Translations under genes and position numbers: made by a program
The notes under the pieces: generated by a model
Seen by the model: only the letters and a program-made list of their open reading frames with translations
Databases searched by the model: none
Told to the model about the DNA's origin: nothing
Part shown: positions 1-64,000 of the stretch, piece after piece
How the letters are laid out: every line of letters starts with the position of its first letter
Numbering within the stretch: position 1 is the first letter of the stretch
Assembly: GCA_024397995.1 (NCBI GenBank)
Contig: CP073746.1
Span: 1,860,001 to 1,924,000, forward strand
Reading direction: 5' to 3'
DNA from: a bacterium SCSIO 12827
GTDB taxonomy: Bacteria > Pseudomonadota > Alphaproteobacteria > Rhodospirillales > Casp-alpha2
Length of the DNA stretch: 64,000 nt

Positions 1-2041
<2,041 letters not shown>

Positions 2042-2074
2042 TCCGCGTTAACCTTTTCGAGTTTCCAAAGTACT

Positions 2075-2094
2075 GGAAAACAAAGGGGTTTTCC
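2075..2094 (+). terminator. Weak hairpin after eno
   Basis: A perfect 7-bp stem (GGAAAAC / GTTTTCC) with a 6-base loop lies 34 bases past the eno stop. No T-run follows, so intrinsic termination is only a possibility; it could equally stabilise the eno 3' end. Confidence 0.3.
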
Positions 2095-2099
2095 GAGTC

Positions 2100-2115
2100 C
2101 TAACCGAAAATTAAC
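2100..2115 (+). promoter_or_regulatory. CtrA-like binding site upstream of ftsB
   Basis: CTAA, seven bases, then TTAAC differs by one base from the alphaproteobacterial CtrA consensus TTAA-N7-TTAAC. It lies 68 bases before the ftsB start in an AT-rich gap. CtrA controls several division genes in alphaproteobacteria, which makes the position sensible. A short motif like this also occurs by chance. Confidence 0.35.
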
Positions 2116-2183
2116 CATCAATCCTTAGATTCGTACATGCCGATTCGCGGAACCGGCATGGGGAATACTGGGGAATAAAAACG

Positions 2184-2510
2184 ATGGCGACGCGCATAGC
2201 CTCTCTGAAGAAGAAACTGGCCACGGCCCTGGGACCGACCCTGGGCATTCTGGCCTGCACCTATTTCGCTTATCACACCGTGCACGGTGACCGGGGCGTC
2301 ACGTCCCTGATGCTGATGCAGGAAAAGGTCGCCGAGGCGCAGATCCTGGCCGACGACCTGAAGGCGCAGCGCGACGAATGGGAACACCGGGTCGAACTCC
2401 TCGGCTCGCACTCCCTCGATCTCGACATGCTCGAGGAACGGGCCCGCGTCATGCTGAATGTCGGCTTCGACCGCGATTACGTCATCTTCTTTGCCAAGAC
2501 GGGGGGCTGA
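2184..2510 (+). CDS. ftsB: Septum formation initiator FtsB/DivIC family
   Basis: Small bitopic division protein expected to work with FtsL and FtsQ at the septum. The 108-residue product has a basic N terminus, one hydrophobic segment at about residues 14-31, then a charged coiled-coil stretch (EKVAEAQILADDLKAQRDEW) and a short C-terminal domain. Length and layout are normal for the family, and eno-ftsB adjacency before the pdh operon is common in proteobacteria. The start follows GGGGAATA. A CtrA-like site and a 7-bp inverted repeat (2136-2142/2154-2160) lie just upstream. It ends three bases before the next gene, suggesting coupling. Confidence 0.88.
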   Translation: MATRIASLKKKLATALGPTLGILACTYFAYHTVHGDRGVTSLMLMQEKVAEAQILADDLKAQRDEWEHRVELLGSHSLDLDMLEERARVMLNVGFDRDYVIFFAKTGG

Positions 2511-2513
2511 GCC

Positions 2514-2921
2514 ATGGGATCGCTTGCGGAAACTCTGCGTCCGCCTTATTACGCGGCCGTCGTCACGCCGGTTGGCGGGGACATCGACCTGCCGGGCCGT
2601 CTGGCCATGGATGAATTGATTTCCCTGGCCCCGCGTCTCGACGGGTTTCTCGGTCTTGAGACCGGCCGCCTGGACGACGGCCGGGGGGCTGCCGTGTGTT
2701 ATTGGAAAACGCCGGCGGCGATCCAAAGCTGGAAAACCCGCGTGCTGGCGCAAATGGTGGAAGAGGTGAGCCTGAAGAACCGGCGCATCGAGGATGCGTG
2801 CGCCATCGAGGTGACGCGCATCGTCAAGCGCCTGTTCGGGCGCAAGACGCCGCTTTCCGTCGAAATCATGAGCACTATTGCGTCACCGCCATTACCGGCT
2901 GTCGAACGGAGCGCTGCGTAA
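2514..2921 (+). CDS. ABM-like small protein, first of a tandem pair
   Basis: A 135-residue cytoplasmic protein resembling the antibiotic biosynthesis monooxygenase (dimeric alpha/beta barrel) family. The pattern is an opening strand YYAAVVTPV, then GFLGLE, then AVCYWKTPAAIQSWK, then a final helix and strand ending EVTRIVKR. No cofactor is predicted, and many members are heme-degrading, quinol-oxidising or of unknown role. It starts three bases after ftsB and its stop overlaps the next start by one base (TAATG). The C-terminal 25 residues past the barrel show no recognisable motif. Function is unassigned. Confidence 0.72.
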   Translation: MGSLAETLRPPYYAAVVTPVGGDIDLPGRLAMDELISLAPRLDGFLGLETGRLDDGRGAAVCYWKTPAAIQSWKTRVLAQMVEEVSLKNRRIEDACAIEVTRIVKRLFGRKTPLSVEIMSTIASPPLPAVERSAA

Positions 2922-3310
2922 TGTCCGCCCAGGCGTCCATTGCGGTCGCCGAGGGCAGGGATTTGCTGACCACGGGGTTTGTCGACGCCGAACCCGAAGG
3001 CGGTGCCCAGCCAACCTATTTTGCGGTCCTGTTCACCGATGTCTGGGACGGCGACCCGCCGACCAGATGGGCCGAGGCCCTGCGTATGCTCGCCACCCTG
3101 GCGGAACAAAGTCCGGGTTATCTCGGTTACGATGTCGAGGTCATGGAAGGCGGGCGGGAATATGCCGTCACCCATTGGGCGTCCCCCGCGTATATCCGGC
3201 AATGGAAGAAATCTTCGGCCATCGTGATCGGCGACAACGGCCTGTTGTCACGAATTTACGGACGGGAAGGCTGTCTGTGGCCCTGGCTTGATGCGGCCAA
3301 ACAGGCCTGA
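2921..3310 (+). CDS. ABM-like small protein, second of a tandem pair
   Basis: A 129-residue protein with the same dimeric alpha/beta-barrel pattern as its upstream neighbour: TYFAVLFTDVW, GYLGYDVEV and YAVTHWASPAYIRQWKK. The YWKTP..IQSWK and HWASP..IRQWKK segments align, so the two genes look like diverged duplicates. The helical C-terminal part is shorter and ends in an aromatic stretch (CLWPWLD). The start at 2921 shares one base with the previous stop and fits re-initiation. A reading frame extending to 2696 would overlap the first copy out of frame and was not used. Function unknown. Confidence 0.68.
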   Translation: MSAQASIAVAEGRDLLTTGFVDAEPEGGAQPTYFAVLFTDVWDGDPPTRWAEALRMLATLAEQSPGYLGYDVEVMEGGREYAVTHWASPAYIRQWKKSSAIVIGDNGLLSRIYGREGCLWPWLDAAKQA

Positions 3311-3378
3311 TCTGTCATCGTAATGATCACGTATTAACTTTTATTAGATTAATTAAATAGCAGCATTCCTGACCTATA

Positions 3379-3408
3379 TTGTATTTCACGCCTTTTTTCA
3401 GCTATGAT
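3379..3408 (+). promoter_or_regulatory. Sigma70-type promoter of the pdh operon
   Basis: TTGTAT (3379-3384), an 18-base spacer and TATGAT (3403-3408) lie in a locally AT-rich gap. Transcription would start near 3415, just before the hairpin-rich leader of pdhA. Only this promoter-like pair is well spaced in the gap. Confidence 0.5.
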
Positions 3409-3414
3409 CTCCTG

Positions 3415-3514
3415 AAGTGATGGCGGGTAACCGCCGACCCTGGGAGGGATGCGAAAAGGCGGACACCTTTGGCGCGCCATCTGGGGATGGAAACAGTCAG
3501 CCAAGGGAGGTCCA
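3415..3514 (+). ncRNA. Structured 5' leader of pdhA, candidate regulatory RNA
   Basis: About 100 bases between the predicted transcription start and pdhA can fold into four consecutive perfect hairpins. These are 3422-3435 (GGCGG-GTAA-CCGCC), 3438-3448 (CCCT-GGG-AGGG), 3455-3470 (AAAGG-N6-CCTTT) and 3477-3490 (CCATC-TGGG-GATGG). The pdhA ribosome site GGGAGG follows at 3505-3510. I do not recognise a described riboswitch class. The leader is seen in the sequence; a regulatory role is inferred. Confidence 0.4.
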
Positions 3515-4555
3515 ATGGCTCGGTCACCCAAGACGGCGGCGAAGGCAAAAACGCCAGCCAAATCATCCACCGCGAAATCCCCCAAGACGGGCCCGACGCC
3601 CGACGAGCTTCGCCATTATTACCGCGAAATGCTGCTTATTCGGCGGTTCGAGGAAAAGGCGGGTCAGCTTTACGGCATGGGCCTGATCGGTGGTTTCTGT
3701 CACCTCTATATCGGTCAGGAAGCGGTCGTCGTCGGCATGATGGCGGCCTCGAAGCCGCAGGATACGGTGATCACCAGCTACCGCGACCACGGCCACATGC
3801 TGGCCTGCGGCATGGACCCCAAGGGCGTGATGGCCGAACTGACCGGTCGGCGCGGCGGCTATTCGCGCGGCAAGGGCGGCTCCATGCACATGTTCAGCCG
3901 CGAAAAGAATTTCTTCGGCGGCCACGGTATCGTCGGCGCCCAGGTGCCGCTCGGCACGGGGCTGGCCTTCGCCCATAAATACAAGGGCGACGGCGGTGTC
4001 TGCATGGCCTATTTCGGCGACGGCGCCATCAACCAGGGCCAAGTCTATGAAAGCTTCAACATGGCCGCGATCTGGAACCTGCCGGTGATCTATGTGATCG
4101 AAAACAACAAGTACGGCATGGGCACCTCCATCGAACGCACCTCCAAAACGGCCGACCTGCACACCCGCGGCTTGGCCCACGGCATCGAGGGCTTTGCCGT
4201 CGACGGCATGGACGTTCTGGCGGTCAAGGAAGCGGCGGCCGAGGCGCTCAAGCGCTGCCGCGAAGGTAAGGGGCCGGTCATTCTGGAAATGAAGACCTAC
4301 CGCTACCGCGGTCACTCCATGTCCGATCCGGCCAAGTACCGGACCAAGGAAGAAGTCCAGAAGGTGCGCCGCGAGATGGACCCCATCGACACGCTCGCCC
4401 ACAAGCTTCTGGAGGCCAAGGTCGTCAGCGAGGACGATCTCAAGGCGATCGACAAGGAAGTGAAGGCCCTGGCCAACGAGGCCGCCGAGTTCGCACAGCA
4501 GAGCCCGGAACCGGACGCGTCCGAATTGTGGACCGACGTCCTGGTCGAAGCCTGA
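3515..4555 (+). CDS. pdhA: Pyruvate dehydrogenase E1 alpha subunit
   Basis: Thiamine-diphosphate-dependent decarboxylation of pyruvate in the alpha2beta2 E1 of the pyruvate dehydrogenase complex. The 346-residue product has the ThDP motif from GDGAINQG (168-175) to the Asn pair at 197-198, the GGSMHMF segment, and the loop [11 protein letters not shown]. The first ~27 residues are a Lys/Ala/Pro-rich tail, common in alphaproteobacterial PdhA. The Met at 3515 sits five bases behind a GGGAGG ribosome site; a Met 22 codons upstream lies inside the leader and was rejected. Followed by pdhB after 32 bp. Confidence 0.97.
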
Positions 4556-4587
4556 ACGAAAACGTCGCACGAAGGGAACATCTGAAC

Positions 4588-5958
4588 ATGGCTACGCAAG
4601 TACTTCTGCCGGCGCTTTCTCCGACCATGACCGAGGGCAAGATCGCCAAGTGGCTGAAAAAGGAAGGGGACACCGTCGCAAGCGGCGACGTGTTGCTGGA
4701 AATCGAAACCGACAAGGCGACCATGGAGGTCGAGGCCGTCGATGAAGGCATCCTGGGCAAGATCCTGGTCCCCGACGGCACGGACGGCGTCGCCGTCAAC
4801 ACGCCCATCGCGGTGATCGTCGAGGACGGCAAGGACGTGACGGACGCCGACAGCGCGCCCGCTGCTGCCGCCCCGGCCTCTGCGGCCGAAACATCGGCTC
4901 CGGCATCGGCTGCGCCGGCGACGGCCGCGGCCCCTGTTGCCGCAACTGTCGCCGCCGAACCGGATTACACCGGCGCGATGAAAACCATGACCGTGCGCGA
5001 GGCGCTTAATTCCGCCCTGGCCGAGGAAATGCGCCGCGACGGCAACGTCTACCTGATGGGCGAGGAAGTTGCCCAGTATCAGGGGGCGTACAAAATTTCC
5101 CAGGGCTTGCTCGACGAATTCGGTGACAAGCGGGTGATCGACACGCCGATCACCGAACAGGGCTTCGCCGGGATGGCCGTGGGCTCCGCGTTCCTGGAAC
5201 TGAAGCCCGTGGTCGAATTCATGACCTTCAACTTCGCCATGCAGGCGATCGACCAGATCATCAATTCCGCCGCCAAGACGCTGTACATGTCGGGCGGCCA
5301 GATGGGCTGTCCCATCGTGTTTCGCGGCCCCAACGGGGCGGCTGCCCGCGTCGGTGCCCAGCATTCCCAGTGCTATGCGTCATGGTACGCCCATTGCCCG
5401 GGGCTGAAGGTCATCGCTCCGTGGTCGGCGGCGGACGCTAAGGGCTTGCTGAAATCGGCGATCCGGGACCCCAACCCGGTGATCTTCCTGGAAAATGAAA
5501 TCCTCTACGGCCAAAGCTTCGAAGTGCCGGACGACGAAGACTGGACCCTGCCCATCGGCAAGGCCAAGGTTGAACGCCCCGGCAAGGACGTGACCCTGGT
5601 GGCTTTCTCCATCGCCGTCGGTATCTGCATGGAGGCGGCGGAAAAGCTGGCGGCCGAAGGCATCGACGCGGAGGTCATCAACCTGCGCACGGTGCGCCCC
5701 ATCGACGTCGAAACCCTGGTCGCTTCGGTCAAGAAGACCAACCGCATCGTCACGGTTGAAGAGGGCTGGCCGACCTGCGGGATCGGCGCCGAAATCAACC
5801 AGTTGATGATTGAGCATGCCTTCGACGATCTGGACGCACCGCCGACCCGGGTGTCCGGTGCCGACGTGCCCATGCCCTATGCGGCGAACCTGGAGGCATT
5901 GGCCCTGCCCAAGGCCCATAACGTGGTCGAGGCGGCGAAAGCCGTCTGCTACGCGTAG
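4588..5958 (+). CDS. pdhB: Pyruvate dehydrogenase E1 beta subunit with N-terminal lipoyl domain
   Basis: Second E1 subunit, completing the thiamine diphosphate site. The 456-residue product carries a biotinyl/lipoyl domain at residues 1-80 (lipoyl Lys43 in [11 protein letters not shown]), an Ala/Pro linker at about 85-125, and the transketolase-like E1 beta domain from about 131 ([26 protein letters not shown]). A lipoylated E1 beta is a known alphaproteobacterial arrangement. The Met at 4588 was preferred over one 20 codons upstream that overlaps the pdhA end. The lipoyl domain is nearly identical in its core to that of PdhC downstream. Confidence 0.97.
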
Positions 5959-5976
5959 AGGCGGGGGAGAGACATC

Positions 5977-7281
5977 ATGCCGATCAAGATTCTAATGCCG
6001 GCCCTGAGCCCGACCATGACCGAGGGCAACCTGGCCAAGTGGCACAAGAAGGAAGGCGACGCCGTCGAAAGCGGCGACGTTCTTGCGGAAATCGAAACGG
6101 ATAAGGCGACCATGGAGGTCGAAGCCGTGGAAGAAGGCATCCTCGGCAAGATCGTGGTGCCGGAAGGCACCGCCGACGTCGCCGTGAATGCGGTCATCGC
6201 CCTGCTGCTTGAGGACGGTGAGGACAAATCCGCGCTCGACGGCGCCGATACCTCGGGTAGCGCACCGGCCCCGGCGGCAGAAGCCCCCAAGGCGGCACCG
6301 GCTCCTGCTGCTGGCTCCGCAGCACCGGCACCAGCCGCCACTTCGGCCGCATCCGGCGACCGGGTGGTCGCAAGCCCGCTGGCCAAGCGCATCGCCGCCC
6401 AGGAGGGCCTCGACCTTACCGCCATTTCCGGCTCCGGCCCGCGCGGCCGCGTGGTCAAACGTGACGTGGAGGCGGCTTTGGCCGCCGGCACGGGCAAGGC
6501 CGCCCCTTCGGCGGCTGCACAGGCCCCTTCGGGCGCCAGCGCCCCGGCCGCCGCGCCGACGCCGACCCAAGGCGATCCGGTGTTCGCCAACATGCCGGAA
6601 TTCGAGGCCGTCCCCAATTCCTCCATGCGCAAGGTCATCGCCACGCGACTGACGGCCTCGGCCCGCGACATTCCGCACTTCAACATCTCGATCGACGTCG
6701 AGATCGACAAGCTGCTGGCCGCGCGCAAGGACCTGAACGGACGCGACGGGGCGGACTACAAGATTTCCGTCAACGACTTCGTCATCAAGGCCGTGGCCGT
6801 GGCGCTGCGCCGCTGCCCGGACGTCAACGTGTCCTACACGGACGACGCGATCCTCAAGTTCAAGCGCGCCGACGTCTCCGTCGCCGTCGCCATCGAAGGC
6901 GGGCTGATCACGCCGATCATCAAGGACGCCGGATCGCTCGGCCTGGCCGCGATCTCGGCCAAGGCCAAGGAACTGGCCGGTAAGGCGCGGGACGGCAAGC
7001 TGCAACCCGAGGAATTCCAGGGCGGCACCTTCACCATCTCCAACTTGGGCATGTTCGGGGTGAAATCGTTCAACTCGATCATCAATCCGCCCCAGGGCGG
7101 CATCCTGTCCGTCGGGGCCGGCGAACAGCGCCCGGTGGTTAAGAACGGCGCCCTTGCCGTCGCCACGGTGATGTCCCTGACCCTGGCGGTCGATCACCGC
7201 TGCATCGACGGCGCCACGGCGGCCGGATTTGCCAAGGAACTGAAGGCGATCCTCGAAGATCCCATTCAGTTGCTGCTGTAG
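5977..7281 (+). CDS. pdhC: Dihydrolipoamide acetyltransferase (E2) of pyruvate dehydrogenase
   Basis: Core of the complex; transfers the acetyl group from lipoamide to CoA. The 434-residue protein has one lipoyl domain (1-80, Lys43), an Ala/Pro-rich linker, a peripheral subunit-binding domain at about 129-167 (ASPLAKRIAAQEGLDL, GSGPRGRVVKRDVEAA), a second linker, and the catalytic domain from about 205 with the active-site motif DHRCIDG (His407, Asp411). A GGGGGAG ribosome site precedes the start. Located 18 bp after pdhB and 18 bp before lpdA, consistent with a single transcript. Confidence 0.97.
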   Translation: MPIKILMPALSPTMTEGNLAKWHKKEGDAVESGDVLAEIETDKATMEVEAVEEGILGKIVVPEGTADVAVNAVIALLLEDGEDKSALDGADTSGSAPAPAAEAPKAAPAPAAGSAAPAPAATSAASGDRVVASPLAKRIAAQEGLDLTAISGSGPRGRVVKRDVEAALAAGTGKAAPSAAAQAPSGASAPAAAPTPTQGDPVFANMPEFEAVPNSSMRKVIATRLTASARDIPHFNISIDVEIDKLLAARKDLNGRDGADYKISVNDFVIKAVAVALRRCPDVNVSYTDDAILKFKRADVSVAVAIEGGLITPIIKDAGSLGLAAISAKAKELAGKARDGKLQPEEFQGGTFTISNLGMFGVKSFNSIINPPQGGILSVGAGEQRPVVKNGALAVATVMSLTLAVDHRCIDGATAAGFAKELKAILEDPIQLLL

Positions 7282-7299
7282 GCGGGGAGGGCGGAACTC

Positions 7300-8706
7300 A
7301 TGACCGACACTTCCTTTGACATCCTGATCATCGGCGGCGGGCCCGGCGGCTATGTCGCCGCCATCCGCGCGGCACAGCTAGGCTTCAAGACCTGCGTGGT
7401 CGAGAAACAGCACCTGGGCGGCATCTGCCTCAACTGGGGCTGCATTCCGACCAAGGCGCTGCTGCGCTCCGCCGAGATCTATCACTACATGCAGCACGCG
7501 GATAACTATGGCCTGAGCGCCAAGGACGTCGCCTTCGACATCGACAAGGTCATCGCCCGGTCGCGTGGCGTCTCGAAACAGCTGAACGGCGGCGTCGGGC
7601 ATCTGCTGAAGAAAAACAAGGTGACGGTCGTCGACGGTACCGGCGTTCTCAAGGGCGGCGGCAAGGTTGCCGTTACCGGCACCGACGGCAAGGCGCTGCC
7701 GGACCTTTCGGGCAAGCACATCATCGTCGCCACGGGTGCCCGCCCGCGGGCCCTGCCGGGGCTGGAGCCTGACGGCAAGCTGGTCTGGACCTATTTCGAA
7801 GCGCTCAAACCCGACATCTTCCCGAAAAAGCTGCTGGTCATCGGATCGGGCGCCATCGGCATCGAATTCGCCAGTTTCTATCACACCCTGGGTGCCGACG
7901 TGACGGTGGTCGAGGTCATGACCCAGATCATGCCCGTCGAGGACGCGGAGATTTCCGCCGTCGCGCGCAAGCAGATGGAGAAATCCGGCCTCAAGATCAT
8001 GACCGAGGCCAAGGTTACGAAGCTGGCCAAGGGTGCGAACAACGTGACCTGCACGGTTGAAGGCAAGGACGGCAAAATCCAGGAGATAACCGTAGACCGG
8101 GTTATTTCCGCCGTCGGCGTGCAGGGCAACATCGAAGGCATCGGCCTGGAGAACACCAAGGTCAAAACCGACCGGGGCTGCATCGTCATTGATGAATACG
8201 GCCGCACGGCGGAGCCGGGCATCTATGCCATCGGTGACGTCGCCGGCCCGCCCATGTTGGCCCACAAGGCCGAGCATGAAGGCGTCATCTGTGTCGAGAA
8301 GATCAAGGGCCTGCCCAATGTCCATCCCATGGACAAGAACCATATTCCCGGCTGCACCTATTGCCATCCGCAGGTCGCCAGCGTCGGCCTGACCGAGGCC
8401 AAGGCGAAAGAGCAGGGCTACAAGGTCAAGGTCGGCCGCTTCCCGTTCCTGGGCAACGGCAAGGCGATCGCCCTGGGTGAGCCCGAGGGCCTGGTCAAAA
8501 CCGTGTTCGATGAAAAGACCGGACAGTTGCTGGGCGCGCACATGGTCGGCGCCGAAGTGACCGAGCTGATTCAAGGCTTCGTCATCGCCATGGGCCTGGA
8601 AACCACCGAGGAAGACCTCATGCATACGGTGTTCCCGCACCCGACCTTGTCGGAAATGATGCATGAATCCGTCCTTGACGCCTATGGGCGGGTGATCCAC
8701 TTCTAG
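7300..8706 (+). CDS. lpdA: Dihydrolipoyl dehydrogenase (E3)
   Basis: FAD enzyme that reoxidises dihydrolipoamide with NAD+. The 468-residue protein shows the FAD motif GGGPGG at 12-17, the redox disulfide Cys43/Cys48 in GGICLNWGCIPTKA, an NAD-binding region GSGAIGIEFASF, and the C-terminal HPTLSE dimer-interface motif with the catalytic His. Its place at the end of the pdh genes makes it the E3 of this complex, though E3 is often shared with 2-oxoglutarate dehydrogenase and the glycine cleavage system. lipA starts four bases after its stop. Confidence 0.97.
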   Translation: MTDTSFDILIIGGGPGGYVAAIRAAQLGFKTCVVEKQHLGGICLNWGCIPTKALLRSAEIYHYMQHADNYGLSAKDVAFDIDKVIARSRGVSKQLNGGVGHLLKKNKVTVVDGTGVLKGGGKVAVTGTDGKALPDLSGKHIIVATGARPRALPGLEPDGKLVWTYFEALKPDIFPKKLLVIGSGAIGIEFASFYHTLGADVTVVEVMTQIMPVEDAEISAVARKQMEKSGLKIMTEAKVTKLAKGANNVTCTVEGKDGKIQEITVDRVISAVGVQGNIEGIGLENTKVKTDRGCIVIDEYGRTAEPGIYAIGDVAGPPMLAHKAEHEGVICVEKIKGLPNVHPMDKNHIPGCTYCHPQVASVGLTEAKAKEQGYKVKVGRFPFLGNGKAIALGEPEGLVKTVFDEKTGQLLGAHMVGAEVTELIQGFVIAMGLETTEEDLMHTVFPHPTLSEMMHESVLDAYGRVIHF

Positions 8707-8709
8707 TTC

Positions 8710-9648
8710 ATGACAGACAACGTCCGCCCGCTGCGCCATCCGGAGAAAGCCAAGAACCCGGAAAACCCCCACCAGAAAAAACCTGCGTGGATCCGGGTCA
8801 AGGCGCCCACGTCACCGGCCTATGCGGAAACCCGCAAGCTGATGCGCGAACGCAACCTGACGACGGTTTGCGAGGAAGCGGCCTGCCCGAACATCGGTGA
8901 ATGCTGGGCCCAGAAGCACGCCACGGTGATGATCCTGGGCGATATCTGCACACGGGCCTGCGCCTTCTGCAACGTGGCGACGGGCAAGCCGGGCAAGGTG
9001 GACCCCATGGAGCCCGATAATCTGGCCATCGCCGCCGGCGAAATGGGCATGAAGCATCTGGTCATCACCTCCGTTGATCGCGACGATCTGACCGACGGTG
9101 GGGCGGGGCAGTTCGTGAAGTGCATCGAGCGCCTGCGCGAGACCACGCCGGAAACCACCATCGAAATCCTGACCCCCGATTTCCGGGATAAACCAGGGGC
9201 GCTCGAAGCCGTGATCCAGGCGAAGCCGGACGTGTTCAACCACAATCTGGAAACCGTGCCGCGTCTTTATCCTTCGATCCGCCCGGGGGCGCGCTATTTC
9301 CATTCCCTGAAGATCCTGGACCGGGCCAAGGACATCGACGCCAACGTGTTCACCAAGTCCGGCATCATGGTCGGCCTGGGCGAAACCCGTTCGGAAGTGC
9401 TGCAGGTCATGGACGACCTGCGCTCCGCCCGCGTCGACTTCCTGACCATCGGTCAGTACTTGGCGCCGACCACCCGCCATGCGCCGGTCGACCGCTTCGT
9501 CACGCCGGACGAGTTCACTGAATACAGGCGCCTGGCCGAAGCCAAGGGCTTCCTTCTGGTCTCGGCCTCACCACTGACCCGCTCGTCCCATCATGCGGGT
9601 GAGGATTTCGCAAAGCTTCAAGCCGCGCGTCAGGCGGGCCGGGGCTAA
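8710..9648 (+). CDS. lipA: Lipoyl synthase
   Basis: Radical-SAM enzyme that inserts two sulfurs into protein-bound octanoyl groups, making the lipoyl cofactor used by PdhB and PdhC just upstream. The 312-residue protein has the auxiliary cluster cysteines 54, 59 and 65 ([12 protein letters not shown]), the radical-SAM cluster cysteines 80, 84 and 87 (CTRACAFC), and the C-terminal RSS motif whose serine ligates the auxiliary cluster. Here it reads [10 protein letters not shown] rather than the common RSSYHA. The four-base gap to lpdA and the shared pathway imply cotranscription with the pdh genes. Confidence 0.97.
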
Positions 9649-9652
9649 CGCC

Positions 9653-10129
9653 ATGCCCACCCATGCGGAAATCCGACCGATGCCCTACCGGGCCGATCAG
9701 ATGTTTGATCTGGTTGCCGACGTCGGCCGCTACCCGGAATTCCTGCCCTGGTGTCAGGCGACCCGCATTCGCGAACGCTCGGATACGCTTCTCGTCGCCG
9801 ACATGGTGATCGGCTTCAAGATCTTCCGCGAACGCTTCACCTCCCGCGTGACGCTTGACTGGGAGGCCAAGCGGATCGACGTCGCTTACTCGGACGGTCC
9901 ATTCAAGTATCTGAAAAACCATTGGATATTCGCACCGGCTGAGAACGGGCAGGGCTGCGAAATCGACTTCTACGTGGACTTCGAATTCCGCTCCAAACTG
10001 CTGCAATCAGCAATCTCGGTGGTATTCAACGAGGCCGTGACCAAGATGGTCAACGCCTTCGAAAGCCGCGCCGAGGATCTGTACGGCGGCGTGCCGACAC
10101 CCAACGGCGCGGTCAGCCAGCAAGGCTGA
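9653..10129 (+). CDS. ratA: RatA/Coq10-type START-domain protein
   Basis: A 158-residue polyketide cyclase/START-like protein of the ubiquinone-binding Coq10 / RatA family. The pattern YRADQMFDLVADVGRYPEFLPW, then SDGPFKYLKNHW and a C-terminal amphipathic helix is typical. In mitochondria Coq10 aids coenzyme Q function; the E. coli relative was described as a ribosome-association toxin. Either role is only inferred here. lipA-ratA is a standing pair in alphaproteobacteria. A Met 20 codons upstream lies inside lipA, so the Met four bases after the lipA stop is used. It converges on pncC with a 17-bp 3' overlap. Confidence 0.85.
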   Translation: MPTHAEIRPMPYRADQMFDLVADVGRYPEFLPWCQATRIRERSDTLLVADMVIGFKIFRERFTSRVTLDWEAKRIDVAYSDGPFKYLKNHWIFAPAENGQGCEIDFYVDFEFRSKLLQSAISVVFNEAVTKMVNAFESRAEDLYGGVPTPNGAVSQQG

Positions 10130-10601
10130 GCAGCAGTTCCAACGCTCGTTTCACGGTCGCTGCCCGCACCGCCACCCGGTCGCCGTCGAACACATGGCGT
10201 TCGTGAATGATCTTGCGGCCATGGCGCGCCGCGCCGAAGTGGACGAGGCCGACAGGCTTGTCCTTGGAACCGCCGGTTGGCCCGGCGACGCCGGTGACGG
10301 CGACGGCGCAGTCGACGGGGGCATGGGTCAACACGCCCCAGGCCATGGCGCGGGCCGTCTCTTCGGACACCGCACCATGGTCGCGCAATGTCCGGGCGTT
10401 GACGTCCAGCAGGTCCATCTTGGCGTCGTTGGAATAGGTGACGAAGCCCCGATCAACCACCGCCGATGACCCCGAGATGCCGGTCAGGGCGCCGGCGATC
10501 AGACCGCCCGTGCAGCTTTCGGCGGTGCCCAGGGTCAGGCCCCCGGCTGCATAGGTTTCGATCACATGGCGCGCCAGATCGTCTATCACGGCATCGGTCA
10601 T
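10113..10601 (-). CDS. pncC: Nicotinamide-nucleotide amidase, CinA C-terminal domain family
   Basis: Single-domain CinA-like protein of 162 residues; the family deamidates nicotinamide mononucleotide to nicotinate mononucleotide in NAD salvage. The signature stretch TAESCTGGLIAGALT with the catalytic Ser, then FVTYSNDAKMDLL and VTGVAGPTGG are all present. The N-terminal COG1058 domain of full-length CinA is absent, as in most PncC. The start overlaps the stop of pgpA by four bases (ATGA), indicating coupling. Its 3' end overlaps ratA on the opposite strand by 17 bp. Confidence 0.93.
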   Translation of the reverse strand: MTDAVIDDLARHVIETYAAGGLTLGTAESCTGGLIAGALTGISGSSAVVDRGFVTYSNDAKMDLLDVNARTLRDHGAVSEETARAMAWGVLTHAPVDCAVAVTGVAGPTGGSKDKPVGLVHFGAARHGRKIIHERHVFDGDRVAVRAATVKRALELLLSLAG

Positions 10602-11125
10602 GGTTGGGTTCCTCCGGCCATCGCATATCCTAATCCGTAGACCACGACCGCCGCAAAGCCTCCGGCGATCAGATCATCCAGCATCACGCCAAGCGCGCCC
10701 GGAACCGCACGGTCGGCCCAGCTGACGGGCCAGGGTTTCCAGATGTCGAACAGGCGGAAGGCCAAGAAACCGGCAATGAACAGTACGGGGTCCAGGCCAG
10801 CCGGCAGCAGGGCGATCCATTGCCCCGCGACCTCATCGATCACCACGAAGGACGGATCTTTGACGGTGGAGCGCCTGAGCACCACCGCCGTGGCGAGAAT
10901 ACCGATCACCGTCGCTGCAACCGCCGCGACGGCCAGCCAGGGCCACCCCAAATAGAACAAGATCGCCCAGGCGACGGGCAGGGCGCCCAGGGAGCCGACG
11001 GTTCCCGGCGCCTTCGGCGACAATCCGCAGCCGAACCATGTGGCGATGATCATCGCGGGATTGTGGGCCGGGGGACGCTCCCGGCCGGGGGTTGGCGCGG
11101 CCCCGGACGTGGTGTTTTCGGTCAA
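10598..11125 (-). CDS. pgpA: Phosphatidylglycerophosphatase A
   Basis: Inner-membrane phosphatase that makes phosphatidylglycerol. The 175-residue protein has the family pattern GCGLSPKAPGTVGSLGALP near residues 33-51, several hydrophobic segments, and the conserved acidic run VIDEVAGQW and MLDDLIAG. The start is TTG, chosen because the strong ribosome site AAGGAG lies seven bases upstream; a downstream Met at residue 25 would leave almost nothing before the conserved region. Overlaps pncC by four bases, the usual alphaproteobacterial arrangement. Confidence 0.93.
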   Translation of the reverse strand: MTENTTSGAAPTPGRERPPAHNPAMIIATWFGCGLSPKAPGTVGSLGALPVAWAILFYLGWPWLAVAAVAATVIGILATAVVLRRSTVKDPSFVVIDEVAGQWIALLPAGLDPVLFIAGFLAFRLFDIWKPWPVSWADRAVPGALGVMLDDLIAGGFAAVVVYGLGYAMAGGTQP

Positions 11126-11424
11126 TCTGATGCTCCTTTTCGGACCCCGTCGACGAGGTGCCGTAACCGCCTTGAACCGTTTGGAAAGGCCGGAAATTCA
11201 ACACTTTTGCGGAGTGTTCATGGCCGTGCGGAAATGTAGACTTGAACGCCTTAGACCTTCCCTATACCTTCGACACAGGCATATCGCTTCCGGGGCCGAT
11301 GGGGGCCTGAAGGCGGCCCAAAAACAACAAAGACTGTCTACCCGGCTCAGGCGGGAAAGCCAAGTGCCGGGCGGCGCCGAACTGGGACCGGAATGACCAC
11401 GCACGAGGGAAGGAATACGGGGGA
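11126..11424. other. 299-bp divergent intergenic region, pgpA / M23 peptidase
   Basis: No gene is seen here. It must hold promoters for both directions. A perfect 6-bp inverted repeat (AACACT / AGTGTT, 11200-11218) is operator-like. A sub-optimal promoter pair TTGAAC (11242) and TATACC (11263) with 15-base spacing faces the peptidase gene. Short open frames in the region lack ribosome sites. Confidence 0.45.
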
Positions 11425-12750
11425 ATGATTAGACGGGGAGCCTTCGAAACGAATGCCGTTAAGCACTTGCGGGCGCTTATCGATCGGCTGTTCCCGGAAC
11501 GCCAGTTCGTGGTGCGCACCGAAGGGCGGGTGTCCTACTTCAAAGTTTCCCAACCCCTGCAGATCGTGATGTCCGGCGTCGTCGCCGTGGCGCTGTCGTG
11601 GAGCACCTTCACCTCCGTCAGCTTCCTGATGCACGACCAGGTCCTGCAGGCCAAGGACGATGAGATTGCCGGCGCGCGCCTGGCCTATCGTTCGTTGCTC
11701 AACGAAGTTGCCGAGTACCAGCGCAAGTTCGCCTCGATCACCAAGGATCTTGAGGAAAACCATTCCCTCATGCTGGGGCTGGTGGAAAAGAACGCCGCCC
11801 TGCAGCGCAACCTGAGTTCCGTATCCCGCAAGCTGGAAATCACCGCTGCCGAGCGTCAGCAGGTGATCAGCGCCCGCGAGCGCCTGAAGGAACAATTGGC
11901 CACGCTTGAGAATGAAATGACGTCTCTGTCAGGCCGCAATTTCGCGCTGAAGGACAACCTGAACGCGGTCGAAAGCGACCTGCACCTGATCATGACCGAG
12001 CGCAACAAGGCGCAGAACGATTCATCGCGCATGCGCAACCGGGTCGATGAGCTGACCTCGCGCCTGAAGGAACTTCAGGAAACGGAAGGCGAGGTCGTCC
12101 AGCGCATGAACGAGCGCGCCGGTGACCAGATCGCCGGCCTGGAAAAGGTCATCGAACTGACTGGGTTGGAGCCGGACCGGCTGCTCGGCATCACCGAAGA
12201 AGACAAGTCAGGTGTTGGTGGCCCGTTCATTCCGGTCGAACCCGACGGTCTGCCGGCCGGTGACCTGAAGCTTGAGTTGGCCAACCTGGACCGTAATTTG
12301 AACCGCCTTGAATCCCTTCAGGAATCCATTGCCCGCGTACCGCTCGCAGCCCCCCTGACGTCCTATTACATCACCTCTAGCTTCGGTAAGCGCAAGGATC
12401 CCATGACCAACCGCTGGTCCGCCCATTACGGTGTCGACCTGGGCGGTCCGGTGAAATCCCCGGTTTATTCGACGGCCGCGGGCAAGGTGACCTTCGCCGG
12501 CTGGAAGGGACGTTACGGCCGCCTGATCGAGATCGACCACGGGCTGGGGCTGAAAACCCGGTTCGCGCATCTCAGCAAGGTTCTCGTTAAGGTTGGCCAA
12601 GAAGTGAAGTTTCATGAGAAGATTGGACTTCTGGGTAGTACGGGCCGAAGCACGGGGCCACACCTCCATTACGAGGTGGTGTTCAACAACAAGCCGTTGA
12701 ACCCGCTCAAGTTCATCAGGGCAGGAAAGTATGTTTTCAAAGACAAGTAA
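11425..12750 (+). CDS. Membrane-anchored coiled-coil M23 (LytM) peptidase
   Basis: Periplasmic peptidoglycan endopeptidase candidate of 441 residues. Order: cytoplasmic basic N terminus, one membrane segment at about 46-66, a long coiled coil at about 80-215, then the LytM domain. Zinc and catalytic residues are present as His334 and Asp338 (HYGVDLG) and His413 and His415 (PHLHYE), so it should be active rather than an EnvC-like activator. Its 3' end overlaps the bactofilin gene by 20 bp; M23-bactofilin pairs act in cell-shape control in several bacteria. Start follows GGGGGA. Confidence 0.93.
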   Translation: MIRRGAFETNAVKHLRALIDRLFPERQFVVRTEGRVSYFKVSQPLQIVMSGVVAVALSWSTFTSVSFLMHDQVLQAKDDEIAGARLAYRSLLNEVAEYQRKFASITKDLEENHSLMLGLVEKNAALQRNLSSVSRKLEITAAERQQVISARERLKEQLATLENEMTSLSGRNFALKDNLNAVESDLHLIMTERNKAQNDSSRMRNRVDELTSRLKELQETEGEVVQRMNERAGDQIAGLEKVIELTGLEPDRLLGITEEDKSGVGGPFIPVEPDGLPAGDLKLELANLDRNLNRLESLQESIARVPLAAPLTSYYITSSFGKRKDPMTNRWSAHYGVDLGGPVKSPVYSTAAGKVTFAGWKGRYGRLIEIDHGLGLKTRFAHLSKVLVKVGQEVKFHEKIGLLGSTGRSTGPHLHYEVVFNNKPLNPLKFIRAGKYVFKDK

Positions 12751-13180
12751 GGGTACGAGCAGCCAAAGCGGCCAACAGCCCACGGTGAAATCGGCCGGCC
12801 CGTCAATTATTTCGGCCGACCTTCGCATCATCGGGGACCTGAGCTCGGAAGGTGAAATCCAAATCGACGGCACCATCGACGGCGATATCCGCACAAAAAG
12901 CCTGCTTGTTGGCGAAACCGCCAACATCAAGGGCGAAATCGTCGCAGATCGGGTGCAAGTCCACGGCACCATCAATGGCCAGATCAAGGCCCGGTCCGTG
13001 ACTCTGGCGCGCTCGGCGCGCGTCATCGGCGACATTCTTCACGAAGATCTGGCGATCGAAAACGGGGCCTTCCTGGAAGGTCACTGCAAGCGCCTGGTCG
13101 AAAAGAAGGATGTCGATGCCGTCCGGCAGACCATCGCCTCCGCGTCCACGCCCAAGACTACCCCCGCCGCCGCCGAATAA
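12731..13180 (+). CDS. bacA: Bactofilin
   Basis: Polymer-forming cytoskeletal protein of 149 residues. The central right-handed beta-helix spans about 25-120 with repeated short strands (IIGDLSSEGEIQIDGTIDGD, GEIVADRVQVHGTINGQIKA), flanked by Ser/Gln-rich and Ala/Thr/Pro-rich tails. Bactofilins form nucleotide-independent filaments at the membrane and localise wall enzymes. It overlaps the upstream LytM peptidase gene by 20 bp, implying co-translation and a functional pair. A weak hairpin (13196-13208) follows the stop, with a T-run only 13 bases further on. Confidence 0.95.
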   Translation: MFSKTSKGTSSQSGQQPTVKSAGPSIISADLRIIGDLSSEGEIQIDGTIDGDIRTKSLLVGETANIKGEIVADRVQVHGTINGQIKARSVTLARSARVIGDILHEDLAIENGAFLEGHCKRLVEKKDVDAVRQTIASASTPKTTPAAAE

Positions 13181-13224
13181 GGCATCGAAAACGGCGTCGG
13201 GACCCGACCGCACTTATTTCGTTT

Positions 13225-14229
13225 TTAGAACGGCAGGGGCCGCTTGAGGGCTTCCGCGTAAATGTCCGCGTCCGCATTGCCGCCGGAACAGACAACCAGC
13301 ACGTTCTTGCCCTTGCAGTCGACCTTGCCGGTGATCGCGGCGGCCAAGGCCACGGCGCCCCCCGGTTCCACCACCAATTTCAGATACTTGAAGGCGACAG
13401 CCATGGCGGTCATCGCCTCATCATCGGTGACGCAAAGCCCGCTGGTCAGGCGTTCGGAATTGACGGTGAAGGTCAGTTCCCCCGGTTCCGGCGCCAGCAG
13501 CGCGTCGCAGATGGAGCGCGCGGCCGGATCGTTGGCGAGGCGCTTGTTCGCGGCAAGGGACCGCGCCGTATCATCGAAGCCCGCCGGTTCAGCCGAATAG
13601 ACGGCCGTGTCCGGCGACAGGGCCCGCACCGAAGTCGAACAGCCGGCGATCAGCCCGCCGCCGCCGCAGGGGCTGATGAAGATATCGGGCGTCCAGCCCT
13701 CGGCGGCGCAGGTCCGCACGGCCTCGGCCGCCAGCGTGCCCTGACCGGCCATGATCAGCGGATCGTCATAAGGTTTGATCAGGATGGCACCGCGTTCTTC
13801 GCGCAGCTTGGCGCCCAATTCCTCGCGGCTTTCCGTGAAGCGGTCGAAGGTCACGACCTCCGCACCCCAGGCCTTGGTTAATTCGACCTTGGTCTTGGGG
13901 GCGTCCTTGGGCATCAGGATGACCGACGGCAGGCCCAGCATGGAGGCCGCCGCCGCCACGCCCTGGGCATGGTTGCCCGAGGAAAAGGCGACCACGCCGG
14001 CGTCGCGCCTGTCTTGGGGAATGCGGGAAATGGCGTTATAGGCGCCGCGGAACTTGAACGATCCGGTGATCTGCAGCGGCTCCGCCTTGACGCGCAGGCG
14101 AAAGCCCAGCGCCGCGTTGAGCAGCGGGCTTTCCAGCACCGGGGTGACGACGGCGATGCCTTTCAGAACCTGGGCGGCGCTTTCGATATCGGCAAATGTC
14201 AGCACTTCAGACGCGGGCGAGGACGGCAT
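13225..14229 (-). CDS. PLP-dependent threonine/serine dehydratase family protein
   Basis: Fold-type II PLP enzyme of 334 residues. The Schiff-base lysine lies in GSFKFRGAYNA, the Asn loop in SSGNHAQGVA, the phosphate loop in CGGGGLIAG, and a C-terminal CSGGNAD contacts the pyridine ring. It has no C-terminal ACT domain, unlike the IlvA-type protein at 39300-40517, so it is probably catabolic or a serine racemase/hydroxyaspartate-type enzyme; substrate is undetermined. The first Met of the open frame (14295) would overlap the hydrolase gene by 89 bp. The Met at 14229 gives a 23-bp overlap and a normal length. Confidence 0.85.
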   Translation of the reverse strand: MPSSPASEVLTFADIESAAQVLKGIAVVTPVLESPLLNAALGFRLRVKAEPLQITGSFKFRGAYNAISRIPQDRRDAGVVAFSSGNHAQGVAAAASMLGLPSVILMPKDAPKTKVELTKAWGAEVVTFDRFTESREELGAKLREERGAILIKPYDDPLIMAGQGTLAAEAVRTCAAEGWTPDIFISPCGGGGLIAGCSTSVRALSPDTAVYSAEPAGFDDTARSLAANKRLANDPAARSICDALLAPEPGELTFTVNSERLTSGLCVTDDEAMTAMAVAFKYLKLVVEPGGAVALAAAITGKVDCKGKNVLVVCSGGNADADIYAEALKRPLPF

Positions 14230-15076
14230 CGATGACTTCCTTGGATGGTTGTTCGCGAAGGTTGGGCGGGTGGCCCACGTTCGGCACCGTGGCATGAATC
14301 AGCCCGGGACGATCATGGATCATCGCAGTCAGAATTTTGGCGCTCAGAATATCCGACTTCGCCCCCCGAACAACCCCCGTCGGCACCCGTTTGAGGGCGC
14401 GAAAATAGGGCCACAGGTCCGTGCCGCCGGGCGGCAGGGCAAGCAGCGGCTTGACGATATCCAAGTCCCAGTCGCGGTGGATGCGGCCGTCGGGTCCCTC
14501 GATGAAGGTGGCCTGCGCCAGGTCCATCCATTCCGCGTCCGTGTCGGCGGGAAGGTCGGGAAACCCGTGGCGCAGGGCGAACACGGCCTGATCCCAGGTC
14601 GCGAAGCTGCCGCGCCCCCGCATGCTGTCGATGATCGGTTTCAGGGGGTCGGCCAGCACCACCGCACCGACGTCGTTCAGCACCACCCCGGCCAGCATCG
14701 TCGGCATGGCGGCGGCCATGGCCATCGCCATGATCCCACCCATGGAGGTGCCGATCACCACCACCCGGTGCAGGCCCAGCACGGCCAGCAGGTTGCGCAT
14801 GTCGTCCAGATAGGTTTCCACCCGGTAGTTGGCCGGGTCCGGATCATGGGGGGAGCGCCCGCGTCCGCGCATGTCCGGGCAGATCACGCGCCAGCCCAGG
14901 TCTTTCAGGCGCAGGGCCGGCTGATGGAAATCCTTGGAATTGCGGGTCAATCCCGGCAGGCACAGCACGGCCGGGCGATGGTCCGGGCCGTTCCGGGCAG
15001 GCGCATAGTCGCGGTAATAGAGTTCAAGCCCGTCGCGGGCCGTGAACCGGTGTTCGGTAAAGCCCGCATCCGTCAT
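14207..15076 (-). CDS. Alpha/beta hydrolase (first of two paralogues)
   Basis: Cytoplasmic alpha/beta-hydrolase of 289 residues with no signal peptide. Nucleophile Ser111 lies in GTSMGG, the likely acid in RGAKSDIL and the His in NVGHPP. The oxyanion loop reads CLPGLTRNSKDF. It closely parallels the hydrolase at 44318-45160 (HGLTRNGRDF, GTSMGA, RGAQSDLL, VGHAP), so the two are likely paralogues. Substrate unknown; esterase or C-C hydrolase activity is possible. Six bases separate it from the HAD gene upstream and it overlaps the dehydratase downstream, forming a three-gene operon. Confidence 0.85.
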   Translation of the reverse strand: MTDAGFTEHRFTARDGLELYYRDYAPARNGPDHRPAVLCLPGLTRNSKDFHQPALRLKDLGWRVICPDMRGRGRSPHDPDPANYRVETYLDDMRNLLAVLGLHRVVVIGTSMGGIMAMAMAAAMPTMLAGVVLNDVGAVVLADPLKPIIDSMRGRGSFATWDQAVFALRHGFPDLPADTDAEWMDLAQATFIEGPDGRIHRDWDLDIVKPLLALPPGGTDLWPYFRALKRVPTGVVRGAKSDILSAKILTAMIHDRPGLIHATVPNVGHPPNLREQPSKEVIDAVLARV

Positions 15077-15082
15077 GCGAGA

Positions 15083-15772
15083 TTACAGGCCGAGCAGGTC
15101 GGGCAGGCCGCTCAGATTGTCGAGCTGCGTGATGATCTTGCCCGGCAGGCGTTCCGGCGGCTGCTTGAACCGGTTGACCCAGACCACCCGGAACCCGAAA
15201 TTCGCCGCCGCCGCCGCGTCCCAGGCATTGGACGACATGAAGCAGATGCGCCCGGCCTCGACACCCAGGCGGTCGACAGACATTTGATAGACGCTGGGAT
15301 GGGGCTTGAAGATGCCCACGTCGGCAACCGACTGGACGTCGTCCAGAACGGAACCGATATCGGCGTTGGCAACGGCCGCCGCCAGCATGTCGGGTGAGCC
15401 GTTGGACAGGATCGTCGTCTTCAGGCCGGCGGCCTTCAAGGCGGTCAGAACGCCCTTCACCTCGGCATAGGCGTCGAGCTTGAAATAGAGGTCGAGCAGT
15501 TTCTGACGCAAGACCGGATCGCCGTCGAGGCCGAGGGCCGCCAGGGAGTAATCGAGACCGTCCTGGGTGACCTGCCAGAATTCCACATACTCACCCATGA
15601 GCGAACGCAGCCAGGAATAGGACAGCTGTTTGTCCCGCCACAGGGTGGCCAGCGGCGCCATCTTGTCGCCCAGGTCGTCCTTGCAATGGGCTGCTGCCGC
15701 GGCGACGTCGAACAGGGTGCCGTAAGCGTCGAACACGCAGGCCCCGATATCCGTCAATTGGTCGTGCGCCAT
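15083..15772 (-). CDS. HAD-superfamily haloacid dehalogenase type II-like
   Basis: Cytoplasmic HAD hydrolase of 229 residues. Nucleophile Asp15 is in VFDAYGTLFD, motif II in ILSNGSPDML, the Lys in IFKPHPSVY, and the final motif in SSNAWDAAAA. The DAYGTLFD and SSNAWD motifs are those of L-2-haloacid dehalogenases, so dehalogenation of 2-haloacids is the best guess. Many relatives with these motifs have other or unknown substrates. First gene of a minus-strand operon with the alpha/beta hydrolase and PLP dehydratase. Confidence 0.87.
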   Translation of the reverse strand: MAHDQLTDIGACVFDAYGTLFDVAAAAAHCKDDLGDKMAPLATLWRDKQLSYSWLRSLMGEYVEFWQVTQDGLDYSLAALGLDGDPVLRQKLLDLYFKLDAYAEVKGVLTALKAAGLKTTILSNGSPDMLAAAVANADIGSVLDDVQSVADVGIFKPHPSVYQMSVDRLGVEAGRICFMSSNAWDAAAAANFGFRVVWVNRFKQPPERLPGKIITQLDNLSGLPDLLGL

Positions 15773-15923
15773 GTCTCAAATTCTCCCCATTTCCATGCCT
15801 GATGATCGCTGAATGGCCTTGCCGTTATGGGCGGCGCCGAAAAGAGGGTCAACAACAGGCGGCTTGATTGCGGGTCACTATCCGGTGAATGGATGACTGA
15901 TTCGGATTTCCCGGGTCTACGGC

Positions 15924-17990
15924 TCAGCGCGACAGATCGGCGTGTGGGGCAAAGGCGACTTCCGTGCCCGAAAGGCGCGAACGGTAGACATGCAAATTCT
16001 CCATCACCCGTTGGACGTAATCGCGGGTTTCGTCGAAGGGAATCATCTCGACCCAGTCGATGACGTCCACGTCCTTCTGCCTGGGGTCGCCATATTCCTT
16101 GAGCCAGCGCCGCACCCGGTGCGGCCCGGCGTTGTATCCGGCCACCGACAGCACGTAGGAGCCGTCGAATTCGGTGATCAGACCGGCCAGATAGGTCTGG
16201 CCCAGGGTCAGGTTATAGCCGGCATCCGTGATCAGGCGGGCGCGCGAGAACGGCAGACCCTGCCGCTTTGCCACCACCTTGGCCGTGGCCGGCATCAACT
16301 GCATCAGGCCTTGGGCGCTGGCACGGCTGACGGCATTGCCGCGAAAGGCGCTTTCCTGGCGGATCATGCCCAGCACCAGGGCGGCTTCCAAGGGCGGCAG
16401 GTTCCATTTCGTCGGGAGGCGGGGCAGGGTGATCGCGGGATAACCGTGAGTGGCCAGCATCAGCCCATCGCGGAGCGATTGTTTGGCGACCCGCACGGCA
16501 AGGTCGCGGCGTTCGGCCTCCGCCGCCAGATCGGCGGTCAGCACGCGCCAGCCCGGATTTTCGTCGGCCCGGTCCAGCAGGGTTTCCAGCACGGCGCGCA
16601 GCGCATAATCGGCGCCGGCGGCGGATAGGGCGCGGAACGCGCGGGTCAATTCATGGGACTGGAACTGTCGGACCAGATCCGCATCCGGTTCCGGGTCAGG
16701 CGGCAGGCGCAGGACAGCCGCCGGGTCGACACGGGCCATAGACAGTTGCCCGTAATAGGTCGTCGGATGGTGGGCGGCACGGGCAAACCATTCGATGGCC
16801 CGCTGCGGCTGATTTAGGTCGTCGAAGCTGCGCGCGATCCAATAGGCGCCCCGCGACAGGGATACGGGATAATTGACCCGGGCGTACATGCGCTGGAAAT
16901 GTTGAAGCGCTACCTTGGGTTCGTTCAAAAAGCGCAGGGCGACCCAACCGGCCAGCCATTCGGCCTCGGCATAATCAGCCCCTTCGCTGAGCCCGTGGTT
17001 GCGGGCGATGCGGTAGGCGTCGGTGATGAACCCTTTGCGCAGTGACCGGCGCACCAGGGTTGAGCGTTCCTCCCACCACAGTTCCGGATGGGGCTGATCG
17101 CCCGGCAGGTAGCGGACGAGATCAAGGGCCGATTCCTTGCCTTTCTTGCGTCGCCAGCGCAACCGCTCATAAATCAGGCCCGGGTCACGTTGCAGGTTAT
17201 CCGGCACCTTGGCGACCAGGGCATCCACATTGCCCATCTGGCGGCGCAGGGAAATACGCGCCAGACCGAGCTTCTGGTAGGCCTTGGGCACGCGCCATAA
17301 ATGGCGGCGCACGGCCCAATAACGGCCCTCCCACAACAGGCGGTCAAGGCGGGCGATATGATCCGATGTGCGGAGACGCTTGCCGTGGCGGCCCATGAAG
17401 TGCTTTTCGTCGGCCTTGGAGAAATCACCGTTGATCCAGGCATCGCGCAGCATGGCGGTGGCCCGGTCTTCGTCCTTCTTGTCGCCACGGTTGAGCAACG
17501 CCACCGCATAGCGTGCCTTGCCCAGGGCCGTGACCGGTTGCCGCCCCGTGAACCAGGCCAGAACCACATCGTCGGCCTCCGTCGCCGACAGGCGTGCCTC
17601 GGCCTTGGCGTTGATGCGCCAGGACCGGGGCCATTGCGGATTGTTGTAGAGGAAGGCCGATAATTCGTCGAATTCCGCCGGGCCGCTGTAGGACGACAGC
17701 CGCCCCCATTGAATCAATTTGCGGGCGAGGGGATCCTTGGTTTTGGATTCCAAGGATTTGACCTCGGACCACTTGCCCTGGTCCATGGCCTTGAAGGCCT
17801 TGGTCATGATGGCGAGGTCGCGGGAATTGACGGGCTCGGGCGCACTGCCGGCCTTCGGCCCTGCCTGGGCGCCAATGGTCAGCCCGACAAGGACGCAAAA
17901 GGCACACACCCACCGGAATACCCCCGATGGCGCTAGGCCCCCTCGTTTTGGCGGCCTGATCACGGATTGCGTGGCAATCTGCCGCATCAT
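15924..17990 (-). CDS. slt: Soluble lytic murein transglycosylase
   Basis: Periplasmic glycan-cleaving enzyme of 688 residues. A basic N terminus and a hydrophobic stretch (WVCAFCVLVGLTIGAQA, about 27-43) form a signal peptide. A long alpha-helical superhelix follows, and the C-terminal SLT domain has catalytic Glu546 in RQESAFRGNA, the GLMQLMPATA motif and VAGYNAGPHRV. An open frame continues another 154 codons upstream, but that part runs antisense through dapA and lacks family similarity. The Met pair at 17990/17987 was therefore chosen; the ribosome site is poor. It diverges from dapA. Confidence 0.93.
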   Translation of the reverse strand: MMRQIATQSVIRPPKRGGLAPSGVFRWVCAFCVLVGLTIGAQAGPKAGSAPEPVNSRDLAIMTKAFKAMDQGKWSEVKSLESKTKDPLARKLIQWGRLSSYSGPAEFDELSAFLYNNPQWPRSWRINAKAEARLSATEADDVVLAWFTGRQPVTALGKARYAVALLNRGDKKDEDRATAMLRDAWINGDFSKADEKHFMGRHGKRLRTSDHIARLDRLLWEGRYWAVRRHLWRVPKAYQKLGLARISLRRQMGNVDALVAKVPDNLQRDPGLIYERLRWRRKKGKESALDLVRYLPGDQPHPELWWEERSTLVRRSLRKGFITDAYRIARNHGLSEGADYAEAEWLAGWVALRFLNEPKVALQHFQRMYARVNYPVSLSRGAYWIARSFDDLNQPQRAIEWFARAAHHPTTYYGQLSMARVDPAAVLRLPPDPEPDADLVRQFQSHELTRAFRALSAAGADYALRAVLETLLDRADENPGWRVLTADLAAEAERRDLAVRVAKQSLRDGLMLATHGYPAITLPRLPTKWNLPPLEAALVLGMIRQESAFRGNAVSRASAQGLMQLMPATAKVVAKRQGLPFSRARLITDAGYNLTLGQTYLAGLITEFDGSYVLSVAGYNAGPHRVRRWLKEYGDPRQKDVDVIDWVEMIPFDETRDYVQRVMENLHVYRSRLSGTEVAFAPHADLSR

Positions 17991-18074
17991 GGACGCGATG
18001 ATACGATTTCGGGGGGCTGGCAACAAGCGGTGCAATCGTGGCAGAAACACGGTCCACCTGGCGGCGGTCCATGC

Positions 18075-18103
18075 TTGCCGAGGAAGCCGGTCAGGGCTAT
18101 GGT
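18075..18103 (+). promoter_or_regulatory. Candidate sigma70 promoter of dapA
   Basis: TTGCCG (18075-18080), 17-base spacer, TATGGT (18098-18103). Predicted start near 18110, giving a leader of about 35 bases with the ribosome site TAAGGAG. Lies in the slt/dapA divergent gap. Confidence 0.4.
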
Positions 18104-18144
18104 CCGCACAATCCCGAGGCCCGCACGAGACTAAGGAGTGAACG

Positions 18145-19020
18145 ATGTTCAAGGGCTCTTTCCCTGCGCTGATTACCCCCTTCAAGGATGGAGCGGTGGA
18201 CGAATCGGCCTTCAAGAACTTCGTTGATTGGCAGATCTCCGAAGGCACCGATGGCTTGGTGCCCTGCGGCACGACCGGCGAGTCGCCGACCCTCAGCCAT
18301 GAAGAGCATATGAAGGTCACAGAATGGTGCATCGAGGCCGCTGACGGCCGCGTGCCCGTGATCGCCGGCGCGGGATCGAACTCGACCAAGGAAGCGATCG
18401 AACTGACCAAGCACGCCAAGGCCGCCGGGGCCGATGCGGCGCTGGTCGTCACGCCCTACTACAACAAGCCGACCCAGGAAGGTCTGTATCTGCATTACAA
18501 GACCATCCATGACGAAGGCGGCTTGCCGATCATCATCTACAACATTCCCGGACGGTCCATCGTCGACATGTCCGTCGCCACCATGGCGCGGCTGGCGGAA
18601 CTGCCGAACATCGTCGGCGTCAAGGACGCGACCCAGGACCTGGCGCGGCCCATCAACACACGTCTCGCGATCAAGAAGGATTTCTGCCAGATGTCCGGCG
18701 AGGACGGCACCGCGATCCCGTTCATGGCGGCGGGCGGTCACGGCTGCATTTCCGTGACGGCCAATATCGCCCCCCGAATGTGCGCCGACATGCAGCGCGC
18801 CTGGCGGGAAGGGGACATGGCCAAGGTGATGGAGCTGCAGGACCGCCTGACGCCCGTACACAACGCCCTGTTCTGTGAAACCAGCCCCGGGCCGGTCAAG
18901 TACGCGGCGTCGCTGCTCGGCAAGTGTTCGGCGGAAACCCGTCTGCCGATCTGCGAGATCGCCGAGACGAGCAAGGCCCGAGTTCGCGATGCCATGACCG
19001 CCGCCGGGCTGCTGAACTGA
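18145..19020 (+). CDS. dapA: 4-hydroxy-tetrahydrodipicolinate synthase
   Basis: Condenses pyruvate and aspartate semialdehyde in the lysine/diaminopimelate pathway that feeds peptidoglycan. The 291-residue TIM barrel has the pyruvate-binding [16 protein letters not shown], the proton-relay Tyr in YNIPGR (about 132) and the Schiff-base Lys160 in GVKDAT. The start has a strong TAAGGAG site. Followed by smpB after 32 bp, a frequent proteobacterial neighbour. Confidence 0.97.
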
Positions 19021-19052
19021 CCGCGCCCCTGAGCGCGTGAAAGTCCCTTACC

Positions 19053-19532
19053 ATGGCCACGAAAAAGAAAAAGGGTCCGCCCGGCAACGTGGTGGCCCAG
19101 AACCGCAAGGCGCGGCACAACTACTTCATCCTTGAGGATGTCGAGGCCGGCTTGATGCTGACCGGGACCGAGGTCAAATCCCTGCGCCTGGGCCGGGGCT
19201 CCCTGGTCGATGCCTATGCGGCGGACGAGGACGGCGAACTGTACCTCTACAACGCCGACATTCCCCGGTATGAACAGGCTGGCCCCAACAATCACGAGCC
19301 CAAGCGCAAGCGCAAGATGCTGCTGCACCGGCGCGAGATCGCGCGCCTGTCCGGCGCCGTCAACCGCAAGGGCATGGCCCTGGTGCCGCTCGCGATCTAT
19401 TTCAACAAACGCGGCCTGGCCAAGGTTCAACTGGCCCTGGCCGAAGGCAAGCACCAGTACGATAAGCGCGAAACCACCAAGGCCCGTGACTGGGGCCGGC
19501 AAAAAGCGCGTCTGATGCGCGATAAGGGATAA
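19053..19532 (+). CDS. smpB: SsrA-binding protein SmpB
   Basis: Binds tmRNA and brings it to stalled ribosomes for trans-translation. The 159-residue protein has the family core: [30 protein letters not shown], then [13 protein letters not shown] and the basic C-terminal tail beginning [10 protein letters not shown] that enters the decoding site. No tmRNA gene is visible in this window. It lies five bases before the next gene, suggesting cotranscription. Confidence 0.97.
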
Positions 19533-19537
19533 CCCCA

Positions 19538-20284
19538 ATGTCGGGCGGTGGTGACGACGACCGCTTCAAAGACCTGTTCGCCGGGCGCGACGGCTCGCTG
19601 TTGGGCGACATGAAGGCCCAGGCGGAAAAGGACGCACCGCTAACCGCGCCGCCGCCGGAAAGCAAGCTGACCCAGACCAAGGAACAATGGGCGCGGGACA
19701 AGCGCCTGCCCACGGGCCGATTGGACGGCGGCGGGCGCCTGCCGCCGGGCCAGCATCTTGCCAAGGACTGGCCGATTCTGGATTTGGGCCACCGGCCCCT
19801 GGTGCCGACCGATCAATGGGAAATGAAGGTGTTGGGGACGGTTGAGCGGCCCCTGACCTTGTCCTGGGCCCAGTTCCTGGCCCTGCCGCAGGTCGATCTG
19901 ACCACGGACATTCATTGTGTCACGTCCTGGTCGAAATACGACAACCGCTGGGGCGGCGTCGCCGTCCGGACCCTGGCCGAGGCGGCGAGCCTGCGCGACA
20001 ATGCGGCCTTCGCCGTGCTGCACAGCCACGACGGCTATACCACCAACCTGCCGCTCGACCATTTCCTGGCGGACGACTCCCTGATCGCCCATTCCTGGGG
20101 CGGGGCGCCGCTGCCGCGTGACCACGGCGGCCCGGCGCGGGCCGTGGTGCCCAGCCTGTATTTCTGGAAAAGCGCCAAATGGCTGCGCCAGATCACCTTC
20201 CTGGAAAAGGACGCTCCGGGCTATTGGGAAACCCGCGGCTATCACAATCTGGGCGATCCCTGGAAACAGCAGCGGTATGGGTGA
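19538..20284 (+). CDS. Sulfite-oxidase-like molybdopterin oxidoreductase
   Basis: A 248-residue protein of the oxidoreductase molybdopterin-binding family (sulfite oxidase fold, YuiH-like). The molybdenum-ligating Cys127 lies in DIHCVTSWSKYDN. Later conserved stretches are SHDGYTTNLPL, HGGPARAVVP and SAKWLRQI. There is no Tat signal and no heme domain; residues 1-60 are a charged, Pro-rich extension. Partner and substrate are unknown. The ferric-reductase-like membrane flavocytochrome encoded convergently next door could be an electron partner, though its different codon style argues for independent arrival. Confidence 0.88.
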   Translation: MSGGGDDDRFKDLFAGRDGSLLGDMKAQAEKDAPLTAPPPESKLTQTKEQWARDKRLPTGRLDGGGRLPPGQHLAKDWPILDLGHRPLVPTDQWEMKVLGTVERPLTLSWAQFLALPQVDLTTDIHCVTSWSKYDNRWGGVAVRTLAEAASLRDNAAFAVLHSHDGYTTNLPLDHFLADDSLIAHSWGGAPLPRDHGGPARAVVPSLYFWKSAKWLRQITFLEKDAPGYWETRGYHNLGDPWKQQRYG

Positions 20285-20293
20285 GAAGCGTCC

Positions 20294-20380
20294 CTAGCGC
20301 AGGGAAAATGCGACCGACACCAAAAGGATGCCGAGGCTCAGGGCCAGGACGGTCAGCAGGATGCGGCGGCGTTGGGTCAT
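20294..20380 (-). CDS. 28-residue single-helix membrane microprotein ORF
   Basis: A short frame directly after the flavocytochrome gene: ATG seven bases past that stop, with a TGAGG ribosome-site match overlapping the stop codon, and a TAG stop. The product starts Met-Thr-Gln-Arg-Arg-Arg and continues with about 18 hydrophobic residues (ILLTVLALSLGILLVSVAFS) ending Leu-Arg, the layout of a single-pass membrane peptide with cytoplasmic N terminus. Codons are mostly the preferred ones (CTG, CGC, GTC). No family recognised. It could be real and coupled to the upstream gene, or chance. Confidence 0.45.
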   Translation of the reverse strand: MTQRRRILLTVLALSLGILLVSVAFSLR

Positions 20381-20387
20381 CGGGGCC

Positions 20388-21809
20388 TCAGTCGTAATAG
20401 AATCGCTCGGAAATGATCTGCCCGTCGGGGACGCCGCGATCCAGGAGTGTAGCCTCGATCATCTCGATCATCGGCAGCGGGCCGCATATCACGTGCAGCC
20501 AGGAGGCCGCGTCGCGGCCGTCGAACGCCTTGTCGAGGGCTGATGCGTCGATCATGCCGGTCTCGCCGGTCCATCCGGTGGGCGGCTCTGAGAGGAAATG
20601 CGTGACCTTGAGGTCGAGAACCCGCGTCATCGCGTCCAATTCGTCCCGATAGACGATCTGATCCTCGACCCGGTTGCCGAACAGCAGAACCAAGGGGCGC
20701 CGATCGCCCCGGGCCTGGAGCTCGCGCAGAATCGAGAGGATCGGCGCGATGCCGACGCCGCCGGCATAGAGCGCGATCCCAGCGGCAGCATGGCCGCCAA
20801 GCGTCATGTTGCCGTGCGGACCGTCGACGAAGGCGGGGGTTCCGGGTGCGAGGTTCCCGAGGCTGCGGGTGAAATCGCCGACCTCCTTGATGACGAAACT
20901 CAACCGGTCGCGCGTACTCGGCGCGGAGGCGATCGAGAACGGGTTCTCGTGCAACGAGAACGGGCTGTGCCCGACGTTGAGCCAGACGAATTGCCCGGCG
21001 TCGAAGGCGAGGGCCTTGCCCCGGAGCGGAGCGATGGTGAGCGCCCAGGTGCGGTCACCGATCTTGCGTACTGAGCGGACGGCGTAGGGATGACGCGCCT
21101 GCCACAGCGGTTTCAGAAAATAGATCCAGACCAGCGCCAGGAGGGCCACCGCGAGCATCGCCAGCCAGAACCACCTGAGAAAAGGATGCTCGCTGTATCG
21201 CCCGGCTTCCAGCGTATGCAGTGTTCCGAACACGGCGACGATTGCCGCGCACAGGCCGTGGGATGCCCGCCAGGATTCGTAGCTGGCGCTTTGCTTGTTG
21301 CGGAATATCCCGGAAAGGACAAGGGCGAGCAAGGCCACCCAGGCGACGAGCCCGGTCAGCACCGCGACCAGGCTAAAATCGAGGCTCAGCTGGCGCGTCG
21401 TATCCCAGGGCATGGAATAAGCGGGGCCCCGAGTGACGTAGAGCATCGGGTGGATCAGCACGAAGACCGTCAGCGTGCGGGCCATGAGCTGATGGACCCG
21501 CATCGTCGTATCGATCCCGAGGTGGCCTGAAATCACGCGGAACCGGCCGGACAGCACGAATTCGGTCAGAATGCCTGCGAAGGCGCACATGGCGAGACCC
21601 GACGACAGATCGTCCCGCCACGTTCGCGGTGGCAGACCCTGGAGCCAAGCCGCCACGACCGGCAGCACGAGCAGACTGACATACAGGGCGATCAAGGCAG
21701 CGGCCCGGAGGAGGGGGGAAACCCCCGCCGGGGTCGAATGGGCGGTCGATGACGGATCGTCTATCGCGCTTATACGAGTCCCCTCCTGGCGTTGCCGTCC
21801 GCCCGTCAC
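20388..21809 (-). CDS. Ferric-reductase-like transmembrane flavocytochrome
   Basis: Up to 473 residues: six or so membrane helices (about 33-235) of the ferric reductase/NADPH-oxidase domain with paired histidines for b-heme (GIDTTMRVHQLMAR..LIHPM, RASHGL..TLHTLE), then an FAD-binding domain (HENPFSIASAPS) and an NAD(P)-binding domain (GGVGIAPILSILREL, CGPLPMI). No 2Fe-2S domain follows. Likely moves electrons from NAD(P)H across the membrane. The listed GTG start lies inside a 13-bp inverted repeat, so the true start may be downstream. Leu CTC, Arg CGG/CGA and Thr ACG look more frequent than in neighbours, suggesting transfer. Confidence 0.85.
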   Translation of the reverse strand: MTGGRQRQEGTRISAIDDPSSTAHSTPAGVSPLLRAAALIALYVSLLVLPVVAAWLQGLPPRTWRDDLSSGLAMCAFAGILTEFVLSGRFRVISGHLGIDTTMRVHQLMARTLTVFVLIHPMLYVTRGPAYSMPWDTTRQLSLDFSLVAVLTGLVAWVALLALVLSGIFRNKQSASYESWRASHGLCAAIVAVFGTLHTLEAGRYSEHPFLRWFWLAMLAVALLALVWIYFLKPLWQARHPYAVRSVRKIGDRTWALTIAPLRGKALAFDAGQFVWLNVGHSPFSLHENPFSIASAPSTRDRLSFVIKEVGDFTRSLGNLAPGTPAFVDGPHGNMTLGGHAAAGIALYAGGVGIAPILSILRELQARGDRRPLVLLFGNRVEDQIVYRDELDAMTRVLDLKVTHFLSEPPTGWTGETGMIDASALDKAFDGRDAASWLHVICGPLPMIEMIEATLLDRGVPDGQIISERFYYD

Positions 21810-21847
21810 CGTCAGATGCTCAATAGCTTGCGCCCTGACGGTGACGG
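21803..21847. repeat. 13-bp perfect inverted repeat at the flavocytochrome gene start
   Basis: CCGTCACCGTCAG (21803-21815) is the exact reverse complement of 21835-21847, separated by 19 bases. The right-hand arm of the transcript covers the GTG assigned as start of the flavocytochrome gene. It could be an operator, a T-less terminator for the upstream GST gene, or the edge of an inserted segment. Confidence 0.75.
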
Positions 21848-21878
21848 ACCGATGGCGATCCGGCCTGTGCCGATGATC

Positions 21879-22577
21879 TTACCGTTTTGCGAACTGTTTG
21901 TCCCCGAACATCACCGCCCGTTCCTCGTCGGAGAGCGGCTTGCGCTCCCCGCGCGCGGCTTCCAGCACCGTCACGCCCTTGGCGACGCCCGGCCGTGCAT
22001 TGATTTCGGCGGACCAGCGCTTCACGTTGGGGAAATCATCGAGAGAATGGCCCTGGCGGTCGATGGAGCGGGTCCAGGGGAAGGTTGCGATATCAGCGAT
22101 CGTGTAGTCGGGACCGGCAAGGTAGGCGGATTCCCCCAAACGCTTGTCGAGAATGCCGTACAGGCGCCCGGCTTCCTTGGTGTATCGATCGACGGCGTAG
22201 GGGATTTCCACCGGTGCATAGCCACGGAAATGGTGAGCCTGGCCGAACATCGGGCCGATGCCGCCCATCTGCCACATCAGCCATTGCAGGGTGTCGTATT
22301 TGGCCGTGGGGTCGGTCGGCAGGAATTTGCCGGTTTTCTCGGCCAGATAGATCAGAATGGCGCCGCTTTCGAACAGGGAGTAGGGCTTTCCGCCGGGGCC
22401 GTCCTGGTCGACGATCGCCGGGATGCGGTTGTTGGGCGAGATTTTCAGGAACTCGGGCTGGAACTGGTCGCCCTTTTGGATGTTGATGGGGTGCACGTTG
22501 TACGCCAGCCCGGTTTCCTCGAGCATGATATGGACCTTGTGCCCATTGGGCGTGGGCCAGGAATAGAGATCGATCAT
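21879..22577 (-). CDS. Glutathione S-transferase, YghU/YfcG (Nu-class) type
   Basis: Cytoplasmic glutathione-dependent enzyme of 232 residues. The thioredoxin-like N domain has the WPTPNGHKVHIML start, SPNNRIPAIVD and the glutathione-binding FESGAIL; the helical C domain follows (QWLMWQMGGIGPMFGQAHHF). The TPNG motif in place of a catalytic Ser/Cys and the SPNNRIPAIVD box match Nu-class disulfide-bond oxidoreductases. Expected role is thiol or peroxide handling. It diverges from the DUF4170 gene; a 70-bp gap with an inverted repeat separates it from the flavocytochrome gene downstream. Confidence 0.9.
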   Translation of the reverse strand: MIDLYSWPTPNGHKVHIMLEETGLAYNVHPINIQKGDQFQPEFLKISPNNRIPAIVDQDGPGGKPYSLFESGAILIYLAEKTGKFLPTDPTAKYDTLQWLMWQMGGIGPMFGQAHHFRGYAPVEIPYAVDRYTKEAGRLYGILDKRLGESAYLAGPDYTIADIATFPWTRSIDRQGHSLDDFPNVKRWSAEINARPGVAKGVTVLEAARGERKPLSDEERAVMFGDKQFAKR

Positions 22578-22588
22578 TGTCGTTGCAG

Positions 22589-22690
22589 ACCTTTCAAAGG
22601 TTTCGGTGGCCGCGGAAACCGGCCCATGAACACGGGCCGGCGGGACTGGACCTTGGGTGTATTGCCCGTCCGCGGGATTGGCCCTAGTTT
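22589..22690. promoter_or_regulatory. Divergent control region, GST / DUF4170
   Basis: Holds a 13-base palindrome (ACCTTTCAAAGGT, 22589-22601) close to the GST start. It also holds a perfect 7-bp stem hairpin (CCGGCCC / GGGCCGG, 22619-22640) and, toward the DUF4170 gene, TTGCCC (22662) and TAGTTT (22685) at 17-base spacing. Confidence 0.35.
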
Positions 22691-22804
22691 AGGGGAAATT
22701 CCGCCGGCCGCCAGTGAATGCGCCGGAACAACAGTTGGTCCGCGGATGAACAATCCGTGAGGAAACGTCCAGAGGCAGTCAAAAGAACGGAAAAGGGACT
22801 GAAT

Positions 22805-23035
22805 ATGTCGAATGCGCTTCTGCATCTCGTTTTCGGGGGCAAGGTAACCGACCCCCAGGGCCAGGATTTCGTCGATCCGGATAATCTGGAGGTCGTCGGC
22901 ATCTATCCCAGCTATGCCAAGGCTTTGACGGCCTGGCGCGGCGCGTCACAGTCCCATGTGGACGACGCCAACATGAAGTACGTTATCGTGCACCTGCATC
23001 GGCTGCTGGAACCGGAAGAAGCCCACAACCACTAG
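22805..23035 (+). CDS. DUF4170 family protein
   Basis: A 76-residue acidic cytoplasmic protein matching the alphaproteobacterial DUF4170 pattern: LHLVFGGKVTDP, VVGIYPSYAKALTAWRGASQ, then MKYVIVHLHRLL. Function is unknown; the fold is probably a small alpha/beta domain. An in-frame Met 29 codons upstream gives a basic, dissimilar extension. The Met at 22805 is the one that begins the conserved region and has AAAGGGA eight bases upstream. The tail ends in His-Asn-His. Confidence 0.88.
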   Translation: MSNALLHLVFGGKVTDPQGQDFVDPDNLEVVGIYPSYAKALTAWRGASQSHVDDANMKYVIVHLHRLLEPEEAHNH

Positions 23036-23049
23036 GTTGGTTGGGGTGG

Positions 23050-23250
23050 TCAGCTCGCGGGCTTGTCGCTTTCGGGGTCGATCTGCTTACCGTCAAGGTC
23101 TTGTTCGCTGCGTCGGCGGTCCGTCTCGTCTTCCCGCCGCTGTGCCTTGTCACGGCCGAATCGGACCCGGTTTTGTTCCGCGGTCCGTTCGCGCTCCTGG
23201 CGCTGCTTTTCCTTGCGGTATTGACGTAAGTTGACGATCTCCGCGGCCAT
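23050..23250 (-). CDS. DUF4169 family protein
   Basis: A 66-residue, extremely charged protein (Arg, Lys, Glu, Gln) starting MAAEIVNLRQYRKEK, the hallmark of the small alphaproteobacterial DUF4169 family. It is predicted to be mostly one helix and lacks membrane or catalytic features. Function unknown. The larger open frame reaching 23448 runs antisense into the uracil-DNA glycosylase end and shows no conservation; the Met at 23250 has GGAGAGA upstream. It converges on the DUF4170 gene, leaving 14 bp. Confidence 0.82.
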   Translation of the reverse strand: MAAEIVNLRQYRKEKQRQERERTAEQNRVRFGRDKAQRREDETDRRRSEQDLDGKQIDPESDKPAS

Positions 23251-23357
23251 CTCGTCTCTCCGTTCGCACCGGCGCGTCTCAGACGGGCGCCATAAAAAAC
23301 GATAACCCGAACAACCGCTTGCCGCCAAGCCCTTGTTCCGGGGGGATGAATGACGGG

Positions 23358-24002
23358 TCAGGCCGCCATCAGGGCCGCGATGGCGGTGAACACATCGCGG
23401 AACATGTCCGGGGTCAGGCGGCCGGTGTTGGTGTTGTAGCGCGAGCAATGATAGCTGTCGATCAGCCGCCGGCCGGATGTCAGGGCATGGCTGTTGCCGT
23501 GGCCGAAGGGGAAATCCTTTTTCCGTTCGTCCAGTGTCGACAGCACGTTGGCATGGGCGACACCGCCCAGGGCCAGGATCACCCGCAGGTTGGGCATGGC
23601 CGCGATTTCATCCGCAAGAAAAGGACGGCAGGCCTTGCATTCGGCCCCCGTCGGTTTGTTTTCCGGCGGCACGCAACGCACGGCATTGGTGATACGGCAC
23701 CCCTTAAGGCGCAGCCCATCGTCCGGCACGGCGCCATAGGTCCCTTCGGTCCAGCCGAATTCGCCCAGCGTGGGATACAACAGGTCACCGGCATAATCCC
23801 CGGTGAACGGCCGCGCCGTGCGGTTGGCGCCGCGCAGCCCGGGGGCCAGCCCGACAATCAGAAGCCCCGCATCAAGCGGCCCGAAAGCGGGGACGGGGGC
23901 ATTGTGCCAATCAGGAAAGGCGGCGCGGTTATCGGCGCGAAATTCGGCCAATCTGGGACATTTCGCACAGTCGCGGGGCGGGTTCTGGAACGCGGCGGGC
24001 AT
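23358..24002 (-). CDS. Uracil-DNA glycosylase, iron-sulfur family (UdgB-like)
   Basis: Base-excision repair enzyme of 214 residues. Cluster cysteines appear at 12 and 15 (DCAKCPRL) and in RCVPPENKP and ECKACRPF. The active-site motif is GLAPGLRGANRTARPFTGD, where the Ala-Pro-Gly-hydrophobic pattern without a catalytic Asp/Asn resembles family 5 (UdgB); the C-terminal motif is SYHCSRYNTNTGRLT. UdgB also removes hypoxanthine and xanthine in other organisms. It starts five bases after the NYN nuclease gene stop, so the two are probably cotranscribed. Confidence 0.92.
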   Translation of the reverse strand: MPAAFQNPPRDCAKCPRLAEFRADNRAAFPDWHNAPVPAFGPLDAGLLIVGLAPGLRGANRTARPFTGDYAGDLLYPTLGEFGWTEGTYGAVPDDGLRLKGCRITNAVRCVPPENKPTGAECKACRPFLADEIAAMPNLRVILALGGVAHANVLSTLDERKKDFPFGHGNSHALTSGRRLIDSYHCSRYNTNTGRLTPDMFRDVFTAIAALMAA

Positions 24003-24007
24003 GCGGC

Positions 24008-24634
24008 TTAGACGACTTCGACCTCGGCCTCGCCCTCGTCATCATCGTAATCGTCGTCATCATAATCGTCATCGTCGTCATCGGGCATGACGTTGTTGGA
24101 CGGACCGCCTGCGCGCTGAATGGCCGCTTGCAGGCTTTGCAGCTCGATGAAGATATCGGCCTGGCGGCGCAGTTCATCAGCGACCATGGGCGGCTGCGAG
24201 CGCACGGTGGACACGACGCTGACCCGGCATCCCTTGCGCTGCACGGCATCGACCAGCCGGCGAAAGTCGCCGTCGCCGGAAAACAGCACGATATGGTCAA
24301 GCTTGTCGGCCATTTCCATCACATCGATGGCCAGTTCGATGTCCATGTTGCCCTTGATCTTGCGCCGGCCGGCAGAATCCGTGAATTCCTTGGTCGGCTT
24401 GGTGACCATGGTGTAGCCGTTGTAGTCCAGCCAATCGACGAGGGGGCGGATCGGTGAATACTCCTGGTCCTCGACCATGGCCGTGTAGTAGAAGGCCCGC
24501 ACCAAGCGGCATTTTCCGGAGAAAACGGCCAACAGGCGCTTGTAGTCGATATCGAAGTTGAGAGCCCGGGCGGCGGCGTAAAGATTAGAGCCGTCAATGA
24601 ATAGGGCCACGCGCTCTTCAGGATAAAAATTCAT
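24008..24634 (-). CDS. NYN/LabA-type putative nuclease with polyaspartate tail
   Basis: PIN-like NYN domain protein of 208 residues (DUF88/LabA). The acidic active-site motifs are LFIDGSNLYAAA near the N terminus, KGNMDIELAIDVM, and FSGDGDFRRLVD, implying a metal-dependent RNase. The last ~25 residues are almost all Asp with Tyr interruptions, then Glu/Val, encoded by a GAT/GAC triplet tract. Several start codons exist at 24643 (TTG), 24640 and 24634; the last is nine bases from an AAGGGA site and is preferred. Lies just upstream of the UDG gene in one operon, so a nucleic-acid role is plausible. Confidence 0.88.
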   Translation of the reverse strand: MNFYPEERVALFIDGSNLYAAARALNFDIDYKRLLAVFSGKCRLVRAFYYTAMVEDQEYSPIRPLVDWLDYNGYTMVTKPTKEFTDSAGRRKIKGNMDIELAIDVMEMADKLDHIVLFSGDGDFRRLVDAVQRKGCRVSVVSTVRSQPPMVADELRRQADIFIELQSLQAAIQRAGGPSNNVMPDDDDDDYDDDDYDDDEGEAEVEVV

Positions 24635-24756
24635 TACCATCAATCCCTTGGTGAAATCACAACGTTAATTTTTTACACAATACCAATAATGAAACACTTA
24701 AGCCCCATTCCCCCCAAGCACAAGGATTCAACGCCCGCCGGCCCGGGGATTTCGGC

Positions 24757-25299
24757 GTGATCGGGCCCGTCGTTATTGGTGTCGGCGGCAACCTGCCGAC
24801 CGCGGAATTCGGGCCGCCGCGCGCCACCTGCGGTGCGGCATTGCAGGTTCTTTCACAACATCCCCGGGTCGAAATCACGGCCCGTGCCGGATGGTATGAA
24901 ACCGCCCCCGTGCCGATTTCCGATCAACCTTGGTTCGTCAACGGCGCCGTCGCCGTGGCCACGGACCTGACTCCGGATGCCCTGATGGCGGTCTTGCTGG
25001 ACATCGAAACCCGGTTCGGCCGCCAGCGCAGCGAACGCAACGCCGCGCGCATTCTGGACCTCGACCTTTTGACCTTCGGCGACCGGGTGTTGACGGGCGA
25101 CCTGGAGGTGCCGCATCCGCGCCTCCATACCCGCGCCTTCGCCTTGCTGCCGATCCGCGACGTGGCCCCCGGCTGGCGCCATCCATTACTGGGCCGCACG
25201 ATTGAAGCCCTTTGCGCCGACCTGCCGGCAGATCAGGAAATCCGCCCCTTGACCGATGCCGGCGGTTATCTGGGAACGGAATGGCAGGCCTCCGAATAA
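24757..25299 (+). CDS. folK: 2-amino-4-hydroxy-6-hydroxymethyldihydropteridine diphosphokinase
   Basis: Pyrophosphorylates the pterin in folate synthesis. The 180-residue protein shows [23 protein letters not shown], the ATP/Mg motif [12 protein letters not shown] and [14 protein letters not shown] start at 24757, six bases after GGGGAT. No folP or folB is adjacent, so the gene stands alone upstream of rpoZ. Length is normal for a monofunctional FolK. Confidence 0.95.
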
Positions 25300-25312
25300 T
25301 TCGCCGAAAGGC

Positions 25313-25341
25313 TTGAAAATCCGAGCGCCTGAGCATATAAC
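25313..25341 (+). promoter_or_regulatory. Strong sigma70-like promoter of rpoZ
   Basis: TTGAAA (25313-25318), a 17-base spacer, and TATAAC (25336-25341). Predicted start near 25348. A 13-base palindrome GCCAATGATTGGC (25352-25364) begins about four bases further on, at the transcript 5' end, and could act as an operator or a protective hairpin. Confidence 0.6.
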
Positions 25342-25402
25342 CCACAGCCTTGCCAATGATTGGCGACCCATATTCCTGACATTCCGACCCCGGAGGTTCC
25401 GC

Positions 25403-25822
25403 ATGGCCCGCGTTACGGTCGAAGATTGCGTCCAAAAAATTCCCAATCGCTTTGAGCTGGTCATGCTCGCCGCGCAGCGTGCTCGCCACATTTCGGCCGG
25501 GGCTCCGCTGGCCGTCGATCGCGACAACGACAAAAACCCGGTCGTGGCTCTGCGTGAAATCGCCGAGGAAGCCGTGACGTTGCCGGAACTCGAAGAATCC
25601 CTGATCAAGGGCATGCAGAAATACGTGCAGATGGAGGAATCCATCGAGGATCTTGATCCCGCGGTTCCGGAAGCCATGCAGTTGTCCGCTATGGATGCGA
25701 CCGCCGGCGCGTCTGACGACGATGATGGCGACGATACTTTGGAAGTGGACGACGGCGCGGACCCTGCTACGATGGGGGCAGACGTCGTTTTCAAGGATGC
25801 GGAGATTGGGCTGGAGGACTAA
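25403..25822 (+). CDS. rpoZ: RNA polymerase omega subunit
   Basis: Assembly and ppGpp-responsive subunit of RNA polymerase. The 139-residue protein has the omega core [29 protein letters not shown] in its first ~30 residues and [10 protein letters not shown], then a long acidic alphaproteobacterial tail (about 95-139). The Met at 25403 follows GGAGG by six bases; a 49-codon extension overlapping folK was rejected. It precedes the (p)ppGpp synthetase/hydrolase gene, a widely conserved pairing that couples the ppGpp target with its maker. Confidence 0.96.
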
Positions 25823-25878
25823 AGTCCTCGTCCATGACACATTCCCGACCGGAACCGTGGCGGTGCCGCGTGTTCCGG
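25814..25878 (+). terminator. Tandem hairpins between rpoZ and rsh
   Basis: Hairpin one (25814-25829): GAGGAC-TAAA-GTCCTC, wrapping the rpoZ stop codon. Hairpin two (25849-25878): a 13-bp stem, CCGGAAC CGTGGC paired with GCCGCG GTTCCGG, with one G-T pair, one bulged T and a GGT loop. Neither is followed by a T-run. They may attenuate, process or stabilise the transcript, setting the rpoZ/rsh ratio. Confidence 0.5.
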
Positions 25879-25926
25879 CAATCTGAGGGCGGCGTCCTGT
25901 TATTGACTGAATAAGGCGCCCCCTTC

Positions 25927-28089
25927 GTGATCCGCCAGTTCGAACTTGTTGAACGGGTAAAGGCCTACGATCCCAACGCGGACGAGGTCGGGATCAATGG
26001 CGCCTACGTGTTTGCCATGAAGGCGCATGGCTCGCAAAAGCGTGCCTCGGGCGATCCGTATTTCTCGCACCCCATCGAGGTCGCGGGGATTCTCACTTCC
26101 TACCGGGTCGACAGCGCCACCATCGAGACGGCCCTGCTGCACGACACCATCGAGGATACGGTGGCGACGCTGGAGGATATCCGCTCCCACTTCGGCAACG
26201 AGGTCGCGCAGCTGGTTGACGGCGTGACCAAGCTGACCCGCATCGAATTCCAGTCGGACCGGGCCAAGCAGGCGGAAAACTTCCGCAAGCTGGTGCTGGC
26301 GATGTCCGAGGACATTCGCGTTCTGCTGGTCAAGCTGGCCGACCGCCTGCACAACATGCGGACCTTGCATTACATCAAAAGCGATGAAAAGCGCCGCCGC
26401 ATCGCCATGGAAACCATGGACATCTATGCGCCATTGGCGGAACGCATCGGGATGCAGGAAATCAAGACGGAGCTTGAGGATCTGGCCTTCGCTGAAATCA
26501 ACCCGGAAGCGCGCCGCGCCGTGGTCAAACGCCTGGACACCCTGCGCGAGCAGGGCGGGGAACTGGTGCCCAAAATCATCGGTGAACTGTCGGAAACCCT
26601 GTCGGAGAATGGTATCGAGGCCGAGGTCAACGGCCGCGAGAAGTCGCCTTATTCAATCTGGCGCAAGATGCAGAAGCACGACGTGGGGTTCGAGCAACTG
26701 TCGGACATCATGGCCTTCCGCATCACCGTGAACAGCATCGAGGATTGCTACAAGGCGCTTGGCGTGGCGCATAACGCCTATCGGGTCGTGCCGGGGCGGT
26801 TCAAAGATTACATCTCCATGCCAAAGCCGAACGGTTACCAGTCGCTTCATACCGGCGTGTTCGGTCCGCACCAGCAGCGCATCGAGTTGCAAATCCGCAC
26901 CAGGGTGATGCACGACGTCGCCGAACTGGGTGTCGCTGCTCATTGGAATTACAAGCAGGGCGGGCCGGCCAAGGACGGCACCCAGTACCGCTGGCTGCGC
27001 GAACTGCTCGACATTCTGGAACATGCCTCGGACCCCGAGGAAGTGTTGGAACACTCCAAGATGGAGATGTTCCAGGACCAGGTGTTCTGCTTCACGCCGC
27101 GCGGCGACCTGATCAACCTGCCGAGGGGGGCGACCACCGTCGATTTCGCCTACGCGGTTCACTCCGAGGTCGGTGACCACTGCGTCGGTGCGAAGATCAA
27201 CGGCAAGATGATGCCGCTGCGCACGGAGCTTCGAAACGGCGATCAGGTCGAAATCGTGACGTCCAAGGCGCAGACGCCTAACCCGACATGGGAACGCTTC
27301 GTCGTGACCGGCAAGGCGCGGGCGCGCATTCGCCGCTTCGTCCGCCTGCAGGAGCGAGAAGAATACGAAAAGCTCGGCCGCTCCATCCTGCAGCGCAGCT
27401 TCAAGGAAGCAGACTACGAGCTTACGGAAAAAGGGTTAAACGCGGCCCTGAAGAAGCTGACCCTGGCGACGGTCGACGATCTCTATGTCGCCGTCGGCAT
27501 GGGCAATCAGAGCGGCCGTGAGGTTTTGGAAGCCGTCTATCCCCGGGCCAAGCGCAAGAACAAAGACGGCGACGACATCGTCGTGCCGCTGGCCGAGGCC
27601 CGCAGCCGCAAGCGCGGCAAGGACAAGGGGGAGGGCGGCGGCGTCCCCATCCAGGGCCTGATCCCCGGCATGGCCATGCATTTCGCCGGCTGCTGCCATC
27701 CGCTGCCGGGCGACCGCATTGTCGGCATCGTGACCACGGGGCGGGGTGTCACCGTGCACACCATCGACTGTGACACCCTGGAAGGCTATGGCGACGAGCC
27801 GGAACGCTGGCTCGATCTGGCCTGGGATCGGGGCGAGGCGCAGCATGATCTGCATGTCGGCCGCGTCCATGTCACCGTCGCCAACGCACCGGGCTCGCTC
27901 GGCGATCTGTCGACCATGATCGCCAAGAACGACGGCAATATCTCCAACCTCAAGATCATCAACCGTTCGACCGATTTCTTCGACATGCTGATCGATGTCG
28001 AGGTGCGCGACGTCAAGCACCTGACCGACATCATCGCGGCGCTGCGCGCGTCGCCCGCCGTCAATTCGGTCGAACGCGCGAAAGGCTAG
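25927..28089 (+). CDS. rsh: Bifunctional (p)ppGpp synthetase/hydrolase (RelA/SpoT homologue)
   Basis: Makes and degrades the stringent-response alarmones. The 720-residue protein has an HD hydrolase domain with His72-Asp73 and the Glu-Asp pair in HDTIEDT, a synthetase domain with [10 protein letters not shown] and GRFKDYIS, a TGS domain ([17 protein letters not shown]), a zinc-finger-like [12 protein letters not shown] and a C-terminal ACT domain ([17 protein letters not shown]). The RFKD motif, rather than EFDD, is that of bifunctional enzymes, so both activities should be retained. Start is GTG with a weak ribosome site, after two hairpins. Confidence 0.96.
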
Positions 28090-28111
28090 GGCAGGCAAGG
28101 ATTTGAAGACG

Positions 28112-28867
28112 ATGACCGGATATCTCAGGCTCGGCGTCAACATCGACCACGTGGCGACCATCCGCAACGCCCGCGGCGGCGGCCATCCCGACCCCGTGCG
28201 CGCGGCCCGCGCCGCCGCCCAGGCCGGGGCCGACGGCATCACCGCCCACCTGCGCGAAGACCGGCGCCATATCTCCGACGACGACATGGCGCGGCTTGTG
28301 GCGCAGATCGACCTGCCGCTCAACTTCGAGATGGCGGCGACGGAGGAAATGCTGGCCATCGCCCTGCGCCATAAGCCGCACGCCGCCTGCATCGTGCCGG
28401 AAAAACGCGAGGAACGGACGACCGAAGGCGGCCTGGACGCCGCCGGGGGCATGGGATCCCTGAAGCCCTATGTCGACGCCCTGAACGCCGCCGGCATCCG
28501 CGTTTCCCTGTTCATCGAACCTGACCCCGTGCAATTGGACGCCGCCAAGGCCCTGGGCGCCCCCGTGGTCGAACTTCACACCGGCGCCTATTGCGACGCC
28601 GGGCCGGCCACCCAGGCGGCGCAGTTGCAGCGCGTCAAGGACGCTGCCGCCCATGCCGAGGCGATCGGTCTGGAATGCCATGCCGGGCATGGCTTGACCT
28701 TCGATACGGTCGGGCCGGTGGCCGCGATCGCCACCATCGCTGAGCTGAACATCGGTCATTTCCTGATCGGCGAGGCGATTTTCGGCGGCCTGGAAAGCGC
28801 CATCAAGCGCATGCGCGCCCTGATGGACCAGGCCCGGGCCGAGGCCCTGGGCGAACGCTCCGCGTGA
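28112..28867 (+). CDS. pdxJ: Pyridoxine 5'-phosphate synthase
   Basis: Closes the pyridoxine ring in vitamin B6 synthesis from 1-deoxyxylulose 5-phosphate and 3-amino-2-oxopropyl phosphate. The 251-residue TIM barrel shows [51 protein letters not shown], and CHAGHGL. The ATG at 28112 follows AAGGA by about 11 bases; a TTG three codons earlier is less plausible. First gene of pdxJ-acpS-lepB-rnc-era-recO, a classical proteobacterial order. Confidence 0.97.
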
Positions 28868-28904
28868 CCCCGCAGGAACGCCCGCAGACCATGACACCCT
28901 GCCC

Positions 28905-29315
28905 ATGATCATCGGAATCGGCACGGACCTGTGCGACATCCGCCGGATCGAGCGTACGCTGGACCGGTTCGGGGACCGCTTCGTCGACCGCCTGTTCGCC
29001 GAAGGCGAGCAGAAAAAGGCCTATCGGCGGCAGAATCCGGCGGCCTCCTTCGCTCAGAGCTTCGCCGCCAAGGAAGCCTGCGCCAAGGCGCTGGGCACCG
29101 GGTTTCGCCTGGGCGTGTTCTGGAAGGACATGGTGGTCGCCAACCTGCCCACGGGGCAGCCCTATATGCTGATCACCGGCGGCGCCAAGGCGCGGCTTGA
29201 CGCGTTGACGCCGTCCGGCATGACCGCCCAGGTTCATGTCTCCCAGACCGATGAATACCCCCTGGCCCACGCCATGGTGATCATTTCCGCCGTTCCCGCG
29301 ATGGAAGGCGCTTGA
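28905..29315 (+). CDS. acpS: Holo-[acyl-carrier-protein] synthase
   Basis: Transfers 4'-phosphopantetheine from CoA to the acyl carrier protein of fatty acid synthesis. The 136-residue protein carries the magnesium-binding Asp8 in [11 protein letters not shown] and Glu57 in [14 protein letters not shown]. Normal AcpS length. Lies 37 bp after pdxJ, on the same strand as lepB. Confidence 0.96.
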
Positions 29316-29416
29316 CCTTTGCGCCCGACCCGCGTTTCATCCGCCCGCCGAAACCATCCGGCGACCCAGCCATTCCTTCCAGGCAACACCCTAGGCATTC
29401 CACGGAAAAACAACAT

Positions 29417-30148
29417 ATGAGCGGCGACAAACCAGGCGGATTCTGGGACACCCTGAAAACGGTCGCCTATGCGATCCTGATCGCGCTGGTCGTACGTACC
29501 TTCGCGTATGAGCCCTTCAACATCCCGTCGGGCTCCATGCTGCCGACGCTGTTGATCGGCGATTACCTGTTCGTGTCCAAGTTCTCCTATGGGTATTCCA
29601 AGCATTCGTTGCCGTTCTCCATGCCGCTGATCCCGGGGCGCGTCTTCGAGGATACGCCGGAGCGCGGCGACGTCGTGGTGTTCAAGCTGCCGTCCGACAA
29701 CAAGACCGATTTCATCAAACGCATCGTCGGCCTGCCTGGTGATGAAATTCAGGTGACGGGTGGCATCCTGCACATCAACGGCACGCCGGTTGTTCGCGAA
29801 CGGGTCGAGGATTTCGTCTCAACCGACGATTTCGGCACCACCCGGCGCGTGCCGCGTTTCGTCGAGACCCTGCCGAACGGCGTGAAGCACTTCATTCTGG
29901 AAGAAACGGACAACGACCCCATGGACAACACGCGGGTCTACAAGGTGCCCGCCGACAAGTTCTTCGCCATGGGTGACAACCGTGACCGGTCCAATGATTC
30001 CCGCTACGGCGATGTCGGGTTCATTCCCAAGGAAAACCTCGTGGGCCGCGCCGAATTCCTGTTCTTCTCAACCCAGGGCTCCCTGTGGCGGCCTTGGCAA
30101 TGGCCGTCGACGGTGCGCTTCGAGCGCATCTTCCAGGGCATTGAATGA
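29417..30148 (+). CDS. lepB: Signal peptidase I
   Basis: Inner-membrane serine/lysine protease that removes signal peptides at the periplasmic face. The 243-residue protein has one N-terminal membrane segment at about 13-30, catalytic Ser40 in PSGSMLPTL, catalytic Lys101 in FIKRIVGLPGD, and the box GDNRDRSNDSRYG. An open frame with TTG start at 29312 adds 35 Pro-rich residues; the Met at 29417 is preferred because it puts the membrane segment at the usual place. Its last four bases overlap the rnc start. Confidence 0.95.
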   Translation: MSGDKPGGFWDTLKTVAYAILIALVVRTFAYEPFNIPSGSMLPTLLIGDYLFVSKFSYGYSKHSLPFSMPLIPGRVFEDTPERGDVVVFKLPSDNKTDFIKRIVGLPGDEIQVTGGILHINGTPVVRERVEDFVSTDDFGTTRRVPRFVETLPNGVKHFILEETDNDPMDNTRVYKVPADKFFAMGDNRDRSNDSRYGDVGFIPKENLVGRAEFLFFSTQGSLWRPWQWPSTVRFERIFQGIE

Positions 30149-30837
30149 GCGGCGGCAGCACATCCAAGCGCCATTCGGCCCTGCAGGACCGCCTGGGCCA
30201 TCGTTTCGGCGATCCTGACCTCCTTACACAGGCCTTCAAGCATGCATCGGGGCAGACGGACCGCCTGAATTCCAACGAACGCCTGGAATTCCTCGGTGAT
30301 CGGGTGCTGGGGCTGGCCGTCTCGGCGTTGCTTTATGAGCGTTTTCCCGGGGAAAGCGAGGGCGAACTCGGCTACCGCTTCACCGCCCTGGTGCGCAAGG
30401 ATACCCTGGCCACAGTGGCCCGCGATCTGGACCTGGCGTCCTGCCTGGCGCTTTCGCCCGGCGAAAAAGCGGCGGGCGGGCGGGACAACCCATCGATCCT
30501 GGCCGACGCCTGCGAGGCCGTGATCGGGGCCCTGTTCCTGGACGCGGGATACGACGTTGCCGCCGATTTCGTCAAACGCATGTGGACCCCCTTGGCCGAT
30601 GCGCACACGGGGCCCCTGAAGGACGCCAAGACACGGCTTCAGGAACGCTGTCAGAAGGACGCCTTGCCGCTGCCGGTCTATGCGGTGACGGACCAGACCG
30701 GGCCGGACCACGCGCCGACCTTTACCGTCACGGTGCAGGTCGCGGGGCGCGCGGAGCAGACAGGGACGGGCAACGCCAAACAGGAAGCCGAACAGGCCGC
30801 CGCCACGGCGATGCTGGACAATTGGGGGACAGGATGA
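30145..30837 (+). CDS. rnc: Ribonuclease III
   Basis: Cleaves double-stranded RNA in rRNA processing and mRNA decay. The 230-residue protein has the endonuclease signature NERLEFLGDRVLGL (about 42-55), the second acidic site ADACEAVIGALF, and a C-terminal double-stranded RNA-binding domain (DAKTRLQERCQ ... GNAKQEAEQAAA). Overlaps lepB and era by four bases each (ATGA), so translation is coupled throughout. Confidence 0.97.
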   Translation: MSGGSTSKRHSALQDRLGHRFGDPDLLTQAFKHASGQTDRLNSNERLEFLGDRVLGLAVSALLYERFPGESEGELGYRFTALVRKDTLATVARDLDLASCLALSPGEKAAGGRDNPSILADACEAVIGALFLDAGYDVAADFVKRMWTPLADAHTGPLKDAKTRLQERCQKDALPLPVYAVTDQTGPDHAPTFTVTVQVAGRAEQTGTGNAKQEAEQAAATAMLDNWGTG

Positions 30838-31736
30838 ACGAGACCAAGGCCCGCGCCGGCGTCATTGCCATCCTGGGCGCGCCCAACGTCGGCAAGTCGA
30901 CCCTGGTCAACCGTCTGGTCGGGGCCAAAGTCTCCATCGTGTCGCCCAAGGTGCAAACGACGCGAACCCGCGTGCTCGGCATCTTCATCGAAGGATCGGC
31001 GCAGGTCATCCTGATCGACACGCCAGGCATTTTCGAGCCCAAGGGACGGCTCGACCGGGCCATGGTCGCCGCCGCCTGGTCGGGCGCCCAGGATGCCGAT
31101 GCCATCGCCCTGTTGATCGACGCCAAGGACGGTGTGGACAAACGCTCGCAGGCGATCATCGACAAGCTGATCCTGGGCAACCGCAAGGCCTATCTGATCC
31201 TCAACAAGATTGATCTTGTGGCCAAGCCGGTGTTGCTGTCCCTGGCGGAAAAATTAATGGGTACAGGCGTCTTCACCGATTGCTTCATGGTGTCCGCCAA
31301 TACCGGAGACGGTGTTTCCGACCTCGCAAAGCTGTTCGCCACCGCCGTGCCAGAAGGTCCGTGGCTGTATCCCGAGGACGAGATTTCCGACATGCCGGCG
31401 CGCCTGCTGGCGGCCGAGATCACGCGCGAAAAGCTGTTTCTCAAACTCCATCAGGAACTGCCTTACAAGATCACCGTCGAGACCGAGGACTGGACCCAGA
31501 AGGCCGATGGTTCGGCCCATGTGCGCCAGGTCATCTATGTCGAGCGGGACAGCCAGAAGGGCATCGTGCTGGGCCGCCAGGGGGCCATGGTCAAACAGAT
31601 CGGCGCCGCCGCGCGCACCGAACTTCAGGATTTGCTGGGCCATCCCGTGCATCTGTTCATCCACGTCAAGGTACGCGGGAAATGGCAGGACGACCGTGAA
31701 CGCTATGCCGAATGGGGCCTGGACTTCGATGCCTGA
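30834..31736 (+). CDS. era: GTPase Era
   Basis: Ribosome-assembly GTPase that binds 16S rRNA. The 300-residue protein shows G1 GAPNVGKST, switch II DTPGIFEP, G4 NKIDLV, and a C-terminal KH domain (RQGAMVKQIGAAARTELQ, VHLFIHVKV). The Met at 30834 overlaps the rnc stop; an 84-codon extension into rnc was rejected. lepB-rnc-era-recO order is strongly conserved. Confidence 0.98.
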   Translation: MNETKARAGVIAILGAPNVGKSTLVNRLVGAKVSIVSPKVQTTRTRVLGIFIEGSAQVILIDTPGIFEPKGRLDRAMVAAAWSGAQDADAIALLIDAKDGVDKRSQAIIDKLILGNRKAYLILNKIDLVAKPVLLSLAEKLMGTGVFTDCFMVSANTGDGVSDLAKLFATAVPEGPWLYPEDEISDMPARLLAAEITREKLFLKLHQELPYKITVETEDWTQKADGSAHVRQVIYVERDSQKGIVLGRQGAMVKQIGAAARTELQDLLGHPVHLFIHVKVRGKWQDDRERYAEWGLDFDA

Positions 31737-31784
31737 TCAGGGTCAATCGACTGCACCTGAAACGCGCAGGTAGGGCGTTCCGCC

Positions 31785-32504
31785 ATGGAATGGCACGATA
31801 AGGGCTACATCCTGGCGACCCGCAAGCACGGTGAGAGTGCGCTGATCGTCAGCGCCCTGACGCAGACGCGGGGCCGCCAAACGGGGTTGGTGCGGGGCGG
31901 GGCAGGGCGGCGCAAGCGCGGCGGTCTGCAGGTCGGCAACCTGGTCACTCTCGATTGGCGCGGCCGCCTGCCGGAACACCTGGGCAGCCTGACGACCGAA
32001 GTGCTGGAAACCCCGGCGGCGGCGCTGATGAACTGCCCGGACGGCCTTGCCGCGCTCTCCGCCGCCTGTGCGGTGACCGAGGCCCTGCTGCCCGAAGGCG
32101 AAGACCACCCCGCGATCTTCCACGGCCTGGCGGCGTTGTTCGGGGTCCTTGACGATGCCGACGTCGGGTCGGCCTATGTGAAATGGGAAATGGGCGTGCT
32201 CGGCGAATTGGGCTTCGGCCTTGATCTCGCCGCCTGCGCTGCCACGGGAGAGACGGAAAACCTGACCTATGTCTCACCCAAGACCGGGCGTGCCGTCTCG
32301 GCCGCTGCCGGCAAGCCCTATCATGGGCGTCTGCTGGCCCTGCCGGCGTTTCTGCGCGGCCCCGGGACGGCAGAGACCCCGGACGAGGTCGTCGACGGCC
32401 TCAAGCTGACCGGGTTTTTCCTGGAAAGCCATGCCCTGGAAGGCCGGGCCGGGCGCTTGGCCGCCCGTGACCGCTTGGTGGAACGCTTCCAGGCGAAAAA
32501 ATAA
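31785..32504 (+). CDS. recO: DNA repair protein RecO
   Basis: Helps RecA load on single-stranded DNA in the RecFOR pathway. The 239-residue protein has an N-terminal OB-fold beginning MEWHDKGYILATRKHGES and ALTQTRGRQTGLVRGG, then a helical domain. The zinc-finger cysteines seen in some RecO are missing; the relevant region reads LAACAATGETENLTYVSPKTG with one Cys, as in many alphaproteobacterial members. 48 bp downstream of era. Confidence 0.92.
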   Translation: MEWHDKGYILATRKHGESALIVSALTQTRGRQTGLVRGGAGRRKRGGLQVGNLVTLDWRGRLPEHLGSLTTEVLETPAAALMNCPDGLAALSAACAVTEALLPEGEDHPAIFHGLAALFGVLDDADVGSAYVKWEMGVLGELGFGLDLAACAATGETENLTYVSPKTGRAVSAAAGKPYHGRLLALPAFLRGPGTAETPDEVVDGLKLTGFFLESHALEGRAGRLAARDRLVERFQAKK

Positions 32505-32526
32505 CCGATTTGTCGCCATCGGCGCA

Positions 32527-32554
32527 TTGACCGCCCACCCCCTGAATGTACTAT
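32527..32554 (+). promoter_or_regulatory. Candidate sigma70 promoter of parC
   Basis: TTGACC (32527-32532), 16-base spacer, TACTAT (32549-32554). An 18-base spacing with CTATAT is also possible. Lies in the 118-bp recO/parC gap, about 70 bases before the start codon. Confidence 0.5.
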
Positions 32555-32622
32555 ATCTGGTGCATGAATTCAGCCCTCCGCCCCAAATGCGCGGAAAACC
32601 TGCAATCTAAGGAATCCTTGCG

Positions 32623-34866
<2,244 letters not shown>

Positions 34867-34881
34867 GCTGTGCGTGCGGGA

Positions 34882-35625
34882 CTAGGTTCCGGACGTTGCC
34901 GTGAAGTCGTCGAAGTTCTGCCAACCGGTCGCCGTATGGACCTCGAGCGGGCGGAACCGCGCCTTGTAGGACATCTTGTTGCAGCCCTCGATCCAGAATC
35001 CCAGATAGACATAGGGCAGGCCGAGACGCTTGGCCTCGTCGATCAGCCACAGGATCATGTAGGTGCCCATGCCCCGGCGCGGCTGTTCCGGGTCGAAATA
35101 GCTGTAGACCGCTGACAACCCGTCGCCCAGGCGGTCGGCCAGCATGGCCCCCATCAGCGTGCCCTCATCATCGCGGAAGGTGATCAGGCCCGTGTCGATG
35201 GGGGTGTCCTCGATCAGCGCCTGGTAGTCCAGGTAATCCATCTTGGACATGTCACCGCCCGAATGGCGCGACGCCTGATAGCGCTGGAACAGGCGGTATT
35301 GTTCCTGGGTAGCGGTCGGCTGCGCCATGCGCGCCGACAGGTCCGTATTGGCCTTCAGTATCCGCTTCATTGACGGGCGCAGGTCAAAGCCGTTGACGGC
35401 GATGCGCACGGCCTTACAGGCATCGCAACCGGGACAGGCCGGGGCATAGACGATCCCGTGGGAGCGGCGGAAGCCGGCATAGGACAATTGATCATGCAGG
35501 CGGGTGGCGTCGCGCCCGAACAGTTCGGTGACCACGCGCCGTTCGACCCGATCCGGCAGGTACGGACAAGGCAACGGGGCCGTCGCGAAAAAGAATCGCG
35601 TGTCCGATATGGGTTTGTGGCGCAT
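34882..35625 (-). CDS. bpt: Aspartate/glutamate leucyltransferase (N-end rule)
   Basis: Adds leucine from Leu-tRNA to N-terminal Asp or Glu, marking proteins for ClpS-ClpAP. The 247-residue protein matches the Ate1-type family: FFATAPLPCPYLPDR, the Cys motif ACPGCDACKAVR, YLDYQALI, and the C-terminal GFWIEGCNKMSYKARFRP. In alphaproteobacteria this fold is usually the Bpt leucyltransferase rather than an arginyltransferase. Lies 52 bp downstream of motB in a minus-strand run. Confidence 0.92.
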   Translation of the reverse strand: MRHKPISDTRFFFATAPLPCPYLPDRVERRVVTELFGRDATRLHDQLSYAGFRRSHGIVYAPACPGCDACKAVRIAVNGFDLRPSMKRILKANTDLSARMAQPTATQEQYRLFQRYQASRHSGGDMSKMDYLDYQALIEDTPIDTGLITFRDDEGTLMGAMLADRLGDGLSAVYSYFDPEQPRRGMGTYMILWLIDEAKRLGLPYVYLGFWIEGCNKMSYKARFRPLEVHTATGWQNFDDFTATSGT

Positions 35626-35677
35626 GTCGTGTCCCTGTGCCTCCGGTCACGCCGCCAATGCGTCAACCGTTCGGAAC

Positions 35678-36817
35678 CTACTGTGGCTTAATATCACCGC
35701 GGATTTCAAGGTTGATCCCGGGTAACGCCGGTGCGGCTGGCTGAGCCGGGGCAGCGCCGCTGGGTGCAGGCAGTTGTATGCCTTCGGGCTTCAACTCGGG
35801 CGCGGGTGCGGCGGCGCCATCTTCCTGCCGCTGCTGACGCTTGATCTCGTTCAGGCCGGGCAGGGCTTCGTTCTCACGTTCCTTCCTAGCCTTTTCCTCG
35901 GCGGCCTTTTGGGCCTTTTCCTTTTCCGCCTCACGGCCGGTGCCACGCAGAAGAATAATCGAAAGCCGCCGGTTGGACGGATGCTTGGGGTCTTCGGCAA
36001 TCAGGGGATCCGTCGCTGATTTTCCGACGACACGCTGGATTCTGGCGTCGGGCACGCCGAAGCTTTCGAGCGCGCGGCGCGCCGAATTGGCGCGGTCCGA
36101 CGACAGTTCCCAGTTGCCGTAGTCCTGACCGGAAAACGGGGTGGCGTCCGTATGCCCGGAAATCGAGATGTCCTGGGGCATCGACAAAATGACCTTGGAC
36201 ACCAGTTCCAGCAGGCGTTCCGTGTGCAGGAACATCTTGGAGGATCCCGACGGGAACATGGCCAAGCCATCGCGGTCGATCAGCTGAATGCGCAGACCTT
36301 CGGGTGTGTTGTCGACCAGCAGGCTGTTTTTCAGCTGACGCATCTGCGGCACGCTTTCCAGCGTTTTTTGCAGTTCTTCCTGGGCGTCCTCAAAGGCTTC
36401 CTGTTCCTTCTTGGCAGCCTGTGCCTCAAGGTCCTCTTCGGTCGGTTGGGCCTTGGATTCGGCCTCGCCCTCGGACAGGTCACCGCCGGTGCCGGCCTTG
36501 GGCGGCGGCAGATCGACGGTCACGCTGTCGCGCGCCGTGGCGTTCGAGGAAATGCCTTCCTCGGTAATCGTCTTGCCCTGAAGGATGTCGCCGGACCCGC
36601 TGGTCGTCTGCGACGTGGACACGGGCGCGAAATAGTTGGAAATGCCTTCGAGGGATTCCTGGGTGACCGAGTTCAACAGCCACAGCAGCAGGAAGAAGGC
36701 CATCATGGCGGTCACGAAGTCGGCGTAGGCGATTTTCCACGCGCCGCCGTGATGGCCGTGTCCGCCCTTCTTGATCTTCTTGATGATGATCGGTTGTTTT
36801 GCGGCTTCTTCCGCCAT
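35678..36817 (-). CDS. motB: Flagellar motor stator protein MotB
   Basis: Anchors the stator to peptidoglycan and with MotA conducts protons. The 379-residue protein has one membrane helix with proton-carrying Asp33 (AYADFVTAMM), an extended periplasmic linker rich in Glu/Gln/Ala (about 100-155), and an OmpA-like peptidoglycan-binding domain (ISISGHTDATPF, SSDRANSARRAL, DPKHPSNRRLSI). The final ~75 residues are Lys/Glu then Pro/Ala rich, longer than in E. coli MotB. Situated 91 bp after motA. Confidence 0.96.
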   Translation of the reverse strand: MAEEAAKQPIIIKKIKKGGHGHHGGAWKIAYADFVTAMMAFFLLLWLLNSVTQESLEGISNYFAPVSTSQTTSGSGDILQGKTITEEGISSNATARDSVTVDLPPPKAGTGGDLSEGEAESKAQPTEEDLEAQAAKKEQEAFEDAQEELQKTLESVPQMRQLKNSLLVDNTPEGLRIQLIDRDGLAMFPSGSSKMFLHTERLLELVSKVILSMPQDISISGHTDATPFSGQDYGNWELSSDRANSARRALESFGVPDARIQRVVGKSATDPLIAEDPKHPSNRRLSIILLRGTGREAEKEKAQKAAEEKARKERENEALPGLNEIKRQQRQEDGAAAPAPELKPEGIQLPAPSGAAPAQPAAPALPGINLEIRGDIKPQ

Positions 36818-36908
36818 CAGGCCCTTCCTATGGGGTCCGTCCCGTTTCGGCCGTTCGTCCTGCCGTGGTCATGGGGAGGTGTGCGACCGGCGACAGGCGG
36901 GGTGCTTA

Positions 36909-37769
36909 TCACGACGCCGCGGGCAGGTTGGTGACCATTTCCTCGACCTCGGCAAAGGTTGGCCGCAACCCGTGCGCCAAGGTCTTGCGCGCGAATTCAA
37001 CGGACACCTGCGGGGCATAGCCCTGCATGTGACCGACCAGCGCGATCTTGATGCAGTTCAGGTAAGCGGCGTCGGAAGCGTAGGTATTGGTCAGAGAGGC
37101 CGCAATGGGGGCCATGAAGCCATAGGCGAAGAAAATTCCGCTGAACGTCCCGACCAGGGCGGCCGCGATCAGGTTGCCGAGAACTTCCGGCGGTTCGGTG
37201 ATCGAGCCCATGGTCACGATGACGCCCAAGACGGCGGCGACGATGCCTAGCGCCGGGGTCGCGTCGGCCATGCTCTGCCAGGCGCCGGAGATGGAATGCA
37301 ACTCCTCGTGGTGCTTTTCCAGTTCGGCATCCATGACCGATTCGATTTCGTGCGGGTTGGAAGCCCCCAGGGTCAACAGGCGCAGATAGTCGCACAGGAA
37401 TTCGATGGCGTGATGGTCGCCGTGAAACAACGGGAAATTGGCGAACAGGGTGCTTTCATCCGGTTTTTCCACATGCGCTTCCAGCGCCAGGTCGCCTTTG
37501 GTCTTGGCCAGGCGGAACACTGAATAGAGGCAACCGAGAAGCTCTTCATAGTGTTCGCGGGTATATGTGGGGCCTTTGATCAGGGTCTTGAACGATCCCA
37601 TGACCCCCTTGATCACCGACTTGGGGTTGCCCGTGACGAACGCCCCGATGGCGCCGCCGAAGATGATGATGAATTCAAGCGGCTGCCAAAGCACACCGAA
37701 GCTGCCGTGGACGCCATAGGCACCGAACACGGAAACCAGTACAACCAATGAGCCTACAATAAACAGCAT
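36909..37769 (-). CDS. motA: Flagellar motor stator protein MotA
   Basis: Inner-membrane proton channel subunit that drives the rotor. The 286-residue protein has the four-helix MotA layout: helices near 2-22 and 31-47, a long cytoplasmic loop (GPTYTREHYEELLGCLYSVFR, then HAIEFLCDYLRLL), and helices around 165-215 with the conserved stretch MADATPALGIVAAVLGVIVTMG. The Pro residues of helices 3 and 4 are present. Motor polarity (H+ versus Na+) cannot be decided here. Upstream is a 276-bp AT-rich gap shared with the divergent flavin reductase. Confidence 0.96.
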   Translation of the reverse strand: MLFIVGSLVVLVSVFGAYGVHGSFGVLWQPLEFIIIFGGAIGAFVTGNPKSVIKGVMGSFKTLIKGPTYTREHYEELLGCLYSVFRLAKTKGDLALEAHVEKPDESTLFANFPLFHGDHHAIEFLCDYLRLLTLGASNPHEIESVMDAELEKHHEELHSISGAWQSMADATPALGIVAAVLGVIVTMGSITEPPEVLGNLIAAALVGTFSGIFFAYGFMAPIAASLTNTYASDAAYLNCIKIALVGHMQGYAPQVSVEFARKTLAHGLRPTFAEVEEMVTNLPAAS

Positions 37770-38045
37770 TCAGCAGTCTCCAAGAGCACGGGCCCGCGCC
37801 GGTGTCGGTTTTCGATCTTTGGCGCACGGATGGAAAGCTATCGTCCTATCATCCCAAAATACAAGCATTTCTCGTACCGAAGTGCCATAAGCCAATATGT
37901 TTAATTCAAAGAGCCACGCCCTCATTGAACGTCAAATTGATTGGTAATTGGTAAAGGCTTGCCAGCCGTTCCCCAGGCGACGTATTCAAGACGTCATCCG
38001 TGTACACCTGCCAACATCCTTAAGGGAAGTGATTCGGCCGCCGAT
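37770..38045. other. 276-bp divergent intergenic region, motA / flavin reductase
   Basis: Locally AT-rich around 37850-37965, as expected of promoters. No gene, consensus sigma28 or sigma54 motif could be assigned. A minus-strand TTGTAT with an ATAGCT about 17 bases on could serve motA. A direct repeat of TTGGTAA near 37950 is present. Confidence 0.4.
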
Positions 38046-38531
38046 ATGGTTGATCAAATTGCATTCAGAAACGCCTTGGCTTGTTTTGCCTCGGGCGTCA
38101 CGGTTGTCACCGCGCCCGGCGACGGGCAGGGGCCCGTCGGCGTAACCGTCAGCGCTTTCTGCTCGCTGTCCCTCGACCCGCCGTTGATCTTGGTTTGCCT
38201 GGATAACCGCACGGGATGCATTGCCCAATTCCTGGAATCAGGCGCCGGGTTCACGGTTAATGTCCTGGCCGCCGATCAACATGCTCTGTCCGACGCTTTC
38301 GCCGGGCCGCAGACCTTCGACCTGCACGGACATGGATTTAAGGCCGGTGCGACCGGCGCGCCGATCCTCGATGGCGTGGCGGCGGCACTGTCCTGCCAAA
38401 CCCACGCGATCCACGACGGCGGCGATCACCGCATCGTGGTCGGCCGCGTGGCGGATGTGCAAGTGGCCCGCGACAAGGCACCGCTGGTCTATTTCCAAAG
38501 CTCATATCGTGGGTTAAGTGGGCTCGCCTAA
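38046..38531 (+). CDS. Flavin reductase-like FMN-binding protein
   Basis: A 161-residue flavin reductase-like domain protein. Typical segments are FRNALACFASGVTVVTA, GVTVSAFCSLSLDPPLILVCL, FTVNVLAADQ and a final HRIVVGRVADV. Such proteins pass reduced flavin to a partner monooxygenase or act as flavin-binding oxidoreductases; no monooxygenase partner is nearby. The Met at 38046 starts the conserved region; a longer frame from 37941 adds unrelated residues. The 3' end overlaps the methyltransferase gene by 14 bases, an unusual partnership. Confidence 0.9.
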   Translation: MVDQIAFRNALACFASGVTVVTAPGDGQGPVGVTVSAFCSLSLDPPLILVCLDNRTGCIAQFLESGAGFTVNVLAADQHALSDAFAGPQTFDLHGHGFKAGATGAPILDGVAAALSCQTHAIHDGGDHRIVVGRVADVQVARDKAPLVYFQSSYRGLSGLA

Positions 38532-39297
38532 CCCTTCAATATCATTCAATTTACCCATCGTTCGCGCGGTGGCGGCGCAGCTTGTCGGCGGGATCGCGAC
38601 CGTGGCTGCCATGATCATCCTGCGCAATCTCGGCTGGCCGGCGCCGGCACCGGTGCTCTGCGTTATTTGGGGGGCTGTGGCGGCTGTGGCGACGTTGCCC
38701 TTGGGGCTCGCGCGGTGGTGGTTGCCGGTCCAGGCGGCCGGGCCGGTCCTGCTCTGGGTCGTGCTCGGCCTGCAGCCGCCTGGATGGGTCATCTTCGCCG
38801 TATTCGCGATCCTGCTTGCCGTCTATTGGAACGCCGTGGGTGAGGGCGTTCCCCTCTACCTGTCCAACGCCAAGACATGGCGCGCCGTTGAAAAGCTGTT
38901 GCCGAAACGGCACGGCATCCGCATGGCGGACCTGGGCAGTGGGCTCGGGGGGACGCTCTGGCTCCTCGCCGATGCGCGCCCGGATGCCGATTTCGACGGC
39001 TTCGAAACCGCCCCGTTGGTTTACCTCGCGACCCGCCTTAGAAAATTCACGCAACCGCGGGCGAACCTGCGAATCCGCTTTCTGTCCCTTTGGCGGGCGG
39101 ATTTAAGGAATTTCGATGTCGTTTATTGTTTCCTGTCACCCGTGCCCATGGCGCGTCTTTACGCCAAGGCCCGTGAGGAAATGAAGCCGGGCAGCCTGTT
39201 CATTTCCAACAGCTTTGCCGTGCCGGATGTCGCCCCGGACGAGATCGTCGAGGTCGACGACAGCCGGCGCACCCGGCTGCTGGTCTTCAGGATGTAG
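38518..39297 (+). CDS. Membrane-anchored class I SAM methyltransferase-like protein
   Basis: A 259-residue protein with GTG start. Residues ~12-105 contain three or four hydrophobic helices (VRAVAAQLVGGIATVAAMII, AGPVLLWVVLGL, WVIFAVFAILLAVYW). The cytoplasmic C-terminal part is a Rossmann methyltransferase-like domain with the SAM-binding ADLGSGLGGTLWLLA, the acidic GFETAP and a VYCFLSPVPM strand. Methyl acceptor unknown; lipid or quinone substrates would suit the membrane anchor, but this is inference. Start codon lies 14 bases inside the flavin reductase gene, implying coupling. Confidence 0.8.
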   Translation: MGSPNPSISFNLPIVRAVAAQLVGGIATVAAMIILRNLGWPAPAPVLCVIWGAVAAVATLPLGLARWWLPVQAAGPVLLWVVLGLQPPGWVIFAVFAILLAVYWNAVGEGVPLYLSNAKTWRAVEKLLPKRHGIRMADLGSGLGGTLWLLADARPDADFDGFETAPLVYLATRLRKFTQPRANLRIRFLSLWRADLRNFDVVYCFLSPVPMARLYAKAREEMKPGSLFISNSFAVPDVAPDEIVEVDDSRRTRLLVFRM

Positions 39298-39299
39298 GC

Positions 39300-40517
39300 C
39301 TAGTCCTTGCGGTTCGACAGGACCCGGGTCTGGAACCCAGCGTTGCATAGGGCTTCGACGATCGCGCGGGCATGTTCCGCGTCGATGGTTTCGATCACCA
39401 CGTCCAGTTCCGTGTCGCGGATCGGGCCGTCGGTGAACAGGCGCTGGTGGTAGACTTCCAGGATATTGCCGCCCAGACCGCCGATCAGCCCGGAGACCTC
39501 GGCCAACATGCCCGGACGGTCGCTCATCCCAATGCGCAAGGACACCATGCGCCCGCCGCGCACCAGGCCGCGCAGCAGGACGTTGGACAGCAGGCGGGAA
39601 TCGATGTTGCCACCGGAAATTACGATACCGACCTTTTTTCCGGCATACCGGCCATCGCCGGCCAGAAGAGCCGCCACGCCGGCCGCCCCAGCGCCCTCGG
39701 CAACGATGCGCTGGCCCTCGGCCAGGGCCAGGACGGCGGCTTCGATCTGATCTTCGCCCAGTACGGAGATATCCGTTACGTGGTCGGCGATGATCGGTTG
39801 AGTGATTTCGCCCGGCGTCTTCACGGCGATGCCTTCGGCGATGGTGGTGCCGGCACCGGTCGATGCTTCGCCGTTCAGGGCCTGGGCCATTGAGGGGTAA
39901 AGCGCCGTCTGCGCGCCGATCATCTCGATCCCCGGGTTGATCGCATGGGCCGCGATGGCGCAGCCGGCCATCAGGCCGCCGCCGCCGATGGGCACGATCA
40001 GGATGTCCAGATCCGGTACATCCTCAAGCAGTTCCAGGGCCACCGTGCCCTGACCGGCGATCACGTGGGGGTCATCGAAGGGTGCTATGAACAGTTTGCC
40101 GGTTTCCTCGGCATGGGCCAGGGCGGCATCCCTCGCGGCGTTGAAATCGACGCCTTCCAGGACCACCGTGGCGCCCAGGTCCTCGGTTCGCCCGACCTTG
40201 GTGAAGGGGGTGCCTTCAGGCATGTAGATGGTCGCCACGATGCCCAGCCGCCCGGCGTGATAGGCCACGCCCTGGGCGTGGTTGCCGGCCGAGGCGGCGA
40301 CGACGCCGCGCGCGCGCTCGTCACCCGATAGGCTGCCCAGCTTGATCCCGGCGCCACGGACCTTGAACGAGCCCGTGACCTGCAGGTTCTCCAGCTTCAG
40401 ATAAACATCGGCGCCGGTTGCCCGCGACAGCCGGCGCACCGGTAGGGCCGGGGTGCGAATGATCTCGCCCTGCAATTGGCGGGCGGCGTCGCGGATGGCA
40501 TCTATCGTCACGGTCAT
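39300..40517 (-). CDS. ilvA: Threonine ammonia-lyase with ACT domain
   Basis: Converts threonine to 2-oxobutyrate, the entry to isoleucine synthesis or threonine breakdown. The 405-residue protein has the PLP lysine in GSFKVRGAGIK, SAGNHAQGVAYHAGR, the phosphate loop GGGGLMAGC, and a C-terminal single ACT domain (about 325-405; RIGMSDRPGMLAEVSGLIG). The single ACT domain resembles the short IlvA form. A second, ACT-less relative lies at 13225-14229. It converges on the methyltransferase gene with two bases between the stops. Confidence 0.9.
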   Translation of the reverse strand: MTVTIDAIRDAARQLQGEIIRTPALPVRRLSRATGADVYLKLENLQVTGSFKVRGAGIKLGSLSGDERARGVVAASAGNHAQGVAYHAGRLGIVATIYMPEGTPFTKVGRTEDLGATVVLEGVDFNAARDAALAHAEETGKLFIAPFDDPHVIAGQGTVALELLEDVPDLDILIVPIGGGGLMAGCAIAAHAINPGIEMIGAQTALYPSMAQALNGEASTGAGTTIAEGIAVKTPGEITQPIIADHVTDISVLGEDQIEAAVLALAEGQRIVAEGAGAAGVAALLAGDGRYAGKKVGIVISGGNIDSRLLSNVLLRGLVRGGRMVSLRIGMSDRPGMLAEVSGLIGGLGGNILEVYHQRLFTDGPIRDTELDVVIETIDAEHARAIVEALCNAGFQTRVLSNRKD

Positions 40518-40565
40518 GGCACAAGTTCCGTTGCGGCAACTGAAGCCGCCGTTCTACACGCTTGC

Positions 40566-42893
40566 TTAGTCTTTTGGCAGAATTTTCAGAACGTCACCCG
40601 CCTCGGGCGGGATGGTTTCAAGGGTCAGGGTTTGGCCATCCCGCCAGGCATCGGCCAGATCGCGATACCGCGGGCTGAGCGGATTGCCCGACTGCCCCGT
40701 CGCGATGACGAAGCGGGAGCCGTCCAGATCGCTTAAATCCATAAGGGCGCGCAGCCCCGCCCCATGGCGGTGGGCAAAGGGAGCCTCCTTGCGCCCCAGC
40801 CACATGGCGCCCCGGTTGAGGGTGTCGTTGCCGCCGTCCGTCGCGACCTCGACCGCCGTCCAATCGCGCAGCAGGGGAAGGTGCCTGAACACCGGATGCT
40901 CGAACCGGGCGACATGGACATCGCCCCAAAGCGCCGTGCGACCCAGTTCCCGGTCCAGACCCATCAGGTCGCGGGCCGTCTGATCCAGGGCGCGGATAAC
41001 CGCCTCGGCACAGGTTTCGATCTTGTCCGCAGTCGTCACGTCGTCGCACCATTGCTGCCCGGCGGTCAGGGCGCGGACCACGGCCTGGATGCGCAGGCCG
41101 TGCCAGCGGTCAATCAGGTCGCCCAGGTCGTCGGCGAAGATGGCGCGTTTTAGATTCAAGGCGAAGAACATGAAGGCGAGGGGTGCGCGCTGGCGGCGGT
41201 CCATGGCGCCGTCCCAACGCTCCAACATGCGAACCAGGGGCCTGCTGCCGGAAACGTCGTCCAGTTGTGCCAAAGCGAAGGCCAACAGTTCCTCGGCCCC
41301 GGCGGAATGAATGTCCATCTGGGGGGTGATCGGATCGGGCCGGTCTCCGGCCAGCAGATCGGCCAGCCGTCGGGCGCGGAAGGGCGGCGGCCAGTCGGCG
41401 GCGATCGCGAAGGGAAAGCCCGGAGGCGTGACCTTGTTGTTGGCGTTCAGCAGCACGCCGCCCGGCGGATCGGCATAGCGCGGCATCACCGAAGGGTCTA
41501 GATAGCCGTCGTGCCCCACCGGCCCCTGGGTGCGGACCAACGGCACCGCGCCGCCGCGTTTGCGCTTGGGCAGACGGCCCGCCGTGACCATGCCGATATC
41601 GCCTGCCCGGGTGGCATACAGGATGTTCTGCACCGGGGCATGGAACTGGCGCAGGGCCGCCGCGACATCGGACTTGGTCTTGGCGGCATTGAGGGCCAGG
41701 AGCGCTTCCGGCGTGCGGTCGCCCGCTTTCAGATAAGGGGCAGAGAGGGTCACCGGGCGGCCGCCGGCCTCGGTAATGACGGGGCCGTCGGGGGTTTCCA
41801 GCACCTTCAGGGTTTCCGGCGCGCCGTCCCGTACCTTGATGACCTCAGTGCGTGTGCCGAATTCGGCCATCCCGTCACCGGTATCGGTGCGGTAGGTGCC
41901 CGGTTGCCCGGCCGGGGTTTCGATAATCAGGTCTTCCGTATCCGCCCCCGTGGTCGTGAATCCCCAGGCGACATGGCCGTTATGGCCGATCACCAAGAAC
42001 GGCACGCCGGGCACGGTCGCCCCGGCAAGCACACCACCCGGGGTTTCCAGGCGCGCCAGATACCACAAGATCGGCGCCCGGAATTCCAGATGCGGGTCGT
42101 TGGCCAGGAACGGCTTGCCGGTCGACGTGCGCGCCCCCGACAGCGCCCAGGCGTTGGACGCCGTGCCCGGTGCGCCCGCGCTGCGCGGATCCCAATCCAT
42201 GGCGGGAAAGGCCGCCAAACCACTGCCGCCGCCGGGGACGCCGGGAAAGGCCGTCGGCGCGTCACCGGGGTAGGGCGGCCATAGGAAATCCACCTGTTCC
42301 GGTGATAGTCTAGCCAGCATGTCGAGACGAAGGCGTTCCGTCCGCCAGTTCCCCGCCAGGCGCAGGGCCATCAGCTTGCCCCAGACCAGGCTGTCGGCGG
42401 GGCGCCAGGGTTCGGGCGTGTGACGAAGGGCGAGGAATTCGACGGTGCGCGGCCAGTCGGTATCGTCGATCCAGGCGTTGACCCCATCGGCATAGGCCTT
42501 CAGACGGTTCTTCAATTCGGGCGACGCTGCCTTCGCCTGCGCCTCGGCCAGCCGGTAGATTCCCAGCCTGCGCATGTAACGGTCCATGTCGAGGGCCGGC
42601 GCGCCCAACATTTCCGCCAGCCGTCCCGCCCCCGCGCGGCGCATCAATTCCATCTGGAAGAACCGGTCCTGGGCATGGACGAAACCAAGGGCGAAAAAGG
42701 CGCTGCCCTCGTTATCGGCGCGGATGCGCGGCACGCCATGGCCGTCGCGGGTGACCGTCACCGGCGCCGAAAGACCCGTGAGTTTCAGGCTTCCCGACGT
42801 CTTGGCAAAGGTCGGGACGAGCAGGGCCGCACCGCCGCCGACAAGCGCAACGGCCAGCGCAAAGCCCCAGACCTTCAGCCCACCCAGCCGCAT
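40566..42893 (-). CDS. Penicillin acylase family protein (Ntn hydrolase)
   Basis: A 775-residue periplasmic amidase precursor of the penicillin/acyl-homoserine-lactone acylase family. After an N-terminal hydrophobic segment (about 7-27) come RDGHGVPRIRAD and ALGFVHAQDR, and the autocatalytic site GTASNAWALSG where Ser246 becomes the N-terminal nucleophile of the beta chain. Beta-chain features include NDPHLEFRAP, PGVPFLVIGHNGHVAWG and LLNANNKV. Start at 42893 is chosen for its GAAAGG ribosome site; a Met at 42932 has none. Substrate unknown; quorum-signal acylation is one possibility. Confidence 0.88.
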   Translation of the reverse strand: MRLGGLKVWGFALAVALVGGGAALLVPTFAKTSGSLKLTGLSAPVTVTRDGHGVPRIRADNEGSAFFALGFVHAQDRFFQMELMRRAGAGRLAEMLGAPALDMDRYMRRLGIYRLAEAQAKAASPELKNRLKAYADGVNAWIDDTDWPRTVEFLALRHTPEPWRPADSLVWGKLMALRLAGNWRTERLRLDMLARLSPEQVDFLWPPYPGDAPTAFPGVPGGGSGLAAFPAMDWDPRSAGAPGTASNAWALSGARTSTGKPFLANDPHLEFRAPILWYLARLETPGGVLAGATVPGVPFLVIGHNGHVAWGFTTTGADTEDLIIETPAGQPGTYRTDTGDGMAEFGTRTEVIKVRDGAPETLKVLETPDGPVITEAGGRPVTLSAPYLKAGDRTPEALLALNAAKTKSDVAAALRQFHAPVQNILYATRAGDIGMVTAGRLPKRKRGGAVPLVRTQGPVGHDGYLDPSVMPRYADPPGGVLLNANNKVTPPGFPFAIAADWPPPFRARRLADLLAGDRPDPITPQMDIHSAGAEELLAFALAQLDDVSGSRPLVRMLERWDGAMDRRQRAPLAFMFFALNLKRAIFADDLGDLIDRWHGLRIQAVVRALTAGQQWCDDVTTADKIETCAEAVIRALDQTARDLMGLDRELGRTALWGDVHVARFEHPVFRHLPLLRDWTAVEVATDGGNDTLNRGAMWLGRKEAPFAHRHGAGLRALMDLSDLDGSRFVIATGQSGNPLSPRYRDLADAWRDGQTLTLETIPPEAGDVLKILPKD

Positions 42894-43067
42894 CGCGAAC
42901 CTTTCGGGCCGGAAATTTTCGCCCGCCTGCATTGCGGGGGGTAAATCTTGGCGTTATACATCGCGCGACACCAATCTTGCGCCGGCCCCCGGTTTCCGGG
43001 CGTGCCAAGCGTTCCCTACCATCGCCTGACGCCCACAATAAGGCGCGACCAACAAAAGGAAACAGAC

Positions 43068-44285
43068 ATGTCCGGACCCTTGAGCGGCCTTCGGGTTTTC
43101 GATCTGACCCGCATTCTGGCGGGCCCCTCCTGCACGCAGATTCTTGGCGACTTGGGCGCCGACGTGATCAAGGTGGAAATTCCCGGCAAGGGCGACGACA
43201 CGCGCGGCTTCGCGCCGCCCTACCTGAAGGACGGCGAGGGCAAAGACACGGACCAGAGCGCCTATTTCACCTGCGCCAACCGCAACAAGCGCTCGATCAC
43301 CCTGGACCTGACCAAGCCCGAAGGTATCGAATTGGCGAAGAAGATGATCGCCAAGTCCGACGTGCTGGTCGAGAACTTCAAGACCGGCGGCCTCGCCAAG
43401 TACGGCCTGGGCTATGAGCAGCTGAAGGACGACAATCCGGGCCTCGTCTATTGCTCGGTCACCGGCTTCGGCCATACGGGTCCCTACGCCAACCGCCCCG
43501 GATACGACGTGCTGATCCAGGGCATGGGCGGCTTCATGAGCGTCACCGGCGAGCCGGACAGCGACCCGCAGAAAGCCGGCATCCCCATTTCCGACCTGAT
43601 CGCCGGCATGTACGCCGCGGTCGGCATCAACGCGGCCCTGCGCCACCGCGAAGTCACGGGCGAAGGGCAGCACATCGACATCGGCATGTTGGACACCACC
43701 GCCGCCATTCTGTCGATCCAGGGGGCAAACTTCCTGGCCACCGGCCAGAACCCGCCGCGTCTGGGCAATGCGCATCCGAACATCGTGCCTTACCAGTCGT
43801 TCGCGACCGCCGACGGCGACATCATTCTGGCGGTCGGCAATGACGGCCAGTTCCAGCGTTTCTGCAAGGTCGCCGGCTGTGAGAATCTGGCCGAAGACCC
43901 GAAATTCGCGACCAACGCCAACCGCGTATCGAACCGGGACGAAATCGTCGCCCTGCTGAAGCCGATCATCGCGGCCAAGCCGTCGGAATTCTGGCTGACC
44001 GAGTTGGAAAAGAACAACGTCAGTTGCGGGCCCATCAATCGCCTGGACCAGGTGTTTTCCGATCCGCAGTTCCTGGCCCGCGGCATGCGCCTCGACATGC
44101 CGCATCCGAAGACCGGCAGCAAGCCGGTCAGCATGGTCGCAAGCCCCCTGAAGTTCTCGAAATCGCAGGTCGATTACCGCATGGCGCCGCCGGTTCTGGG
44201 CCAGCATTCGGAAGAGGTTCTGGGCGAAGTCCTGGGTCTCAGCCCCGACGAGGTCGCGGGCCTGCGTGACCGCGGCGTGATTTGA
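43068..44285 (+). CDS. CaiB/BaiF family CoA-transferase
   Basis: Family III CoA-transferase of 405 residues. The N-terminal GLRVFDLTRILAGPSCTQIL and DLGADVIKVE, then RSITLDLTKPEG, and the NRPGYDVLIQGMGGFMSVTG segment are typical. These enzymes move CoA between carboxylic acids through an Asp-linked intermediate; the acids here are not predictable. The Met at 43068 lies in AGGAAACAGAC, and a 40-codon extension overlapping the divergent gene region was rejected. The following hydrolase starts 32 bases after the stop, consistent with an acyl-CoA-related operon. Confidence 0.92.
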   Translation: MSGPLSGLRVFDLTRILAGPSCTQILGDLGADVIKVEIPGKGDDTRGFAPPYLKDGEGKDTDQSAYFTCANRNKRSITLDLTKPEGIELAKKMIAKSDVLVENFKTGGLAKYGLGYEQLKDDNPGLVYCSVTGFGHTGPYANRPGYDVLIQGMGGFMSVTGEPDSDPQKAGIPISDLIAGMYAAVGINAALRHREVTGEGQHIDIGMLDTTAAILSIQGANFLATGQNPPRLGNAHPNIVPYQSFATADGDIILAVGNDGQFQRFCKVAGCENLAEDPKFATNANRVSNRDEIVALLKPIIAAKPSEFWLTELEKNNVSCGPINRLDQVFSDPQFLARGMRLDMPHPKTGSKPVSMVASPLKFSKSQVDYRMAPPVLGQHSEEVLGEVLGLSPDEVAGLRDRGVI

Positions 44286-44317
44286 CGCCGTGGCGGACGG
44301 GGCAGGGGAGCGTGAAC

Positions 44318-45160
44318 ATGCAGCGCAAATCGTTCCTCGGCCGCTCCGCCCTCGGCACGTTTCACGAGGTCGTTTATTGGCAATGGGGCCCGGCCGACGG
44401 TCCGGTCCTGCTCTGCGTTCATGGCCTGACCCGTAACGGCCGCGACTTTGATGCGGTGGCCGAACGGTTCTCCGACCGTTGGCGCGTCGTCTGCCCCGAC
44501 ATCGTCGGGCGCGGCGACAGCGGCCGATTGACCGATCCCCTGCAATACGGCTATCCGCAATACCTTGCCGACCTGACGGCCTTGATCGCGCGGCTCGACG
44601 TGGATCGGGTCGCCTGGCTCGGCACCTCCATGGGGGCGCTGCTCGGCATGATCATGGCGGCGGGGCCGGGGACACCTGTCGCACGCCTGCTGATGAACGA
44701 TGCCGGGCCGGTGGTGACCAAGGATTCCCTGCAACGCATCGCCGCCTACCTGGGCACGGCGCCGGACTTCACTGATATGGCCGAGGCGGAAGCCTATATC
44801 CGCCAAGTCCACGCGCCGTTCGGCCCCCTGACCGACGCTCAATGGGCGCATCTCGCCCGTCACAGCGTGCGTGAGGGGACCGGTGGGCGGCTGGTGCTGA
44901 AGTACGATCCCGGCCTGGCCAAACCGTTCCAGAGCGCAGTCGACAACGATTTGGTGCTGTGGCCCGTGTGGGATGCGATCCGCTGTCCGGTCACCGTGAT
45001 CCGGGGCGCGCAATCGGACCTTTTGCGCGCCGACACCCTGGCGGAGATGCAATCCCGCGGCCCCAAAGCGAAGGCCCATGAAATTCCCGGTGTCGGCCAT
45101 GCGCCGGCTTTGATGGACGAGGTTCAGCTGGATCTGATCGCGGACTGGCTTACGGACTGA
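44318..45160 (+). CDS. Alpha/beta hydrolase (second of two paralogues)
   Basis: Cytoplasmic alpha/beta-hydrolase of 280 residues. Nucleophile Ser104 in GTSMGA, acid in RGAQSDLL, His in GVGHAPAL, oxyanion-loop HGLTRNGRDF. Shares all these blocks with the protein at 14207-15076. Start at 44318 follows AGGGGAG; a TTG 12 codons earlier overlapping the CoA-transferase is less likely. Substrate unknown. Its place after a CoA-transferase suggests thioester or ester chemistry, but that is inference only. Confidence 0.86.
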   Translation: MQRKSFLGRSALGTFHEVVYWQWGPADGPVLLCVHGLTRNGRDFDAVAERFSDRWRVVCPDIVGRGDSGRLTDPLQYGYPQYLADLTALIARLDVDRVAWLGTSMGALLGMIMAAGPGTPVARLLMNDAGPVVTKDSLQRIAAYLGTAPDFTDMAEAEAYIRQVHAPFGPLTDAQWAHLARHSVREGTGGRLVLKYDPGLAKPFQSAVDNDLVLWPVWDAIRCPVTVIRGAQSDLLRADTLAEMQSRGPKAKAHEIPGVGHAPALMDEVQLDLIADWLTD

Positions 45161-45202
45161 ACCGACTCGAATTTATTCAGCGGACACATACCTTTGTCTG
45201 TA

Positions 45203-45231
45203 TTGAAAGTCGCCGGGCCGACGAATACTAT
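45203..45231 (+). promoter_or_regulatory. Candidate sigma70 promoter of cheW
   Basis: TTGAAA (45203-45208), 17-base spacer, TACTAT (45226-45231). Predicted start near 45238, leaving a leader of about 60 bases before cheW. Confidence 0.5.
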
Positions 45232-45300
45232 GCAGCCACGTTAAGGATCGGTCAGACGCATTTTCGCGCAAGGCCGCCGGAAACCTGGGGAGTGCCGACA

Positions 45301-45816
45301 ATGGCGGAAGTTCAGGCTGTAAATTCGTCCCGCGCGCTGCGCGAAGCGGAAACCCGCGAACTGGCGACGCACCCGGGTGAGGACCTGGAAGATTTCGTGA
45401 CCTTCCGGGTCAAAAAGCAGCTGTTCGGCATTCCCGTGCTGATGGTCCAGGATATCCTGTCACCGGACCGCATCGCCTCGATCCCGCTGGCGCCGCCGGA
45501 AGTACGCGGTTCCATCAACCTGCGCGGCCGCATCGTCACCGTCATTGACGTGCGGGTACGCCTGGGCTTGCCGGCCAGCACGGAAGCCTCGGAAAACGCC
45601 ATGGCGGTGACGGTGGAGCACGAACACGAGCTTTACACCCTGCTGGTCGACAGTATCGGTGACGTGATCAGCCTGTCCAACGATCTTTACGAGCGGAATC
45701 CAGCAACCCTGGATTCACTGTGGCGCGAATTCGCCAACGGAATCTATCGCTTGAAGGGTGAGTTGATGGTGGTGCTTGATGTGCACCGCCTGCTGAACAT
45801 CAGCGTCCGGCTCTAG
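45301..45816 (+). CDS. cheW: Chemotaxis adaptor CheW
   Basis: Couples chemoreceptors to the CheA kinase in cytoplasmic arrays. The 171-residue protein consists of a CheW domain at about 32-170 (FVTFRVKKQLFGIPVLMVQDIL, split by the expected strands; RGSINLRGRIVTVIDVRVRLGL; LLVDSIGDVISL) after a ~30-residue charged N-terminal tail. No other che genes are nearby. The Met at 45301 sits nine bases from GGGGAG; a GTG three codons earlier is the alternative. It converges on hemB with 13 bases between the stops. Confidence 0.93.
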   Translation: MAEVQAVNSSRALREAETRELATHPGEDLEDFVTFRVKKQLFGIPVLMVQDILSPDRIASIPLAPPEVRGSINLRGRIVTVIDVRVRLGLPASTEASENAMAVTVEHEHELYTLLVDSIGDVISLSNDLYERNPATLDSLWREFANGIYRLKGELMVVLDVHRLLNISVRL

Positions 45817-45829
45817 AAGCGATCGCCCA

Positions 45830-46843
<1,014 letters not shown>

Positions 46844-46969
46844 TCAGCCAAATGGCTTGGACGGAGCCGACAAAATCCCTTGGGCCCGGGGTAAAGTCAA
46901 CGTTTCTCGGCGCCCCTTGGCCTCGCGTTAAGGGGATTGGTCCCTTTACCCGATATGGAATTTGCCTTA

Positions 46970-47000
46970 CGTTTACGTAAACGGAAACCATAACGATAAT
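46970..47000 (+). promoter_or_regulatory. icmF promoter with palindromic operator over the -35 box
   Basis: A 14-base perfect palindrome CGTTTACGTAAACG (46970-46983) contains TTTACG as -35 (46972-46977), followed at 17-base spacing by GATAAT (46995-47000). The predicted start near 47007 is about 13 bases before the GTG of icmF. A regulator bound here would block RNA polymerase. The core resembles, from memory, motifs reported for LiuR-type (MerR family) regulators of branched-chain amino acid and acyl-CoA catabolism. Confidence 0.55.
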
Positions 47001-47019
47001 TGGGAACGGAAACACCATC

Positions 47020-50000
47020 GTGCCGGACGACACACTTCCCGCTGCCGGGTCGAAACAGGCCCCTGGCGCCACCAGCAAGGGGCCGCTGCATCCGGTCCGT
47101 TTCGTCACCGCCGCCGCCCTGTTTGATGGCCATGACGCCGCCATCAACATCATGCGCCGCATCCTGCAGGCGCAGGGCGCCGAGGTCATCCATCTGGGCC
47201 ACAACCGCTCCGTCGACGAGGTCGTGACCGCCGCCATCCAGGAAGACGCCCACGGCATTGCCGTCTCAAGCTACCAGGGCGGGCATGTCGAATACTTCAA
47301 ATACATGATCGACCTGCTGCGCGAGCGCGGCCGACCGGACATCTGCGTGTTCGGCGGCGGCGGCGGGGTCATCGTCGCCGACGAGGTCCGGGACCTTGAA
47401 GCCTATGGCGTGACCCGTGTCTATTCGCCCGAGGACGGCCGTCGTCTGGGCCTGCAGGGCATGATCGCCGACATGACCCAGACAGCACGGCGCGATCTCT
47501 CCGCCGATCTGCCCAAGGATCTGGGGGGACTCAAGACCGGCGACGCGGCCGAACTGGCCCGCATCATCACGGCGATCGAGGACGGCCGTCTGCCCAAACC
47601 CCTATTGAAAGAATTGAACGCTATCGCCCATAGCCGCGACACGGTGCCGGTGCTTGGCATCACGGGCACGGGCGGGGCGGGCAAATCGTCGCTGACCGAT
47701 GAGATCGTGCGGCGTTTCCGCTTTGGCTCGGGTGAACCGCGCATCGCCGTCGTCGCCATCGACCCGACCCGGCGCAAGACCGGCGGGGCGCTGCTGGGTG
47801 ACCGCATCCGCATGAACGCTAACAACGCGCCCAATGTATTCTTCCGATCTCTCGCGACGCGTGACGCCAAGACCGAAGTGCCTCCGGCCCTGGCCGACAT
47901 CATCGCTGCCGTTAAGGCTTCGGGCGCCGACATCGTGATCATCGAAACGCCGGGGATCGGGCAGGGGGATGCCGGTATCGTGCCGTTCTGTGATGTCTCG
48001 CTTTACGTCATGACGCCGGAATTCGGTGCCGCCAGCCAGCTTGAGAAGATCGACATGCTGGATTTCGCCGATGTCATCGTGATCAACAAAATGGACCGCA
48101 AAGGCGCCATGGACGCCCTGCGCGACGTGCGCAAGCAGGTCCAGCGCAACCGCGAAGCCTTTGGCGCCAAACCCGACGATATGCCCGTGTTCGGCGCGAT
48201 TGCCTCCCGGTTCAACGACGCCGGGGTGACGGCGGTCTACCAGGAACTGCTGAGCCAGTTCACGGCCAAGGGTTTTCCGGCGTTGCCCCATCTGCTGCCG
48301 TCAGTGGCGGTGCGGACGTCGGAGCCGGGTCAGGCCATCGTACCGCCGGACCGTCAACGCTACCTGGCCGAAATCGCGGACGAAGTGCGCGGCTACCTGG
48401 CCCGCGCCGAGGCCCAGGCGCGGATCGCCCGGGCCCGCCAGCAAGCCCTGGAAACAGGTCGCATGCTGGAAGAAATGGGCAAGACTTCCAACGATATAGC
48501 GAGTCTTGCTGACTCTAAGTCGAAAGAACTGAGTGCCGAAGCCCATGCCCTTTTGGATGCTTGGCCGGCGCTGAAAGACGCCTATTCAGGCGACGAGATG
48601 GTGATCACCGTGCGGGATCGGGAAATCCGCAATGCGCTGACCCGCACGACCCTGTCCGGTAACACGATTCGCCGCGTCAGCCTGCCGAAATATGAAGATC
48701 ACGGCGAACTGCTTAAATGGCTGATGCGGGAAAACCTGCCTGGATATTTCCCCTATACGGCCGGAGTGTTCCCCTTCAAGCGGACCGAGGAAGACCCCAC
48801 CCGCATGTTCGCCGGCGAGGGCGATCCCAAGCGCACCAATGCCCGGTTCAAATACCTGTCCAAGGAGTCCGAGGCCAAGCGCCTGTCGACGGCCTTCGAT
48901 TCCGTGACGCTCTACGGCTTCGATCCGGACGAACGCCCGGATATCTACGGCAAGGTCGGTAATTCCGGCGTCTCGATCGCGACCCTGCAGGACATGGCTG
49001 AGCTTTACGACGGCTTCGACCTTTGCGCCCCCAATACCTCGGTCTCCATGACCATCAACGGCCCGGCACCGACCATCCTGGCGATGTTCCTGAACACGGC
49101 CATCAATCAGCAGATCGCCAAGTTTGAAGCGGACAAGGGCAGGGCGCCCGACGACGCGGAAGCGGCCGACATCTGCGCCTGGACCCTGGCCAACGTGCGC
49201 GGCACCGTGCAGGCGGACATCCTCAAGGAAGACCAGGGTCAGAACACCTGCATCTTCTCGACGGAATTCGCCCTGCGCATGATGGCCGATATCCAGGCCT
49301 ATTTCGTCGAGAACAAGGTGCGGAATTTCTATTCCGTCTCGATCTCCGGCTATCACATCGCCGAAGCCGGGGCGAACCCGATCTCGCAGTTGGCCTTTAC
49401 CCTCGCCAACGGCTTCACCTTCGTCGAGGCCTATTTGGCCCGCGGCATGAAGATCGACGATTTTGCACCCAATCTGTCGTTCTTCTTCTCCAACGGCATG
49501 GACCCGGAATACACGGTCATGGGCCGGGTCGCGCGGCGCATCTGGGCCGTTGCGATGAAGGAGCGCTACGGCGCCAACGAGCGCTCGCAGAAACTCAAAT
49601 ACCATATCCAGACCTCGGGCCGTTCCCTGCACGCCCAGGAAATGGACTTCAACGACATCCGCACCACCCTGCAGGCGCTGATCGCCGTCTATGACAACTG
49701 CAATTCCCTGCACACGAATGCCTTTGACGAGGCCTTCACCACGCCGACCGAGGACAGCCTGCGCCGGGCCATCGCCATTCAGATGGTCATCAACAAGGAA
49801 TGGGGCCTGGCCAAGAACGAGAACCCTAACCAGGGGGCCTTCGTCATCGACGAGTTGACAGACTTGGTGGAAGAGGCCGTGCTGCAGGAGTTCGAGCGCA
49901 TTTCCGAGCGCGGCGGCGTGCTCGGCGCCATGGAAACGGGCTACCAGCGGGGCAAGATTCAAGAGGAATCCCTGCATTACGAGACTCTCAAGCACGACGG

Positions 50001-50298
50001 CAGTCTGCCCATCGTCGGCGTCAATACCTTCCTCAATCCCAATCCGGACGCGGGCCTGGCCGAACCCCCGTTGCAGCGGTCTTCGGAAGAGGAAAAACAG
50101 AATCAGATCAAACGGCTGCGAGCGTTTCACGATGCACGGCGCGAGGACGCCCAGGCGGCGCTGGCCAACCTCAAGGCCGCCGCCGCGGCGGACGGCAACC
50201 TGTTTGCCGCCTTGATGGAGGCCGTGAAATCGTGTTCCCTGGGACAGATTACGGACGCGTTGTTCGACGCGGGCGGACAGTACCGCCGGAACATGTAG
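47020..50298 (+). CDS. icmF: Fused isobutyryl-CoA mutase IcmF
   Basis: Adenosylcobalamin enzyme interconverting isobutyryl-CoA and n-butyryl-CoA, with a built-in G-protein chaperone. The 1092-residue protein has an N-terminal B12-binding domain (His38 in [19 protein letters not shown]), a MeaB-like GTPase with P-loop GTGGAGKSS (about 216-224), [13 protein letters not shown] and NKMDRKG, and a C-terminal mutase domain from about 540. The active-site segment [19 protein letters not shown] is of IcmF type, not methylmalonyl-CoA mutase. GTG start. Cobalamin must be made or imported elsewhere. Confidence 0.93.
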
Positions 50299-50339
50299 TC
50301 GGACCGGCCTGAACGGCCGCTGAAATAAAGGGCTCTGGC

Positions 50340-50585
50340 TTGGCCACGCAAGACGACGTTTACCTGCCGGAAGTGCTGTTCGAGTTCCAGCCCAAGGGAC
50401 GCTATGTGCGCGTCACCGCCATCGACCCGCGCACGGGCGTCGAAGTGATCTCCATCTGCGATTCCAAGTATTCCCAATCGATGGTTCAGCGCCTGGCCGT
50501 CCGCAAGTTGAAATACGTGCTGCGCAAGCGCCGCGCCCAGATCATGGGGCCGGGCCGCACCGGGCGCACGGACCTGCTGGCCTGA
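50340..50585 (+). CDS. Small conserved protein of unknown function (DUF6898-like)
   Basis: An 81-residue protein read from a TTG start eight bases after AAAGGG. The sequence LPEVLFEFQPKGRYVRVTAI and DPRTGVEVISIC suggests beta strands, and a basic helix follows (AVRKLKYVLRKRRAQ). I recall a similar small family in Rhodospirillales (DUF6898), but this match is from memory. Function unknown. It sits 41 bp after icmF on the same strand. Confidence 0.65.
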   Translation: MATQDDVYLPEVLFEFQPKGRYVRVTAIDPRTGVEVISICDSKYSQSMVQRLAVRKLKYVLRKRRAQIMGPGRTGRTDLLA

Positions 50586-50772
50586 ACATTGCCGGGGGAC
50601 AATTCGGCGCTTGATTTTCCCCGTCGGTTTTTCCACATGTTGCGCGCCGACCCAACGATTTCTACATCTGGAGCGGCACAGAGCCCTTGTGTTCGTGTAG
50701 CGGCAAGAATCGAGATGTGGTATCACTGCCGCCGGACGAACGCAGCCTTCCAAAAGCCCTAGGTGGACACCT

Positions 50773-51216
50773 GTGAGCACCAAACCCATCGCCATCGCCT
50801 GCGATCACGCCGGCTTCGCCTTGAAAACCGATCTGCTGAAGCAGCTTGCCGACATGGGCCATGAGGTCCTGGACCTTGGCACCAATTCCGAGGACTCGGT
50901 CGATTACCCCGATTTCGGCTTCGCCATGGCCCAGGCCATCCGCGACGGCAAAGCCGACCTGGGGGTGCTGGTCTGTGGCTCCGGCATCGGCATTTCCATT
51001 GCCGCCAACCGCTATCCGGAAGTCCGCGCCGCCTTGATCCACGATGCCCTGGGCGCGCGCATGTGCCGCCAGCACAACGACGCCAATGTGATCTGCTTCG
51101 GCGGCCGCATGATCGGCGCCGAAACGGCCAAGGATTGCCTTAAAATATTCCTGGAAACCGACTTCGAAGGCGGCCGTCACGGCCGCCGCGTGGACAAGCT
51201 GTCCACCCCGGCCTAG
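50773..51216 (+). CDS. rpiB: Ribose-5-phosphate isomerase B
   Basis: Interconverts ribose 5-phosphate and ribulose 5-phosphate. The 147-residue protein has IACDHAGFALK, the catalytic Cys68 in LVCGSGIGISIAANR, and RQHNDANVICFG. GTG start preceded by AGGTGG. rpiB-glyA-nrdR-rib order is usual in alphaproteobacteria; ribulose 5-phosphate is also the substrate of RibB encoded downstream. Confidence 0.96.
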   Translation: MSTKPIAIACDHAGFALKTDLLKQLADMGHEVLDLGTNSEDSVDYPDFGFAMAQAIRDGKADLGVLVCGSGIGISIAANRYPEVRAALIHDALGARMCRQHNDANVICFGGRMIGAETAKDCLKIFLETDFEGGRHGRRVDKLSTPA

Positions 51217-51305
51217 GGCCGGCCCGCCACATAGCCTGAACATCCGCGCCCGCTGCCGACGGCGTCCGGGCGCTGCAACCGAACTTCAAGGACCGAGAAC
51301 CCGCC

Positions 51306-52619
51306 ATGCCCGACGCCGATACCCCGAAATACGCCGACCCGTCCCTCAACCGCTTCTTCGAAGCACCGTTGTCCGAGACGGACCCGGAGCTTTACGCCGC
51401 CGAGCGCGCCGAGCTGAAACGCCAGCAGGACAAGATCGAGCTGATCGCATCGGAAAACATCGTGTCCCGTGCGGTCATGGAGGCCCAGGGCGGGGTCATG
51501 ACCAACAAGTACGCCGAGGGCTATCCCGGACGGCGCTATTACGGCGGCTGCGAATTCGTCGATGTCGCGGAAACCCTGGCGATCGACCGGGCCAAGAAGC
51601 TGTTCAACTGCGGTTTCGCCAACGTCCAACCCCATTCCGGCGCGCAGGCCAACGGTGCCGTGATGCTGGCCCTGGTCAAGCCGGGTGAGACCATCATGGG
51701 CATGTCCCTGGCCGCCGGCGGCCATCTGACCCACGGGGCGCCGCCCGCCATGTCGGGCAAGTGGTTTGATGCCGTGCAGTACGGCGTGCGCCGCCAGGAC
51801 GCGCTGGTCGATTTCGACGAGGTCGAGCGCCTGGCCATGGAACACAAGCCCAAGATCATCATCGCCGGCGGCTCTGCCTATCCCCGCACCCTTGATTTCC
51901 CCAAGTTCCGCGAGATCTGCGACAAGGTCGGCGCGTTGCTGATGGTCGATATGGCGCATTTCGCGGGCCTGGTCGCCGCCGGGGTACATCCGAGCCCGTT
52001 CCCCTATGCGGACATCGCCACCACGACGACCCATAAGACCCTGCGCGGTCCCCGCGGCGGCATGATTTTGACCAACGACGAAGCGATCGCCAAAAAGATC
52101 AATTCGGCCGTGTTCCCGGGCCTGCAGGGCGGGCCGCTGATGCATGTCATCGCCGCCAAGGCGGTCGCTTTCGGCGAAGCCTTGCGCCCGGAATTCAAGG
52201 ACTACTCGGCGCGCGTCGTCGCCAATGCCCGGGTTCTCGCGGAAACGCTGGTTTCCCGCGGCTTCGACATCGTCGCCGGCGGCACGGACACGCACCTGAT
52301 GCTGGTCGACATGCGCGCCAAGGGGCTGACCGGGGTCGCGGCCGAGGCTGCCCTGGAAAACGCCCGCATGACCTGCAACAAGAACGGTGTGCCGTTCGAC
52401 CCGGAAAAGCCGACGGTGACCTCGGGTATCCGGCTCGGCACGCCAGCGGGCACCACGCGCGGCTTCGGCGAGGCTGAATTCCGCGAAATCGGCAACCTGA
52501 TCGCCGACGTGCTGGACGGCGTCGCCGCCAATCCGGACGGCAATTCTGCGGTGGAAGCCAAGGCGGCCGAAGCCGTGGGCCGGCTGTGTCGGGATTTTCC
52601 GATCTATTCGAACATCTAG
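51306..52619 (+). CDS. glyA: Serine hydroxymethyltransferase
   Basis: PLP enzyme interconverting serine and glycine with tetrahydrofolate. The 437-residue protein has [36 protein letters not shown] and the PLP-lysine motif [14 protein letters not shown]. The start at 51306 opens with a short acidic tail. Lies 89 bp after rpiB and 64 bp before nrdR. Confidence 0.98.
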
Positions 52620-52656
52620 GCCGGTAACGGCTTGTTTAGACCTGAGCGGGTACAAA

Positions 52657-52672
52657 ACACAAAATATTGGGG
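52657..52672 (+). promoter_or_regulatory. NrdR-box-like site before nrdR
   Basis: ACACAAAATATTGGGG matches 13 of 16 positions of the NrdR box acaCwAtATaTwGtgt, with the central C-w-A-x-A-T-A-T-w-G intact. It ends 11 bases before the nrdR start and overlaps the GGGGAG ribosome site. Only one copy is seen, whereas NrdR boxes usually come in pairs. Confidence 0.4.
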
Positions 52673-52683
52673 AGTAGTGACCG

Positions 52684-53142
52684 ATGCGGTGCCCATTCTG
52701 CGGACATGACGATTCTCAGGTGAAGGATTCCCGGCCGACCGAAGACGGCTCGGCGGTGCGCCGCCGGCGCTTCTGCCCGGCCTGTGGCGCCCGCTGGACG
52801 ACGTTTGAACGGGTCCAACTGCGTGAACTTGTGGTTGTCAAGAAAGGCGGGGAAAAGACCCCCTTCGACCGCGACAAGCTGTCGCGTTCCCTGCACATCG
52901 CGCTCCGCAAGCGTCCGGTCGACGAGGACCGTATCGAGCGGATCGTCAATTCCATACAGCGTCGGCTGGAAACCCTGGGGGAGAATGAGATTCCCTCCAA
53001 GGTGGTCGGCGAAATGGTCATGGAGAATCTGGCCAACCTGGATCAGGTCGCCTACGTCCGCTTTGCCTCCGTCTACCGAAACTTCCGCGAGGCCAAGGAT
53101 TTCGAGGCCTTCGTCGAGAATTTAAGTGGCGAAGACGACTAA
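52684..53142 (+). CDS. nrdR: Transcriptional repressor NrdR
   Basis: Zinc-ribbon/ATP-cone repressor of ribonucleotide reductase genes that senses dATP/ATP. The 152-residue protein has Cys3, Cys6, Cys31 and Cys34 ([17 protein letters not shown]) for zinc, then the ATP-cone ([16 protein letters not shown]) up to about residue 140. The gene overlaps ribD by 17 bp. A NrdR-box-like site lies immediately upstream, suggesting self-regulation. Confidence 0.97.
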
Positions 53143-54286
53143 GCCATTCACCAAACACGACCGGCGGTTCATGGTCATGGCGCTGGGCTTGGCACAGCGC
53201 GGGCTGGGCAATACCTGGCCCAATCCGGCTGTCGGCTGCGTCCTGGTCCGCCCGGACCTTGAAGGCTGCCCCGACGGTGGCGGCCGCGTGGTCGGACGCG
53301 GCTGGACCCAGCCGGGCGGACGTCCCCATGCGGAAACGGAAGCCCTGGCCCGTGCAGGCGACCTGGCATGCGGGGCGACCGCCTATGTCACGCTTGAACC
53401 TTGCTGCCACACGGGCAAGACCGGCCCTTGCACCGAAGCTCTGATCGACGCCGGTATTGCCCGCGTCATTGTTGCCGTGACGGATCCGGACCCGCGCGTG
53501 GCGGGGCAGGGCATCGCCGCCCTGGAACAGGCGGGCATCGACGTCCTGACCGGCCTTGAGGAAGAACAAGCCAACGAGGTCAATGCCGGCTACTTCAAAC
53601 GCAACGCCGATAACCGCCCCCTAGTTACTCTGAAAGCCGCTTCAAGCCTGGACGGCCGCATCGCGGCCCAGGGCGGGGACAGCAAATGGGTCACAGGCAG
53701 TGCGGCGCGGGCTCGCGGACATTTGATGCGCGCCCAATCCGATGTCATCCTGGTCGGGGTCGGGACGGTTCTTGCCGACGACCCGGAATTGACCTGCCGC
53801 CTTCCGGGGATGATGGAAAGCTCGCCGGCCCGCGTGGTGCTGGACACACATCTGCGCATATCGCCTGACAGTGCCCTGATATCGACGGCAAACGATGTGC
53901 CGGTTTGGGTCGTTACGACCCCGGATTCACCTTTGGAAGCCGCTGAAAAATTGGAGAAAAAGGGCGCACAGGTAGTTCGCGTCGCCGCAGGGCCGGACGG
54001 CCGCCCCGATCCGGCGGCAATCCTTGCCGCGCTTGCGGATAACGGCATTACGCGTCTGCTGATCGAAGGCGGAGGCACGGTTGCAGCGGCGTTTCTCAAA
54101 GCCCAATTGGTCGACCGCATGGCTTGGTTCCATGCCCCGGTCATTGTCGGCAGCGACGGCGTGCCTGCGATTGCCCCCTTATCTGTTGTAACCATGAACG
54201 AAGCCGTGCGGTTCCACCGGATGTCCATGGAGATGGTCGGCGATGACATTCTGGAAGTGCTGGCGGTTCTCCCGCGACCGGCGTAA
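53126..54286 (+). CDS. ribD: Bifunctional riboflavin deaminase/reductase RibD
   Basis: Performs deamination then side-chain reduction of the pyrimidine intermediate in riboflavin synthesis. The 386-residue protein has the zinc deaminase motif with His68-Ala-Glu70, Cys93 and Cys102 ([11 protein letters not shown]), then a reductase domain from about 160 ([40 protein letters not shown]). GTG start inside the end of nrdR, so the two are translationally coupled. Confidence 0.95.
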
Positions 54287-54295
54287 GTATCAGGC

Positions 54296-54895
54296 ATGTT
54301 TACCGGCATTATTACAGACATCGGGCGCATCCGCGCCATCGACAAGGCTGACGACGGCAGGCTGGAAATCGAAACGGCCTTCGATACTGCCATGATCGAC
54401 ATCGGGGCTTCCGTCGCCTGTTCGGGCTGCTGCCTGACGGTGATCGAAAAAGGCACGGGATGGATGGCCTTCGAGGCCTCAGGCGAAACACGCCGTCTGA
54501 CGACCGTCGGCAACTGGACCGATGGCACGCGGGTCAACCTGGAACGTGCCTTGAAGGTCGGGGATGAATTGGGCGGCCATATCGTATCCGGCCATGTCGA
54601 CGGTCTGGCCGAACTGGCCGAGCGCGTGCACGAGGGCGACTCTCTGAAGCTGACATTCCGCGCCCCCGAGACATTGGCCCCCTATATCGCGGCCAAGGGG
54701 TCCGTGACCCTCGACGGCGTGTCGTTGACGGTCAATACCGTTGCCGACAAGGACTTCACGGTGAACATCATTTCCCACACCCAGGAACAGACGACGCTGG
54801 CCGGCCTGACGGTCGGCGCGGCGGTGAACCTGGAAATCGACATGCTTGCGCGTTATGTTGCGCGGCTAATGCAGATGAACGGTACAGCCCCTTGA
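54296..54895 (+). CDS. ribE: Riboflavin synthase (alpha subunit)
   Basis: Dismutates two 6,7-dimethyl-8-ribityllumazine molecules to riboflavin. The 199-residue protein shows the two-fold lumazine-binding repeat: MFTGIITDIGRI, VACSGCCLTV, then GGHIVSGHVDG, LDGVSLTVN and NIISHTQEQTTL. Nine bases after ribD; overlaps the ribB start by four bases. No FMN riboswitch precedes the rib genes in this window. Confidence 0.96.
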   Translation: MFTGIITDIGRIRAIDKADDGRLEIETAFDTAMIDIGASVACSGCCLTVIEKGTGWMAFEASGETRRLTTVGNWTDGTRVNLERALKVGDELGGHIVSGHVDGLAELAERVHEGDSLKLTFRAPETLAPYIAAKGSVTLDGVSLTVNTVADKDFTVNIISHTQEQTTLAGLTVGAAVNLEIDMLARYVARLMQMNGTAP

Positions 54896-56028
54896 AATCA
54901 AAAGACGTTAATAGCTACGACAGCATCCTTTCGCCGATTGAGGACATCATCGAAGATGCCCGCAACGGGCGCATGTTCATTCTTGTCGACGATGAAGAAC
55001 GCGAGAACGAGGGCGATCTGGTCATTCCGGCCCAGATGGCGACGCCGGACGCCATCAATTTCATGGCGCGCTTCGGACGCGGGCTGATCTGCCTGGCGCT
55101 GACCCACGAGCGGGTCGAAACCTTGAACCTGCCGCATATGAGCCGCACCAACTCATCACGCCATCAGACGGCCTTTACCGTATCGATCGAGGCCCGTGAG
55201 GGTGTCACCACGGGCATCTCAGCCTCGGACCGGGCGCGCACCATCTCCGTCGCCATCGATCCTGCCCGGGGGGCCGCCGACATTGCCACGCCCGGCCATA
55301 TCTTCCCGCTGGAAGCCCGCGACGGTGGCACCTTGGTACGTGCCGGTCATACGGAAGGTGCTGTCGATATCGCCCGCTTGGCCGGATTGAACCCGGCAGG
55401 CGTGATCTGCGAGATCATGAACGACGACGGCACCATGGCCCGCATGCCCGATCTGGTCGGCTTCGCCCAGCACCACGGTCTGAAGATCGCGACCATTGCC
55501 GACCTGATTGCCTATCGGCGGCAAAACGACCGGTTGGTCAAACGCATTCTGGAAACGCAGTTCGAAAGCCGCCACGGTGGCGGCTTCACCATGGCGATCT
55601 ATCAGAACACCGTGGCCTATGCGGAACACATCGCCCTGATCAAGGGCGACATCAGCCAAGGCGGCCCGGTGCCCGTGCGCATGCACGCGCTCAATGTATT
55701 GGAAGACGTCCTAGGCGACAATTCGCGGGGGGGCGACGGTCTGTTGCAGCGCTCCATGGAAATCATCGGCGAGATGGGCAGGGGGGTCATCGTGCTGATC
55801 CGCGAACCCATGCCGACCAGCCTGTCCGACCGGGTCAAGGCCAAGCTGGGCGAGGGTGAGAAGCCATCCGGCCAGCTCCGTGATTACGGCGTGGGCGCAC
55901 AGATCCTGACCGACCTCGGCATTACGGAGATGACCCTTTTGACCAACTCGACCAAGACCGTGGTCGGCCTGGACGGCCATGGGCTGACCATCGTCGGCCG
56001 CCACCCCATCGATCGAGGTGCCGAGTGA
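54892..56028 (+). CDS. ribB: 3,4-dihydroxy-2-butanone 4-phosphate synthase with degenerate GTP cyclohydrolase II-like domain
   Basis: Residues about 15-215 form a complete DHBP synthase: [52 protein letters not shown]. The C-terminal part resembles GTP cyclohydrolase II, but the zinc site is gone. Where RibA has a Cys and a C-D-C motif, this protein reads [21 protein letters not shown] with no cysteine. It is therefore RibB with a non-catalytic domain (RibBX-like), and GTP cyclohydrolase must be encoded elsewhere. The start is TTG overlapping the ribE stop; the next Met (residue 28) is inside the domain. Confidence 0.92.
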
Positions 56029-56474
56029 GCGCCGCCGAGGCCCCGAAGGGCACAGTCCTGATCGTCGAATCCCGCTACTACCCGGACATTGTTGACGGCC
56101 TGATCGCCGGCGCCCTGCCGCTGCTGACCGAGGCCGGCCTGCATCACGAACGGCTGGAAGTCCCGGGCGTATTCGAAATTCCCGCCGCCATCCGCCATGC
56201 GGCCTTCGGCGGGAAATACGCTGGGTTCCTTGCTTTCGGCTGCGTGATTCGCGGCGAGACCAGTCACTACGACCATATCTGCACCGAAGCCAGCCGCGCC
56301 ATCATGGACCTGACGACGCGGGACGGCTTGGCGCTCGGCTTCGGGGTGCTGACCTGCGAGAACGGGGACCAAGCCCATGTGCGCGCCGACCCCAAGGGCA
56401 AGAACAAGGGCGCCGAAGCGGCCCGCGCCTGCCTTGCCATGATCGGCATCAAACAGCGTTTCGGCGGAGGTTGA
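56025..56474 (+). CDS. ribH: 6,7-dimethyl-8-ribityllumazine synthase
   Basis: Joins the pyrimidine and the RibB product to make lumazine. The 149-residue protein has IVESRYYPDIVDGLIAGA, VPGVFEIPAAI, GCVIRGETSHYDHIC and LGFGVLTCEN. GTG start overlaps the ribB stop by four bases; nusB follows within nine bases, as in many proteobacteria. Confidence 0.96.
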   Translation: MSAAEAPKGTVLIVESRYYPDIVDGLIAGALPLLTEAGLHHERLEVPGVFEIPAAIRHAAFGGKYAGFLAFGCVIRGETSHYDHICTEASRAIMDLTTRDGLALGFGVLTCENGDQAHVRADPKGKNKGAEAARACLAMIGIKQRFGGG

Positions 56475-56482
56475 AGACCATC

Positions 56483-56977
56483 ATGAGTGCAACCCGATCC
56501 GCCCCGTTGAGTTCGGCCCGTCTGGCAGCCGTGCAGGCGCTGTATGAAATGGATCTGGCTGGCGCCGGCGCGGATCCGGTACTGGAAGCCATCATGGCCG
56601 AACGCTGGTCGTCGTCCGCTCTCGACGCCGATGACGGTAATGGCGGCAACGACGACGAAAACGGCTTCACGCCACCGGATCTGGACCTGTTGAAGGAATT
56701 GGTCGCGGGGGTCAGCAACGATCTTGAGGGCGTCGACCGCTACCTGAAGATGGCGCTCAACCACCCGCATACGGTGGAGTCCCTGGAAGCCCTCCTGCGC
56801 GCGGTACTGCGTGCGGCGGCCTTTGAAATGGCCAAACGGCCGCAGGTTCCCGCCGTGGTCGTCATCAAGGAATACGTGGACGTCGCCGACGCCTTTTTCG
56901 ACGGGCGCGAACCGGCCCTGGTCAACGGCTTTCTCGACCATCTGGGCCGCGAACTCCGTCCGGCGGAGTTCACTTAA
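56483..56977 (+). CDS. nusB: Transcription antitermination factor NusB
   Basis: RNA-binding partner of NusE/S10 in rRNA antitermination. The 164-residue helical protein starts RSAPLSSARLAAVQALYEMDLAG and ends with VVIKEYVDVADAFFDGREPALVNGFLDHLGRE in separated helices. An Asp/Asn/Gly-rich insert at about residues 46-60 lengthens it. The ATG at 56483 was chosen; a TTG at 56471 lies directly on the GGAGG site. Confidence 0.95.
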   Translation: MSATRSAPLSSARLAAVQALYEMDLAGAGADPVLEAIMAERWSSSALDADDGNGGNDDENGFTPPDLDLLKELVAGVSNDLEGVDRYLKMALNHPHTVESLEALLRAVLRAAAFEMAKRPQVPAVVVIKEYVDVADAFFDGREPALVNGFLDHLGRELRPAEFT

Positions 56978-57034
56978 AGGTCGCCACAATTTCCCTCCCA
57001 ATGGATGGGGGACACGACGGATGCACCTAACCGC

Positions 57035-58033
57035 ATGAGCGACAACGACGAACCGGACAGATTGGGCGAATTCGACCTGATCGCCGCCTATTTCCGACCC
57101 CTGACCGAGGGCCGGCCGGAAGCGCTCGACCTCAAGGACGACGCCGGATTGCTGACACCGCCGGCAGGCTGCCAGTTGGTCGTGACCACCGATGCCCTGG
57201 TCGCGGGGCAGCATTTCCTGGCCGATGCCGGCCCGGAATGCCTGGCGATCAAGGCGTTGGGCGTCAATCTGTCGGACCTGGCCGCCATGGGCGCCACACC
57301 GGCCGCTTATACCCTGGCCCTGGCGGCCCCCAAGCCGATCGTTCCCGGCTGGCTGCAGACGTTTGCCTCCGGTCTTGGGGACATGCAGGCTGCACACGGC
57401 ATCTTCCTGCTGGGGGGAGATACCCTGACCACGAACGGGCCGCTCACGCTCTCGATTACGGCACTCGGCTGGGTCGCCGCAGGGCAGGCTCTCCGCCGGT
57501 CCGGGGCGCAGGCCGGTGATGATCTTTACCTGTCCGGGTCGATCGGCGATGCAGCCCTCGGCCTTCTGGTTGCCCGCGACGGGCGGACGCTCGCCGGTGT
57601 CGACGGTGATGCGTTCCTGCGTGACCGCTATGACCGGCCACGGCCGCGGACGGCCCTTGGCCCACGCCTGGTGAGCATCGCCACGAGTTGCATCGACGTT
57701 TCCGATGGCCTTGCCGCCGACGTCGGCCATATCGCGAAGACGTCGGGCCTGGGCGCCGAGATCGGTGTCCAGGATCTGCCGTTGTCCGATGCGGCGCGGA
57801 CGGCGCTCGCGGCCGATCCCGGCCTGCTGGAAACATTGGTGACCGGCGGCGACGATTACGAGCTTGCGTTTACGGCGCCTCCGTCATCGGCGGCCGCGGT
57901 CGCCACGGCCGCCCGCGAATCGGGCGTTCCCGTGGCCCGTATCGGGACCATGACGACGGAACCGGATGTCCGCCTGCTCGGCCCCGGTGGGGCGGTGCTG
58001 GACCTGGGCCCGGGGGGGTACCGGCATTTCTAA
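57035..58033 (+). CDS. thiL: Thiamine-monophosphate kinase
   Basis: Makes thiamine diphosphate, the cofactor of the PDH E1 encoded earlier in the window. The 332-residue protein has LGEFDLIAAYF, DDAGLL, VVTTDALVAGQHF, the metal motif GVNLSDLAAMGA, LLGGDT, and VTGGDDYELAF near the C terminus. Two Met starts are possible, at 57005 and 57035, neither with a clear ribosome site; the later one gives the usual short N-terminal tail. nusB-thiL adjacency is standard. Confidence 0.93.
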   Translation: MSDNDEPDRLGEFDLIAAYFRPLTEGRPEALDLKDDAGLLTPPAGCQLVVTTDALVAGQHFLADAGPECLAIKALGVNLSDLAAMGATPAAYTLALAAPKPIVPGWLQTFASGLGDMQAAHGIFLLGGDTLTTNGPLTLSITALGWVAAGQALRRSGAQAGDDLYLSGSIGDAALGLLVARDGRTLAGVDGDAFLRDRYDRPRPRTALGPRLVSIATSCIDVSDGLAADVGHIAKTSGLGAEIGVQDLPLSDAARTALAADPGLLETLVTGGDDYELAFTAPPSSAAAVATAARESGVPVARIGTMTTEPDVRLLGPGGAVLDLGPGGYRHF

Positions 58034-58139
58034 CGGTCGGGGCGGGGTGATCGTCCGCATTGCACGCCCGGCCGCCACCTGCATAATGACGCCACGCGAT
58101 CTCCCTGACCACAGACGGAACGGCTGACGGCCAACGCCA

Positions 58140-58598
58140 ATGAAAAAGATCTTTATCGGGTTCATCGTTCTGATCTGCATCCTGGGCGGCGCCGTCGGCG
58201 TCATGAAATGGATGGAGCTCGGCCCCTTCGCCAACCCCCATGCTGAGGTTGAAAAACCCAAGCGGCCGAGCAAGGGCGAAGCCAAGTTCGTCGAGATGAC
58301 TCCCTTGCTGGTCAACGTTTTCGGCAACGGAAAGGTGCTTGGAAACTTCCAATTCGAATTGAAGCTGGAAGTCTGGAACGACGATCATTTTGCCGAAGTG
58401 CGCAAGATGACACCGGTCTTGAAGGACGCCTTCTTCAAAGATCTTCACACCTTCATCCCGCGCATGTTGAAGGAACAGGACCAGTTGAATTTGGCCATCC
58501 TGCAGCAGCGCTTGCAGCTGCGCGCCGACATCGTCCTGGGCAAGGGTGTGGTGCAGAGCGTGCTGATCCAATCGGTCGTCGACACCCCCCAGAAATAA
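58140..58598 (+). CDS. Membrane-anchored FliL-like protein
   Basis: A 152-residue protein with an N-terminal membrane segment (about 3-23, IFIGFIVLICILGGAVGV) and a periplasmic domain resembling the FliL family: FVEMTPLLVNVFGNGK, FQFELKLEVW, then a helix (LQQRLQLRADIVLGKG) and VVQSVLIQSVV. FliL proteins associate with the flagellar stator; this gene is away from other flagellar genes, so that role is only inferred. Lies 106 bp after thiL. Confidence 0.75.
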   Translation: MKKIFIGFIVLICILGGAVGVMKWMELGPFANPHAEVEKPKRPSKGEAKFVEMTPLLVNVFGNGKVLGNFQFELKLEVWNDDHFAEVRKMTPVLKDAFFKDLHTFIPRMLKEQDQLNLAILQQRLQLRADIVLGKGVVQSVLIQSVVDTPQK

Positions 58599-58666
58599 CC
58601 CGCCATCGGTCGGTTTTTACGGTCCCTGACAGGGGCCTGTGGGGGCCGCGTTCCTGCCCATGGCGG

Positions 58667-58695
58667 TTGCTTTATGAAAAGTCTTTGCGTATGTT
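58667..58695 (+). promoter_or_regulatory. Candidate sigma70 promoter of hppA
   Basis: TTGCTT (58667-58672), 17-base spacer, TATGTT (58690-58695). The predicted transcript would have a leader of about 125 bases before the hppA start. No other feature is seen in the 228-bp gap. Confidence 0.4.
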
Positions 58696-58826
58696 CCCGG
58701 CGGCTTTCCGGTCGGAATCGCATGTTGTGACGCCGGCTGAATAATAATCACAAGGGCCGCCGAATGTTGGGGTAGGGGAGTGTTTATCCCGGCGGCACTA
58801 TTCACATGCATGAAGGATAAACGAGA

Positions 58827-60917
58827 ATGTCGCTTTACACCTTGGTCATCGCTTGCGGTGTCCTGGCGCTACTGTACGGCGCCTATGCCATCCGCTCCGT
58901 CCTGTCGGCGCCTGCCGGCAACGCACGTATGCAGGAAATCGCCGCCGCCATTCAGGAAGGTGCGGCCGCCTACTTGAACCGCCAGTACACCACCGTCGCC
59001 GTCGTCGGCGCCGTGGTCGGCATTCTGCTTGGCCTGAAACTGGGCATGACCGTGGCCATCGGCTACTTCATCGGCGCCATCCTGTCCGGCGTGGCCGGCT
59101 ACATCGGCATGAACGTGTCGGTCCGCGCCAACGTGCGCACCGCCGAGGCGGCCCAGTCCAAGGGCCTGGCCGGCGGTCTGGACGTCGCGTTCAAATCCGG
59201 CGCCGTCACCGGCATGCTGGTGGTCGGCTTGGCGCTGCTTGGCGTCGCCGGCTACTACGTGGCGCTGCGTGAAATGGTCGACACCACGACCGCCGAAGGC
59301 ATGCGCCATGTGCTCGAAGCCCTGGTCGCACTTGGCTTCGGCGCCTCGCTGATCTCCATCTTCGCGCGTCTGGGCGGCGGCATCTTCACCAAGGGTGCGG
59401 ACGTCGGTTCCGACCTGGTCGGCAAGATCGAAGCCGGCATCCCGGAAGACGATCCCCGCAACGCCGGCGTCATCGCCGACAACGTGGGCGACAACGTGGG
59501 TGACTGCGCCGGCATGGCCGCCGACCTGTTCGAAACCTACGCCGTGACCATGGTCGCCACCATGCTGCTGGCCGCCATCTTCTTCACGGGCGCCGCCCAG
59601 GAACAGATGATGCTGTTCCCGCTGATCATCGGCGCCGTCTGCATCGTCGCCTCCGTGGTCGCCACGTGGTTCGTGAAGCTGGGCTCCAGCCAGTCGATCA
59701 TGGGTGCCCTGTACAAGGGCTTCATCGCTTCGGCCGTGATCTCCGCAGCGTTGATCGGCGGCATCGTGTCCATGTTCATCGGCTGGGAAACGGTCATTCA
59801 GATGGGCGCCAAGACGGTGACCGGCACGCAGCTGTTCATCGCGGCTCTGACCGGCCTGGGCGTCACCGGCCTGATCGTGTGGATCACCGAATACTACACC
59901 GGCACCGACTACCGCCCGGTGAAGAGCGTCGCCGCGGCTTCCGAAACCGGCCATGCAACCAACGTGATCCAGGGTCTCGCCGTGTCCATGGAAGCGACCG
60001 CCATGCCGGTGATCGTGATCTGCGCCGGCATCATCATCTCCTACCTCAATGCCGGACTGTTCGGCATCTCCATCGCCGCGACGACCATGCTGGCCCTGGC
60101 CGGTATGGTGGTGGCGCTCGACGCCTTCGGCCCGGTGACGGACAACGCCGGCGGCATCGCCGAGATGGCGGAACTGCCGGACAACGTGCGCACCACCACC
60201 GACGCGCTGGACGCCGTGGGCAACACGACGAAGGCCGTGACCAAGGGCTACGCCATCGGTTCCGCCGGTTTGGCCGCCCTGGTGCTGTTCGCCGCTTATA
60301 CGGAGGACCTCAAGCACTACTTCCCGGACGTCAAGGTGACCTTCTCCCTGCAGGACCCCTACGTGGTGATCGGCCTGTTCATCGGCGGCCTGCTGCCGTA
60401 TCTGTTCGGCGCCATGGGCATGATGGCCGTGGGCCGCGCGGGCGGTCAGGTGGTCGTCGAAGTGCGCCGCCAGTTCCGCGAGATCAAGGGCATCATGGAA
60501 GGCACCGCCAAGCCGGAATACGGCAAGTGCGTTGACATCCTGACCAAGGCCGCGATCAAGGAAATGATCGTCCCGTCCATGCTGCCGGTGCTCGCACCCG
60601 CAGTCATGTACTTCGTGGTCAACGCGATCGGCGGTCAGTCCGCGGCGTTCTCCGCGCTCGGCGCCATGCTCATGGGCACCATCGTCACCGGCCTGTTCGT
60701 CGCGCTGTCGATGACCTCCGGCGGCGGTGCCTGGGACAACGCCAAGAAGTACATCGAAGACGGCAACCACGGCGGCAAGGGCTCCGACGCCCACCACGCG
60801 GCCGTGACGGGCGACACCGTCGGTGACCCCTACAAGGACACCGCCGGCCCGGCCGTCAACCCGATGATCAAGATCATCAACATCGTGGCGATCCTGCTGC
60901 TGGCGATTCTCGCCTAA
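58827..60917 (+). CDS. hppA: K+-insensitive H+-translocating pyrophosphatase
   Basis: Integral membrane pump that uses pyrophosphate hydrolysis to export protons. The 696-residue protein has about 16 hydrophobic segments, the pyrophosphate site [18 protein letters not shown] and [20 protein letters not shown], and the C-terminal [14 protein letters not shown]. The motif [15 protein letters not shown] has Lys where K+-dependent enzymes have Ala, marking the K+-independent class. Start follows AAGGA by 11 bases. A strong terminator follows. Codons are very biased, suggesting high expression. Confidence 0.98.
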
Positions 60918-60946
60918 ACCAGGGCCTTCGCGAACCTAATACGACG

Positions 60947-60978
60947 AAGCCCCGGGGCGGTTTGCTCCGGGGCTTTTT
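60947..60978 (+). terminator. Intrinsic terminator of hppA
   Basis: Perfect 9-bp stem AAGCCCCGG (60947-60955) / CCGGGGCTT (60967-60975) with an 11-base loop, running into a five-T tract (60974-60978). It lies 30 bases past the hppA stop. The opposite orientation has no T-run, so it serves hppA only. Confidence 0.88.
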
Positions 60979-61032
60979 CGTGTCTGATCGAGCGAGAAAA
61001 AGAAGGACGGACAGCCAAGCCCGCTCGCTACG

Positions 61033-61551
61033 TTACGGCAGGCCGCCAGTCGGGCCGCCCGGCGTGACGGTGTCGGTGTTGTTTTTGTTGAAGCGCCCCA
61101 TGTTGTTGAACAACTGATCCCAGAAGGTGATCTCGTTGCCGGATGTCGGCGTGATCCGCTCGACATGTTTGATATCCTGGGCCGAGGACAGGTCGAGTTT
61201 CTTGACCTCCTTGACCAGTCCCTTGTCGCTGAAACGGACCATGATCACATTGCGCTCCAGAACTTTGGGCGCCATGAAGGCAAAGGTTTCCGTCTTTTCG
61301 CTGATATAGAGCCAAAGGTGCGAATCGAAAGGCGTGACGCTGGACGGAGAACCCAGAATTTCCGCCACCTCTTCGCGACTCATATCGCCGGGCACGACTT
61401 CGGCCAAGCGTTCGGAATCCGGCAGATTACCGCGCACCGCGACCCGCGTGGCGCACCCCGCAACGGCCACGGACACCAGCACGGCGGCCGTCAGGCCAAG
61501 CCAGGGGCGGGCGGTGATGAGATTGCGGTAGGTCTTGGGATTTCGTGTCAT
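61033..61551 (-). CDS. bamE: Outer membrane assembly lipoprotein BamE (SmpA/OmlA)
   Basis: Accessory lipoprotein of the beta-barrel assembly machine. The 172-residue precursor has an N-terminal hydrophobic segment ending in the lipobox VAGC (Cys33) and the BamE fold: VVPGDMSREEVAEILGSPS, then WLYISEKTETFAF and an extended C-terminal tail rich in Asn/Gly/Pro (about 140-172). Convergent with hppA and divergent from the bc1 chaperone gene. Confidence 0.92.
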   Translation of the reverse strand: MTRNPKTYRNLITARPWLGLTAAVLVSVAVAGCATRVAVRGNLPDSERLAEVVPGDMSREEVAEILGSPSSVTPFDSHLWLYISEKTETFAFMAPKVLERNVIMVRFSDKGLVKEVKKLDLSSAQDIKHVERITPTSGNEITFWDQLFNNMGRFNKNNTDTVTPGGPTGGLP

Positions 61552-61697
61552 GTTCGGCCGGTGGCGATCTTCTTGCGTGCAAGGCCCGGCACGACTTGCT
61601 AAACGGACCCGGTAAATCGGACTTGATAATTAGTCACGCGAGTGCGCATGTCCAGGGCCCATATGGCGGTTTTTCCCCAAATCCGGTTCAAACGGCG

Positions 61698-62252
61698 ATG
61701 ATCCTATCCCTTTTCAAGCGTTCTTCCGGCGCCAAGACCGCACGCAGCCTGTATGGCGACGTCGTGCGTCAGGCACGCCAACCCGCGTTCTATGGGGCCG
61801 GCGGCGTCGCCGACACGGAAGACGGCCGCTACGATCTGATCCTGCTGCACATGTTCCTGGTTCTGGAACGCCTGAACCGCGTATCCCCGGACCCGGTCAA
61901 GCTGAAACAGGACCTGTTCGACGTGCTGTTCGAGGATCTGGACCTCAATCTGCGCGAAATGGGATTCGGCGACGAGGGCGTGCGCCGGCGTATCCAGAGG
62001 ATGGTCGAGGGCTTCTATGGCCGTATGACCGCCTACCGCGAGGGTCTGACGGGCGGCGAGGGGGCTCTGGAGGGCGCCCTGCGCCGTAACCTTTACCGCA
62101 ACGCCACGCCCCCTGATGCCGCCGTGGTGCGCCTGGCAGGCTACGTACGGGCCCAGACGGCAAGTCTGACGGCCCTAGGGGATGCGGACCTGCTTGCCGG
62201 GCGCGTTGCGTTCACGGGCCCTGAATGGGCACCGGAGGGGGACGGGCAATGA
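61698..62252 (+). CDS. Ubiquinol-cytochrome c chaperone family protein
   Basis: A 184-residue helical protein of the CBP3/UQCC family, which in mitochondria assists assembly of cytochrome b into complex III. The central segment YDLILLHMFLVLERL, then KQDLFDVLFEDLDLNLREMG and RRIQRMVEGFYGRMTAYREG is characteristic. The Met at 61698 begins the conserved part. It is followed by yceD with an ATGA overlap. Implies a cytochrome bc1 complex elsewhere. Confidence 0.9.
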   Translation: MILSLFKRSSGAKTARSLYGDVVRQARQPAFYGAGGVADTEDGRYDLILLHMFLVLERLNRVSPDPVKLKQDLFDVLFEDLDLNLREMGFGDEGVRRRIQRMVEGFYGRMTAYREGLTGGEGALEGALRRNLYRNATPPDAAVVRLAGYVRAQTASLTALGDADLLAGRVAFTGPEWAPEGDGQ

Positions 62253-62791
62253 CCGCCGGTGTTTTTCCTTTGAGCCAACCGGTTCAGGTGAGCGACCTGC
62301 TGCGCGGCGATGTCGTGTCCCTGACCATCGACGCCGACGATGACGAACGCCGGGCATTGGCCGATTTCCTGGACATTCCCGAAGTCAAATCCCTGGTTGC
62401 GCGCGTCAAACTGCGGGCCGAGCCGGGGCGCCGGTTCGTCCTGGACGGAACCGTTGTCGCCGACCTGGTGCAGTCCTGCGTGGTCACTCTGGAGCCGGTC
62501 GAGACCCGTGTCGAAGGGCCGATTCGCCACGTTTACATCGATACGCCCCCTGAAAATGAAGATGCCGACCTTGACCCCTTCGACGACGATTCTCCCGATC
62601 TGATCGAGGGCGGCGTGATTGATGCCGGTGCAGCGGTTTGCGAGTATACGGCCCTGGAAATGGAGCCTTATCCCCGCGCCAAAGACGCGCCGACGGTCGA
62701 AAATACGGCCCAGAACGGAGGCGGGGAGGCCGATCCGCCCAAAAACAACCCCTTCGCGGTCCTTGCGAAACTGCGCGATGTTGAAAAATAA
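62249..62791 (+). CDS. yceD: YceD/DUF177 family protein
   Basis: A 180-residue member of the DUF177 family, usually encoded beside rpmF and linked to 23S rRNA/large-subunit assembly in plants and bacteria. Key blocks: LARVKLRAEPGRRFVLDG-type strand, then VVADLVQSCVVTLEPVETRV with the conserved Cys, an acidic DADLDPFDDDSPDLIEGG region, and ALEMEPYPRAKD. The ATG at 62249 follows GGAGGGG and overlaps the previous stop. Ends with NPFAVLAKLR. Confidence 0.93.
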   Translation: MTAGVFPLSQPVQVSDLLRGDVVSLTIDADDDERRALADFLDIPEVKSLVARVKLRAEPGRRFVLDGTVVADLVQSCVVTLEPVETRVEGPIRHVYIDTPPENEDADLDPFDDDSPDLIEGGVIDAGAAVCEYTALEMEPYPRAKDAPTVENTAQNGGGEADPPKNNPFAVLAKLRDVEK

Positions 62792-62851
62792 TGGTGGGTT
62801 AGCGCTTGCAGGTAAAAGCGAGATTGTTTAAGTAACCGGCTTTGCGCCGCA

Positions 62852-62877
62852 GGCGGTTCGCCGCCCGGGCGTTTTTT
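62852..62877 (+). promoter_or_regulatory. TTCG-tetraloop hairpin and T-run in the rpmF leader
   Basis: Stem GGCGG (62852-62856), loop TTCG, stem CCGCC (62861-62865), then six bases and a run of six T (62872-62877). It lies 19 bases before the rpmF start. It could be a leaky terminator or a feedback element on L32 and PlsX expression. Confidence 0.45.
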
Positions 62878-62896
62878 GAATGAAGGTGTAGTCAAC

Positions 62897-63082
62897 ATGG
62901 CTGTTCCAAAGAAGAAGATCTCGAAGTCGAAAAGGGACATGAGGCGAGCCCATCACCGCTTGTCGCCGTCTTCGTATAACGAATGCCCCAAGTGCGGTGA
63001 ACTGAAGCGCCCCCACCATGTGTGTCAGGCGTGTGGTCATTATGACGACCGCGAAGTGATCGAAGCCGACGACGCCGCGTAG
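62897..63082 (+). CDS. rpmF: Ribosomal protein L32
   Basis: Large-subunit protein of 61 residues. The start [19 protein letters not shown] is near-universal in proteobacterial L32, followed by a four-cysteine zinc ribbon ([17 protein letters not shown]). Four cysteines are intact, so this is the zinc-binding form. The Met at 62897 has GAAGG upstream; a Met seven codons earlier lies on the hairpin. plsX starts 51 bases later. Confidence 0.98.
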
Positions 63083-63132
63083 CCTGCTTTCCAGGCGCTA
63101 ACACAACGAGGCAGTCGGGAAAGGACATTTCC

Positions 63133-64000
63133 TTGTCGGATAACCTGACGCTCTCCATCGACGCCATGGGCGGGGACAATGCCCCGGACATGGTGGTGGA
63201 AGGCGTGGACACGGCTCTTGAGCGGCTGACGGGTGTCAGTTTTCTCCTGTTCGGTGACGAAGCCCGCCTGAACCCGCTGCTGGACCGGTTTCCCCGGGCC
63301 CGCGCGGCGTGTCAGGTGCGTCATACGGCCGATATCGTGACCAACGACGCCAAGCCGGCCCAGGCACTTCGCCAGGGCCGGAATTCCAGCATGCGCCTGG
63401 CCATCAACGCCGTCGGCGACGGCACGGCCGCGGGTATCGTGTCGGCCGGCAACACCGGTGCGCTCATGGCCATGGCCAAATTCGTGCTCAAGACCTTGCC
63501 GGGCATCGACCGACCCGCCATCGCGACCTATTTCCCGACGCGGCGCGGGGAAAGCGTCATGCTCGACCTGGGCGCCAATGTGGAATGCGATGCCGAGAAC
63601 TTGATCCAGTTCGCGGTGATGGGCGAGGTCTTCGCGCGCAACGTGCTGGGCCTGGAAAAGCCCACCGTCGGCATTCTCAACGTCGGCCAGGAAGACCTGA
63701 AGGGCAACCAGGCGGTCAAACTCGCGTCCAAGGGCTTGATGAATTCCAAGCTTCCGCTGCACTTCCACGGCTTCGTCGAAGGCGACGACATCGGCGCCGG
63801 CACCGTGGACGTGATCGTCACGGACGGGTTCACCGGTAATATCGCGCTCAAGACGGCCGAAGGCACGGCCAAGCTGTTCGGCCAATTCCTGAAGGAAGCC
63901 TTGACCAGCTCCCTACCGGCCAAGCTGGGCGCCATGCTGGCGAAATCGGCGCTCATGACCTTCAAGATGCGGGTCGACCCCCGGCGCTATAACGGGGCCA
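63133..64000 (+). CDS. plsX: Phosphate acyltransferase PlsX, 3' end cut by window
   Basis: Makes acyl-phosphate from acyl-ACP for phospholipid synthesis. 289 codons are seen before the window ends, without a stop; the family is about 340 residues. Start is TTG at 63133, eight bases after AAGGA, giving Met-Ser-Asp-Asn-Leu-Thr and LSIDAMGGDNAPDMVV. Further blocks are IVSAGNTGALMAMAKF, ATYFPTRRGESVMLDLGANV, VGILNVGQEDLKGN, and VDVIVTDGFTGNIALK. rpmF-plsX is a classical pair; fabH would be expected next. Confidence 0.97.
   Translation, partial: MSDNLTLSIDAMGGDNAPDMVVEGVDTALERLTGVSFLLFGDEARLNPLLDRFPRARAACQVRHTADIVTNDAKPAQALRQGRNSSMRLAINAVGDGTAAGIVSAGNTGALMAMAKFVLKTLPGIDRPAIATYFPTRRGESVMLDLGANVECDAENLIQFAVMGEVFARNVLGLEKPTVGILNVGQEDLKGNQAVKLASKGLMNSKLPLHFHGFVEGDDIGAGTVDVIVTDGFTGNIALKTAEGTAKLFGQFLKEALTSSLPAKLGAMLAKSALMTFKMRVDPRRYNGA

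Follow-up and report, generated by a model that had tools for sequence, protein, structure and literature searches.

A conserved composite palindrome over the icmF promoter points to LiuR-type control of a fused isobutyryl-CoA mutase gene in an alphaproteobacterium

The window analysed here, a stretch of 64,000 nucleotides from the genome of the alphaproteobacterium SCSIO 12827, carries icmF, which encodes a fused isobutyryl-CoA mutase/GTPase, and, divergently oriented from it, hemB. The icmF product scores 1886 bits against the NCBIfam model NF045497 (cut-off 1500) and 1669 bits against the IcmF protein of PDB 4xc6, which we take to be the enzyme from Cupriavidus metallidurans, and its B12-binding, MeaB GTPase and mutase domains are all present above the curated cut-offs. 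Of the 121 other icmF loci searched, 10 contain the hemB N-terminus, so the hemB-icmF pairing is a local one. Among the window frames there is no regulator gene beside icmF, TetR included, as had been noted from the sequence beforehand, and no B12 riboswitch or other RNA element was matched by Rfam, at E up to 1, within 46000-48000. The features of the intergenic region and its flanks are the following, where the registers and promoter elements are those discussed below.

45830-46816, minus strand: hemB, porphobilinogen synthase (NF006762, 499.5 bits vs a cut-off of 297)
46966-46987, plus strand: composite operator CTTACGTTTACGTAAACGGAAA, 22 bp, with three ACG half-sites 6 bp apart; predicted LiuR binding site
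46966-46971, plus strand: proposed -35 element CTTACG, which is the first half-site (TTKACG in most relatives)
46966-46981, no strand: 16-bp register A, CTTACGT-TT-ACGTAAA, centre 46973/46974, overlapping register B; 1 mismatch to TTTACGTNNACGTAAA
46970-46983, no strand: palindrome of the first-pass annotation, register B, centre 46976/46977
46972-46977, plus strand: -35 element TTTACG of the first-pass annotation, which is the second half-site, followed after 17 bases by GATAAT at 46995-47000
46989-46994, plus strand: proposed -10 element CATAAC, here a poor match (the two congeners read, L042 and L043, have TATAAC)
47020-50298, plus strand: icmF, 1092 aa, GTG start (NF045497)

The palindrome CGTTTACGTAAACG, which had drawn attention to this promoter, is indeed perfect over its 14 bp and ends 36 bp before the GTG of icmF; no other place in the window comes within 2 mismatches of it, and shuffles give an expectation of 0.07. 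Alignment of 66 of the 67 icmF upstream sites collected (L193, whose site lies at a contig start, was left out) gives the consensus TTKACG-TTWACG-TMAACG-TMAA, with a period of 6 bp, and conservation spans operator positions 1-21, with little beyond. Two overlapping dyads can be read in this array: the 16-bp register A is perfect in 12 of the 66 sites, and register B, taken as a 22-bp dyad centred on the palindrome, is perfect in another 12, with 9 of its 11 pairs matching in the window. Position 3 of the operator is complementary to position 20, as in register B, in 38/66 sites, and to position 14, as in register A, in 31/66, so each of the two registers leaves a trace.

As a genome-wide search term the 14-mer was rejected as too weak, since at up to two mismatches it matches 16 places vs 11 for the reversed pattern. 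It barely exceeds this control; specificity lies in the 16-22 bp operator that surrounds the palindrome, and not in the 14-mer alone. With one mismatch the 14-mer occurs at four other places, two of which are the promoters of a MerR-family gene and of an enoyl-CoA hydratase gene, where both sites read TTTACGTTAACGTAAACG, and two of which fall within long open frames (L004, L005). The longer TTTACGTNNACGTAAA, with up to 2 mismatches allowed, has just three loci in the 3.93 Mb of this genome. Two of them match without mismatch, namely the MerR gene and the divergent promoter between the enoyl-CoA hydratase gene (NF006008, above cut-off) and a hotdog-fold thioesterase gene; the third is icmF. At up to 3 mismatches the same 16-mer reaches 60 places vs 80 for the reversed control, and was rejected as a search at that level for want of any excess; weak sites are thus indistinguishable from chance. 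The MerR-family gene (G000:C1:1677603-1678016) encodes 138 aa, is itself preceded by the site, an autoregulatory position, and lies about 229 kb from icmF, and its product contains Pfam MerR domains (MerR_1, 67.8 bits), no NCBIfam model scoring above cut-off. A distant MerR or TetR protein had been foreseen as the regulator; this gene answers the first description, and TetR is not needed. We refer to the gene and its orthologs as liuR, for the reasons of orthology and gene context set out further below.

The same motif recurs across the order. The exact sequence TTKACGTNNACGTMAA has 189 copies in 58 of 120 genomes of the order, compared with 9 copies in 7 genomes for the reversed control, and among the matches listed, own genome included, the recurrent downstream genes are the MerR gene (at least 15), the thioesterase (at least 16) and the hydratase (at least 14), the last two transcribed divergently from a shared promoter; a roughly 390-aa acyl-CoA dehydrogenase also recurs (at least 12). 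The motif is present in 51 of the 53 genomes of the order that encode LiuR (E < 1e-20) and in 7 of the 67 that do not. At liuR's own promoter, the site occurs in 27 of the 30 best-scoring loci of the order, our genome again included.

Conservation upstream of icmF was part of the test that the first-pass annotation had set for its own proposal. icmF genes occur in 42 relatives of the order, of which G119 (a C-terminal icmF fragment) and G089 (about 280 bp of upstream DNA) were left out; upstream lengths of 350 bp and 400 bp were searched in the order, and 500 bp in the wider set described below and for the alignment. Of the 40 informative relatives, 32 carry the site upstream of icmF with no more than one mismatch. 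LiuR (E < 1e-20) is encoded by 30 of these 32, vs 1 of the 8 lacking the site (Fisher p 1.5e-5, where it should be kept in mind that such tests ignore shared ancestry, overstate independence and show direction more than strength). The two genomes with a site and no LiuR are G088, which is 67% complete, and G038, which is 7% contaminated and shares its site region with G026, though it was counted as a site without LiuR; G022 is the sole relative with LiuR among the eight without an icmF site. Family f31 illustrates the pattern on a smaller scale: six genomes, from genera g35 and g48, have neither LiuR (at E < 1e-20) nor the motif nor an icmF site, and two genomes of genus g60 have all three.

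We then considered a wider set, made up of the best 80 of at least 588 relatives, which are named genomes mostly from Beta- and Gammaproteobacteria, with a few Alphaproteobacteria, Actinomycetota and Desulfobulbus; L189 and L240, with too little upstream DNA, were left out, leaving 78 loci. The site lies within 500 bp of icmF in 40/78, many of them from Beta- and Gammaproteobacteria. The distribution of mismatches is bimodal (0-1 or 3-6), the reversed pattern never falls below 3, and among 1281 other 560-nt windows taken from these loci just 6 come as close as 1 mismatch. In five more loci an exact site is found about 1 kb upstream of icmF, and these account for the five exact ones among the 6. 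LiuR is encoded by 39 of the 40 genomes that have a site, the remaining one having a fragment at a contig edge, vs 16 of the 38 others (p 2.9e-8 for 40 vs 38 loci with the 1-kb sites counted as absent, a value to which the reservation about ancestry applies equally). Genomes with LiuR and no icmF site thus number 16/38 when 500 bp are considered, and 11/33 once the 1-kb sites are counted. In four of the five loci with a 1-kb site (L202, L216, L253 and L262) site and icmF are separated by a frame of 280-330 aa, identified by Pfam as polyphosphate kinase 2 (PPK2) in L253, with N-termini in the others that are alike by eye; this arrangement suggests a PPK2-icmF operon that would be under LiuR in these organisms. 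As a separate observation, an AraC-family regulator gene (Pfam Arabinose_bd, HTH_18) is divergent from icmF in L212 (2806-3900, minus strand) and L215 (2712-3848, minus strand), and similar AraC-like frames are found in L203 and L223; all four genomes encode LiuR and have no site at icmF. Since an AraC-like gene is thus divergent from a site-less icmF in 4 of the 11 LiuR genomes, a change of regulator is suggested, icmF having possibly been handed over to another protein in L203, L212, L215 and L223.

The alignments also bear on where the icmF promoter lies. The first-pass annotation had placed it at TTTACG and GATAAT, and the 17-base spacing is exactly as it had said, but this pair is not conserved: among 65 other icmF promoters with the site, 3 have TA at the place of GATAAT (1 of 26 in the order), and among 27 liuR promoters none has. 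By comparison, 23 of the 27 liuR promoters of the order and 16 of the 65 icmF promoters have TAnnnT exactly 17 bp downstream of the first half-site, and TA at this proposed -10 place is found in 22 of the 65, vs 3.5 expected (5/26 in the order, 17/39 in the wider set), with a smaller TA peak (10/65) two bases further upstream. The promoter of icmF therefore probably sits 6 bp upstream of the one first proposed, with the first half-site as its -35 element, a correction that draws mostly on the wider set and the liuR promoters and less on the order (5/26 vs 1/26). As the conserved -10 place reads CATAAC in the window, the window's own start is uncertain, and the TTTACG/GATAAT pair is possible there, though not conserved.

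The dyad covers a -35 element and a 17-bp spacer, which suits a repressor that blocks polymerase, and the repressor-type geometry ascribed to the palindrome at the outset holds; LiuR is also described as a repressor in a passage of PMC3223726. The palindrome is very probably the core of an operator at which a LiuR-type MerR protein represses icmF, where binding, repression and inducer are what we infer. According to this scheme a dimer of LiuR, which may adopt either of two registers on the period-6 array, would cover the -35 hexamer and the 17-bp spacer and would keep RNA polymerase off the promoter; during branched-chain amino acid breakdown a catabolite, probably an acyl-CoA, would release LiuR, and expression of icmF would follow, along with that of liuR and of the hydratase/thioesterase pair. 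The same MerR protein could instead act as an activator that distorts the spacer in the manner of CueR and MerR, as the position of the operator between -35 and -10, like that of MerR-family operators, and the documented MerR-type activation (PMC5045206) might lead one to expect. However, the promoters activated in this way have spacers of 19-20 bp according to the same source, vs 17 bp in the 23 liuR promoters mentioned, and LiuR is termed a repressor, which makes activation improbable.

As to which protein would fill the repressor's role, the resemblance to LiuR-type motifs that had been pointed out is borne out by the genes next to the copies, that is the MerR gene, the enoyl-CoA hydratase and, in sister genera, isovaleryl-CoA dehydrogenase. 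In three such sister-genus loci (L166, L178 and L181) only a few genes separate the MerR gene from the dehydrogenase downstream, which carries the same site, and the intervening genes resemble, as judged by their N-termini, the aspartate dehydrogenase and thioesterase genes that follow our own MerR gene; in our genome isovaleryl-CoA dehydrogenase is missing before the thiolase downstream. The gene was identified as isovaleryl-CoA dehydrogenase from PDB similarity and context, since NCBIfam showed no isovaleryl-specific model: the best PDB matches of our own copy, at 742 kb, are isovaleryl-CoA dehydrogenases, and it is 76% identical to that of L178. In Marinobacter sp. M3C a homologous MerR gene (47% identity) has an exact site before it and, directly after it, a run of genes annotated as isovaleryl-CoA dehydrogenase, carboxyl transferase, enoyl-CoA hydratase, carboxylase alpha and HMG-CoA lyase, the liu arrangement assigned to LiuR in parts of PMC3223726 and PMC7238569. 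As the orthologous MerR gene in relatives thus lies near a site-bearing isovaleryl-CoA dehydrogenase gene, we call the regulator LiuR, or a protein very close to it, a label that derives from orthology and gene context.

The genome scan that had been proposed came out in support, with copies before the MerR gene and the enoyl-CoA hydratase gene, the isovaleryl-CoA dehydrogenase (liu) copy being found only in relatives. Upstream of our own isovaleryl-CoA dehydrogenase gene there is no site, the best match having 5 mismatches in the stretch read; for this reason the regulon of this genome is not a complete classical LiuR regulon, and the LiuR label here rests on orthology. LiuR seems to have lost this central liu target in this organism and to have kept icmF. 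The dehydrogenase gene and the carboxyltransferase-like gene that follows it lie at G000:C1:740564-743394 (L269:4565-7395), far from liuR. Upstream of the same gene, a half-site-like TACGTCAA is retained in three congeners (L270, L271 and L272), ahead of a conserved GGGATAATCG.

A fatty-acid or acyl-CoA MerR paralog, or a protein of another family such as TetR, might also bind the site, in which case the co-occurrence with LiuR would be indirect. Paralogs of roughly 36-51% identity are found in many genomes, some adjoining other acyl-CoA genes, with 2-5 MerR hits per genome in several of them, and on two Azospirillum plasmids MerR homologues with one-mismatch sites stand beside thiolase and beta-oxidation genes. 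Our genome, however, has one such MerR gene (the next hit has 38% identity, E 2e-12), this gene bears the site at its own promoter and is followed by genes like those that lead to isovaleryl-CoA dehydrogenase in the sister genera, and no TetR gene lies beside icmF; we consider such a substitute improbable. Outside the order, given the many paralogs, the cognate regulator could be one of them instead of LiuR. Of ten LiuR-type genes read there, only three are preceded by a site in the nearest 250 bp, and the best upstream site of an Aeromonas homologue has 3 mismatches. That the palindrome arose in this promoter by chance, as the small genome-wide excess of the 14-mer might suggest, is barely credible given the site before icmF in 32/40 relatives of the order and 40/78 others and the link between presence of the site and presence of LiuR.

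Two further arrangements were seen around liuR and its sites. In L142 the gene divergent from liuR at the common promoter site (L142:3518-4234) encodes a 5'-methylthioadenosine/S-adenosylhomocysteine nucleosidase, and L147 is alike. In L143, L146 and L169 a LiuR-type site lies between an acyl-CoA-ligase-like gene, below family cut-offs, and a long, oppositely directed gene that, to go by its N-terminus, looks like an aconitase gene.

To our knowledge, the cellular use of IcmF is uncertain. The passages of PMC10481361 on the enzyme deal with its maturation and structure, not with the control of its gene, and state that IcmF interconverts isobutyryl-CoA with n-butyryl-CoA and pivalyl-CoA with isovaleryl-CoA; since it acts on both isobutyryl-CoA and isovaleryl-CoA, control by LiuR would make metabolic sense. 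No paper in the literature searched brings LiuR and icmF together, and the one that names both LiuR and isobutyryl-CoA mutase, PMC7238569 on Rhodospirillum rubrum, treats the two separately and regards a mutase in that genome as unlikely. A LiuR operator conserved on icmF would tell when the cell wants IcmF, namely during branched-chain amino acid breakdown, and the site before icmF would tie a rare B12-dependent enzyme to the sensing of branched-chain amino acids. It is quite possible, though we stop short of calling it probable, that icmF is a conserved direct LiuR target in Alpha-, Beta- and Gammaproteobacteria, that the two registers (16 and 22 bp) tune its operator, and that IcmF takes part in leucine and valine breakdown. 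If this is so, IcmF would interconvert isovaleryl-CoA or isobutyryl-CoA with their isomers during leucine/valine breakdown, and one operator would be tunable by small changes via its two overlapping registers.

The system proposed here may finally be compared with those already described. The enzyme is the same fused mutase as that of PDB 4xc6, which it matches over query residues 11-1092. Like CueR, MerR and SoxR, the regulator has the MerR DNA-binding domain and a dyad operator between -35 and -10; differently from these, the spacer is 17 bp and not 19-20 bp, the half-sites recur every 6 bp, giving two overlapping dyad registers, and our MerR protein scores far below the CueR, MerR and SoxR family cut-offs. 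A LiuR regulon, under a MerR-family protein and devoted to branched-chain amino acid utilization in Proteobacteria, was reportedly described by Kazakov in 2009. Sections of PMC5343134, PMC3223726 and PMC7238569 also deal with the LiuR regulon of Proteobacteria. Our system resembles it in having a short MerR protein without an extra domain, an autoregulatory site and, in relatives, sites before isovaleryl-CoA dehydrogenase and other acyl-CoA genes. It departs from the classical form in that isovaleryl-CoA dehydrogenase stands away from liuR and has no site here, and from the known regulon in that icmF, which was not found as a LiuR target in the literature searched, is among the predicted targets; by this comparison, icmF, with its predicted binding site, would join the known LiuR-type regulon as a newly recognised member.
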